This document shows positions 1 to 64,000 of a stretch of DNA of 64,000 nucleotides, piece by piece. The stretch comes from Rhizoclosmatium globosum. Taxonomy: Eukaryota; Chytridiomycota; Chytridiomycetes; Chytridiales; Chytriomycetaceae. Under the pieces are notes generated by a model. That model had not been told where the DNA came from. It did not search any database and saw only the letters and a list, made by a program, of their open reading frames with translations. The first letter of the stretch is position 1; each line of letters opens with the position of its first letter. The position numbers were made by a program, and so were the translations under genes. The DNA is taken from NCBI GenBank assembly GCA_002104985.1, contig MCGO01000082.1, forward strand, positions 1 through 64,000, read 5' to 3'.

Positions 1-714
1 TTGTATTTCTCCTGATGTATCAAGTACTAATCGGTTGCCGTCGTCTGTTGATGTTAGGCTGGAGGCCCAGGAGCCCAAGGAGGAATCACGGTGACGGCAC
101 CGAATTCTTGTAAAGTGAATGAGGTGTCCTTTGTTATGTACTTGAAGATCAATCTGTATGAACACGGGATGAGGGCGATGCGAATGTTATCGGCAGTGGA
201 TCTGGAGCCCTGTGCAGCAAAGCAAACGGCAATTCAATCCTCCCGGACGAGTTTGGTTCTGGAAACGCGTCGGTTTCATTCAATACGACATTCTGTATCT
301 TCCAGTCAGCCACAGTAAAGTTAAGTGTTCACCTGTTGAACTTTACCAAGATTCTCAGCACATCCTTCTTCTCCTCGAATTTCAATACACCGTACTTGTG
401 AAGCTTTACTTCACATTCTCCGAGCAGGCACGCTTTGATGGAATGCTTCTTTCTCCCGTTTGTAATGGGTGGGTCAAACGTCAACATTCCCTTGCACAAG
501 TGTCAGTGTACGGTTGTGTTCAAATCCGTGATATGCTACTAACATATAATTCTAGGGAGTTGTCGTATTGGTTCAAAACTAGTGGATGGCTATTTGAAAC
601 GAGCCGATAGGGTTCTTGGTCTGCTTGTCCGTTCGTCTCTGCCAACTCATGGCTGGGTAATAGAATCTCATTGTTGTATATCGGCCTGCGAATATAGACT
701 TTGACGTTCTGCAT
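1..714 (-). CDS. arrestin-domain protein (N-terminal part; runs off the window start)
   Basis: Arrestin-fold adaptors bind membrane cargo and, in fungi, often recruit ubiquitin ligases to it; that role is inferred here. The ATG at 714 opens with QNVKVYIRRPIYNNE, like the first strands of an arrestin N-domain. An intron of about 50 bp is followed by GMLTFDPPITNG and IKACLLGECEVKLHKYG, the usual 'G.l.f.p......I...l.G' stretch. The exon around 230 bp carries ELPFAL and LPITFAS. About 120 bp further on, one frame over, comes YRLIFKYITKDTSFTL followed by a VTVIPPWAPGPP strand. The frame change near 165 needs one base and matches similar breaks across the window. The arrestin C-domain must lie beyond base 1. 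It is tandem with the next arrestin gene, whose stop is about 125 bp upstream of this start. Confidence 0.7.
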
Positions 715-838
715 TACGCAATCGAAAGTGTGGCAAGGCGTTTAAGGGTTAGAATCTCCGCGAAAAACAAAAAACGGAAGATAATTGAAGAATTTGTCTA
801 TAAATCTATATATATGCTAAATAAACCCACCAATCAAT

Positions 839-2931
839 TCAAGTTCTCAACAATACAACCGAAATGCTACCCAAATTGTAAATCCCTTGCGATGCCGCCA
901 ATACTCTCCGTTTCTTCTCCGTCAACAACCGAAACGTAACACGATGCTTCAACCGAACCAACGGCGCCGAAAACGCAGTCGCATATTGTCCCAACTTCTC
1001 CGAGTCAGGAACCTCCAACCAAACACGCTGTTTCCAAACACCCGTGTCAACACAATCGTAACAAGCACCGTCAAACCCACTCGTTATATCCACATTCGCC
1101 AGTTCCTCCGTATCCGTCTTGATGACACCATGCGCAATGCAAGAAACAACAGCGTTCAGCCGGATTTGGATTTCTTTGATTGTATGACCAAGTGGAAGCG
1201 ACTTGATGAAAATATCAACAGGAATACGACCGGGTCCTGTCATTGTGATGGGCATGATAATACGGTACCGTGGAATATCGTCCACCACAGCAGGACGCGG
1301 GATTTCCGGCGTGTCATTTCACTGAATGAGCGGAGAAGAGATGGAGAAGATTGAGTTGATGAAGAAGTCGCGAGACGAAGAACCCCGCCGTCTAAAGAAC
1401 TGCCTCGAGTTCTGGTTCAAGTTGTGTGCTTGGTTGATGAGATGGACCCCTTCATTCCGAGAGGAGTTTAAAGAGAGGCGACTGAAGAGACCTGCTGTTC
1501 TTTCGATTGATTGTCTTGGGGGGCTCAAGGGGGGTGATGGGAGAACAGATGCTGATGCAGGGGCTTCCTCTTGAGAAGTACCAGTGGAAGCCGGGGGTCC
1601 AAAGAAGTGATTGGTCTATCTCTTGAATTTGATTGCCTTGGGGGACTCAATGGAGGAAGCGAAGCAGTGGAGGGTGGCGAAACAGCGGAAGCACCGGAGG
1701 GAATGTCCCCTGATGGGATTCCAGGAGCTCGTCGAAACAAAGAATTCAACAACCTCGGGGGTCTTGTTCGATTTTTGGAGATAGTAGGTGGTTGAGAAAC
1801 AGGAGTTGGATTTGAGACATAATCAGGATTATCAGTGGCAGGTGGGTGGAGGAATTTGATTCCTGGGGCCGCTCCGAGGATGAATCCAGTGACAAGTACG
1901 GAATTGAGTTGGGATGAGGATCATCAGTGCTGTAAGCGAGTGGTGGGGAAGAAGGAATGGGGGCTGAGTTGGCAGCTTCCTCAATTTGACGAGAAGATGA
2001 ATGCATAGACGAGCTACTTCCGTTGTCCAAATCACGGAGGTGAATAATCAGGGAGGCCATAATCCTGTTCCAAAGAGTCCCGTGCAACCATCATGGCTGA
2101 GTAAGAATCAGGGAACATTCTTGGCTGTGATAGTACCAATCTTTCAGCTGCATTCGGAGACCGCTCCTTATCAGGTTGCTTATTTAATTACTCAAGATTC
2201 TCGGCCGCATTAATACATCGACGTCATTCACAATTCCATGGTTTTGCACAGAGATTGAGTCTGTGTTTCTGACGAGACTGACATTCCCGACCCTATTTCC
2301 ACTTGAATCAAAGATGACTCGAATTCCGTCGTCCTGTGGATCTAGGCGGGGGTGGAAGGGGGCTCAGCGTGAAGGAATGGAGGAACAACTCTGACGGGCA
2401 CAACCACTTCATTGTAAGAGAAGAATCCCTTGATGCCCCTAAAATAGAACTTGAATTGAATAAAGTAATGGATAGTTGCGGATGGAGACTTGAAAGAGAT
2501 CGGCAGACCGCCACTTTCTGGATGAGTGCGGATTGGGATAACGAATGGAAGCAGGATTGGATCCGTAGAATTCACTTTGAAGTTGTCACCATCACGAATA
2601 AGAACGCTCTAAGGGGACTGCGGTCAGCAGGGCTGTGCGTTTAAGGCACTAAATAGACGAACCTCAATTTCGCAAAAGGTGTTGGTTTGACCCGAGGGAT
2701 TCAGGCCGTCGTTCCACTCTGTTTTAGAAGCGCCGACAAAGACGACGGAGATAGAGAGACCAGAGTAATCAAAGTGAGGATGCGGGGTCAAAGCCAGGAT
2801 GCCCTTTGATAGTAAATGAGTAAAGCAAGACACACTCTACAACCGTCAACAAGTAAAGTAAAGTAAAGCAAACTCACATAGATCCACTCGACATTCCCCG
2901 CCGCAACCGACAAGGTAAAGTGATCGTCCAT
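839..2931 (-). CDS. arrestin-domain protein
   Basis: Second arrestin-fold gene of the tandem pair. The first exon ends GNVEWIY. The next begins GILALTPHPHFDYSG and carries the N-domain beta strands. A spliced exon then reads SVLIRDGDNFKVNS, LPISFKSPSATIHYF and NEVVVPVR, and an intron of about 58 bp leads to DDGIRVIFDSSGN. The middle (1320-2090) is Ser/Pro-rich and low in complexity, as in linkers of arrestin-related trafficking adaptors, and its frame is not fully resolved. The last exon (839-1288) is an arrestin C-domain starting DDIPRYRIIMPITM and ending SISVVLLRT-stop. The start is uncertain: the frame stays open upstream to an ATG at 3213 through a GC-rich, coding-like stretch, so the protein may be longer at the N-terminus. 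Confidence 0.7.
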
Positions 2932-3595
2932 GTCCGAAATGCGTCTGTATCTGTTCTGGCTCGGGTCGCTGTTCGCCTCGCCTTCCGGGCCCAGGTTCGC
3001 GAGCGGGTCTTCGTGCGCGTGGGGCGGCCGCCGCGCAAACACGGAAATGTCGCGAATTCGTCGTGCGGCGTCGGCACTCGCTTTCGGAGCATTTGTTCTT
3101 TGTTTTTGTTGTTTGATTCGATTTGATTGCCGCAAATGATTCAAATGAAAAGAACAAAAGTGGGAAAGCCCCACGCGCCTCTCCTTTCTCAGCCCACTCT
3201 CAACCACTCTCAACTACTTGTACCGCCTCGGTTTCGGTTGATGCAACAAGTATTCAGATAACGGAGTCTCACTGGGTCCAATGTGCACTTCATCACTTCT
3301 CACGCCAGAGATCTAAACAATGATTTATAGGTCCCGTTTAGCCGGAATCTGCAGGCAGGAACTAGAGACTCTCTAGACTCTAAGGACGATCTAAAACAAC
3401 ATAAGAAGCCTTGATATTGGAACTTATGGCTGCAACTTTGAATGTTCGTGACAATTATTTCGACACCATCACAAATGACTTCCAATGTTCTGAACTTCCA
3501 ATTCATTACGGAACACTGTGAAAGAACATCGTTCAATTTACGCGATTGCTTTATTGATATTTACTTACCAACTTAAAGGAGTATCAGACAATGAA
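2932..3595. other. intergenic region, GC-rich in its first part
   Basis: This stretch separates the arrestin gene from a convergent-oriented membrane-protein 3' end. Bases about 2960-3080 are clearly more GC-rich than the surroundings and may be 5' coding sequence or promoter of the arrestin gene. In the remaining part I see only short open frames and no RNA gene or repeat. Confidence 0.4.
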
Positions 3596-4486
3596 TCAAT
3601 GCTGTAAAAAGGCCGAGACAATCCACAAAAGCAACGCTGTAGCAGGACCAGTAGCAAGAGATATAACCAATACTCTCAGAACTGCAAGGATCCCACTCAC
3701 AAGGCCAAGATCCACACCATATGCCAATACCAACATTTGGTAAAGCATCACATCATTATTGAATGCACCAACACTCCAATCCACTCCTCCAATTACATCC
3801 ATTCCAACATCTAACATTTGTATCCAGTACAAAATACAAGTGACACTCGCTGCCAATAAATACAAGCTCCTAGCATCATCTGTCGCATTTCTCCTCCTCT
3901 TGCTCTTCTTCTGCTTTCCATGTCCAACCCAAAACGAGCAAACCATCCACACAAGTAACTACACCACCAATCCAAGTCCAAGGCAGTGTTCCAACTCCAT
4001 ACAATTGATTCACAGCCAAATATAGCCCTAGTCCAGCTCCAACTCCCACTACTTTCCCCCGTGCAAGAAATCCCCGAGACTGACTGCTCCGATTGATTGC
4101 ATGAGATACATGATCCACGCCACTGTTGGTCTCTGGAACACTCACAAGCCAGTTATTATGTGACTCGTTGCTGTGTGGTATAGAAAGACGGCGATCCAAA
4201 GCAGGACGCCCATTCAGGTCGGTTTACGTAATGGCCAAAGACAAGATCCAATTGTCCATGAGAAAGTGCCTATACTTGCACCGATCCTTGTGCTTTCGAT
4301 GAGAGTGAATAGGAGGACGGTAAGATGTGTTGATGTGATCACGTTGATATTGGTTGTGCTACGCGTGGATGATGGACTGTTTGTGTCTGGTACTCGTTTA
4401 CGAGCGTGATAATTAATAGAATGATGATGCATAGCGGTCCTTGTGTTGAAACATTGTATGGCCCATAAAGGAGCCGTGAGCATCAA
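3596..4486 (-). CDS. multi-pass membrane protein, unknown family
   Basis: I do not recognise this family. The frame starts MLTAPLWAIQCFN near 4486. It holds hydrophobic helices around INVITSTHLTVLLFTLIE, MGVLLWIAVFLYH, VVGVGAGLGLYLAVNQLYG and GGVVTCVDGLLVLGW. A charged loop follows (KKSKRRRN), then LYLLAASVTCILYWIQ, LYQMLVLAYGVDLGLVSG and a final helix with ATALLLWIVSAFLQH-stop. That makes about seven membrane segments in roughly 290 residues. The frame changes near 4205 and 3880 by short shifts, either introns or missing bases. Its neighbours are arrestin-domain genes on both sides, which gives no firm functional hint. Confidence 0.5.
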
Positions 4487-4651
4487 CCATTTGAATTTGA
4501 AAAAGTATTTAGTTAATTTCCACGATCTTTCTTTTGGTTTTGTTCTTTCTATGATTCAGCTCGTAAATAAACAAGAAGGATTGGACTTCTTTCTCTTCAT
4601 TTGGTAAGCCGTTTGAAAAGACACATCAACAAGCGTTCCTTCTCTTAGCCA

Positions 4652-6960
4652 ATGCTACTCAAGCTCAAACCGTCTGCATCAACATCAAAGCTGAAACTAT
4701 CAGATGGGTTCATATCAGGAACTCCAGGCCTAGGACCGAGGCTGTTGTTGTTTCTGGGTTGTTGCTGTCTCGTTTCCAACGGGAAGTGGGAAGCGGCCGC
4801 CGTTCATCGACTCCCTGGAAGTCACGTTAGAAGTAAGCATCGTATTCACTCGCTTTGTGTTTGACAAGATGGGCTATCTGAACCCATAAGGATCATAATC
4901 TACTCTCGTTGTCCCATAACTGATCTTTCCCTCACCTCCCAGGCATATGTCAAATACCCAAAAGATACCTCAGGCTCGACCACCCACCGACACCATTCAC
5001 CCTTCTCTCGAAATCCGAGACTCTTATGACAGCAAACAAACAAACCAGTCCATACCTCCAAAAGCAAGCCCCTTCAAGCACAAAACAGCAACGTGTCACT
5101 GAAATCCATTCTCCTTCTCGATATCGAAGAAGAATTAGATACCCTTCCACCGAGTATTCAGCTATCACCGTCAGGGCCATCCAACGGCTCCCCATACGGA
5201 CTCAAATATGTCCTTCGCGCTGTGTGTAAATTTACAAGTAATACGCCGATTTCAGATGAATAACGGGTATGAGCGACGTGGTTGCGAAAAGCGTACATAC
5301 TGGGGTTGTTACGGACTCGCGACTATTTCTTGGCCTAATTTCAAGGAATCAATCTATTGCTGTAATGCGGAGTGATATTCAGATGCGTGGAATGAAGAGG
5401 ATTCTCGGACTGAAGGAAGGGAAGGGGTGGGCGATGTGATGAATGAAGGTGGTTTGGCGTTAAAGTTGGCAGTTGAAGCTGCTACGGAGCGGCTAGGCGC
5501 AATACGAGGGAATTCTATAAAACGGATAGGATGTTGTACAAGTGACGTTGGTCTATGTGACAAGAAAGTCGCTGTCATTGTTGGAAACGGAGGTTGGAGA
5601 GGTGAAGTCGAGTTTGAAAGCGACACAATTTGCTATGGTGATCGCAGACGCATTTACTATCAAGTTCACGATCCGGAATACTTTAAGTTGATGAAAGAGC
5701 AACGGAATCTAACCGACTTTGACACCATGAATGGGCAGATTGTAAAAGTTCGTCGTGGAACAGCTCAATTTGAAGTCATTCTTGTGGAATCTTGGAATTG
5801 GATTGGCCTCCCCGATAAATTTGGTCTAGAGAAATTTCATTACTCAAACCTCGGAGTCAGAGATAGAGGAGTTTAGTGAGCGTCAGCTGGTTGGTTTCTT
5901 CACTTTCAACTTTGTGCTTGTCTAAATGACGATGTAGGCTTACATCAAATTCCCCGACTTTCTCCTTCCATCTATCCGTGTCCTTAACATTGAGGTTTCC
6001 CACAAACTTGTGTTCCGATTTGAAATACCCCCATCGCCAATACGTTTCTCAACAAGAGTCCCCGAGTTTGATGTTGCTGGAAAGTATGTCTCGAAAATTA
6101 TTTGTAGACCAGAAGTGGACTCCAATTTCGGCGGTCAAATTTCTCCCAGAAGGAAAGGATTCATATACCGATGTTGAACAAATTATCATGAGCGCGGCTG
6201 TCAGAGTCGCTGCCTTTAACAGAAACGACGCCGATATGCTTTTTACCGACACTATTCACATCCCTGAGTCAGTCATATCACTCCTTCCGTCAGGATTTAT
6301 TTCCAGGAATAAGAAGGACGTGTATGGAAATCCCTCCTCATCAGACCTTCTACAACAACAACAACAACATCAACAAAGTTATGCGTCATCCAGCAGTAAA
6401 GGAAGTCTCGTGAAACGGCTATCAAAAGTATTTCCGAAAAGATCCAACTCTATACACTCAAAAACATCAAGCATGGAATCTGTAGCGTCGCTGCCCCAGG
6501 CACAACAGCTTCAGCCAACACATTTGGTAGCTTCAAAATCATCTCCACTCGCCAAAGCCCAGTCTCTGGCTGCACTTCCGTCTGGATTAATACAGCAACC
6601 AACTATCCTTTCCTTATCCACTGCTCCATCAATATACCATAACCCAACAACGGGTCAACCACTGATAGCAAGAAGCGTTAGTTCCAGTGGGAAGTTTGGA
6701 ATTATCCAGCCTCTTTCGTCATCTGTTACGGCTAAACAACAAGAGTTGTTGGGAATGCAGCGAGTTCCGCCTTATCCTAACGCCACCGTGCGAACAAGTT
6801 CTCAGCGGCGAATATGAGTCGTGCGAATACTAGCGCAACAACCGAGTCTGTCGTTGCTGCGAGTAGCAGTGGCGGTAGTCCAGCTCTGTCCGCAGGAAAG
6901 CTAGTGAGCACGATGGATTTGAAGTTGTGTAAGGACTTAAGCAAGAGTGGGTTATTGTGA
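4652..6960 (+). CDS. arrestin-domain protein with polyQ and basic tail
   Basis: Third arrestin-type gene, on the opposite strand. Exon 1 begins MLLKLKPSASTSK; after a one-base frame change it reads VAVSFPTGSGKRPP and FIDSLEVTL. The exon near 5110-5260 has LPPSIQLSPSGPSNG and YGLKYVLRAVCKFTS, the typical end of an arrestin N-domain. The C-domain begins near 5590 (GWRGEVEFESDTICYG) and its last strands are FPDFLLPSIRVLNIE and SHKLVFRFEI. The tail from about 6340 holds a Gln run encoded by a CAA repeat (6349-6375), Ser-rich sequence and a basic KRLSKVFPKR patch. The track frame stops at 6817, but a one-base shift continues it (SRANTSATTESVVAA) to a stop at 6958-6960. Tail phosphorylation or lipid binding would be speculation. 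Confidence 0.6.
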
Positions 6961-7057
6961 ATGGCGATTACTAGTAATGCATGAACATAGAAACAAAAAT
7001 ACAGCTTGTATATTCACAAACTACATTATTAACGAAAAGTAAACAAAAAGACATTGG

Positions 7058-8523
7058 TTAACGAATTAATTCAGTGGGATCAGGAACAAAGTAGAACCCA
7101 ACAGCCACAATGACGTATGCTCCAATCAACATCCATCCCTCAAGCCAGTGAGTTTTACCATCTTGAATAAGCGAGTTAACAACAAGAGTTGAAACTAAAA
7201 GGACTGCAGTGGAGAACGCCCCAAAATCCAAATCCATTGGTTTATCAAGGATCCAACCCATAACAACGATGGCAGGAGTAACGAGAAGAGCTAAACATGA
7301 AACATAAGTACATACTCATAAGAAACGGACTGGGATGATATATACCAATTTGATGACTGGAACCAACAGCTACACCAATAGATAAGTCCATCTTATTTCT
7401 CATGGCACTGGAAACGGCCGTAACATGCTCCGCAGCGTTTCCGACGATAGGGAGAATGATAATACCGATGAACGTCTCAGAGATTCCAGCTTCTTTGGAG
7501 AGTCCTTCAATAGAACCAACCAAAAATTCGGCACATATGGCGATAATCAAGGTAGAAAGAGCCAATGCAGCAATAGCAACCCAAGTCAAAGTAACAGGCT
7601 CCTCGTCTTCTTCGTCTTCGTCCTCGCCTTCGGGTGCGTCAGGAGTTTCGGGATCTCTGGCAGCTCGCTTTGGAGTCACCTTGAGGCCGTCTGGGTTTGT
7701 GTACAGCTGGAAGACCAAATATGCCACATAAATAATCAGAAGAACGATAGCAATTCCACGGGAAATGTTGAGCACGATTTTGTCGCTGGCTGGAGTTGTT
7801 GGGAGCTCGAATCTGACGACACAGGGACGAGGAAACCAAGGAACGTGAGGGAAAGGAGACCCGTGCTGACATTGGCCAAATCCGCGTCAAATTCTTGGAA
7901 CTTGTTCTTTTCGAAAGGGCTGTTTGCAATGTCAGACCCACATAAAACAAGGAATAAATAATTACAAGACACCGCCAAACAAGAAACAAAATCCGAGCAC
8001 GAGAAGCAAGTTTGAGAGAATGGAACCAATCATGGATGCCTGCACAACATGGAACAGGTTTTCCCGTAGAGCCATGATACAGAGAATCAGTTCGACGGCA
8101 TTTCCAAGGATGCATTCAAAAGACCACCGACAGTTCTCCAACTCTGCAGGGTTCATAGTATTCATTAGCACTGACTGAGTATGTTGAAGTAGAACGCTAC
8201 CGCATTGACAGCTGGTCCGTCGCAAAGTCGAGCATTTTAGCAAGTGGGATAATAGCGCAGAAGTTGAGGGCAAAGACGGTCGCGTCGGACCAGCCCCAGA
8301 ACGACGACAAGATGCCGAGCGGGATAAAGACTAGGCCGGCCAAGTTGAAGTACAGGTTCGTGTGCCAGACAGCCCACAAGGACGAGCCTAGCGTGACTTC
8401 GGATGCGCGGTGGTGTTCGGTGTCGCCTTCGTTGGGACTGGTGCCGTTGAGGAGGGTGTGCGGACAGTTGCCATCTTCTTTTGACGATGAGTTTTTGAAC
8501 TTGTTTGGTGTCTCCAACTCCAA
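7058..8523 (-). CDS. CAX-type Ca2+/H+ antiporter (vacuolar exchanger)
   Basis: Members of this family move Ca2+ into the vacuole in exchange for protons. The first helix region has [15 protein letters not shown] and [18 protein letters not shown]. The c-1 repeat has [16 protein letters not shown], followed by [16 protein letters not shown]. After [18 protein letters not shown] there is a one-base frame shift, then an acidic loop (EDEDEEDEE). The c-2 repeat has the complete motif [14 protein letters not shown], and [10 protein letters not shown] follows. The protein ends [13 protein letters not shown]. The first codon of the open frame is TTG just after an intron acceptor, so a short 5' exon exists upstream that I could not place. 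It is divergent from a paralogue starting at 8735. Confidence 0.85.
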
Positions 8524-8734
8524 CCTGTAAACAACAGTTCTTCATAATGCCATAGTTAAACGGTAATGAATCCTTTCAGAAGTGGTACAACGTGTTTCAT
8601 GACATATCTAATATCTCCTACTTTACGTATTATTATTCTCCTGACTTTGTTAAATAGCTGAATAGCAACTAATGTATATCGTATCTCGTTCTTTCCTTGC
8701 TTTCCTCAATAATATGCTATAATATGGCAATAAT

Positions 8735-10192
8735 ATGGGAAGGAAAACACTTTCCAGCAGGCTTGCGAATTTTCCGAAAGTTGCCATGGCCTCTCCCATC
8801 CGCCCAACTGCAAATACTATCGTATCTTCCTTCCAGATTCTCTGGGATGAATGTGAACAAGTCAATAAGTTTGCGTCCGTCGTTGTGCCTCTCGCTCTGT
8901 TGGCTTCCTTCTTTGATGTTGGGAACGGCGCTGTCTTTGCTCTCAACTATGCGTCGATTTTACCATTGTCTTATATTCTACATTTTGCAACAGAAAAGTT
9001 TCGCTTCGGTATGTGTGCGCCATCTAAAGACCTTATCTAGTGGACTAAGTCATGTTTGACAGCCTTGGACCCACCTGGGGCGGATTGTTGCACATCACAT
9101 TCGGAAACTTGGTTGAATTAGTCTTGGGAATCTACGCTTTGAATGAAGACCTGTTTCACATCGTTCGTGCCATCATGTTTGGTTCCATTCTGTCAAACCT
9201 ACTTTTTGTGCTTGGGCTCTGCTTTCTAATCGGTGGAATAATGTAAGTCTCGCGTGTCACTGTGCATTCTAATTGAGTTTGATAAGCCCATTCGAAAAGA
9301 ACAAATATCAAGAGTTCGATGTTGACAACGCGAATGTTTCGACTGGGCTCTTGACAATCACTATCCTTGGTTTCGTGATTCCAGTGGCACTTTCTTTTGA
9401 GTTTCCAGACGATGAAGTCAAGGCTGGCGTAGTTGGAACATCGCGTTTTGTCGCCGTTATGCTCTTGTTAACCTACGCTGCATATATATTGTTCCACCAT
9501 TACACAAATGTGAGACCATTTCTCAACTCCTTAACAGAGTTAACCACAAATCCATTAGCCCGAGGGTCTCAAAGTGACTCCAACCAATAGAAATCGCGGT
9601 ACAGAAGAAGGTGCTGCTTTATTGAACGAGAATGACGAGGATCAACAACCTCCCAGAATCTCGTTACCTGCAGCCCTCATCATGTTAGCTACAAGCTCGG
9701 CTTTAATCGTTGTGTCATGTGAAGAGCTCGTTCAAACTATTGTGGCATTTCACTAGAAACGGGAATCAACGATAGTTTCATCGCCACGATCATACTGCCC
9801 ATCATTATAAACACTTCAGTTCAAATATCAGCCATCACTGCTGCTCTGCAGGATCGGATGGATTATAGTCTGCGCGTGGTTATTGGTTCTAGTCACCAAG
9901 TTGGTAAGTTTCAATGCCCTAGCTAACTCAAACACCCATTCTAAGCATATCTATACATAGCATTACTTATTGCTCCATTGATCGTGATTCTTTCATGGAT
10001 CTTGGAAAAACCGCTCGACCTGAACTTTGGGCATTCCCAACTGCGATATTACTAGTGACGGTATTGACAGTGAATGCAGTCATTCAAGATGGGCGTTCAC
10101 ATTGGTTTCAAGGGCTTATGCTTGTTGCTGCGTATTTGGTTGTAGTTATTGGATTCTTTTTCATAGAAGATCCATCGAAAGATTCGTGGTAG
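8735..10192 (+). CDS. CAX-type antiporter paralogue with degenerate c-2 motif
   Basis: Paralogue of the divergent CAX gene with the same exon order. Exon 1 has [14 protein letters not shown] and [17 protein letters not shown] second exon carries the c-1 motif [16 protein letters not shown]. The third has [17 protein letters not shown] and ends HHYTN before a 51 bp intron (9509-9559). The c-2 motif is different: where the sister gene has GNAAEH this one reads INTSVQ, so the conserved Glu and His are missing and only Asn is kept. Two one-base frame breaks occur, at the stop after VQTIVAFH (about 9755) and at a GGG run near 10030 (LDLNFG, then [15 protein letters not shown]). The breaks could be assembly error, but the motif loss cannot. 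It is either a dead or repurposed exchanger, or a decaying copy. ATG 8735 is chosen; 8786 is an alternative. Confidence 0.7.
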
Positions 10193-10281
10193 AGATACTT
10201 TGGTCTAAAATAATATAATTGAGTGGGTTCCGCCAGAAGTTTTTCCGGTGATTCTTCCTGGGCCATTGTTTCCGCTCCCAC

Positions 10282-11107
10282 ATGGCCCTTCGCTTTGAAA
10301 TTCTGAATCAAAAGGACTCCGAAATGCCTGTTGATCCCATTTCAACATGGCTCCACCGAAATATCGTGACAGATATTGTCCAGAGTCCACGGTTTTATAT
10401 TCCATTCCTGACTTCCGTGCTGGCCAACTTGGTGTGGTATTGGGTGGCTGAGCACTCCCTCCTCAAGTTCATCTATGGGAATATCAAGGACTACAAGTCC
10501 CAGAAAGCGAAAGCTGGGTAGCACATGTCTTTCTTCAACAGTCTTGGTACTTGGAGGCATCCCTGCTATCATCGAGTTTGTCAACCTCAACCCAAGCGAA
10601 ACAACAGCGGATATGATTTCCAAAGACTCAAGGTATTACTTCGCTTTAAATATATCTTCACCTAATCATATTGCATAGTTATTCTTGGGGTTTAGGGGCG
10701 TTCTTTGCTGGTTTTCTCCTGGCAGACTGCTTTTGGGTTGCATATCATATCCAAAGCAATTTCACATCCTTACTGGCTGGATCCACCACTTTTCCTATAT
10801 TTATGTTGTGTTATGGCATATTCAGTGCGGCCAAATTGGAATCTTCATGCCGTGTGTAGCCTTTGCTGAGGTCTCCACATTATTTCTCGCGCTGGGCACT
10901 ATCAACTCAAAGTGGAGAAACGATTTGGGCTTCGGAATCAGTTTTCTTATCGGAAGAATCTTGTTTCACGCGTGCGTTGTTGTGTATGCTTTCCAGACCT
11001 ACAAAAATAACTATTGGATTGCACCGGCCCTACCTTTCCCCCTTCACGTACATTGGTTCTACAAGTGGACACTGGGATATTTATATCCGAAAAAGAAGAT
11101 TGAATAG
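10282..11107 (+). CDS. TLC-domain membrane protein (TLCD4/TMEM56-like)
   Basis: TLC-domain proteins (TRAM/LAG1/CLN8) are multi-pass membrane proteins linked to lipid metabolism or sensing; the exact role here is unknown. Exon 1 has FYIPFLTSVLANLVWYWV. After one-base shifts the sequence reads LVLGGIPAIIEFVNLNP, then GAFFAGFLLADCFWVAYH (the 'F..G..l.D....yh' core). GWIHHFSYIYVVLWH, FMPCVAFAEVSTLFLALG and IGRILFHACVVVYAF follow. It ends LYPKKKIE-stop, a dilysine-like basic tail compatible with ER residence. Three one-base breaks (near 10517, 10525 and 10770) interrupt the frame at points where the protein homology is continuous. It is convergent with the SPEF2-like gene, only about 36 bp from its stop. 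Confidence 0.7.
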
Positions 11108-11143
11108 CTGGGACACTGAAAAAAATAGAAGTTTATTGATCTC

Positions 11144-14100
11144 TTATCTCTTCTCCAGACGCGCTCTCTGAGTTGCCAATAAGTTATCATCGAGAATAAA
11201 ATGTGGATAGTTGAGAAGTGTGTGACCGTCGAGGTTAGAACAGAACTGGTCAAACATAATGTAGTCTGTAGGAGCAAGCCCGGCATCCTCAAATACTCGT
11301 GCCAAAGAATCCTGTATCAGTTTTTCAGCATAAAAGTCAGATTAGGTTTCAATTACCATTGGGATAGGATCTTCTGATTGTTCAGTACCAAGTCGATTCG
11401 TTTCATCCACCAAAACAAGGGGGAAGTGGAAAATCTGTGTTGACAATCTTCAGCTTTTTCTAAACCTCAGTATAACAAACCTCATAAAGCTGGTCCAAAT
11501 TGACTCCGCCATCTCCGCGATCCGAAACAATGAAAAACGCTTTTTGCAATCCAATTCTGGCGGACTCATCCAAAACACAACCCATAAGAAACAGTTTGAC
11601 GTCAAACAGCTCTTCTGCAGGTTCAAGGTTCTTTTCTACTTCTGCATCCGTGACTGTTGTTCCAGGCACAGGTTGCTCTTCAACGACCATTTCATCCCCA
11701 TCAATAACTGGTTTGTTCACTTCGTCGATAGCTGGCGCTACTTCTGTCGCTAAAACCTCTTGGCTCAAGACATCTTGAGATGCAGAAGTGTTCTCATCGA
11801 GCTGCTCATCCACGGAAGTAGTCTGGTGGATTGACTCAAGGATTGAGTTAATTGCTCAACGCTGGCGTCGTGAGCTTGGGTTGTTGAGAAGAATTCTGCA
11901 GAACAGTTCAATACCTTTTCTCAGACTGCAAGTTTCTTACCAAATAAGGCCGCCTTGAGTTTTGCTGGACGGTTGAACTTTGGAACAGGATTTTCCTCCG
12001 TTACAGTTTGAATGTCATCTTGTTCTTCTTCAAACCAAAGTGGAATGCTCATAAAATCCGCTTTGCTGATCTGAAATTGCAATTTGTGAGTTCAACATTG
12101 ACTGAAAATTAGTGAGTCACCTTTCCATTCACGTATGAATCTGCGCAAGCGTAGCTATCTTTCAAGTTAATCAACTGCTCTAAAGTAGGAACTGGCAAGA
12201 TTCTAGCTTGTGTCAGAATAAATCTTCTCCAGTTTACGAATCCAGTATCGCATGGATCCAATGCAGTCGCCACTTGTTGTAGCATGGCTGCATCTGCATT
12301 TAAATATACTTCAGGGAGAATATCTGTTCCTGGAGAAACAGTGGCCAGTCGTTGGAAGTTTTCAACGAATTCTTTAATAGTCAAGAATCCACTCGGCGCG
12401 AGGCCTTTAAAGTGTTTACCCAGATTGAGTAGCTGAACGACAGTAAACTGGTCACTAACTGTATCATAGTTCAGAAAGATTCGTGTTGGTAAAGTGAATG
12501 ACTACTCACTCAGTTTTTCCGTTGGGCTTTCAGGCTGGGTTCTGGTTCTGGCTCGTATGTCAAGCAGTTGAAGTCCACTCTAAACTTTTCACCGACTAGC
12601 ATAAATTCATTGGGTAAACGAACTTCTGCTTCAATGGCTTCTTTGATAGAATACAAAGATCGCGAATGGATTCCATTTCTGCCTGGAATCTGGTCCAATA
12701 TTTCATCCAAATATGAGTAGAGATCGATGCCGATGTTGCGGATTTCCTAAAAGGGAGTTATATAAGGGTTTTTGCTAACTTGCTAAACGTACAGTAAGAG
12801 TCATTGTGGCCATCAACTTATCTTTTCCATGCGAGTCTGTAGATTTTGTCCTCCATATCAACAAGCATTTGATATTCAGAAGGCAGCTCTGATTCAGGTT
12901 CAGCTGTTTTTGAGGTTAATACTATTTCGATTTCATTTTAAAATACCTTTGGGTTCTGGAACAGCTTCTACCACGGCGGCCGCCTTTTTCTTGTCTTTCT
13001 TATCCTTTCTGGAGCTGGAGGCTCTTCGTGAACTGGCTTTGTGGCTGTGATTGCACTCAAAGCTACAGCAATGGCAGCTTCTAAATCGGAAAACATGGAT
13101 GGATCTGGGTCTGGGATCCCATTATTATTGTCAATGCCTGTAAATTTAATTCGACTAGCGGATCCAGAAATTTTCTTGGATGTAGCGATTGCGGCTGAAA
13201 CGGCTTTCGGTCTGGCGATTGAAGTGGACAAGGTCTCGCGGCGTTTGTGGAGTGCTTCGACGACCACGCTAGTGTCCACAGGAGGAACCGAATTAGGAGA
13301 AATTTGAGGAACTTTGATGTGCCCTTTGGGATATTCTCCAAGAACAGTCTATCAATGACATGAGCTGTCAAAATTGGAGGAGAAAAAAAATGCAACTCAC
13401 TGAAACATAGGCGTCTTTGTAGTAGTCTAATGCTAATTGTTTTGCTCCCAAGAATTTATCTACTTCAGCTTGCATAATAGTGGCGAAGATGTTGGAAACG
13501 ATCGCAAAGTGGTCCTCGATATATTTATCGTCGATAATGGTAATCCTTTCAACATCAGCTTCATCTCTACGCTTGTCAGACATATCCCACAATTTTCTCT
13601 CAAGTCCTCAGCTCCTGATGGAGTCCGCTTTGGCTCAGGATCGGGTCTGAATAGAATTAGCGAAGCCCTAAAACAGGAAGAACAAACCTCAAATCATCTT
13701 CAATAGCATTAAACTCTTTCTGGAAAAGTCAAGGAGTTCCTGCTTCTTGTCAGGCCTTTCTAAAAACTTTCTAAAGTCAACTTTCGTCTTATGGCGGTAT
13801 TTCATGATCGCTTCACGTCTCGACGCAAGCAACGGAACGCAATTTGATTGTTTCCGTGTACGTTTTTTCAATTGTAACCCATTCTAAAAGTATGGAATGA
13901 GGAGAGGTCCTTTCACGAAAAAGCAACACTCAACGGTCAGACATGATTTCAGCCAATTCCTTTGTAGGCAATTTTCTTCCATCTGGAGCAGCAGTTCGTA
14001 CCAGAGGAGGAAGTGAAGCATCAGGAGCCTCCACATAAATGACAGCAGCGGAACCACCAGAACGGTCTGGAATACCTATCATATTCGCACGAGGTTTCGC

Positions 14101-17100
14101 AGGTTCGGCTGGTTTAAGAGCCGACGTTCCTCTGACGTTGGCTTCTCTGCAGCTTGCTTTGCAGATCCGCTTCGGTTCTTTCCAGACCCTACTTTACCCT
14201 TCTTTTCGTCTTCCTTTTTGACTTCAGGAGGGTTTGCGGCCGGCGGAGCCGGAGCTGGGACTTCTTTCGGTGGTTCTGTTTGATATTTAGTAAAGCCGCC
14301 AGTCAGTTGAAAACGCACCTTCGACAACGGGGGGTGATGGGGGTGCTGGTGTTTTTACAGTTGGGTGGCTCGGCAGCTGCCAATTCCTTCAATCTCTGTT
14401 GCTTCTCCTGTTCCTTTTTGTCTGCCAGTTCATGAACAATTTCTTTTACAGCATTATGAGTTTCCTCCTGTGGCGCCATTGAGTCGATAATCTAAAATGC
14501 CTGATATAAGTCCTAACACGTCATAGAAAAAGACTGACGTGCAAATTGTTAAATCTGCTGAACCACTCCTTAAGAAGATCTTCTTGCTCTTCGAACAACG
14601 CGATTTGGTACTGAAGTTGAGTATCTTGACAGCCATCGTCGTCAACTGGAACAAGTCGCTCATGTATGCCCTTTAATCGATTAATTTTCAGTTTCATTGT
14701 AAAAAGGTAAATAACCTACAGGTTGATTCAAAGGTGGCGGATTGGTTTCGAGATGATACTCAATGCCTGTCAATGGGTCAAGACGCCGTCCAGTCGCGCG
14801 TTTCACGGCCATTTCATTGTCTATCTCAAGCAAAAAGACCGCATCAACCCCACTGACAGGGACCGGCCCCTTTGCTTCCCCGCGTTCATCCGCCGGAGCA
14901 ATTAAAGACTTCTTTTTCATGGGGACGGGCTTTTCTTTTTCTTTTTCCTTGCTTGTAGGAGTGCGTTTGAGAGTTCCTGGCTTGACGGGCTTCGGGTCTT
15001 CGTACCTACGCAGAAGTGTTACCTCTGGAATCCTAACAGACGTTTGGCTTTCTTACCCAGATAGTTCTTTTTCGAGTAGCTGAGCCTGGTATCTGTTTCT
15101 TGGGAAATCTACCAAAACCCAGCCTCTGCTTTCTTCAGATGAATGCTTCTTGATAGCATCCATTACAAGAGTGACCAATATTCATCGTCAGGACCATTTC
15201 CAACAGTCATAGCTTGCTGAAGTTTGGTTCCAATTAAGTTTGCCGTTGCGGCCTTCTTTTGTTTCGCATCTGTAATAGTGGATTCGATAGCCTCCACTTC
15301 GCTATTTGCAGAATTAATCATACTTGTTAATATAGCTATGATTATGTACCTAATAGCATCTTTCGTCAATCCTTCCACGGTCAGAAACGCCAACTCATAA
15401 TATTCCGCAATCTGTTTTGCGACAGTCTTCTTTCCTGCAAATCGCTTCCCCAGCAATATCATCCGCAAAGGAACAGTTGGAAGCTTTGGTTTATCCTTTC
15501 CATTGTCTGGTGGAGTAACAATCTCAAAATTGTCTTGATCATGAGTCCTAAATGTTCATTCTTGAGCGGGCCATTCTTAATGACATTTGAAGTTGTGCTC
15601 CAAAGGCCAGTCCATCCAAATAATGCTTAAATTCTTCTTCATCAATCATTTGGATTCCTTCCACAATTTCTGGTTCCGCAGTGACTTCTTTAGATGTCAC
15701 CTCTTGTGTAACTGATGAACAGGCAATTGTGTCAGGTCCTTGATTTTGTCTTGCTCAAGGTGTAGGTTGTAACCACGGAGAAGTGGTTGACCTTTGATGA
15801 AAAGAATCTTCCACTGCCGAAGCATATTTGGATTAGGTGGCGCATCATCATAGTCATTCAATTCACGGTATTCTGCAATCTACAAGCAGTTAAGTCAGTA
15901 ACCTCCAAACCGTTTCATCTAGTAAAATCATACTTTGAAACTCAAGTCGATAATCTGATGAACAATTTCTTTGCAATCTTCTGCATGTTTGATGTACTTC
16001 TCGCCTGCTTTGATAGCAAGAATTTCAAAGTGTTGAGCCAACTGTAACTCAGTCTGCTTCTTGTACTCTTCTCTCGCTTTCTCCGCCAATATGAACTCTC
16101 TCTCCAAAGCCTCCTCATAGTCTTTTTGTCTGCGTTTTGCGTACTGCTCTTCACGATGCATCCGGTTTTCACACATAAAGTCTTTTTCAAGGCGGATTTG
16201 CATGAGCCCTTCCGCGATACGGCGCTCTTGTTTGGATTGGCGCATGAGTTTGGTGAGAAGGAGTTCTTCAAGGTGTGACTTTTCCATCTCTTCCTTCGCT
16301 TGTTGATGGCCAAGAACAATTTTACGGCGACGTTGTTCGCGTTCTTTGCGGGATACATCTTCTTCCAGTTTTCGTTCCTATGAAGGACAGTCAGACAGAT
16401 GGACGATTGACTGCTAGATTTTACCCTGATTTTGTCCACATATTCCTCAGTCTTCTTTGCCTCTTCTTCTTGGGGTGGCATTTGTCGAGAGAGTTCTTTT
16501 GAGTGTTGGATAGGGTCCAAACTCGCTCTCTTTGAAACAAACGCCTTTATATCTTCGGGGTCCAACGCGGCTGTTTCCTCTTCTTTTGCCTCAACTACAG
16601 TTTCTTCATCCTTCGGCTTTTCATCCATATGCAAGTTCTTTTCAAACTGATCCAAGTTCTGCAAGAGGTTTTGGACAATTCTCTTATCTCTTAGCTAAAA
16701 CAAAAGTTGAAAGCTGCGGGAATCCCTTCAGACGTTACCTCAATGGCCTCGCGCTTTTTATCCAGCTTTGCTTGCTCGCGCATACTATATGCGTGCTCTG
16801 TTTTGGTCAGCTCTTTGATCACTTTTCTCGGAGGCAGGGCTTTCTTTGTTTGAGAGACAGGCTCACAAGCTTCAGCAACTTTAGGAGGCTTCTTTTCATT
16901 TTCACGTTCAAGCAAATCGAGTTTCTGAAGAAAAAAAGCAGTTAGTATACGCCCTTAGGTTCCTGTTTCTGATGTTAACCTCTTGTTGTTCGCGCCTTTT
17001 ACGTTCCAGCAACTTTTCGTAATCAACTTCAGGATGATCAAGGCGGGGGTGGTCTAATGGACGATAGCCAGCATGATGAACGCGTCGTAACTTGAGTCTC

Positions 17101-17683
17101 AGTGTTTCTGCAAAGAAATCATGTTCTTTTTCGTCATATTTTCTGCGGGGAGAAGACGTGACGTTTGCAGATAATGGTGGATGAGGTGAACCCGGAAGCG
17201 GTGAAGTTGGATAGGATTCAAAAGCCGGCTTATTATCTCTCAAGTGAGGTAGGGGTGGAAGTGCAATAATTTCCTTGTCCTTTTGTGAAGGGGCATTTCC
17301 AGACGCAGCTTTGATTTGATACAACAAACGTGCAGCCCCGCCTTTCTTTCCGGAAATCAAATCAAATGCTGTGTTGGGGGAAAGTTTCACGTTGAGTGAT
17401 TCTCTTAGAACAAGTTCGATTTTGCTGAAGTTGGCAACAGCAGCCTCGAGATTGAGCGCGTTGCAGTTTTCAAACGCGGCAAAGTCAGCTGGAGAGACCT
17501 AGGATAGAGTAAGATCAGTTATAAAATGGGAAGTGATGGAGATCATCAACCAACCTTGTTGAGCCTAAACAAAACTTCAGCAAACAGGAAGCCTGAGGCA
17601 AAGGCACTGTCCAGATCCGTTGGAGACACGCGACGCGAGAGACCGACGTCGTTCTGCAGCCACTGTGCAAGAATAACCGACAT
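11144..17683 (-). CDS. SPEF2: SPEF2/CPC1-like flagellar central-pair protein
   Basis: SPEF2 (KPL2; CPC1 in green algae) is a large protein of the axonemal central pair. The start ATG at 17681-17683 opens MSVILAQWLQNDVGLS and leads into a calponin-homology domain: FASGFLFAEVLFRLN, NALNLEAAVANFSKIE, LSPNTAFDLISGK, AARLLYQI. Long charged coiled coils follow (16.9-15.9 kb). Next comes an adenylate-kinase-like P-loop region around 15430 (ILLGKRFAGKKTVAKQI), then Lys/Pro-rich segments. The C-terminus has EF-hand-like helices (LQKAFFIVSDRGDGG) and ends LLATQRARLEKR-stop. About 1,900 residues in many exons, a size usual for the family. The Walker A reads GKK where GK[ST] is expected. It is divergent from VMA13 with 32 bp between start codons. 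Confidence 0.88.
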
Positions 17684-17715
17684 TAAATTTTAAATAATTG
17701 TCAGAGAAAGAAACG
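17684..17715. promoter_or_regulatory. very short bidirectional promoter/5'UTR gap (SPEF2-like / VMA13)
   Basis: Only 32 bp separate the two divergent start codons (17683 minus, 17716 plus). The gap is AT-rich (taaattttaaataattg). The two transcripts must overlap, use very short leaders, or start inside each other's coding sequence. No specific factor site is claimed. Confidence 0.5.
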
Positions 17716-19429
17716 ATGGCGTCCCCAACCGAGCCCAAGGCAAAGGAGACCTTGATTGACATTGCACCCGTCGTTGCCCAGCACAACAAGTACCTCGACG
17801 ACCAAAGCGCAGCTGTGCGCGAGAAGGCGATCCCGTGGGAGGTGCGTGCGACTTGCTTCCGAGTGGAACTTACTCGTTGATACCAACCAATCCAATCCAA
17901 TCCAATCCAATCCAATCCTACAAAAAAGGGCTATCAAAAAGCCGCTCTAATTACCGAAGAAGAATTGGCCCAAATCAGATTGTTTGAAAAGACGCCCGCG
18001 GACCAGTTGAAAGAGGTGTGGTTGTCGCTAGTTGCCTAATGCCCTAACGCTCCCTCAGGCCGGCCAGAAATACGCGCTGCTTTCCTCAGTCTCCTCGCAA
18101 AACTTCAACGGAACGACACGATCCAGAACATCCTTGTCGTCTTTGAAGACAGGATTTTGGGTATGGCTCCTCCCTCACTTCATCGGAAAAAAGAACTCAG
18201 ACCACGCAGGAAACCCGGATCACACCGCAATCGTTGCACCATTGGACCCGAATGTCTTGTTTGGAACCTTTGTCAAATTGCTTCAAAAGGACGATGAATA
18301 CATCCAGCTCAAGTCTGCCAAAATCTTTGCGACTCTTGCCTTGTTCGTACTATGCTGTCGTGCTTCGTTATTTGACTGTATTCAATAGAGAAAGGAACCA
18401 TCTCTTCCTGCCGTCGATGTTCACGACCTCTTTCACTGGTTGACAGTGAAGCTCACAGACACAAACCTCAACGTTGTGGATATCGCGATTCAGATTCTTC
18501 AAACTTTGTTGGCTGTACCAGCATATCGTTTAGCATTTTACCAAACAACTGGTGCTGTCAATAAGTGAGAATGACGATTCTTATGGGTTGTTATCTGAAC
18601 GTTTACAACGCTGTAGCTTGATAGATGCAGTGAAGAACAATTCTTCAAACCCGCAAATGCAATACCAAGGAATCTACTGCATGTGGACCATGACTTTTGT
18701 GCAGGAAATCGCCGCAGATATCCAAAGGTTCGATTTACCGAAGAGACGTTAATTTCCATTAATTTCAAATCCAGATCATACGAAGTCATTCCACTTTTTA
18801 TCGACGTTGCCAAAAGTGCCATCAAGGAAAAAGTCGTTCGTGTCATTTTCTCCACCATCAAGGTAAACCCATCTCACGGCTCTCTTCCCTCTGTCTAATT
18901 CTTTCATACAGAACATGCTCACTCTCGCACCTCAAGAAAACATCATCCCCATGCTTGGAAACAAGCTCCTCCAACTCACAGAAACCCTCTCCGCCAGAAA
19001 GTGGTCCGACACTGAAATCGCCGAGGACCTAACGTTCATTAAAGAAGAGCTCGCCAAAAACATCAACTCCCTCTCCACGTTTGATGAATACGCGTCTGAA
19101 GTGCGGTCTGGAAAGCTCGATTGGTCTCCACCCCACTTGTCCGAAGAGTTTTGGAAAAAGAACGCGGCGCGGCTTGGGGAGAAGGATAATGAGCTTGTGA
19201 AAGTGTTGGGGCGGTTGATTCTTGCTCCGAGCAGCAGTGTTTTGGTGTTGGCTGTGGCGGCTCATGATGTTGGGCAGTATGTGAAGTATGCTCCAGCGGG
19301 GAAGAAGTACGTGCAGGAAGTGGAATCAAGACACAAATCATGCAACTGATGACGCACGAGAACTCGGATGTGAGGTACCAGGCGTTGATTGCTGTTCAGA
19401 AGTTGATGGCAAATTCATGGGTTGCTTGA
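17716..19429 (+). CDS. VMA13: V-type H+-ATPase subunit H (Vma13)
   Basis: Subunit H caps the peripheral V1 sector of the vacuolar proton pump and is required for coupled activity. ATG 17716 opens MASPTEPKAKETLID; exon 1 ends AAVREKAIPWE and intron 1 carries a (CCAAT)6 repeat. Exon 2 continues GYQKAALITEEELAQI and FEKTPADQLKE. Later exons give HTAIVAPLDPNVLFG, LKSAKIFATLALF and ENIIPMLGNKLLQLT. The well-conserved C-terminal block follows: WSPPHLSEEFWKKNAAR, LVKVLGRLI, VLAVAAHDVGQYVKY, then MQLMTHENSDVRYQAL and LMANSWVA-stop. The HEAT/armadillo-like helices and total length of roughly 440-450 residues are usual for the family. A one-base break near 19322 precedes the last segment. Confidence 0.92.
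17887..17916 (+). repeat. (CCAAT)6 pentanucleotide microsatellite in VMA13 intron 1
   Basis: Six perfect copies of CCAAT lie in the first intron of VMA13, about 170 bp from the divergent start codons. CCAAT is also the core of HAP/NF-Y binding sites, so a regulatory reading is possible, but simple-sequence slippage explains it equally well. Confidence 0.8.
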
Positions 19430-19571
19430 TGCTAGTACCTAGCCCCAATCACCATTTTCCACATATTCAGATAGTTTCTTATTCACTTTCCATTGATTTG
19501 TTGTTTCAATACCAACCAACGCGATCCCACGAAACTATCCCAATATCGTGTTTTATTTGAAAAAAGAAAGC

Positions 19572-20031
19572 TCATGCATAGTTGATGATTGGCTCATTGG
19601 TATTCACAGGCTCCACCTCAAATACACTCAAGTTCCAAACATCCTTTGCAGCTGTCCTCTCGCCCTTGATTCTCACAAGAGCCTCCCCGATTGTTCCCTT
19701 TACTTTAAACTGCACATCTGCTTGTCCCTTGAACATGTTAAACCAGCCTATGGTGTTTGTAATGTAATCATGAATACCGATCGCACACTGCAATAGAACT
19801 CTCACCAGTCGTTGCGGCCCGCTGCATCACACCGATATCATCTCCGAGAATGCGCTTAATCTCTTGGTCATGACGAAGCTTGTACACAGCACCCTTGACG
19901 ACAGGGTTGGTTTCAAGGTTTGCAATCTCGCTGTTGTAGATTGTTCTCCAGGCAAATCCTAATCCAAGAGATCCAAAGAAAATGTAGGGTGCATAAGGAC
20001 GCAGTTTTTGAATCGTGAGTGTAGATGACAT
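19572..20031 (-). CDS. COA1: Coa1-family cytochrome c oxidase assembly factor
   Basis: Coa1 is an inner-membrane protein needed for early maturation of Cox1 in complex IV. ATG at 20029-20031 opens MSSTLTIQKLRPYAPY. A single membrane helix follows (IFFGSLGLGFAWRTIY), then NPVVKGAVYKLRHDQEI and KRILGDDIGV. After a small intron the family signature follows: GWFNMFKGQADVQFKV, KGTIGEALVRIKGER, and WNLSVFEVEPV. Stop at 19572-19574. The length of about 140 residues and the single helix near the N-terminus match the family. It is tandem to NUF2, whose stop lies 65 bp upstream, and convergent with VMA13. Confidence 0.82.
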
Positions 20032-20096
20032 GTTTCCAATGTTCTTTTGTTTTTATAATCCAAAAAGAGAGAAAAGAAAGAGAACACACTGAAGAA

Positions 20097-21824
20097 TTAA
20101 TCCAACACCTGTGGGAAAAAATTAATACGATAATTGAAAAGAGAAGTCGCGAATTATTTACCTCCATGATCTTCATCATATAGTGCTCAGAACGCTGCGT
20201 TAGAGTATTATAAGCCTCTTCAAGTTGTCGTGTTTCAGCCTCAATCGTCTTCTTTAGGTTTGAAATCTAGGCGAAGACGTGAATCAAGGAGTTGACCATC
20301 TCAAAGTTAAAACACACCTTTTCCTCCATATCCGTAACACGCTCCTGGTTTGACTCAATCTTTGAAAGGTTATGTCCCGCTCTTTGACACTTTCATCGTA
20401 TTCAGCACAAAGTTCTTTCATTCGTGCATCATTCGCCTCCTTTTTCATTGTTTGCTGCTTCTCTAAACGACCAAGCTTTTCAGTGATGTTTGCCAACTGA
20501 CGTTTGAGTTGCTACACCTCGAGTATAAGTAACAAATTAGATACGAGGGGAAGAACAAACTTACCGTTTCTCTCACAGTTACTTCATGAAGCTCCTGTTT
20601 CTTGCGCTCGGTATTTTCCTGCTCCGAAGCCAATTTATTTGCAGCTGTGCTGGCCTTCTTCATCTCAAATTCACATTCTTCCATGAGTTTTGTGCACATA
20701 ACCAAATCCTATTGAATTTAATTAGACGAAAATGCTTTCTTTAATGGTTCAGTTTTAAATACCTGCTGTACGCTTGTCATGGCTTCCATTTTACTCAACA
20801 ATTCTCGGTATTGCTTCTCACGAGATGCCAAACTAGCCTTTTCGGAAGCGATAGAGTTGGTCATATCGACGAGAGCTTGTTGGAGTTTCTCTGGGTTGGG
20901 AACGATTCGACTGCGAAGACGTGTGCAGTCTTGTTTGCAGTTGGAGAGCAGGAATTGCGTATTATTCTAAAGATTGTTGCATCAGTGAAATCTGTTCATT
21001 TCAGAGAATGAAGCAAGAAAATACCATCTTTTCGATAGTTTCGTTTTTATGCTTCTTGAGGTTCTCAATGTCTCCGGTCATTGCAGTTTGGATTCTCTTG
21101 AGCTCACGAAGCTCTGCCGTTAACGCAAGGTTGCGTTCACGAACACGTTGATACGCGGGCTCCTCTTCGGCTCTTTGAAGTCTACACAATTTCAGAATCC
21201 AGCTTTGAGGCAAAACCGGCACGAACCTCATGGTGTTGACGCGCTCTGCAATTTCCTGATTCTTTTCCTGAAGATGTGCTTTTTGCTTCACGTATTCCTC
21301 CTACTTTACTGTTAGAGCTCTCTACGAATAAATCCAGGACAGCGTACAGATTTTTGAGTGCATTGTTCAAAGACGGACAGACGCTCCTCTCTAAACTTTG
21401 CAAAGTTGATGATTCCTGAGAGAATCTTTCTCATGTGACCAGGTTCCGGTTTGATGAGGTCTCTGATGCTAAAGTCTGAGATTCCGACCTCCGTGACGAG
21501 CTTAAAGCTAAGAGATAGATGAGTGGATGGCACCAAGTGGCGAGCGACTCACAGCTGGCGGTAGAAGCCCATGAGGGTCACGTCTTCCTGGTGCAGCTCT
21601 GGATGCTCGAGCATTTCCATCACGTGGAAGTTTGGCGTGACAAACTGGTCGCGCGAGACGCCCATGAACACGTCGGTGAAGGCCTCGAAGACGGCAATCA
21701 TTCGCTGGGGACTTGGCTTCTCGAGGTCCTCCAACGACAGCGGAATTTGAAGGTCCGCCATGCACGCGACTATCTCAGACGGCTTTAGAATCGGGAACGA
21801 GTAGCTGCCCTGCGTGTGACTCAT
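20097..21824 (-). CDS. NUF2: kinetochore protein Nuf2 (NDC80 complex)
   Basis: Nuf2 pairs with Ndc80 to attach kinetochores to spindle microtubules. ATG at 21822-21824 opens MSHTQGSYSFPILKPSE, followed by the calponin-homology-like head: IVACMADLQIPLSLEDL, PSPQRMIAVFEAFTDV, MEMLEHPELHQEDVTLM and GFYRQL. The middle has ISDFSIRDLIKPEPGH, LSGIINFAKFREER and a long coiled coil (ELRELKRIQTAMTGDIE, NITEKLGRLEKQQTM). The last exon join reads YMMKIME then VLD-stop, using an intron at about 20105-20160. Divergent from BBS2. Confidence 0.92.
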
Positions 21825-21921
21825 TTGGTTGTTGGTTTGGGTGGTAGGTGCTGGTGGTGGGATGCTGTGCTTCGAGGGTCGTTCAAAGAAATGTTCGGAC
21901 GTTTTTGACAGCCAGAATAAC

Positions 21922-24568
21922 TATGCACAACACGCTACAGTCGGTTCTGCAGCTGCAACCTTTACCGGCTTCAAATGCAGATAGCAGATATCCACAGAAG
22001 TACTAGTTACTGTTGGAAAGTTTGATGGTTCCAATCCATGCTTAGCATATCTCACTGCCTCAACTTGGACGAAAGCTTCATCATCAAAAAGTTGCGATAT
22101 CGCTTTTAAACCCATATTATCAAACTCTGATGTTCATTATCCATCTATGTCTCTGATGAAAACGTTCGATATCTGACCGCAGCAAAAGTTCTTCCTTTAT
22201 CATATGAACAGTGGAATCATGACTTCTTGGTTATTGCAACTGATAAAGCATTATGGCTGTAAGTTTTTCTTGCAATATATCTTCATGTTTGACAAAGCAG
22301 ACTCCAGATTCAATGTACATGATAACTGCGACGTGTTTTACATTGAAATCCGAACGGAGTCAGATCCGTTTGTGTGTCAAATCAGAACAATAATAGTGGA
22401 ACGTTCACTCGAGAGGAGTGTCCAGTGATTTTTGCAGCACTTGGGGATTACTTGATACAAGGTTACAATTACAAAGGCGAGGAAATCTTCTGGACCATGA
22501 CAGGAGACTTTCCACTTTGTCTCTTGATGATTGACTTGAATGCATCCGGTGATGAAAAGCTTCTAGTTTCTTCGGAGGTTGATAGTTCTATATCCTAAGC
22601 TGAATTAGAGCTAAAATATCAATCAGGACAATCAAATTCGTTTATTCAAAGGCGAAGAATGCATTCAAGAGTCCAAGTATCAGCAAATGCGATGCTAACG
22701 TGTAAACTCTCCAACTCAAGTTTTGGGTTCGTCCTATTTCCCAACATTAAATATTTATTAAAATTTCAACCAGTTTCCTACTGCAAGACGGCACCATTGG
22801 CATCACGCATAATTTCGTAAATCCTCCTCTTTGGAAACAAAGCCCAACGTCCCTGTGACCTGCATACATGCTTCAACTTTCCTCTGACGAAGATTTAGAG
22901 TCTAATATTGAAGTATCCACTGAAAGTTTGATGGTTGGATATGCAGATGGAACACTAGAAGCGCGGAGCGCCACCACTGGCGAAGTTTTCTGGGCCGATG
23001 GGCTGGATGGAACTAGTGTACTCGCCATATGCAGTTTACCCGGAAATGGAGCGGATTCTTTGATCTGTGTTTGCGTTGTCTTAGCCAGCGGAGCTGGTAG
23101 GAACCTGTTTGTTTGTAGTCAAAATACTGAATGTGGGCTACAGTTCACGTCTTCAACTCGCTAAACAAGGCTGGCACTGTCGTCGTTGACACGTGTTCTC
23201 AATTGATTGCAGAGATTGAAGAAGTGTTGGAAAAGAAATACGTGAGTTTTTCTTCACTTGATGCTCTTTCGAACTCAGCCTTTTTATTCAGACTATTTGG
23301 TCAGAGATGGAGACAGCACAACTCAAATTATCGAGTGCTCCGCCAGACTCGTTTTCTTGTTATTTCGAAGCTGTATATGAATCTCACACCGATGAGCACG
23401 GATGCTTTTTGGTCATAACTTCTACCCACGGAAAACTCATCACCGGCACATTATTGAGCACCTTACAGAGAAACACGAGTCTTCATTCATGTAAGCTGCG
23501 AGTCTCGCTGCTATGGCATCTTTAATTAACCTTTCATCGTTAGTTCAGTGGAACCTGCTTCCTTCAGCAAATTGAAATTGAACCTTCCATTGATTCAAAT
23601 ATCCATGAGTGAAGTTCGAGTTCTTATAAAAGGAACCGATCGTCCAATCGTTTGGTGCCTTAGCCGAAAATCAGCAAACCTGTTTCGCTGTCTACACACA
23701 AACTCTGGCATTACCGCAATTTTCCCTCCTAAAATACACACATCCTGAAAAAATTCGTGAACCTCTAGAGCTCGTCATCACATTCCAAAGCAAGCTGAAT
23801 CTGTCAGAGGTAAGTTTTCCAACACACCCACACACACACACTCAACTCTCAAAATATTCAGTACATCAAATGGATCCAAAAAGACTTCCTAGACACACAT
23901 CATCTTCTTCAAAACGTATCCGCGACGTCAGATACGTTACAGCGGGTTCCTCCACATCCCAACCACAACTCTCCTCATCCTCTCCAAAACACCTACCCAC
24001 GTCATCATCAAAACGCATCCGAGCTTAGACTCAATTGAACTCGCATCTCAAATCATTCATTCGTATGCAAGGCACTTTTCACAACTCACCTTGAAAGTCA
24101 GTACAAACAAAGCGTATGGACAGGTGCACACCGAATTGAAAGCGCTAGCAGAGAAAGTTTGTGACTTACGGAATATGATTGGGGACGGCCGTATCACGTC
24201 GTTTGATCCAATCAGGCAGATAAAGGGATTAACGAGACGTGTAGACAGTTGTTGGGAAATTGAGGATTTGTGAGTTGATTAATTTTCGTGTTATACTATG
24301 CTTGCTTATAGAGTGTTTTTTTTGTTTTCATAGTGATGGGGCGAAGCGGGATTTACTCGCCTTGGATGAACTTCATCGAAGTTTGGCTTTTGAACACAAA
24401 AAGTCGCTACATCACCAAACAGAGTTGGAAAAGACGACAGAATTCTACAAAAGAGGATCGCTCAAATCGCAAGCCTTCATGTCGCAGCGCCTGAAGAGGG
24501 GCCATGTTGTCAAAATGGAAGGAATGTTGTTGACAGATCAAGTTGATATCCAAAGTCTACTGCCTTAG
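21922..24568 (+). CDS. BBS2: BBSome subunit BBS2
   Basis: BBS2 is part of the BBSome coat that moves membrane cargo along cilia. Near the start VTVGKFDGSNPCLA matches the family's first propeller strand. GDYLIQGYNYKGEEIFW, TMTGDFPLCLLMIDLNAS and DEKLLVSSE follow, then FLLQDGTIGI. A further exon reads SLMVGYADGTLEARSA and TTGEVFWADGLDGTSV, both typical BBS2 propeller repeats. The C-terminal half includes ELASQIIHSYARHFSQ, MIGDGRITSFDPIR and KKSLHHQTELEK, ending DQVDIQSLLP-stop. The frame breaks several times through introns and probable one-base losses. The first codon is uncertain: I use the ATG at 21922. It is evidence for a ciliated life stage. Confidence 0.85.
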
Positions 24569-24679
24569 ACAGAGTTTATTTCCTTACTTATGAGATTGAA
24601 TTAAAGGATGAAAATTCTCTATTTAGAGATGAGAAGGAGACAAAATGATGATAAACATAACACGATAACAAGGAGAAAT

Positions 24680-26889
24680 TTAATCCAAGTCAACAGCATC
24701 CACTATCCTCTTGAGAGTATCCACTCTAGCACCAAGAGCCCTAAACTCATCCTTGTTCAACTCCGCTTTTGTTCGCAGTTCAACCAAATTCTGTCTGGTA
24801 CTCTGGCTATCAATCAAAACACGTTGGAACTGGTTTTGGAACTCCCAGATGGCAAGCTTCAGGACACGACGTGTTCCTTTCGCGATGCGTTCACTGTTGG
24901 CGTCAACGAGACCAACGTTGATGAGGTGCGACTTGATTTTGGAGAGGACCTTTCGGTCGACGATTGTTTTCATATCCGAGAGAGAATACAGGAAAAGACC
25001 GACACCTTAAATTGCGGGATTAAGAGAAAAGGGTTTGAGTAAAGGTTTTGACATACCAGCCATTGAGAGACCCAAGAAGGCAGTCTTTCCGCGGACCATC
25101 ATCTGGTCGTTTTTCCACATACCACGAGTAACGCTGTGGTATCCAAATAGACCACCGACAAGCATACTCAGTGATGGAATGTACTCCTTGATAATCTCAA
25201 TCTTGTCCTATTCACATCAACACAAATTAGTATCTAGAACACCGACAACCAAGGGCCTAGTTACCATAACATCAAAGAAGTCACCGAGCTCCATGGGCAC
25301 AAACATACTCATAGCAGCAGCCCGACCAGCCTCCGCGCTTCCATCCTCAAACGCAGTCGTAACAACCTCCATATTCACTTTCGGTGCACTCTCCATACAA
25401 CTCTCCGCCATCGCCTCAATATTCTTGACACACCCTACAGAACTCTTAACCGCAAATCTTCACACCGTCTCAACCGCACAGCCGCAAGCCGTACACAGCA
25501 TTACGCAGGTCCCGAGCATACTGCCACATCCCCAAAACGCCTCCCCACTCGATATCTCAACATACGTTCAACACCTTCCAAAAAGTTGGACAGCTGGTCG
25601 CGGGCAAAGGCGTGTGCGCGGGACGCGGTTTCTTCGATCGTGCGGTCAACGTCGTCGAGGAATTGTTCCTTGATTCGGAGCATGCGTTCGTATGCGGGGG
25701 CTGAGTCGCTTAGTTGGGTTGAGATCTCGGCGGACTTGATGAGGGATAAGGTGTGGTTGTATGAACACAGGACGCTCATGTCTCGTAGCAGGTTTCCGAG
25801 GAATAGTTTGGCGGGGTTGAGTTTGGAGCGGGCTCGCTTTTCGAGGATGAAGGAGCGGAGGTTGTCTTCGAGGCAGGTGAAGTCGCGGTTGTTTGTTTGT
25901 CGGCGGTTTTTTCGAGAATTTGTTTGGCGGCGACAAAGTGGACGAGTTGGTCGGCGGATTGGAAGGTGAGGGGTGAGATTTCAGAGATTTGGGATAGGAT
26001 ATCTCGCTTGCAACGGTCTTTGCGTCGGATTTGATCGAATCGGTTAACGACGACAAAGACGTAGGCTTTTCTTTTCCAGCGTTCTGGAGGAATTCACGAC
26101 CCTGTGTTGAGAGTTGTTAGAGTCAGACACAACTATTGTCGCAGAGGGGCTGGAATTCCATTTCGGTATTCCTTAGATCCAACAGTATATGGATATGATG
26201 ACAATAATTCACATTGTGCAACAGGGCGTTCTTGGAAAACATTCGATCGCCCAATTACAAACAAAAGTCAACTCACCGATAGAGTAAAGTGGTTCTCCGC
26301 ATTCACAACAAATACAATGACATCAATTTCCTCTTGTTGCGCCATCAATGAAGTGGTTTCATGGAGTCAATGTTGAGACCAGGTGAGTCAATCAAAGAGA
26401 TATCAACAATGCCATTGTGCAAGACAGACTCCTCCTTTGAGTTACGAGCATCGTGGCAGTACACTTTCAGCATCTCATAACCTTCTTCATTGTCTTCCAC
26501 AACCTCACGGAGCTTGCTGACCGCAAATGGAGTATAGGTGTCTGGATCCAGAGGGTTGTACTTTGAGGCATCCTTGATCCCATGCACCTCTTCCTTGCCC
26601 CGATTCTGCACGGCATCCACCACTTCAGTAAACAATGCCGTGCAGGGCTGTTGATCTGAAGGAACCACCTCTCTTCGCAAAGGGCATTGACAAAGGTTGA
26701 TTTACCGCCATTCAGATCACCGGTAACAAGCACGCGCGATCGTGTGTCTTCAATACGTTTTTTAAGTTGGCGAAGGTGGGCTTTTGTAGTGTCGAGTTTA
26801 GAGAGAAGCAGATGGGTTTCATATCGCCAGTTGACGACTCGATTGCACTGCCAAAGCCATCGAGGGCGAGGACAGTAAGGACCTTTTGA

Positions 26890-26920
<31 letters not shown>

Positions 26921-27263
26921 TGAGATAGAATCGAATTGATGGATCAGACAGCAACCCACCTGAGTATCCGCACTAGACGAAGGCGGGAAGCGCACGGCCC
27001 CGGCAGACAGATCAAAGAGCAGCTCCTCTGTGCAATGTGCAATGTGTAATTGAATGCATTAGCCATTACAAACGACACAATCAGTCACGCACCAGTCGCT
27101 CAACAAGCTGAAGCATCCGCACTCGCTTCTCGGCAAACACCGCATTCTGTTCCGTTGTTGCCGGTGCGTGGTGCTGCTCAAAGACGGGTCCGCGGCCTTC
27201 GGATGCTGACGACATTGCGCTGTCAACGGACGGCGCTCGGGCAGGTGGTTGCGGACGTGACAT
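24680..27263 (-). CDS. FZO1: mitofusin (Fzo1-type dynamin-like GTPase of the outer mitochondrial membrane)
   Basis: Fzo1 fuses mitochondrial outer membranes. ATG at 27261-27263 ([15 protein letters not shown]) is chosen because an upstream in-frame Met begins in a basic, non-conserved stretch. The GTPase domain has the P-loop [14 protein letters not shown], then [18 protein letters not shown] and the G3 element [29 protein letters not shown] follows. The C-terminal half has two hydrophobic segments ([12 protein letters not shown] and [18 protein letters not shown]), as expected for a bitopic hairpin. Heptad-like helices ([16 protein letters not shown]) run to VDAVDLD-stop. An intron near 26900 contains a GAAA repeat. 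One-base breaks occur around 26650 and 25500-26000. Confidence 0.9.
26893..26917 (+). repeat. (AAAG)n microsatellite in an FZO1 intron
   Basis: About six tandem aaag/gaaa units lie in the intron between the N-terminal exon and the GTPase exon of the mitofusin gene. On the coding strand this is a pyrimidine-rich (CTTT)n tract. No function is claimed. Confidence 0.8.
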
Positions 27264-27383
27264 TGGTTTTCGAATGACTCTTTTTGATCCAACGTGTCTC
27301 TCTTTCTTCACCTTTCTTTTTCTATCCACAAATTCAAATCATTAATGTGTCATTTGTTTATTAACACGTTCATTTTATTAGGA

Positions 27384-28220
27384 TCACAACGGTCGTAAGA
27401 CTGGTGGTCGGTTTGCACGATTCCGCTCAAGTCGAATGGCAAGCCAATCAACCGCTTCTCTAACTCCCTGCCTAATATCACCCAAATTGAGCATTTCACA
27501 TTAAAAATAAATATCTTACCCTCTCAACGCCGAAACACTCAACACAGTCGAATCTCTCGCTCCCAAGTTAACCGCAATAGGATTAAACATCTCCTTCAAC
27601 TGTGCGAGATCCATCGAATTCGCCTTGTCCGCCTTATTCGCAACCAATAACAACGGAAGCCCATCCAACTCCTCTGTCGCAGTGATTGTCTCTACCAAGA
27701 ATTCCCATCCATTAGCCAAAACCCAAACTGCCTCCCCTCACATACCAAAGATGGATTTCGCCTCCTTGATCCTCTCACTATCCGATGCGTCAACAACAAA
27801 CAGGATTGCATGGGATTCAGCATAGTATTTAGACCACAATCGCCGCAATTCACTTTGTCCTCCGAGATCCCAAAAGTTGATGCAAGTTGCGTTCATGTCG
27901 ATGGTTCCAACTGTATATTGACAGATGTGTAAGTTGCAACAGTCCTTCAGTGTCAAACAAGTCATCAAATGATTGCGTACTGTTCAGTCCGACCGTGGGT
28001 GCAATTTGTCTGGTGTACTGGCTTTTCAGTTGATGAGTATGTTGCTTTGATGCGTTCGAGGAGCGTCTGCATCCAGAGTGTCAGAACTAACACAACACAT
28101 CACCCAATGAAATCCTCTAATCCTTACAGTCTTTCCCGCATTGTCTAATCCTAGTATAATCACAAAGTAGTCTTCTTTGCGGTTATACATTTCATAAAGG
28201 CCCGATAGTAGAGTGAACAT
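27384..28220 (-). CDS. ARFRP1: ARF-related GTPase (ARFRP1 / yeast Arl3 type)
   Basis: ARFRP1 (Arl3 in yeast) works at the trans-Golgi upstream of Arl1. ATG at 28218-28220 opens MFTLLSGLYEMYNRKED. The Met-Phe start lacks the Gly2 used for myristoylation; yeast Arl3 is instead N-acetylated and bound by Sys1, so the same is inferred here. G1 is GLDNAGKT, split by an intron right after it. The family-specific VGTIDMNATCINFWDLGGQ segment (G3) follows, then LRRLWSKYYAESHAILF, VVDASDSERI, and G4 ANKADKA. The G5 area is VLSVSALRG and the end is RPPVLRPL-stop. Its 5' end overlaps or abuts the predicted 3' end of RMC1. Confidence 0.9.
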
Positions 28221-30854
28221 GGTTTCGTTTCTGAGTTAATTTTATAAATCAAATTAAAATCTAATAAATAGAAAAAGTAACTCTCTTTCTCATCTAACAA
28301 AAGCTTAACACTTTCATATCCCCTCCATATCCAAAGTCTCTCCCCAAACCTCTCTCCAAACACTCCAATACCGTTCTTTGCTAAACCCCAAATCATCTTC
28401 CTCTCAACACCAAAATATTCCTCATCTTGATGCCCACTGCTGCCTCCACCACCCACAATCCCACTCTCTTCCAACACAGCATACACATTCAGAAAAAGAG
28501 TCTTTCCAGCCCGCCCTCCACCTTTCAAACACGGTTCAAGAAACCTAGACGCGCGGAACGATCTAAGAATTCCGTTTCGGCGAGCGTAATCACGGCGCGC
28601 ATGATGTTTTGGTGAGTTGGGCGAGAAAGGAGGGCTGATACCACGTCAGTATGTAAGCTCAAGGATTCAAAGATTTGCACTGCAGTTTGAAACGCGCAGT
28701 TATCAGAGTCAGGGCGGTTTAGAAGCTGATGAGCAATAAATGAAGTTGGTGGAATCGTTTTGGATGCAAGGTGGGTATATAGAAGAGGGTGGAGGATTTC
28801 AGATTTCATGTACAACAATGCAAGTAGGTTTGTAATTTGGAGGTTTATCATGTCAGGTTGTTTCGATGTTGGGCTTGATGCAGAAGATGAAGGAGAATCA
28901 GAAGGCTGCACTGAAAGTGCGTTCAATACAACAGGCGAGATCTGCTTGTTTGGAGTATAATTTGCAACACTGCTTCTTGGCTTCACATGATTTTGAGGCT
29001 GTTTCTGTTGACTGGAGAGATACACTGACAGATAAATCTCAATACATGTTGCCAATCGTGTATAATCACACCCCTGCATCCTGTTTGTCAGAAACATTTG
29101 AAATATCCACGAAAACTCACATTAGTCTTTGAAAGAGGCTCAAACAACCTTTCATAAAATTCTGTAGCCCCAAAGAAGCCCATTCCACTACCACCTTCGC
29201 CCATATTGCTACTCAGTGTATTCGTAGTGACCTCGTCAGATTCCACTATGGGTATACTTTGTCCTTTCCAAAACTTTCCACCCAACACCAACTCAAAACA
29301 TTCTTTGACATCCTCAATGCTTGCATCCGTGCCAACCCGCTCAATAACTTCCCGCAGAACCCCTAACACAGCACCACATATATCACCAACTCGTCTTCGA
29401 GCCAAAAATTTGATTGAAACTGCAGGTGGATGTGCTCTCCGTAAATGTGCAAGACAACCCTGTATGCACAAGCTGATGTTGAAAACTCCACCAAATGCTG
29501 TAAGATGAGCTATGGAGCTTTGCGGAGGCGTAATATAGTGAGGGAATGCAAACGTTGTCGTTGAGTATCGGTCTGCAAAATCAAGGATGAATATCAAACA
29601 GTTTAAGAGAATATTCAACGTACATAAGTCAATAATGTCACCGTCAGAGACAGTCCAAAGTGGTTCCACTACTTTAGAGCCACTGCTTTTATCAATGCGC
29701 CAAGGTCAAACACCAGTAGACGTTTCGCAGTTGGATTATGGACAAGGATTAGGTTGTCAATGAGTGATATGGCAGAGCTTCCTGGTTCCTGCAAGTTCAA
29801 TTCAAATTCAAAGTTCTGAGATATGGCTTGTTTCGCTATTCGGTGCAGATGGAGTACATGAGATGTTTGAGGTGGTGAGTATGATGGATTGGCTGAAGAA
29901 GGGGACAATATTGAATGTATGTAAGCACAATATAGCTTATCGTATCTGGTTTTATGGAATTAGAGTTTGGAACGGTGGATTAACAAAGAACTCACACTTG
30001 AAGGATAAACACTTCATTCCTTAAAATCTCGAAAGATTGGTGGCAGGAATGTTTCCGTTATCGCCTCCCAACAAAATACGTGACAGAGAACTTCCGATTC
30101 CCGATATCAGTCCATTCTTTCCAAAGTCTGGAGGGGGAGACACAAGATTCACAGGAGCAAGCTCAATGACAGCACCTCTCTTTCCCCCAATATATAATAT
30201 TGAAACACAGTGGGGAGCATTTGATGAATAAATTGCAATTACTGAATGCTTCTGAGAGTATTGAAACCAGGTGACTGATATTGGAATAGACCGCCGTAGC
30301 ATAAACACCTTCTTCGATCTACTCATCTGTACATGCTAGTCAGCAAGATATTGATCAGAATCTTTGCATACCGAGTAAAAGTCGATTGAGTCTGTGGAAA
30401 CAACAAAGAACTCGCTATCTTCTGTGAATGGCGACCATTCAGCCCCAAGAATCGCATGCCTCTTGTTCCTCAGTAGCCGCGGTTCATGCGAAGCCTCAAA
30501 GATAAGCGAGTTTGACGCCGTAGCCAAAGTCTCACGCAGCAGCAGCACTTGCTACGTTTCAATGATAGTTTAAACATTACGAATGCAAATGCGAGGCCAA
30601 CGCACCACCGCCGCGTCCCCGCAAACAACGAGCAAATAAGAAGTAGGCGAGCGCACGTGGGACCGTCGGGCGCTTTTGATTGGATGGCCGCGGCGCTGCT
30701 CAGGAACAAACGCTGCGAATCCGTCGGCGCTGCGAAGGACTCCAAACCCGAATTCGCAAATTGGAATTGGCGACGTTGCATCGACAAACACGGATGTTGG
30801 TGGCGCGGCGGCGGAAAATGCTGCCGCGCTTGGCTGGAGCGAGAAGCATTCCAT
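28160..30854 (-). CDS. RMC1: regulator of MON1-CCZ1 complex (RMC1/Mic1-domain protein)
   Basis: RMC1 (C18orf8, Mic1) is the third subunit of the Mon1-Ccz1 Rab7 exchange factor in animals and many other eukaryotes. The N-terminal propeller begins near MECFSLQPSAAAFSA. It reads VFVDATSPIPICEFGFG, then HAILGAEWSPFTEDSE and FFVVSTDSIDFYSV, matching the 'W.....i..vt..gi.fy.v' family block. IPISVTWFQYSQKH and LIDNLILVHNPTAKRLLVF follow. The C-terminal helical Mic1 domain includes VFNISLCIQGCLAHL, GAVLGVLREVIERVGTD, NLLALLYMKSEILHPLL and TQ-rich loops, then RFLEPCLKGGGRAGK. The frame changes near 28545 by one base. The last frame stays open to 28160, 61 bp into ARFRP1; the true stop may be slightly earlier. 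Confidence 0.82.
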
Positions 30855-30990
30855 CCACTGAAAGAGTTTGAACAGAGTTTGCACAAAGAAGAAAGAATGG
30901 TGGTTAGAAACTAAATAATAGAAATTCTCATTTCGTGTCCTTTGTTGTGGATTGTCATGAGCATTTTCCTCTTTCAAACACTCTCACGCT

Positions 30991-31858
30991 ATGGCTGATA
31001 TCAAGGAGCCCCTCTACTGTGCTGAACAGATCAAAATCCCAGCTGATCTCCCGGATATCCTTAAAAACTACACAAAGCACATTATCCGAACTCAGCCCAC
31101 CGATATTATGACTTCTTCAGCAGAGTGAATATAACAACCTCAATGGCAAGTAAGAACCCGCACTAACAAGTTATCTACAGGTACTTTACGAGACTTTCGA
31201 AACAAAGAACTCAGATGGGTAAAAAGTTGACGAACCACCAGTTGGAAGCCTTCTACATCAAGGTGTGATAATATCAGCATCATAAGACACAAACAGAGTC
31301 TAACTGCAAGACGAAAAAAGGTTTCTAAGCTTGATCGTGATCAATTGACGCGAAAGGAAATTGAGGAGGCGTGTAGCCATGCAACAGTTACACCATCACA
31401 AGTTGCAGACATTATTACGTGCGTCTTCGAACATATTTTCGTGTCTTTTCAAATATTAATGTAACTTACCAGCGCTGGTGGCTGGACGGGAGAAAAGATT
31501 CCATGGTTGAAGTTCTGGGCACTCCTTGTTGCCTCTGCTTCTGGAGTGAGTCCTTCTTCTGACGCTATCTAAGTTGTTGACACAAGTTTTGGGCAGACCT
31601 TTATTGGAACCATTGAATCCGTCATTCTTCTTTTGTCCGACAACGGTGTACTTCCCAGCGCTCCTTTAACTGAAATCATGCAGTTTATGGCTGAACGGGA
31701 CTCTACTCAAGATCAGTCGAAAATTCAAGCTTTGGTGAACACAATCAAAGATTCTGGGTATGTTTTAAGTTGGTTGTATATGCTATTCCTAACAGTATTC
31801 AAGGCCATCTGTGAACGCTGATATGGTTATGGTTCAATTACGAAAGGAAGCTAAATGA
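30991..31858 (+). CDS. ropporin / radial-spoke RSP11-like RIIa-domain protein
   Basis: Ropporin-family proteins have a PKA RIIa-type docking fold and bind AKAP-like spoke proteins in the axoneme. ATG 30991 opens MADIKEPLYCAEQIKIP, then ADLPDILKNYTKHIIR and TQPTDIMTSSAEYFTRLS; the AE/Y join spans an intron. LTNHQLEAFYIK, SKLDRDQLTRKEIEEAC and VADIITAGGWTGEKIPW follow. The C-terminal part is FWALLVASASGTFIGT, MQFMAERDSTQDQ and MVMVQLRKEAK-stop (31856-31858). The order and length of about 200 residues match ROPN1L/RSP11. It is divergent from RMC1 with about 136 bp between start codons. Confidence 0.88.
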
Positions 31859-32059
31859 TTAAATAATCTTAGCTTTGTTCCATGTCCTCTCCAGAAGTTC
31901 ACTATTTCAATAGATTATTTTAATAACAAATTACCCAATGCTTTTATTTATCATATAACAATTGGATAATCATGGATAATAGGAGAGTTGAACAAAATAT
32001 CTGCCCGGCAATGTATAACTGAAACAACGACGTCAAATTTATCTGAACAAACTCCCTAT

Positions 32060-32815
32060 TTAGGCACGAGCAGCCCGGATAGCCTTGCGGAGGGAAGCAA
32101 CACGAGTCAAACGTGGAGCAACAGCCTCACCCTTTGGAACCTCCTTCTCAGCCTCAACCAAGGTCATCTCAATGTGACATGGGTGGGACATGTATGGGTT
32201 GATTCTACCGTGAGCACGGTAGGTTCTGCGGCGCTGTGGTGGGGCCTGGTTGACCTGGATGTGACGAACGACCAAGTTGTCCAAGTCGAGTCCCTTAACC
32301 TCAGCGTTGGACTCAGCGTTCTTCAAGAGACCGAGAACGAACTCGGCAGACTTGACTGGCCATCTTCCACGGGAAGCTCCGAACTCCTTAGCCTGGGCGG
32401 TACGACCGACACCTCCAGCGAATCTGCGGAATGGAACGGCACGCTTGTGGTCCTTGACGGCCTCAAGGTAGGCAACAGCCTTCTTGAGGGTCATACCCTT
32501 GACGGCCTGAGCGGTCTCACGGGTGTTCTTGAAGTGGACGCGGAGGTAAGATCCACGGGCCTTGACAGCTAAGAAATGAACATGTATTTAGATCGATGAG
32601 CTTTGAGGAAGGGTAATTGATGGATTGCTGCTGTTGAGTTGTCCAGAATCCTGCATTATGTCACTCATTTAACAAGCATCTGAAAGTCCTCATATTCGTC
32701 CAGATCCCATCACTTCTGTTCGAATAGAATCCAGTTTGGCGTGTGTTCTGATAGAGATATGGGCTGAGACTACTCACACTTGGCGGAGGTTTCAGTAGCA
32801 GCGTAACGGGCCCTA
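32060..32815 (-). CDS. RPL17: large ribosomal subunit protein uL22 (RPL17)
   Basis: uL22 lines the ribosomal exit tunnel. The main exon (32060-about 32573) reads [64 protein letters not shown] and [16 protein letters not shown]. It ends with a basic [14 protein letters not shown]. An intron of about 200 bp separates it from a small exon (32773-32815) coding [11 protein letters not shown], the known uL22 N-terminus. The start codon lies in a further upstream exon, probably only an AT or ATG. I could not place it in 32816-33140, so the annotated 5' end is partial. High, biased codon choice (GCC, AAG, CGT) marks a strongly expressed gene. Confidence 0.93.
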
Positions 32816-33434
32816 TAAGGAGAAACAGAATCAAGGTTAGGACTCGTCCGACAGCTTAACGATGAAAGAGGAGAGTTTGAGAGTGTTGAGGTTTCAAGTG
32901 GTGTTCCACGCCCAGATGCCATGACCATCCAACCTCCATCCCCATCCCACGACCATCCAGCACCATTACAGCCATCCGCTGCGTCAAATAGGTTCACTAT
33001 CGAGCAGTTTGTACTGGGTTTGATGTGGTTGGATGCCATGGCGCTCAAGTGAGTTGCTGTCACGGCATGCTTCGACTCGTCCGCTCCAAGTCACTCAATA
33101 CGACAATTGACTATGTCGATCCAGAAACTCTGTCGTATTGCGGTTTCTGCGAGATCTGACGCTGCATTGAAGTTGCTGAGGTTGTGGAGGGCAGTGGGAA
33201 GGGCGGTGCGAGGACTTGCATTTTGGATTGAAAAACTGGTCTCGAAAAAGTTGACCAACACCCAACACAAACTTCACATCCCAACTTGTGGGAGAAGAGC
33301 CTTTCTCGTGCTCACTTTTGTATTCGTTATACCCATATTTCCCTTCTTCAGCTCCTTCATTTGTAAAACTTAGTACAGAACAAAAAACGTAAATCTCTTT
33401 CCTACAAGAACTGGTTTTGGTTAACTAACCCAAT
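32816..33434. other. RPL17 upstream region / intergenic
   Basis: This stretch holds the missing first exon, first intron and promoter of RPL17 and then the promoter of the plus-strand TSNAXIP1-type gene. It contains a run of degenerate CCATCC units (about 32925-32970). I see no further gene, tRNA or mobile element. Confidence 0.4.
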
Positions 33435-35328
33435 ATGGACGACGACTTGAAGGTATCTTTATTATTTCAATGTCGTACCGATTCTCACACAGTCCGCAGC
33501 GATGGAGGAAACTCGGAAACGACCCCTTCCACCATGAACCACTTTCAAATGGTGCTGTATTCCACACAAAGAAAAAGCCACACAAACACGTTCCAGAGCA
33601 TATTCCACACAAACATCCTTCAAAGCTCAATCTGATTGCCTTTGAACATGGACGACGAGTCAAACAAGAAACAGTGTTTGTGCATAGCGTCTTGGATCGA
33701 ATTTCAGAGAACCAGAAGAAGGTACGAGGCTTCGTTTCAATTACGCATATAGTAATCAGAAACAGGATATCGATGTTCTTTGGTCTGGCCATCTGAACCA
33801 TAACAACGTCAACAAAATACTCTTCACAACTCCATTTCAACAGCGGGGATTCAAACCTCCAAAAACGCCTCCAAAGCCAACTCCAATCCCTGGGGAATAT
33901 ATTCCAAAATCACCAGAACCTCTCGTTGACGATGATCTGCAACCTTCCGCTTCTCTTGCAAACAGCCTCGGCCACATAGACGCCCCTGAAAATATGCACG
34001 AAATGATGCGGCAATTTGATTCCGTGAAAATTCTGGAACAGGATAAGCAACAGCTACAGGATAAGGAAGCAGAAGACATCATGAAGAAAGTCAACTGGAA
34101 CAGCCTCAAGAAGGCCGAAAGACGCCTAATACCATCAGTCAAAATGTTGGAATCAGGAACATTGCCACCAAAAACGTATCTGGTCTTTCAAAAGATGATC
34201 CCGCAATGAAGAGAAAGTATTTACCAGCCTACCAGTTGAATCTCACGAAACATGGTCAATATAAAGCATTCAGGAATGCTGATCACGAACTTGTGCAATC
34301 TGAATGGACAAGGAAGCAAGAGTCAAGCAAAGTTGAGAATTTGAAGGAATTGACCAAGTTTTTGCAAACTGTGAGACCAGCTATTGAGTAAACAGTTCTA
34401 ATAGCTTGTAAAAAGGAACTTGCAGCTCTTGGATGTACCGAGCCTGGACCTGATATGAAGCGGCTTCAGGTTTATCGTTATGTTTTTGATCGAATTATTG
34501 CCGATTTCAAGCATTATGGACCAATTTTGGCGGAAATTAAGGTTTATATGAATTAAAATTCTTGTATTAGTCTGATATTGTCGATAGAGCGAATATGATT
34601 CGTTTATTGGGAGTTACAGCCTTGACCAAAACGAACTGGTTTTCCTGAGGAACAAAGTACGAAAGCTCTTGGCCCAGGTAAGACATTTCTCACACCATTA
34701 ACGTTTCTAATAGCTATATCAAGAACGAAAATAGACTCCTGCTGAAGTTTGAAAGGAAAAAGAGCATTCAATGGAAACGCTTATTGCCCACTTAAGCAAG
34801 AAAACGAGTTTCTCAACTCAGAGCTGCGCAGAAAGCTAACTCTTTACGCTGGATATTTACCACCTGGAATTTTAAGTGAAAAGAAGAGGGAGGATTCTGT
34901 GCTGCATGAAGTTGAACCAAATATCACTCGTTACACTGCTGGAGAAGATCCTATCACTAATTATGAGAAACAAATCAAAAACCTGACTGAAGAGGTAAAA
35001 TTCACTTGAAATTCGATATCTGATTGTTAACAAGTACCTCAAAGGGAAATGCAAAGTCAAGCGAAATCGTACGTCTCAAAAAAGCACAGGAAGAAGACTT
35101 TGTAGCTAAGCCGCTATACGATCTCCTCGATGGAGAGCACGAGGAAATGACAGAGAGTTACACCAAACTCAAGGAAACACATGCTATACTGGAGGAAGAT
35201 CTCAAGAACAAAGTGGCTACGGTTGCGAAACTAGAAGCGGCTCTCAGGAGAAAGAGGAGCAATATCACTTCCTTATTGCGGAATACACTGGTCTCACTGA
35301 GTCAATCGCAAAGAAGGGAGGGGCATAG
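33435..35328 (+). CDS. TSNAXIP1/C6orf118-type coiled-coil protein, probably ciliary
   Basis: ATG 33435 opens MDDDLK and a 46 bp intron leads to RWRKLGNDPFHHEP. Next come NAVFHTK-type sequence, VKQETVFVHSVLDRIS and KTPPKPTPIPGEYIPK. The central block KYLPAYQLNLTKHGQYK, ELAALGCTEPGPDMKRLQV and YRYVFDRIIADFKHYG, then PILAEIKSEYDSFIGSY, matches the TSNAXIP1 N-terminal domain also found in C6orf118. A long coiled coil follows (EEMTESYTKLKETHAI, EDLKNKVATVAKLEA). A one-base shift at about 35240 uncovers EKEEQYHFLIAEYTG and LTESIAKKGGA-stop, a conserved-looking tail. Human relatives are linked to sperm or cilia; that role is inferred here. It is convergent with UNC119. Confidence 0.72.
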
Positions 35329-35375
35329 TTTATTTCACAATCATCCAATCCAAAATTCATTTCACTTTTTTTTCA

Positions 35376-36156
35376 TCAATAATAAGTGTAATATGCCTTA
35401 TTATGCATGATGAGTTTGTCATTCACAAAGTAATAACTGTCAGAAACAGTCTTGTTTGGATTTGCAACCATATCCTTGACTACAACGAGGTTAAGTCAAA
35501 AACCCAAATGCGAGCAACTCTACACCCTTACTTGTCTTCTCATCGAGTTTGGGAACCTTGTACACGTTCTCCCATGTGTTGACACTGTTTGGAATGCAAA
35601 AGCCGAAACTGAAGTCAAACGACTTGATCATTTTATCTTTGAAGTAGTGGATCTCAATCATGCGGAAATTATCTAATGGAGCGGGCCGACTGCAAAGACG
35701 AGGTTGGTTCCAATGGATTCAAAGGACAAGATTTCTTTTGGGAAAGCGTATTCGATTGTTCGTGTCATATTTTCGGGGCTGTGAGCATCATTTAGATTCT
35801 TTCTGAAATAGAATAGTTGACTTACTCAACCATATTGCTTTGGGTCCAGTCAAGGGTTTCAATGGGTCTTCCCACGTCAAAGAATACCTGATCAAATGAT
35901 CAATTTCTATCATTCAAGAAAGTATTACTACTAACATGATTGCTCTTCATGTCTCTGATCTGAAACTCCACAAACTGTACAGGGTTGCTAATGTAATTGG
36001 GACATAGAAAGTCTTTGGATGGCTTTTTGAGCCTTTTCTAGAGTTAATCTGTGTTGCCTTTACGAGATCTACCTACTTGAGTATATCTGCTGCAGAAGCA
36101 GCATGATGAGGTGAAGTTGAAGACTTGAATCCAAATCGAGACGCGGCGGTGGCCAT
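35376..36156 (-). CDS. UNC119: UNC119-type lipid-binding cargo adaptor
   Basis: UNC119 binds N-myristoylated cargo in a beta-sandwich pocket and, with ARL3, releases it in the cilium. ATG at 36154-36156 opens [13 protein letters not shown], exon 1 ending [27 protein letters not shown] and [14 protein letters not shown] follow, then [15 protein letters not shown]. The exon after NMVE has [17 protein letters not shown] and [49 protein letters not shown] and [18 protein letters not shown] complete the conserved C-terminus, with the stop at 35376-35378. Exons are short. PDE6D is the other candidate in this fold family, but KPSKDFLCP and the C-terminal [11 protein letters not shown] are UNC119-like. 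Confidence 0.88.
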
Positions 36157-36258
36157 GTTGGAAATTCAGGATTTACCTGTGACGAATTGTCGAGAAATGA
36201 ATTAAGTCGTTGTTCTACATGAATAAGTCCATAAAAAACAAGTCAACAAACCTTCGAT
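36157..36258. promoter_or_regulatory. shared divergent promoter (UNC119 / RAM2)
   Basis: About 100 bp separate the two divergent start codons and must contain both promoters. No recognisable TATA box or factor site is claimed. Confidence 0.4.
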
Positions 36259-37449
36259 ATGGACTTTGAAACCGTCTTCAGCGATGTGCTGCCTATCCCT
36301 CTCGATGAAGGACCCAATCCAATTTCACCCATCGCGTATCCAGCCGAGTGTGAGTTTCTACTACCATGTATTAGGTGTACCGAGTGATTGAACAACAACC
36401 CGTCCCACCAGACTCCCAAGCAATGGACTACTTCCGCGCCTGTGCCCGAGCCAACGAAAAGTCCCAGCGAGTTCTTGGTACTTTCTCTTGTTTCCCTGCC
36501 TAGCCAGAGGACTCACAATCAAAACCAGACCTAACCGCAGCAATCATCGAACTCAACCCAGCCCATTACACCGTCTGGAAAGTGCGCCAAGAGTGCCTGA
36601 TTGCACTGAACGCGGACATGCGGCAAGAGCTTGAGTACGCAACTGAAGTCGGCCTGGAACACCACAAAAACTATCAAGTCTGGCATCACAGGGAAGTCGT
36701 TGTGACCCAGATTGGGTACGACGAAGCCGTGATTAAGAAGGAGCTTGGGTACATTCATGCGCAATTCAAGATTGATTCAAAGAACTACCATGCATGGTCA
36801 TACAGGTAATGTCTTGAGCCTATTCTGGGACTAGCCGGTTAACCCGTCACAACAGACAATGGCTGGTAAAATATTTCAACTACTGGTCGGAGGAATTGAA
36901 AGAAGTGGATGGACTGATTGAGCTGGACTGTCGTAACAACTCTGCTTGGAACCACAGATACTATTACTTTACAAACCGTCCTGAAGGATTCAGCGACGAT
37001 GACTTGAAGAGCGAAATTACTTTTTCCTTGGCACACGTTCGAAAGACACCAAATAACGAATCACCATGGAATTACCTTCGAGGGTGCGTTTGGAATCGTC
37101 TATGCTGGATGTAACTGAGCTCTATTCTAGAATCTCCAAGAAAGCTAGCCCCGCGTCTGGAATTGTGGATTCATTGGTGAACGATGTCAAAAATCTTATT
37201 CAGGAGAATGAGTTTATTGTTCATGGGGCATCTTTCCTCTTGGATATTGTGGAGAGTAGAATCGCTCAAGAAGCTGATGAATCGAAGAAGAGTGTCGACT
37301 CTCAATATGCGAAAAAGGTTTGTTTCGGTTCACGTTATTTTGGTTCGTGCATCTTCTCACGTCTTCCTTATCAGCTGTGTAATGACCTCATGAAGTATGA
37401 TATCATCAGACTCAAATTTTGGACGTACAGGCTGTCGCTATTATCCTAA
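36259..37449 (+). CDS. RAM2: protein farnesyltransferase/geranylgeranyltransferase type-1 alpha subunit
   Basis: The alpha subunit (FNTA, yeast Ram2) is shared by farnesyltransferase and GGTase-I, which prenylate CAAX proteins. ATG 36259 opens MDFETVFSDVLPIPLDE, then YRVIEQQPVPPDSQAMD and YFRACARANEKSQRVL. Tandem prenyltransferase-alpha repeats follow: NPAHYTVWKVRQECLIA, KNYQVWHHREVVV, SKNYHAWSYRQWLVKYF, NNSAWNHRYYYFTNR and NESPWNYLRG. Each has the family's W..R or W..Y core. The last exons read FIVHGASFLLDIVESR and LCNDLMKYDIIRLKFW, ending YRLSLLS-stop. Length about 330 residues, normal for the family. Confidence 0.93.
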
Positions 37450-37530
37450 TAACTGGAAGTTTGATTAAAGTGCCATTTATTGAGATAAGCGAGAAGATAT
37501 TTGTCAGAGAGTTTTGTATTTATTGCCCCA

Positions 37531-41889
<4,359 letters not shown>

Positions 41890-41984
41890 GTTTATTCTTC
41901 AATTTCAACGGTATTGCGAAAAAGAGGGCTTTTTGCTAATAAATTCTATGAGTAACGGGGTCGTTATTAAAGCAATCAAATAAC

Positions 41985-44320
41985 TTACTCAGTTGAATTT
42001 TGAGCCGCCGAATTTCCAAACACAGACGTATTACTTGCTGCCGCACCAAATCCTGCCGAAGTTGCACCGCCTCCAAATACGCTTTGGTTTGAGGTTCTGT
42101 TCGATACAATGTAAGAAAAATTGTTGCTTTATAAAAGTGAAGACTCACGAGGCAAAGCTTCCAAAGCCAGTTGCAGCAACGTTTGAAGACTGGCCGAAAA
42201 CTGATTGGGTATTGGAAACTGATGGGAAGGCGCAGCTGCAGGGGCTCCAAAGCCTGATTGTCCAAATGCTGACGCTTGTCCGAATCCAGATTGTCCAAAC
42301 GCAGGTGTTGTTGCCTGTGCACTGCCGAATCCACCAGCTGGTTTCGCTCCTTGACCGAAAGCTGATACTGGAGTACTTGGTTGGCCAAAAGAAGATGGCC
42401 AAGGTTGATTGACCAAATGCAGATTGGGTTGAGGCAGGTTGGCCAAAGGCAGGAACTGCTGTTTGCGTATTCTGACCGAATGCCGATCCTGAAGCAGAAT
42501 TTCCAAAGGCTGTTGGTTTTCCAAAGGCTGAAACTGGTGTGGTTCCAGAACTAAAAGCGTTGGATGAAGGAGTAGCTGCGGCAGCACCAAAACCAGATTG
42601 TCCAAATGGCGGCTGTGCTGAAGCATTGGCCGGCTGGCCAAAAGCTGTTGGTTTTGAGCCGAATGCCGAAGTACCAGATCCTGTAAAACCTTGACCAAAT
42701 CCAGTTTGAGATGAAGGCGTCGTATTGGCAGGTGAAGCATTTCCGAAGACTGATGGCGGGGCAGGGGAAGACGATTTCGAAGCAGCTGCTCCAAGGAATG
42801 AGAATCCAGAAGTTGTTGAGCTTGGTGCTGGTTGAGCAGATCCAAAAACTGAACCGCCGGAACCGAATGCTGAACTGGTTGGAACAGCTGTCGAAGCAGC
42901 CGTTGAGATACTTGCAGCTCCAAACATAGGGTTGACTTTGTTTTGCGAAGCAGTTGGTGCACCAAAGCTTAGGGCATCCCCGAATCCTTTTGTGATGGGT
43001 TCAGATGTGTTTTGGTACTTGCGAAACCAAATGGTTTTTCAGCTCTACTTTTTCATTAGATGTCGTTGCCTAGCATTGAACTTACTCTTTTTGAACAGTA
43101 CTGATAGGGGTAGAAGTTATGATTGGGCCTGTTTCCGTCTTGAACGGTTGCGGAGACCTAAGACATTAAAGTTAAACCTATTCCATTCAGAAACAGTACT
43201 TACGATGCAGCCGAAGAAAAAGACGAAGCAGCACCTCCGAATACTGATGCATTAGGGTTTTGGGTGGCTTGATTTGGCGTATCTGCCGGAACAGGGGTCT
43301 TAGGAGCTGCAAACGAGAATCCAGTTGCAGATGCAGACTCTTGCTTCACGTCCTTCGTTCCAAAAGAAAATCCTCCTGTTGTGACAGGAGCTGAAGTCTT
43401 CGTTCCATCTTTTGCAGTGCTTGGAGCGGAAGAAAATCCCCCTGTATTAGCAGCAGGAGATGCTTCTTTGTGGTATCTTTCGAAGTGCCTAAAGCAAATG
43501 AGAATCCTCCTGTTGGGGCTACGTCATTTGTTGTATCTTTTGCAGCGTTAATACCAAAGGAAAACCTCCAGTTGAAGCAGGAGTCGCTTCCTTGGTTGCA
43601 TCTTTGGTAGCGTTGGCATCTTTTGCTGCTTCTTTAGTAACACTAGAAGCGAATGCGAATCCTCCAGCTGAAACGGCGCCTTTGTTGCATCTTTGGCAGC
43701 ACTTGAAGCGAATGAGAATCCTGCAGTTGTTGCAGGAGCTGCTTCTTTTGTCACTTCTTTGCCAGTGTTATCAGAGAAGGAAAACCCCCAGCCACAACAG
43801 GAGCAGCAGTCTTTGATGTATCTTTGGTATTGTTTGAAGCGAAGGAGAATCCCCCAGTTGAGGTTGTATCTTTTGCTGTATCTTTGGCAGTACTTAAAGC
43901 GAATGAGAATCCTCCAGTTGGGGCGGGAGCTGATTCCTTGGGTTTTGATGCAAACGAGAATTCATTGGAACTGGCTGGTCCTGATTGTTTTTGGGCAGGT
44001 TCCTTCGTTTCTGTTAGAAGAGGCTTAGACTCAGTACTCAATGCACTAGCATTCCCATATGCCGATATAATAGTTTTTGGAGCAGAAAGTGAAGTTGCTG
44101 CAAAAAGGACCGGAGTTGAACTCTTAGGTGGAATCGGGACGGCTGGGATCGTCGACGCCCCAAACAAAGGCGGTTTGCTAGCGGCATCTGAAGGCTTGGG
44201 CCCAGACAAGTTGGATAAGTTTGATGTTGACTTTGCGACACGTGGCGTTTCGCATGCAGTGCAGTTAGCAGATGATTCCAAGTTGCTGGTCAGACACTTT
44301 TGACAAGTCCACTTGACGCC
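41985..44320 (-). other. fifth zinc finger and C-terminal FG/GF repeat region
   Basis: The fifth RanBP2-type finger ([10 protein letters not shown]...CTACETPR, about 44245-44312) is followed by FxFG modules ([17 protein letters not shown]). From 43.0 kb down there are SVFG, FGQSGFG and SAFGQ repeats, i.e. cohesive GF/FG type. The frame slips by one base several times here, for example near 42390, where FGQ repeats continue in the neighbouring frame. The last exon ends [17 protein letters not shown]. Confidence 0.75.
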
Positions 44321-47300
44321 CGGAGGAGAATTAAGACCTTGTTGCTTTGGAGATGGGCTCTTTGAGGGTATAGATTTCGTTACTGGCTTGACTACGTGCA
44401 CGCATTTTGTCTTCGATTTGTTGACCGAAACTGCAGCAGAATTCAAGGAAGCAATTAGTTTCATTTGCTTCTTGACGGAATCTGGAAGTGGTAAGGTTGA
44501 TTTTGGATGAAGATCTTCGTCAAAGTCTGCATCGTCTGCCGAAAACAAATTCTTGGTTTTGGAAACAACTTTAGCCTGCTTGGGTTGTGGAGACAGTAGG
44601 TGCTTTTGATGGACTTCAAACAACATTGAATCTACTTTTTTGGAAATGGTGACGGTGTGGGATGTAATTCGACGAATATTACGACATAGAGTGTCCCAGT
44701 CAGGAAGTCTATCAAGCGATTAGAATGCACAAGCGAAGCAAAAATCCTTACTTCGTCGCAGACCTCGATCCTGCTTGGATTTCCAACTCCTCCTTCATCT
44801 CAAGAAGGGACCCTTTCATATCCGCTAATTCGGATTCCATTTGCTAAATAAAGTCAATGATATGCTACAAATATGAAGATACCATACCTTGACTTTTTTC
44901 CTCAACAAACTCTGTAAATAAGCAAATTCTGGACCCAATTCAGCCTGAATCTTGGTCCATTGCGAATCTTTTTCCAGAGCATTTTGCAGCTTTGTGGAAT
45001 GCTCATTCTTTCCCTTGACTATTCAAAAATTGTAAGGTTCACAACACTTCAATCACAAAGAGAAACTCACTCAATTTCAAAATATCATCCAGTTCCTTCA
45101 TAATTTTCAGTCTATTCTCACTGTTTGATTCGACTGAGCTTAATTTCTTGTTCAGTTCTGACACATGGATATGGGTTTCTTGTAAAATAGTTGATGAGTT
45201 CTTCACCGCCTTTTCAACAAAAATCCCGCATTCAGAAGCAGTCGAATTCAGCTAGAAACAAAGTGGTCAATATTATAATTCCTGGATCGAAGTTCACCTC
45301 TTGCAACTCATCCTCTAATTCAGTTCGCAGACGCTCAAAAAGCTCCGAATGACTTGTTGGATCAGGGTAAGCTTTCTGTTTCACTTCACGTTTGACTGGG
45401 GCGGGCACTGCGACAACAGAGATAGGCTTAGTTGGTTTGACTTGTTCTACAGCTTCAACAACGACAGGAATGGATGCCGGAGCAATTTTCGGAGATATCT
45501 TGGATGCAAGAGGCTTGGGAGATGGTACTTTCGGAGCTGCAGTATGAAGTGAATTCTCCTGGGCAACAATTGGCTTCACTGGATTTGGCGTAGTTGTTGG
45601 CTTTATGGCTGGCGTCACGGATTCTTTCAATGCTTGAGATCCTATGGAAGGAAGTTGACCACAGTCAAAGATTTGTATCTTGGCTTTTGTTTTCCAGTCT
45701 TGTCACCAAGTTGTTCAATTTTGTCCACAACATCCATTCCTTCAATGACGCTGCCGAAAACTACGTGCTTGTTATCCAAATGAGTTGCCTTTCCGGTTAC
45801 AATGAAGAATTGAGATCCATTTGTGTTCGGGCCCGAGTTCGCCATTGACAATACACCACGACCAGTATGCTTCAAGGCAAACCCTTCATCGGCAAATTTA
45901 GACCCATAAATAGATTTCCCGCCTGTTCCGTTATGTTTGGTGAAGTCTAATTCATGCCAATTAATTATTGAATTAACAGCCCGCAACACTAACCTCCTCC
46001 CTGGCACATAAATCCAGGAATTACACGGTGGAAAATAGATCCACGGTATCCAAAGCCTTTTTCGTAAGTGCAAAGTGCACGGAAATTCTCCGCTGTCTTG
46101 GGAACAACATCACTGCGAAGCTCCATGACAATCCTTCCAAGTGAAGATCCATCCGCAGTAATATCGAAGAATACTCGAGGTTTCTCTCCTGGAGCAAGAA
46201 TTACTGGTGCTGGCGCAGATGGTGGTGACGGGCCTGATCCAAAACTGAGTCCAGAACCAAATGATGGACTGGCAGAAGCGGATGAAGTACCAAACAATGG
46301 GACTGCTGGACTTGAAGTTGGACCAAGCCCAAACGATAACGGCAATGAAGATTTTGGTTGGTCCTTTGGAGGAGCCCCAAATGTAGGTAACGGAGCAGAG
46401 ACGGCGCCAAAAGCCGGAACAACCACGGGGCTGACCGATGCAGGTTTAGAACCCACTTCCGCGGAATTTGTTTTCGCTGAATTTAAGTTCCCAAAAAGAC
46501 CAAACGATGGGACTTGATTTGTTGACGGAGAAGGTTTAGTAGCACCTTCAGGTGTCCATTGAAACACCGGCGCCGCAGTTTTTAATGCATCCACCTTCAA
46601 TACACTCGCTGTTGCTTTTGGTGTGGTGTCAGACTGGAGAGATTTTTAGTCATGTGATTAAGGGTCAAAATTCGAATCACCTTAGCTTCACGAGGAACAA
46701 CGCCAGTTAATGCCTTTGCCTTCGTCATATTCGTACAAGCGACATCTCTCTTATCTGTTGACAGATCCACAACATTATATACAAGTAACCATCCAGCACT
46801 GTTCAAGACATAAACCAAAGGTGCTGGGCACAAACTTGGGGCATCCGGTGAACTTCCTCCCTTAATCTTGTCTTCGCTCGTGAAATCAATGTCCAGACCA
46901 ACTGGATACGTTTCATTGTCATCGGAATCAAGCGGCAAAGTGACTCCTTCGCCGATTCTCCACACATTCCACTTTCCGTCTTTGCAGCCATACATTCCAA
47001 GTTCGTTCGACGCGAAATTCGCGTATGGCATGAGGTATGTGGTATCGCCCAGGCCCGAAATCAGACTGGCGTAGTAGTTGTATTGACTCTCGTCCTGTGG
47101 GAATGAGCATGGGTCATCCAAACGAAGGTATTCAGACTTGATTCCGGTTTTAGCAGTTCCGGTTTGAGTAATAACGAATCCCACAGATGGTTGATCAGTC
47201 ACAGTGTAAATGACCACAAAGACTTTGTCTTCCAGCCAAAAGATACTTTGCACTATGATTTCGCTCAGTAAGAGAGTCAATTAACTCAAAACATTACCTG

Positions 47301-50300
47301 AAACTTCCAAATCTTTCAGACTTGGAGGAACGTCAATTGTGTTTTTGATGGTTCCATCCAAACTAATTTGTCTAACTGTACCCAAATGATCACCAACAGC
47401 CAGTTGTTTTCCTTTACGACTCCAACACATGGCTGTGATGACGAATTCGTCAAGCTTATCCAAAGCAGTAAACTCGTTCTTCTCATGATCCAACATAAAA
47501 ATACTTCCATCCGCATGGTTCACTGCACAAATTGCAGGATAAGCCTCTGGATTGGGCAACAACACAAAGTCTTCTTGATTTGGGCTCTTCAAAACTTTGG
47601 CGGGTTCATGCTTATCCTTTACAAACCGAATTAAAAACACTTTTGAATGAGTAAGCGACTTACGGAAGCCAATTTTGAAGCCAAATAAGTCTGAACAGTT
47701 CCCGAAGTCAGTCCAACAAATACTGTTTCTTCGTCCGCAGAGAGGCGAATTTGGTTGACTACGTCATCTTCTATCTCAACTTGGACGATTCCGTCGACAT
47801 TAACGATTTGTCTCGCAGAAGCCTGTCAAATCAATGATCAGAAAACGAAACCATGGCTCGTAGCAATAATTCACCTTCGCCAATGATTCACGAACATCCT
47901 TACTATACACAAAACCAAATCCTGCACTTGTTGCAAACACAACATATCCAAATTTGTTGGAAATAGCCAACAGATTGTAGCACACTGCTTCCTCCACTGG
48001 GAAATCAAATGGATCCGAAACTTTAATCTTGGCATCTGATGGAATTTGTCTGATTTGAATGAACTGAATTGAAAGTTAAGATATCAACCAAGACATATCC
48101 ACAACTTACATCAGGTTCAAACTCATCCCCTTCCGTTTCAACCGCAGAGTGTACAGCTGGAGTCTTGACTTTCGGAGCTGGGGCCTTTTGTGCACAGATT
48201 TCAATAAAAACAAATCTAATTTTCTGGAATACATACCTCTGGCCAAGGTGCAGATTCTTTCTTTGCGGTGACAGCAGGTGTGGCTGCTTTGACTGGAGAA
48301 GGGTCGCGTTTTGGAATTCCAGCTGACTTTTTCTCTTCCTTAACCGGTACAGCAGCTGACGTTGAGCCTGCAAGCGAACCTGGGAATGGTACTGGCGCAC
48401 TGGCAACAGAATCAGCAGGTCTCTTTGTTTCACAAGATAAACATTGAGTCTTTGAGTCGTCGTTTTTGACTAAACAAACATCGCAAGTCCATTGGAGTCC
48501 TGAAATGGCAGCCTTAGTTACACTTGAGGCAGCTTCAGCAGGTTTGAAACTGAAGCCTCCAGCTGGTATGGAATCCTTTGGTTGCGAGAAACTGAAACCT
48601 CCAGTAGCAGAAGTTGAGCCTCCAAATCCAAATCCAGTTGCAGTGGCTGGTGTGTCCTTTGAAGCTATGAAACTGAATCCTCCAGTGCCAGTAGCTGGCT
48701 CCTTTGTCGAGGAATCGTCTTTCTTTGTTGCAAATGTAAACCCTCCCTGAAGTGCCGCAGGAGCAGGAGCACCCAAAACAGGTACAGCAGCGGTATTTGG
48801 CTTGAAACTAAATCCACCCGTGTTGGTTGCCGGTACATTCGGAGCATCTTCTTTCTGAGCGGCAAATGTAAAGCCACCGAGGCCAGAGGCTGGCGCCGAA
48901 AGAGCAGGGGAATCCGTCTTCGTGACAAAACTAAAACCGCCAGTTCCAGTTCCTGCAATTGTGGGAGCCGTCTCATCGCTTTTCTTTGGAGTGAAACTAA
49001 ACCCTCCTGTGACAGGAGGTTTCACTCCGAACGCGGTTGTATCAGAAGGTGAAGGGTCATCTTTCTTTGGAGTAACGCTGAATCCGCCAGAAACAGGGGC
49101 CGTCACTCCAAAAACAGTTGTGCCCGCAGGTGGTGGGGTTGGACTGTCTTTTGCAGGAGTAAAACTGAATCCTCCAGTCACAGGAGCCTTGGTTCCAAAT
49201 GCGCTTGTGACACCAAAGGCACTCGTGGTTCCAAACGCACTTTTCAGAGGAGCTGGAGAACTTGACTCCTTGGCAGCAGCCCCAAAACTGAATCCTCCAG
49301 TCATAGAAGTTGAAGCCGGAGCTGCAGATCCAGAACCAGTTCCACCCAAAGCACCCCCAAAAGTAAATCCACCAGAAGGTATCGCTGCAGGCGCCTTTAC
49401 TTCAAACAACGATGCCTTAGGTGCGGCAACAGCACCTACGCGCTTTGTTTCACAAGCAGCACATTGCGTAACATCATCCGTATTATGGATCATACAGACT
49501 TCACAATCCCATCCCCCAACAGGAGCGGAAGGCATCTTAAATCCTCCAGAAGCCGCTGGCTTGGAATCAAAGAGTGACGGCTTCGGTACAGCTGAAGCCC
49601 CCACCCGTTTGGTTTCACAAGCAGCACATTGCGTAGCGTCATCCTTATTGTGAATCATGCAAATGTCACATGTCCAACCTCCAACAGGAGCAGAAGGCAT
49701 CTTGAACCCACCAGCAATAGCTGAAGTAGTGGCAGCAGGTTTCGCGTCAAACAACGATGGCTTTGGTACAGCAACCGCTCCAACGCGTTTAGTCTCACAC
49801 GCTGCACACTGTGTAGCTTCAACCTTGTTGTGAATCATACAAGTCTCGCAATTCCATCCCCCAACAGGAGCTGACGGCATTTTGAAGGTACTCGGAGCAG
49901 GAGCAGGCGATTTCACAGCTGGAGGAGCGGATTTCTTGGCAGCTTCCACCTTCATTGTGCTAGCCACTGGTTTTGGAGTTGTCTGATCAAAATAGATTAA
50001 TCTTACAATAACCTTGCAACTGAACGACAAACCTTCGCAGATCCACTCAGTCCAGGCAAGACCTCAGCCTTCGTCATACTTGGACAAGAAACTTCACGAC
50101 GACTGGAAGTAAGATCCACAACGCTGTACACGACAAGACAACCGGCGCTGTTCAAGACAAACACCAAAGGCGCTGGACACAAACTTGGGGCATCCGGTGA
50201 AGTTCCTCCCTTAATCTTGTCTTCGCTCGTGAAATCAATGTCCAGACCAACTGGATACGTTTCATTGTCATCAGAATCAAGCGGCAAAGTGACTCCTTCG

Positions 50301-53300
50301 CCAATTCTCCACACATTCCACTTTCCGTCTTTGCAGCCATACATTCCAAGTTCGTTCGACGCGAAATTCGCGTATGGCATGAGGTATGTGGTATCGCCCA
50401 GGCCCGAAATCAGACTGGCATAGTAGTTGTATTGACTCTCGTCGCGTGGGAATGAGCATGGGTCATCCAAACGAAGGTATTCAGACTTGATTCCGGTTTT
50501 GGCAGTTCCGGTTTGTGTAATAACGAATCCAACTGATGGTTGATCAGTCACAGTGTAAATGACCACAAAGACTTTGTCTTCAAGCCAGAAGATGCTTTGA
50601 ACTGAACAAAGGACATCAGTATGCGATTTCGACTTTCAACACACAATCAAACCTGATACATCCAACCCCTTCAAGCTTGGAGGTACATCAATCGTGTTCT
50701 TAATAGTTCCATCCAAACTGACTTGACGAACAACTCCCAACTGATCTCCCACAGCTAACTGTTTTCCCTTTCGACTCCAACATAAAGCACTTGCGAAAAT
50801 ATTCAGGGCCAAAAGCTTCTCCAACGGTGTAAATTCATCCGACTCGATATCCAGCATGAAAACGGTTCCGTCAGCGTCATTAACAGCGATGCTGTTCGGA
50901 TACACTTCTGGGTTTGGCAAAAGAACAAAATCATTGTCGGTAGGGCTTTTCACGCTCTTCAAGGCTCTTGTATCGCCCTATATGATCGTGTGAGTGACCA
51001 ACAAAAACAAGCAAGAAAATCTATACCGCGGAGACACGAGACGCTTTATAAAAGAAGACGGTTCCAGAAGTAGTTCCAATGATGATAAGCTTCTGGTCCG
51101 CAGAAAGTCGAATTTGATTCACAACATCATCCTCAACCTCGATATTTGTGATTGAGTCCAAAGGAACGACTTGTCGAGCAGACGCCTAAGTAACTTAAAT
51201 AAGCACCTTGGTCGCTTTCTCTAAATGGTCCATGTATGCTCACCTTCCCAATCACAGCTCGAATATCCTTTGTGAAAGCGAATCCAAACCCATTACTCGT
51301 TGCAAACACAACATACCCAAATTTGTTTGAAATCGCCAGCAAATTGTAACAAAGGGGTTCGTCTTCTGGAAGATCAAACGCAGACGAAACTCGGACCTTG
51401 ACATCTGGTGGGATTTGTCTGATTTGAAGAAACTACAACACAAAACAGATTAAAGTCGTGTCAGAGTAAAATAAATCAAAAATTACATCAGGATTAAGTT
51501 CTCCGCCTTCAGTCTCTGAAACTGAATGTACGACAGGGCCTTTCACTTTTGGAACGCTTGCAGCTGGTGCTGGCGCCTGAATCAATACGGTCAAATGATA
51601 ATTAAAGGAACGCACAAATTTGTACCTCTTCTTTCTTAACTTCAACGTTTGGTTCAGTCTTTGCAGGAGACTTGTCCCTCTTTCCCCCAGCAGGACTCTT
51701 ATCTCTCTTTGGAGCCGCAACAGGAATAGAAGATGGTGCCGGTTGTTTTGCTGGTGACTTTTCGCGTTTTCCTGGAATATCAACCGGAGGAGATGACGAA
51801 ACTACTGCAGGTTTTTCTGGAGACTTTGCTCGCTCGGCCCAAGCATTCTTAGCAGGTGGAGGTCTCTCTGGAGATTTTTCTCTTTGTGGTGTAGCAGCAA
51901 TTGAGCTCGGTGTGGGAGTCGTTGTTTTGGTTGGGGAGGGCTCGCGTTTTGGACTGCCAACTTTAGTTGGTGGGGCTGGGAAGAAGGTGGAGGTGGAAGA
52001 TGTAGGAGTTGGAGAAGAGGAAGTAACGGAAGACACATCATTTGATGGTTTAACTGTGATATTGATAGGGTTGGCAATAGCTTTTGCAGGTGATTTGTCT
52101 CTGATGGGGCTGGCGTGCTGTGCAATGACAGGGATAAGCGAATGATACGTCGAGGAATAAGCTTACTCTCGAAGCCATGAAAGCAACGGGTGTTGTCATT
52201 TGTGGACACGAGCTCTCTCGTTCCCCTGACTTCTTATCCACCATTTGGTATACCAACAAGCATCCGGCAGTGTTGAGAACATACAACAAGGGACATGGCG
52301 GCAAATCAGGCTGATCAGGTGACGAAGCTTTGATTTTATCAGAGCTTGTGAAGTCAATATCAAGACCAACGGGATAAGTATCATTTTCCTCAGAATCGAG
52401 CGGCAACGTGACACCTTCTCCAATACTCCAATTATTCCATTCGCCATTCATTTGGCCAAGAAATCCTAATTCAGTGGAAGCAAAATTGGCATATGGAATC
52501 AAGTACGAGATTTCGCCGCTACAAAGCCGTCAGTTGCCATGAAGCCAATTTTCAGTACTTACAGCCCGGTAATAAGTGAGTTGAAATAATTTCCTCGTTG
52601 GCGGTCATCAATTGGGTATGGGTTTGGATCTTCCAGCTTCAGGTATGATGATTTGATTCCAGTCTTTGCTGTACCAGTCTGAGTAATAACATATGCATTC
52701 GCATTACAGTCATCTCCGGTCTGAATCAAGTAAACGACAATGAAAGTTTTGTCTTCCAACCAGAGAATATTTTGAACTGTGATTGGAAATTAGTAAAGCG
52801 CAAAGGTCAAAGAATTACAAAATGTGTGAGTATACCTGTAACTTGCGCGTCTTTGTGCGCTGGGGGTGGTTGAATCGTGTTCTTGACTTTCCCTTCCAAG
52901 GAAACTTGACGGACAACGCCATTCTTGTCCCCAACAGCCAACTGCTTTCCTTTACGACTCCAACAAGCTGTGGTAATATTTTTGAATTCGGTAAGGTGTT
53001 CAAAGTCTCCAGATTCCAAGTTGAGTATATGCAAAGAGCCATCTGTGGACAAAACTGCGCAAGAATCAGGGAATGCTTCAGGGTTTGGAAGAAGAGCCAC
53101 AATATTCTCGTTTGGAGACTGCAAGCTTTTGAAAGGCTTTTTGTTTCCCTGTGGAGACAGTTTTTAGTTGGAGTGGGTGTGTTGAGTGAAGGCGCATTAC
53201 CGAAGCCAAAGCAGCAGCCTTGTGCAGCAGAATCTTTCCAGAGTCGAGAGCAATCAAGACAATTTCGTGAGAAGCATTGAGTCTGACGTGAGTGATTGTC

Positions 53301-53758
53301 GAGTGAGCAACCTCAACAACCCGCTTAGCACTAGACTGCAGCTCAATAGTCTGACGCGGTGCAGCCTACACTTTCCATTCAAGCGATAGTTTTTAAGAAA
53401 AGGGAAAGAAGGAGACAGAACAGACGCACCTGAGCCAGGGCAGCGCGCACGTCTTTTGTGTGGACAAAGACAAATGCGTTTGTTGTGGCAGCGACGGCGA
53501 AACCGCGGCGACTCGAAACAGACAACAAATTGTAGAACGCCGTTGCTTCGAATGTGTTTGTTGTGTTTGTTGTTGGTGGGAACACGCGCACTTTGGCGTC
53601 GGTTGGACTTGTTGAAACAGAGATGAACTGCGAAGTAGTTGCAATAGTAGCAAGTAGCAAGTAGTTGCAAGTGTCAGTCTAACTCTCTAATCACATTAAA
53701 AAGAAGGTGCTACCTCGGCCTCGTGCGTACCGCCTTCGCTTTCGCTAATGCTGGCCAT
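41985..53758 (-). CDS. giant nucleoporin: three Nup159/Nup214 propellers + RanBP2 zinc fingers + FG + cyclophilin + coiled coil
   Basis: Predicted component of the cytoplasmic face of the nuclear pore. ATG at 53756-53758 opens [15 protein letters not shown]. In order: propeller 1 (53.7-52.2 kb), a [12 protein letters not shown] linker, propeller 2 (51.5-50.05 kb), four RanBP2 zinc fingers with FxFG repeats (50.0-48.3 kb), propeller 3 (48.1-46.7 kb), an FG linker, a cyclophilin (46.1-45.65 kb), a Pro/Ala linker, a coiled coil (45.35-44.65 kb), a fifth zinc finger, then FG/GF repeats. Every join I checked is in frame with GT-AG introns. The only internal stop, after the cyclophilin, disappears if one A is restored in a run. 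About 3,450 residues by estimate. A last exon using a GTAAGT donor at the stop could move the end to 41905. Confidence 0.85.
44640..45350 (-). other. Nup214/Nup159-like coiled-coil region
   Basis: After the Pro/Ala linker come [66 protein letters not shown] and [34 protein letters not shown] and [12 protein letters not shown] follow. Four short introns separate the pieces. In known Nup214/Nup159 this part joins the Nup88/Nup62 (Nup82/Nsp1) trimer; that partner set is inferred here. Confidence 0.7.
45625..46180 (-). other. cyclophilin (peptidyl-prolyl isomerase) domain inside the nucleoporin
   Basis: Reads [80 protein letters not shown] and [17 protein letters not shown]. The catalytic Arg (HRV), Phe and Gln (GFMCQ) are present. 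The position of cyclophilin A Trp121 is His. The literal frame ends VVNFLP-stop; one A added to the run at about 45688 gives [12 protein letters not shown], the canonical cyclophilin end, and runs on into the Pro/Ala linker. A C-terminal cyclophilin domain on a nucleoporin is known from animal Nup358. Confidence 0.88.
46690..48120 (-). other. propeller domain 3 of the giant nucleoporin
   Basis: Reads [101 protein letters not shown] and [18 protein letters not shown]. It is entered by exon [15 protein letters not shown] and left through an intron to [16 protein letters not shown], which parallels [15 protein letters not shown] after propeller 2. Confidence 0.8.
46830..47232 (-). repeat. near-identical intragenic segment, copy in propeller 3
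   Basis: About 400 bp match 50179-50581 at a constant offset of 3,349 bp with about ten differences by eye. The flanking propeller sequence is clearly more diverged. Confidence 0.85.
48240..49990 (-). other. array of four RanBP2-type zinc fingers with FxFG repeats
   Basis: One long open exon. Each finger has the pattern W-x-C-x2-C-x3-N-x6-C-x2-[11 protein letters not shown] (about 49794-49857), [10 protein letters not shown] (49614-49677), [10 protein letters not shown] (49443-49506) and [10 protein letters not shown] (48424-48492), each ending CETKR. Between them are repeated GGFSFTP and GGFTFA modules, the FxFG type bound by transport receptors. In Nup153 and Nup358 such fingers bind Ran; Ran binding here is inferred. 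Confidence 0.85.
50040..51480 (-). other. propeller domain 2 of the giant nucleoporin
   Basis: Reads [99 protein letters not shown] and [18 protein letters not shown]. No start codon is needed: it is entered through an in-frame exon ([15 protein letters not shown]) that parallels the protein's own N-terminus. Its C-terminal part is nearly identical in DNA to propeller 3. Confidence 0.8.
50179..50581 (-). repeat. near-identical intragenic segment, copy in propeller 2
   Basis: Partner of 46830-47232. The shared part covers the WLEDK exon through [17 protein letters not shown] to [13 protein letters not shown]. Confidence 0.85.
52190..53758 (-). other. propeller domain 1 of the giant nucleoporin
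   Basis: Nup159/Nup214-type seven-bladed propeller: [130 protein letters not shown]. In yeast and human this domain binds the mRNA-export helicase Dbp5/DDX19. It is the most diverged of the three copies, and has one extra intron (about 52517-52561, inside the ITGL/GEISYL stretch) that the other two lack. Confidence 0.8.
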
Positions 53759-53804
53759 TGGTTTCGTGAGGAAGTTCAAAGGTCCAAAAAGAAAAGGTGC
53801 TCAA

Positions 53805-54734
53805 ATGGCTGTTACCACAAAGCGTTCTTCAAAGCGAAGGAGCAAGTTGCTTTACCAGGACGATTCATCAGATGCCTCGTTGGGCTCTCTGATTCAAGCT
53901 GACGGCGATCCTGCTATGCCTACCCACATTGTACAGAACATCTTTGCTTGGATTCACCCACGCACTGTCCTAAAGTATTCTCGCCTGTCGAGATCAATCT
54001 ATTTCGCAATGAATGATCCCGTCTTTGCGCTGCTGAACTTGGAGCGATTCGTCCCAATTACAAACACGGACTCCTTACAATCACTGCCCGATGAGTTTGA
54101 TTCGTTGTGGTTCCGATGGCCTCGCATTTATCAAAAAGTATATGCTGCTTGGAGGCTCTATGATCGAGCGAAACTGGATTGGCGTGGTGCAAACACTCTT
54201 CGACGAAAGATACCCAAGGCGATCGGGTTCCTTTCCAACCTGACTTACCTCAGCCTTGGCTCATGCAGGCTCATTGGTGAAATACCCTCTCAAATTGGCA
54301 GGATGATGTCTCTTGAGCATTTGCATTTGGCTTGGAACAACCTCTCAGGGCCTATTCCTCCTGAGATCGGCAACTTGGTTCATCTCAAATACTTGTCGCT
54401 ATCAGACAACAACCTTGACTCAAACATACCCGAAGAAATTGGGAACCTCGTTTCACTTCAAGTGTTGGATCTTGGCAACAACCGATTGGGCGGCCATATC
54501 CCATCAACAATCGGCGGCCTCACACAACTACAGAAGATGGCTCTCCAAAATAATCGACTCTCCGGCACCATTCCACTTGAAATTGTGCATCTTGTTTGTT
54601 TGCAGGAAATCAATCTATACGAAAATGGCTTCGAACGATGGCTGATTCCCAATTCGGTCGCCAGTGATTCTCATCTCTTTCATGTCTTGAAAGGCATAGG
54701 ATTCTACCGAGAAGGAGAGAATCATTGGAGATAA
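53805..54734 (+). CDS. leucine-rich-repeat (L-domain-like) protein
   Basis: Single-exon gene. An upstream in-frame ATG (53748) overlaps the divergent nucleoporin start, so the ATG at 53805 (MAVTTKRSSKRRSK) is preferred. The N-terminus is basic; residues about 35-75 look F-box-like (PTHIVQNIFAWIHPRTVL, KYSRLSRSIYFAM). Then about seven plant-type LRRs of the 'IP..IG.L..L..L.L..N.L.G' form: GFLSNLTYLSLGSCRLIG, RMMSLEHLHLAWNNLSG, NLVHLKYLSLSDNNLDS, NLVSLQVLDLGNNRLGG and LTQLQKMALQNNRLSG. There is no signal peptide or membrane helix, so an intracellular adaptor is likely. Such proteins are common in chytrid genomes. The partner is unknown. Confidence 0.85.
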   Translation: MAVTTKRSSKRRSKLLYQDDSSDASLGSLIQADGDPAMPTHIVQNIFAWIHPRTVLKYSRLSRSIYFAMNDPVFALLNLERFVPITNTDSLQSLPDEFDSLWFRWPRIYQKVYAAWRLYDRAKLDWRGANTLRRKIPKAIGFLSNLTYLSLGSCRLIGEIPSQIGRMMSLEHLHLAWNNLSGPIPPEIGNLVHLKYLSLSDNNLDSNIPEEIGNLVSLQVLDLGNNRLGGHIPSTIGGLTQLQKMALQNNRLSGTIPLEIVHLVCLQEINLYENGFERWLIPNSVASDSHLFHVLKGIGFYREGENHWR

Positions 54735-55127
54735 TGTAAAAAACCATACCTTACCTTGTAACATAGTAATAAAGCCATCAAGTTAGATCTATTCTAAAGT
54801 TGAACTTGACAAGATCCCCGTGTTGCCCGTGCAAAATCGCACCATTCGTTGTTAATGTTGTTGTCCCCAGGCTTACCGCCCTTTTCGCACAGATTTGAAC
54901 TCAAAGATTGAACCCGAAAGTGGCGATACACATTAGCTAATTCGAAATGGCTTGGTATCATTTGTTTGTCCACCAACATTTCCCTCACCTACAAGCTGTC
55001 AGCATCATCAGCACGTGGAAAAAAAAGATGCATTACCAGATACATAAATACCAACCCAGAATCCGCTCTCCAAATCCCATCAACAAAAAACAAAACCCTG
55101 AATTGAAAGCACACAAAGCTCAAAAAC
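54735..55127. other. intergenic region
   Basis: Contains the 3' end of the LRR gene (an aataaa-like signal at about 54768-54774) and the promoter of the MFS gene. One short minus-strand frame (54794-54988) has no recognisable features. No RNA gene or repeat is seen. Confidence 0.5.
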
Positions 55128-56748
55128 ATGGCTACCATTGCATCCGAAAAGAAATTCGATTACGTTCACGACGACAATGAACTCAGTGCTACTCGACTTC
55201 AAGGCTATGACGCGGATTTGGAATACACTGAGGAAGAGGAAAATCAAGTTCGACGCCGCATTGATGTGAGTTGCCACAATACAACTTGGATCCAAACTTA
55301 TCCTACTATAACAGCTTCGCTTGATGTCTTGGGTCCTCCTGTCAACCTTTATTCTCAACTTGAATAGAGCATCTCTCTCTAACGCCATCAGTGATGGTCT
55401 CCCAAAGAATCTTGGATTCGGCCTCGATGTCGTCAACAACGGTGCATCTCTTTGGGCAGTTGTCTTTGCTGCGTCTGCTTTCTGTGGTTCCATCTTGGGA
55501 AAGAGATTTGGTCCGCACCGTTTTATTCCAGTTTCCATTCTCATTTTTGGTTTCATTCTGGGATCTCATGCATTTATTACAAACTCTACTACTTTCTACA
55601 TTATTCGCTTTGTGTTGGCGACTGTGATGGGTGGTGTGATTCCTGCCACTCTGGTTTACTTGGTGAGCGTGATTTGGTTTATAACTGTTCTGACACTGAC
55701 ACGAAAACATCAGGGCGGATTCTACAAAAAGAACGAACTTGCTACTAGACTTTCTTGGTTTTGGGGAGCTCAGAACTTGGCATCTGCTGTCTCGGGTCTC
55801 CTCGCTGCATTCATTCTTCAGTTGAAAGGCAAGGCCGGATTATACGGCTGGCAGTGGCTCTTCATCATCTACGGAATCACAACAGTTACTTCTGCCGTCT
55901 TCTTGTACTTGGCATTCCCCAAGTCTCCATACCACACTAAGGGAGGACTGAACGGAAACGGGTGGCTTGACGACCGTCAGGCAAGAATTGCAATCACTCG
56001 TTTAGTTCGCGACGACGCCTTAAAGCTCCACTACAACACCCAAGTCACATTCCGAGATGTTTGGGCCACAATTACTGACGTAAAGGTCCTCTTCCACCTT
56101 GCCATCACATTCACAGCCTTGACTCCAGGTGTACCATTCGGTCTCTACCTTCCAACAACAATTTCCTCCTTCGGTTTCAACGTATACGTGTCCAACGCGC
56201 TCACAGCTCCGAACTACATCCTTACCTTAATTTCCATGATCGTGATGTGTGCCCACTCAGACAGAGTGAATGAGCGTGGATTCCACGGCGCGCTTTCCCT
56301 CACCTGGTACTTCACTGGATTTGCGCTCCTCGCATTCCTCCCAGACGGAACCGACAAAGGAATCAGATACTTTGCAACCCTCGTCATCTCCTCAGCCCCC
56401 TTCACCCACCCCCTCAACATCGCCTGGCTCACTGAAAACACGGCTCCAATCGGAAAACGTACCGTCGCCTCTGGGGCCGTCATCTGCGCCGCTAATTTGT
56501 ACGGAACTTACGCTGCCCAGATTTACCAGCCATGGGACGCTCCTGCTTACCGCGTTGGAAACAGAATCATTCTTGGTTTTATTGCCACGGCTATTCTCCT
56601 GTTCCTGCTCCGCAAATACTTTTACATCCAGCTTAACAAGCAGAGAGCTGCGATTTGGAACGCTAAGTCTGAGGATGAGAAGGCTGAGTACAATGCAACC
56701 ACGAAACATGTCGGAAACGAGAGATTGGACTTTGTTTTCAAGAATTAG
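55128..56748 (+). CDS. MFS transporter, anion:cation symporter family (Dal5/allantoate permease-like)
   Basis: Three exons with clean GT-AG junctions: 55128-55265, 55315-55662 and 55714-56748. The protein of about 505 residues starts MATIASEKKFDYVHDD and has an acidic cytosolic N-terminus. The first helix reads IDLRLMSWVLLSTFIL, NLNRASLSNAISDGLP, the family's 'D.r.mp....y...f.DR.ni.nA' signature. About twelve hydrophobic segments follow, with SWFWGAQNLASAVSGLL, YGWQWLFIIYGITTV and GVPFGLYLPTTISSFGF. Conserved family elements are IAWLTENTAPIGKRTVAS and YGTYAAQIYQPWDAPAY. Substrates in this family include allantoate, nicotinate, pantothenate and biotin precursors; the one here cannot be told. 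Plasma membrane location is expected. Confidence 0.9.
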
Positions 56749-57281
56749 TTCCTATGAAATAAATGTTTGTCGTCTACTTTACCATGAAAGAAAGGCGAGG
56801 CAAGTATTTGGAGATTTAATAATTGCGACATCTTGAACATATTGGGTGGTTTCGACAATTTCAATTTGAACACAAAATAAGTGAACCAATGTTTTATTTC
56901 CCAATGTTGCATCTGGAGTAGAATATTCTTTGTATTTATAGTCCCATTTTAAGGAATGATGATTCAAAGTTCCTCGAAGCTGATAGATAAATTAAGAAGA
57001 AAGGAAGACTTTTTAATTTCACATTATTTTTTATTTTTTATTTTTCCTTTTTTGAAATTTGATTTAATGACTCAAATATATCTAATATATAAGATAAAAA
57101 AATCCTCAATAGTAAAAATCTTCCTCCATTTTGCTGACTATATTACGAGCCAAAGCATGTTGAAGCGCAAATAGTATACGACAACAAACAACAGCTACCG
57201 ACACAGATTCTCGAATAACTTCCCGCTGCATCATCAAACCACGCAACTTCACATTATTGTTTCAAAATTGTTTGTTTCAAA
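56749..57281. other. AT-rich intergenic region
   Basis: About 530 bp between the MFS and Crinkler genes. Bases 57000-57120 are strongly AT-rich with T-run/ATTTTT repeats (cattattttttattttttattttt). Only short frames are present. It marks the boundary between the housekeeping block and the effector-like pair. Confidence 0.55.
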
Positions 57282-58985
57282 ATGATGCAAGATGTTTGGT
57301 ACTTGTTGGTCAATGACAGAGGCGACCCAGCCTTCGAGGATATCGGCGCTTTTTTTGTCACCGTCAGCACCGAAGCGAAGGTAGCGCACCTCATGAAGAA
57401 AGTGTGGGAAGAAAATCAACGAATCATCGGAGGGGTGGCTGCGCAGTTGAAGGTCTTCTCAAACAAGGATGACGTCGCCGAGCCTACGAAGGCACTTAAA
57501 GTTAGTGGGCTAGTTGGAGAACGGGGTGGGAGCGAGGATATGCCGCTGTTTGTCGTTGTACCAAAGGCGGAGACTTCTCGTTAGTAGATCATTTGAAGCG
57601 CTCAATCAACAGTCTTTTTCTGACTTGAAACTGAAACAGAACCAATCGTTTTTACTGACCCAAAGCTTACATTTGAGGACCTCCTTCGTACTGTCCCAAC
57701 AGCTTGCGGAAAACGTAACATAAGTACTGCGAATACAAAGGGAACTCTTCCTGTCTATCCCAGATCTTCTGAGAATTTCAGTATGTGGACAACATTCAAT
57801 CAAGAAGTGTACGACTTCTCCCAATCAGAACTGACTCCTTATTTGAAATTGGAGTCTGAAATCACAATTAATCAAATGAAAGTATTTCAGCGCGCGGCAG
57901 ATGCTGGCTGTGAATCTGATATTGAATCTTCGTTGGAATACACTACTTTTGGAATATTGGTCGAGCTCCTCCGCTTGATGGGCGTCGATTCCTCATTTTC
58001 AAGAGGGAAGGGCGACTCGTCTGTCATTCTTGAACCTGATTATATCTGGAAAGTGTTAGTGGAGAACAGAAAGCAAGCACACTTTCGCCTGCCTGTTGAA
58101 GTGAAACCCTTCTGGTCATTCCCAAGAAACGTGAATTTAGCAGTTAAATATCTGTCAGACCTTGAGGACTCCAAAGCCAAATCAGGAAGTACCGAATCTG
58201 TTACAGTTCGAGGAGTGAATCAAATGTATGGTTATTCGTCGTTCAACTATTCTCGCTACGCTGCCTTAACCACGCAGCATGAGCTTCTTTGCTTCAAACG
58301 GTCAGGAATACCATCCAGTGTCAAAATATCAAACCCTATTCCTCTAGCTGGAGTAACATACCTTGACCATCATGTATCATACATGACATGTTGGTTGTTC
58401 CTGTTGTGGAGCGCGCGAGAAAACGGAATATATGCCTCCCCTGCTGGCTCTCCGTCAACAACTATACTTCCCGATCACAAATCCCTCCCTCTACGACCAA
58501 TCAATGCACCAATTCGTGGCCTGTACGAATTGCGCGCTATAAACGCCAATCAAATTCATTTTACTCAAACGCTGACAGTTGCGAAAGGTGCGGTTGGGAC
58601 TGTCGTTACAGGAGATTTGCACAACCACCCTGGTTTGAAATTCAAACTGTATGATGCATATCACGATTCTCGTTATGTTGAAATCAGCATGAAAGAAGTT
58701 GCCATGTACAAAACTTTGGAGAGTTTGCAAGGTATGGTCATTCCAAGGTTTTACGGGTACTTCAACTATCATGGGATAATTCTCATTGCCATGGAAGATT
58801 GCGGTTCACCGCTTACAGTTGAAGAATATTCGTTATATGAAACAAGAGCAGGAAACTGTATTACGGCATTGCAAAAGTTGGGTATTTATCACCAAGATTT
58901 GGAAGCTCGAGATGGAAAGTACCCGAACATCTTGAAGTCTCAGTGTGGAACAAAGATTCGAATCGTAGACTTTAACCCACTTTGA
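57282..58985 (+). CDS. Crinkler (CRN)-type protein: ubiquitin-like header + nuclease-like + kinase-like C-terminus
   Basis: Two exons, 57282-57579 and 57640-58985, joined in phase. Protein about 547 residues. Residues 1-100 resemble the short ubiquitin-like Crinkler header: VWYLLVNDRGDPAFEDI, then FFVTVSTEAKVAHLMKK and ending MPLFVVVPKAETS. The middle has a likely PD-(D/E)xK site: D in LEPDYIWKVL and the LPVEVK strand. The C-terminal part looks like a degraded protein kinase: AVGTVVTGDLH, LIAMEDCGSPL, YHQDLEARDGKYPN and IRIVDFNPL at the very end. This REase-kinase order is known from the Crinkler-RHS type of effectors described in chytrids and other fungi. There is no signal peptide, as usual. 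Target and activity are not known. Confidence 0.72.
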
Positions 58986-59295
58986 TGAACACAATCCTCG
59001 CCAACCCACGAACACGTCCAAAATATACCTCAATTCTTCAACTTATCATCCGTATAAAACACGGCTATTTCAACCCTATAACCGTCCAGTAACACAATGT
59101 TCATTTGCAAATGGGTTGAAGATTTTTTTAACAAACACAATAAACACAGATGAGGCAGAACAAAACGTCGCAGGTGAGCGAAAACCATCATTTCCAAGAT
59201 TGGGAGTTTGATGCCCATACTAAAAAGAAACTGTGTGTCGTCAGTTAGGAAGTAATGAGACACAAACCTGTAGGTAGTAATGATTCAGAGTTTCA
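58986..59295. other. intergenic region between the two Crinkler-type genes
   Basis: About 310 bp. A minus-strand frame (59030-59263) shows no domain and is likely chance. Nothing else is visible. Confidence 0.5.
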
Positions 59296-60142
59296 ATGTC
59301 AAGAGCCAACTCTAATTTCAGACGAAATTTATTCAGCGAATTGAACCTATTGTCAGAGGATATTGAAATTCCAGAATTGCCGCAATTCATGGAAACGCCA
59401 TATTTGTGGCACACTTCAATGGAGGACTCAACGCAGAACAAGAACGCATATTTATCATTTATAAGCTCAAACTTCGGAAATTTCCATTGTCTGAGAGTTT
59501 ATGATGGTAATCATGAAGATTCCAACCTTCGCACTTCATTGAAAGGGATCGCCCATAATGGTATGACCAAATTCCAATCTGATAGTAAAAGTATTAAGGT
59601 TGTTTTAGGCAATGTAGATTGCTTAATATCGTCCACAGATGCGCCAGAACGCGCTGTGGACACTTCTCATCTCTTGTTTGTGTTGCGAAAACCAATTGAC
59701 AGCGATATGAAAGTGACTGAAACTGAATTGAAATTACTCGCAGCAGATGTAACATCAAGTTATCCTGTTCTTGCTGTTGTGTCGGACTTGAATGATTCTT
59801 GGAAAATCTTGTGGATTCAAAGCAAACATGATGGTCGCAAAGTTGTTTCGTATGTATCAATCTCATTCACCCCACATTTATTGACTGTGATATTATAGCT
59901 CATCGCAGTATCTGAGTCTGAACTTTGCCGTTGGGATAATCAATGGATACCTACAGGCAGTTCAGAATATGTTAAATCGCGGAGACTTGGAATTTGAAGA
60001 ATCGGATTTTGTTGACCACGACTATCCAAAAGATGGTGAGGTTGATGCAGATCAATTCAGTACAGGGGAATGTGGGCTTAATGGCAGTCAGTCGAAGTTC
60101 AAATTCATGTCGGTTAAGATGAAAGAGTATAGTAACCAATAA
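59296..60142 (+). CDS. Crinkler-like nuclease-fold protein without the N-terminal header
   Basis: Two exons (59296-59849 and 59899-60142) encode 265 residues from ATG 59296 (MSRANSNFRRNLF). It resembles the C-terminal effector half of fungal Crinklers: LGNVDCLISSTDAPERA, SHLLFVLRKPIDSDM, TETELKLLAADVTSSYP, VLAVVSDLNDSWKILWI. In related proteins the strand after the Asp usually carries an E-x-K ('iElKk'); here it reads FVLRK, so the acidic residue appears to be lost. A Crinkler header like that of the upstream neighbour is absent. It may be a shortened family member or the remains of one. The acidic tail has FEESDFVDHDYPKDGEV. Confidence 0.55.
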
Positions 60143-60474
60143 AGCGATCCCGGTCTTCAGACATCTCGGAATAAGTTCTTCTTGGTATGTATAGTGTTAA
60201 TAATTTCGTTTGTTATTCGATCATGATGAACAACATAGTTTCACTGGAAATATACGAGAGTTCTTCCTGTAGTGTCAAACTTAATCTATTCCTCGTAAGA
60301 TTGTGTATTCAACACAAGTGAATCGCGTAAGAAATGGGAGCGATATGTCACTCAATTGGTCCATCAAGTAGATAAACTAATCCCATCATTTCTCCACGAC
60401 AACAAAGCTTCTTTCCGTGGTATTTAGCAATTTACAGATCCACAATTGGGAAAGAAATTCAGTGGAAATTGGGA
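60143..60474. other. intergenic / promoter of Rictor-like gene
   Basis: About 330 bp with no open frame of note, AT-rich in its middle. It carries the 3' end of the Crinkler-like gene and the promoter of the Rictor gene. Confidence 0.5.
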
Positions 60475-63400
60475 ATGGCGGCAGAGCATCTCCCCAACAT
60501 TGCCGAGCAGCTAGTTGCTATGGAAGGCACCGCGACGCAAGTGCGACTGTCAGCCATGAACAATCTCTTGAAAGAGCTTCGGATATCGCCGACTTCAGCA
60601 ACGACTGTCCCGTCAAACGCCGATGTCATTCGAAGGTCCACTCCCCATCCAAACTTACCACCCACCACAGCCAACCCACTCATACAACTCCCAATAGCCT
60701 ACGCATTTGCCTTACTGACAACGGCAAAGAAATCCGAGCCAACGGGTTCCGTATTTTAAGACACATAGTGATCAGCCAGGGACTGAGCACAGTCCGCCTT
60801 TCGATGGCTCTTGGAATCGATGTCTTTCTCGTGCGTGCACTTACTCGGGATCATCGGTAACCCTCTCGAAGGCCTGAGACTATCTGTCCCCACTCAATTG
60901 ACACAACACATCCAGATACGACATTGAACGTGAACAAGCCATGAAAATGGTTCGCGCTTTTCTGGATATTGAAGGTGCTGTCCAGGATATGAGCTTTTCT
61001 CTCATTCGTCTGTTGGTGGCTCTGGCTGAGAACCCTGATGATAAACTGCGTGTCGTTGCGCTTGAGACCATTTGCGAAATCGCCATCTTGAATACGGAAC
61101 TTCTTGCAAAGTGTGGAGGCATTCGTGTTATCTTTGGAGCGTTGGGCGAAACCTTCGCGAAGCCAGCTGTCAATCAGATCCTTGTATCAACCATCATGTT
61201 TTTGCTGGATTCTGAATCTTCGAGGATCTATATTAGACCTGATGTAGAGCTTGAGGTTTGAAGTGGGGATATTGGTACGATTTGCTTATTCTCGTGACAG
61301 GCCATTATTTCATGTCTCTCTGACCCCCTGATGTCATATGATCGCATCAAAACATGTATTTATGTTCTATCTTTGATTATGAAGACCTGGACTGGTGTTT
61401 TCTTCTTGTGTATGAACAAGAAACGAAGTATGAAAGCTGTTATGGATTGTTTGAAGCTACCCAACGATGTCTCCCAAACTGCTATTCTGGAATTAATTTT
61501 TGGAGTCTTGGGAATGAAAGTCAAAGGCGGAAGCGGTTCAGGAAAAGGAGGAAGAGGTTTGTTTGCGATGTTTGACGGCTTCGTTCATGACTTTCAACTA
61601 GACCAAAATGCACTCACCAACTATGTGGTTGAGTATGAAACGCTGCCTGATCGTGATGGAAACAGTTTATATCATTCTCAATGTATTTGGCTGATGGTCT
61701 TCCTTGATTCTGGATTGCTGGAGGTATTGACCCGTTTGACCCACCACGTTCGCCTCAAATTTTACGCAAACTAGACACTTTCACATACTGCTCACAGTGA
61801 TAGCAAAGATATTGTGATGCTATCGACGATTCTTGCAAGCGAAATTCAAAAACTATCACGAAATCTCCCTGACACATACGCAACTCGTATTCAATCTATG
61901 TCGTCACTTTTCGAGATGGCTTCAGACTTTTCAAATGAATTTGACCGACATTGTGCAACCGCGGCCTTCTCACATATTGACGCATTCTATGAAACAGCAA
62001 ATTCCATTCGCTTTGCGGATGTCAAAGAAGTTGTTAGTGGAACAATTGATAACAACTCGTTTAGAAGCACTGTAGCTGATGCTGATAAAGTCTTCATGAG
62101 AGAATCAGCCAAATGGCCATGGGACTTTGTGAACGATTTTCTATTGATTTTGTTGAATAATTCTGGTCGTGCAGAGGAAGTCTTGAGGTCCACGAAAGCA
62201 TTGAAACGTCTACTGAGCTTTTTCAAGCCGTTTGGGTCTGGTTTTCTTGCCAATATGAAAGAGACCGATGTTAATATGCTCAAGACGATTGGCTGCAATC
62301 TGATGAAGGTGTTATTATCCTGTGCCGACGGTATGAAACTATTGACGGAGAGCAAGTTTATGCTGGAGATTTCAGAAGAATTCAACAGGGCAATCGATCC
62401 CGTAAGTTTCGAAACTGTGGACTTTGGGTATTTAAAATGTACTAGGCAAACGAACCACTTCCCGCGGATGCTTTATTCTCAAAAAATCGAATGCAGAATT
62501 ATGCAAGTGATATCTATTTCCATCTGCTTGCAGAATTCTCAAATTCTCTGGCTGGGTTGAGCATCTTACACCGCTACAAGATCTTCAACATGTTTTACGT
62601 CATTGCTGAGCTTCAAACTCGTGAAGACCTGATAAAATCACTCATCAATAGCTTTGATTTCACGAATGACGGACACGAGCGTGTGATTTTGTCAAAGCTG
62701 ATGACATCGTCCGAAAAGACATTCCGATTATACGCTACTGACGTCGCTGGAAAATTACTCATTTCCACACATGATAGTGACACACGTTTGTGGTGCGTTG
62801 GCACGTTGGTAACCCAAACCTATGATTCTTGTGAGTGTGCCTGCCCATCATGTTTGAATACTAACTACCCTTAAAATACAGCGAAAGAAATTCGAGACAA
62901 GGCTAAAATTAGTTTGGAGTCTGCCTGTGAAATCCCTGGTGTTGTGGAAGCAATTTTATCTCAAAATCCTGCATACCACCTTGATGCTCTGACAAATCTA
63001 ATCTATATGAGGTTCTTGCGATTTCCTGCTGGATTTTCCTACCTTCAAAGCCATGAATATATTGTTGGAGAACTTAACTTTTGGGTTCAAGTGAGTTTGA
63101 GGTTTTGGATTTTAATTACTTAATGCAAACACAGTATGGAATGTTCAATTACGTCACACGTGTGGAACTATTGCTTGAAGAAAAGTACAAAAAGCAGCCT
63201 GCCGTATCAGGAACGCCGCTGGCATTTCCAATTCACTTCTACGGCGAGCTTGCAAAGACACCTGCTGGGCGGGATTTACTCGAAGAGTCTGGTCACTTTG
63301 ATATGTTCGTAAACGTCATCCGCGAAAACAATTACTCGAATTATGATATGTTAATGTGTTTAAAGGCTTGTCTGTGGGCAGTTGTGAGTGTGATTCCGAC

Positions 63401-64000
63401 ATTGACGTACACCTGCTCATTATTTAAATAGGGACACATTGGGTCTTCCAGTATTGGCATGGAGTTCTTGCGAAAGTCCAACATAGTTGCTGATATTGTC
63501 AAACTGTCGTCAACTGCAGGAATTCTGTCTTTGAGAGGGTACATAAACCGTTGATCATCCGTATAGAACTTCTAACTTTATTATATTAGTACCTGTGTTT
63601 ATGTCTTGAGTTTCCTAGGTCATTGTCCTGCTGGAATGGAGGAGCTTGAGAAGAATGGCTGGAACGTTCTTCCAGGCCGAAAACAAACAGCCATCGCGTT
63701 TCCAGTTGACATTGAGAGCCTAATTAATGTAGAACCGTGGGAATTCAAGGGAGCATGGACCAGTGAAAAAGTGAATATGGCAAAATTCAACCAGCGACAT
63801 CCAGTTGAACAGGAGATTCTAAAGAATGTTGGAACTTTGTCTAACCACGTCCTTGCGAAAGGATCCCTGAAAGCCATTGGCCGGTTTGTGTTTTTGTCCT
63901 GTTGTATGTGTTCAGTTCATGAAGTGTTTGACTAGGGCACAAATGGAATACCCGGAATTCTTCCGACGTGTTTCACTGTATATTTCCATCATGTCTTTAA
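60475..64000 (+). CDS. Rictor (TORC2 subunit; Ste20/Tsc11/Avo3 type), 5' part; runs off the window end
   Basis: Rictor is the defining scaffold of TOR complex 2. ATG 60475 opens MAAEHLPNIAEQLVAME. A one-base shift at about 60690 leads to LRICLTDNGKEIRANGF and RILRHIVISQGLSTVRL. ERAQ-like EREQAMKMVRAFLDIEG, DKLRVVALETICEIAIL, LLAKCGGIRVIFGALGE and YIRPDVELE (Rictor N) follow, then YDRIKTCIYVLSLI. The middle domain includes MLKTIGCNLMKVLLSCA. The Rictor V domain is clear: FVNVIRENNYSNYDMLM, CLKACLWAV, GHIGSSSIGMEFLRK, ILSLRG, and EELEKNGWNVLPGRKQT. About ten short introns. The remaining C-terminus lies outside. Confidence 0.88.

Follow-up and report, generated by a model that had tools for sequence, protein, structure and literature searches.

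The window analysed here, a 64,000-nt stretch of Rhizoclosmatium globosum DNA, was predicted to hold on its minus strand (53758-41905) one gene of 28 exons for a Nup214/Nup159-type nucleoporin, with the ATG at 53758 and the TGA at 41907-41905. All 27 introns (41-86 nt each) had GT-AG ends, and the predicted protein comprised about 3,495 residues with the frame breaks read through. The protein combines three propellers, five Nup153/Nup358-type zinc fingers and FG repeats with a cyclophilin in an internal position, a coiled coil and a tail of FG repeats; FG dipeptides numbered 56 in the whole model, 32 of them in the tail (likewise read through its breaks), the mainly C-terminal position expected for Nup214/Nup159. 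The original prediction, made from the sequence alone, had proposed a single minus-strand gene starting at 53758, which proved correct, whereas the end it gave (41985) lay 80 bases short of the stop at 41905. The domain profile search that it had suggested as a check matched the propeller, zinc-finger and cyclophilin families (PF16755, PF00641 and PF00160). No Nup214/Nup159-type locus other than this gene was found in the genome, its other haplotype aside; a weak match on C334 was rejected as a second locus, being a generic WD40 protein.

PF16755 (NUP159/214 propeller) matched exactly three times, always over its full length and above the cut-off, in agreement with the propeller type first assigned to the gene. 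Exon 1 (53714-53758) carries the start codon and a lead segment, and propeller 1 (exons 2-6, 52167-53627; E 9.7e-52) forms the N-terminus of the protein, followed by a Ser/Pro/Lys-rich (KSP) linker in exon 7 (51626-52117). Similar SETEGG-type lead segments precede propellers 2 and 3, in exons 8 and 14, both of which lack an in-frame ATG; exon 8 with propeller 2 (exons 9-12) occupies 50033-51576 (E 1.7e-34), and exon 14 with propeller 3 (exons 15-18) occupies 46681-48184 (E 7.7e-35). The N-terminal propeller unit and its lead exon were present three times in tandem, and propellers 2 and 3 had about 400 nt in common at 93-99% identity. The number three was missing from the title of the original prediction. 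A profile built from these three propellers and three from relatives matched solved Nup214 propellers over nearly their whole length (E 1.1e-48 to 5.4e-45), and yeast Nup159 with an E of 5e-5 only. Human Nup214 has at position 348, as numbered by counting along the propeller alignment, an arginine that we take to be a DDX19 contact; none of the three propellers conserves it, although the outgroup Quaeritorhiza does.

Exon 13 (48237-49982) encodes zinc fingers 1 to 4 (49865-49785, 49685-49605, 49520-49440 and 48500-48417), with GGFSF-type FG repeats between the third and fourth, and gave four PF00641 matches (E 8.1e-22). The fifth finger (44240-44320) has all its ligands and scored 20.1 bits, under the Pfam cut-off of 27 bits; all five satisfied the pattern W-x-C-x2-C-x3-N-x6-C-x2-C, as anticipated by the count of five RanBP2-type fingers in the original prediction. 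Among solved structures, the best matches of finger 2 were RanBP2 and Nup153. Fingers and cyclophilin had been read as Nup358 hallmarks; the Nup358-like character of these extra domains was supported, but the fingers are not peculiar to Nup358, because the one tested matches Nup153 as well as RanBP2. An FG-rich spacer with eight FG dipeptides (46190-46633) lies before the cyclophilin.

The cyclophilin domain (45652-46183, with an intron at 45993-45947) matched PF00160 with an E of 1.4e-48 and lies, as predicted, in the same gene, internally, after propeller 3 and ahead of the coiled coil; its last strand is encoded in the next frame, past a frame break. Eight of the nine active-site positions examined were as in CypA, and N102 and Q111 were also kept (the CypA labels, save R55 and W121, are those we take to apply). 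The position of CypA W121 is occupied by H. The Nup358 cyclophilin likewise has H121 and is an active, although weaker, isomerase (PMC3750474). A tree of 47 rows did not place this cyclophilin, and none of three groupings tested for it was rejected: with RanBP2 (p-AU 0.333), with all chytrid rows (0.165) or with two R. globosum paralogues (0.302). Judged on these sequences, a common origin with the RanBP2 cyclophilin was not rejected and received no positive support, and the seven vertebrate RanBP2 rows formed a clade of their own (support 100/99) with this cyclophilin outside.

The coiled coil (exons 20-24, approximate limits 44600-45395) was conserved with chytrid Nup214 relatives, with E values of 6.8e-78 against Podochytrium and 1.6e-10 against the single-propeller Quaeritorhiza P0012; its matches to solved Nup62 (E 0.0022) and Nup214 (E 0.026) were weak, a designed protein scoring higher. 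The FG-repeat tail (41905-44200) ends in DKKPSFSQYR, ten residues identical in the Podochytrium protein. The reading frame was open from the start codon through residue 2,371, within the cyclophilin, where a first break in the A-rich tract GGAAAACAAAAGCC (45682-45695) is followed by an in-frame stop at 45644-45642. About eight frame shifts were needed between 45.7 and 42.2 kb according to a frame-following script, seven of the eight breaks falling in the tail. The script set the first shift at the stop (45647) and not in the A-rich tract. The statement that all module joins are in frame was accurate as far as the cyclophilin, but wrong beyond it as assembled because of these breaks after residue 2,371.

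A second haplotype (C19) was found with a 536-base DNA query, a 12-kb whole-gene query of the genome having given matches in the cyclophilin part only. The two haplotypes were 97% identical with the same module order; matches to each of the three propellers, to zinc fingers 1-4 and to the same cyclophilin were found in C19, which kept GT-AG at 23/23 covered introns. Its exons 1-18 (2,057 codons) contained neither indel nor stop, and the differences up to codon 2,355, counted column by column, were 85.5 synonymous and 37.5 nonsynonymous (ratio 0.138); exon 7 showed seven synonymous and three nonsynonymous differences. Exons 19-24 of C19, near the end of its contig, had 35 indel runs relative to the window and no clean frame. 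The break at 43.56 kb was present in both haplotypes, while C19 reads through the one at 43.46 kb.

Two Rhizoclosmatium hyalinum models cross the module joins, P0123 spanning propeller 1, a linker nearly the same as exon 7, and propeller 2, and P0126 extending from propeller 2 to zinc finger 4, with 95.8-100% identity to this gene in the propeller parts compared. Multi-propeller proteins with two to four PF16755 matches, three to eight zinc-finger motifs and the same coiled coil were found in five more genera of Chytriomycetaceae (Podochytrium P0001, Chytriomyces confervae P0002, Siphonaria P0003, Physocladia P0005 and Entophlyctis P0007), all joining propellers and coiled coil in one protein. 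Module order and number varied among them, and none of the five (0/5) had PF00160; Podochytrium P0001, a protein of 3,338 residues, unites propellers and zinc fingers with the coiled coil and ends in the same C-terminus. Separate genes in relatives, named by the original prediction as what would speak against it, were mostly not seen, since P0123, P0126 and P0001 cross the boundaries; the first propeller of Siphonaria goes the opposite way, being modelled by itself on a different contig (P0122, marked partial), either because the assembly is broken there or because the gene may be a distinct one. No protein of a relative in which a cyclophilin is joined to the coiled coil appeared among the best 120 of 7,698 matches, which were free cyclophilins with at most 39% query cover; this join rests on the gene's own frame because the protein search was swamped by such matches.

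The breaks bear on whether one gene is present at all. A first gene with the three propellers, zinc fingers and cyclophilin could stop at 45644-45642 and a second encode the coiled coil and FG tail, as the window's frame ends at that stop in the assembly and C19 is likewise out of frame at this point; such a division is nevertheless quite improbable, given that the coiled-coil frame also encodes the normal cyclophilin end in the same open stretch (45702-45232), that the break sits in an A-rich tract with seven more down to 42.2 kb, and that propellers and coiled coil share one protein in all five genera. It is also unlikely that a single gene has an extra intron of about 65 nt (GT 45706, AG 45642), which would restore the frame without sequencing error: its ends and length resemble those of the other introns and, by a hand count, the spliced frame runs on into the coiled coil, but it would excise the conserved last cyclophilin strand, not expected to be kept in an intron, and would not account for the seven breaks further on. 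Misjoining of propeller copies during assembly, to which the nearby indels and the near-identical stretch of propellers 2 and 3 might point, is very improbable in view of the same order in two haplotypes at 97% identity, the R. hyalinum models across the joins of propeller 1 to propeller 2 and of propeller 2 to the zinc fingers, and the two to four propellers per protein in five other genera.

The N-terminal PF16755 propeller and FG repeats, and probably the coiled coil, are shared with Nup214 of animals and Nup159 of yeast, which differ in having one propeller instead of three and neither the five zinc fingers nor the inserted cyclophilin. With animal Nup358/RanBP2, the protein shares a cluster of Nup153/358-type zinc fingers, the cyclophilin H at position 121 and FG repeats, but its cyclophilin is internal rather than C-terminal, and Nup214 propellers and a coiled coil probably of Nup214 type are added. 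Zinc fingers of one type are also common to animal Nup153, a nuclear-basket protein not known to have a propeller or a cyclophilin, whereas the multi-propeller Nup214 of Chytriomycetaceae shares propellers, zinc fingers and coiled coil, the cyclophilin being found only here. No RanBP1 domain (PF00638) was detected in six scanned pieces, which reach down to 43.75 kb, nor any RanBP1-type domain at this locus (C402) or on C19 in a six-frame genome search; the same pieces gave no TPR family match, and the N-terminus is a propeller, not a TPR/alpha-solenoid. The reported lack of RanBD1 and TPR was thus confirmed, as was the view that this is no Nup358 orthologue: with its Nup214-type backbone, the protein is a Nup214 relative and not Nup358.

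Inheritance of the cyclophilin and zinc fingers from a Nup358-like ancestor in common with animals would fit the unrejected RanBP2 grouping, the shared H121, the affinity of finger 2 to RanBP2 and Nup153, and a cyclophilin segment resembling GKAEHLDFKH (RanBP2 row, Lepus) and KKAEHLDFKH (other RanBP2 rows). We hold it to be of low probability, considering the missing RanBD and TPR, the exclusive vertebrate RanBP2 clade, the propeller proteins of the relatives compared, which lack the cyclophilin, and the single-propeller outgroup Quaeritorhiza (model marked partial), which has neither zinc finger nor cyclophilin. From the outgroup and the relatives it would follow that zinc fingers and extra propellers were gained in Chytriomycetaceae and the cyclophilin later. 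The original prediction had left a choice between an independent and an ancestral combination, and the latter was not borne out. On sequence comparison, the best reading is a Nup214 probably remodelled at family level, where propellers were duplicated in tandem and zinc fingers acquired, and later altered by a cyclophilin insertion apparently confined to Rhizoclosmatium among those seen so far, the domain mixture being parallel to Nup358 and not ancestral. A Nup214-type gene with Nup358-like domains suggests that the fungus arrived independently at a comparable set of domains.

We therefore favour, with a probability of roughly 0.7, a Nup214-type gene with a triple propeller, zinc fingers and an internal cyclophilin, which would take on part of the work that animal Nup358 does through Ran and its cyclophilin. 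The coiled coil would dock the protein in a cytoplasmic Nup88/Nup62-type complex, and the propellers could together form a multivalent docking site, exposed on the cytoplasmic side of the pore, for export factors, whether a Dbp5/DDX19-type helicase or others. Putatively Ran-binding, the zinc fingers may hold RanGDP beside the FG mesh, and the cyclophilin is a putative local prolyl isomerase or docking module acting on emerging cargo. Nup214 would here collect some Ran-linked and cyclophilin functions assigned to Nup358 in animals. Gle1 and a candidate for Nup88 were found in the genome, the Nup88 match being weak (E 1.2e-8). To our knowledge, why animal Nup358 has a cyclophilin and zinc fingers is not settled; a second lineage that carries such domains on a different nucleoporin would provide an independent comparison, in which functions common to both proteins are candidates for the selected function. 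The tandem propellers also raise a question of stoichiometry, namely the number of helicase or export-factor sites that a pore requires.

In the open-licence literature, no paper was found joining the chytrid nuclear pore with Nup358, or a chytrid nucleoporin with zinc finger and propeller; Chytridiomycota were unmentioned among the matches listed for Nup214/Nup159, and the one paper found on R. globosum and the nuclear pore showed nothing on this protein in the passages matched. Most chytrid relatives were filed in databases as hypothetical, and one was named 'E3 SUMO-protein ligase RanBP2', a label that may mislead surveys of Nup358.

A gene model was built by hand from the minus strand of 53.9-41.9 kb, yielding a nucleoporin gene of 28 exons separated by introns of 41-86 nt (27/27 GT-AG), which begins at 53758, the position given in the original prediction, and stops at 41905 after an FG tail ending in DKKPSFSQYR. 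The encoded protein opens with a lead segment, the first propeller (P1), a KSP-rich linker, a second lead segment and P2; three zinc fingers, FG repeats, zinc finger 4 and a third lead segment then lead to P3, after which come an FG spacer, the cyclophilin, a coiled coil, zinc finger 5 and the FG tail. Pfam matched the NUP159/214 propeller (PF16755) three times (E 9.7e-52, 1.7e-34 and 7.7e-35), the cyclophilin (PF00160, E 1.4e-48) and, in exon 13, four RanBP2-type zinc fingers (PF00641, E 8.1e-22); a fifth finger fell under the cut-off (20.1 vs 27 bits), and all five have four cysteines at the usual spacing. No RanBP1 domain was found at the gene, by the Pfam scan and, below 43.75 kb, by a six-frame search for RanBP1 only; neither was a TPR found in the Pfam scan of the gene down to 43.75 kb. 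A divergent plus-strand neighbour (53700-54734), leucine-rich-repeat-like by eye, starts very close to the nucleoporin start.

The exons preceding P2 and P3 have no in-frame ATG and are joined in frame to the preceding module by splicing. The second haplotype, on contig C19, is about 97% identical and includes all of the gene upstream of 43.4 kb; GT-AG was present at all 23 introns covered, the remaining four of the 27 lying beyond the contig, and exons 1-18 (2,057 codons, which encode zinc fingers 1-4 and the three propellers) contained no indels and no stops. Up to codon 2,355, a column-by-column comparison of the haplotypes gave 85.5 synonymous versus 37.5 nonsynonymous differences (ratio 0.138), and 35 of 926 sites differed in introns 1-18. 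From exon 19 onward C19 differs from the window by 35 indel runs, mostly near the contig end, and therefore offers no check on the frame in that part. Two predicted, partial models from Rhizoclosmatium hyalinum are nearly identical to the window, P0123 running from P1 through the linker to P2 (100% identity over 95 residues and 98.7% over 224) and P0126 extending from P2 to zinc finger 4. Together with the close match of an R. globosum protein (P0150) to a cyclophilin locus in this genome (98.7% over the last 75 residues of the protein), this near-identity places the DNA in Rhizoclosmatium, probably R. globosum.

The claim that all exon joins are in frame was wrong for the assembled sequence, which hits a stop at 45644-45642, inside the cyclophilin, and which, according to a frame-following script, needs eight frame shifts between 45.7 and 42.2 kb and none in the preceding 8 kb. 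The next frame, open at 45702-45232, carries near its beginning a stretch of 10 residues that is, by its sequence, the usual end of a cyclophilin, and continues into the coiled coil. The first break sits in an A-rich tract that is one base shorter in the other haplotype; that haplotype reads through the break near 43.46 kb in frame, and neither haplotype keeps the frame at 43.56 kb. We read the breaks at 45.7-42.2 kb as presumed assembly errors. The frame at the cyclophilin would also be regained by splicing out about 65 nt (45706-45642) as an intron, at the cost of the conserved last strand of the domain. The convergent plus-strand gene at 39885-41889, coiled-coil-like by eye and ending 15 bases from the nucleoporin stop, is likewise split into many short frames, a pattern that frequent indel errors (or introns) over 40-44 kb would give.

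The exon lengths of the three propeller units correspond (198/165/313/566 for P1, where an extra intron divides the last; 189/159/325/569 for P2; 189/159/319/572 for P3), so duplication of the unit, lead exon included, probably took place at the level of genomic DNA. In a tree of 22 propellers, with 4 of 19 inner branches unresolved, P1 of Rhizoclosmatium clustered with the first propellers of Podochytrium and Siphonaria (98/98), while P2 and P3 of Rhizoclosmatium were sisters (100/100), as were propellers 2 and 3 of Podochytrium (100/100). Exons 12 (50601-50033) and 18 (47252-46681) share 93-99% identity over about 400 nt, the other P2/P3 exon pairs just 60-73%; the sequences suggest gene conversion between these two exons, which can mask an older duplication. 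P2 with its lead exon showed 37 synonymous differences and one nonsynonymous difference between haplotypes.

Related proteins were found in other Chytriomycetaceae, the family of Rhizoclosmatium: Podochytrium (three propellers, six zinc-finger motifs), Chytriomyces confervae (four and eight), Physocladia (two and six), Entophlyctis (two and five) and Siphonaria (two and three in P0003, with one more propeller in a separate partial model, P0122). The model from Quaeritorhiza, a genus of another family, is marked partial and shows a single propeller together with the coiled coil, and no zinc fingers. In the C. confervae protein P0002 the FG tail is followed by a serine dehydratase piece (PF03313, residues 3909-3987), which probably reflects fusion of gene models. 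The Entophlyctis luteolus protein P0007 is named 'E3 SUMO-protein ligase RanBP2' at NCBI despite its Nup214 propellers; by Pfam it has neither a RanBP1 domain nor a cyclophilin.

The window cyclophilin was matched by none of the 14 propeller or zinc-finger proteins compared; these are annotated proteins, in which exons may be missed, and several are partial. Among the best 120 of 576 matches of the first protein search, chytrid proteins ranked highest and most of the next matches were RanBP2 and other cyclophilin proteins; no protein combined PF16755 with PF00160 among the 127 matches listed from two protein searches, a set that takes in those 120 of 576. On this distribution, not on the tree, the cyclophilin insertion is probably recent. 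In a 47-row cyclophilin tree the domain was unplaced among CypA-type domains, outside a clade of the seven vertebrate RanBP2 rows (100/99); grouping it with RanBP2 (p-AU 0.333), with all chytrid rows (p-AU 0.165) or with two paralogues (p-AU 0.302) was not rejected. Of nine active-site positions inspected, eight match CypA, as do N102 and Q111, and position 121 is H, as in the Nup358 cyclophilin. This residue is no proof of kinship, because a chytrid cyclophilin with two domains has H there too, in its first domain. Passages of PMC3750474 describe the Nup358 domain as an active but weaker isomerase, whose capsid binding cyclosporin does not inhibit. Nup358 itself is called vertebrate-specific in passages of PMC8421043 and PMC6371224, and tables of PMC2951903, in flattened form, mark it for opisthokonts alone.

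No publication on chytrid Nup214 was found in the part of the open-licence literature searched. Given its Nup214-type backbone and apparent sole-copy status, the giant nucleoporin is likely the Nup214 of this fungus; in the genome searched (56.9 Mb, 420 contigs) Gle1 is present and the Nup88 match is weak. By analogy with the known families, the coiled coil would dock the protein, the zinc fingers would bind Ran-GDP and the cyclophilin would serve as a local isomerase. The propellers would bind Dbp5 multivalently, the weakest step of the proposal, because an arginine that we take to be a Dbp5 contact is absent from all three window propellers; it is kept in Quaeritorhiza.

A separate gene with FG repeats (C68:328000-334000; other haplotype on C79) combines a RanBP1 domain (E 2.7e-11) with three zinc fingers from the Pfam family seen in the giant nucleoporin (E 1.6e-24); it may be a basket protein of the Nup2/Nup50 kind with Nup153-like fingers. 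This fungus thus has such fingers on two or more nucleoporin-like proteins, as animals do.
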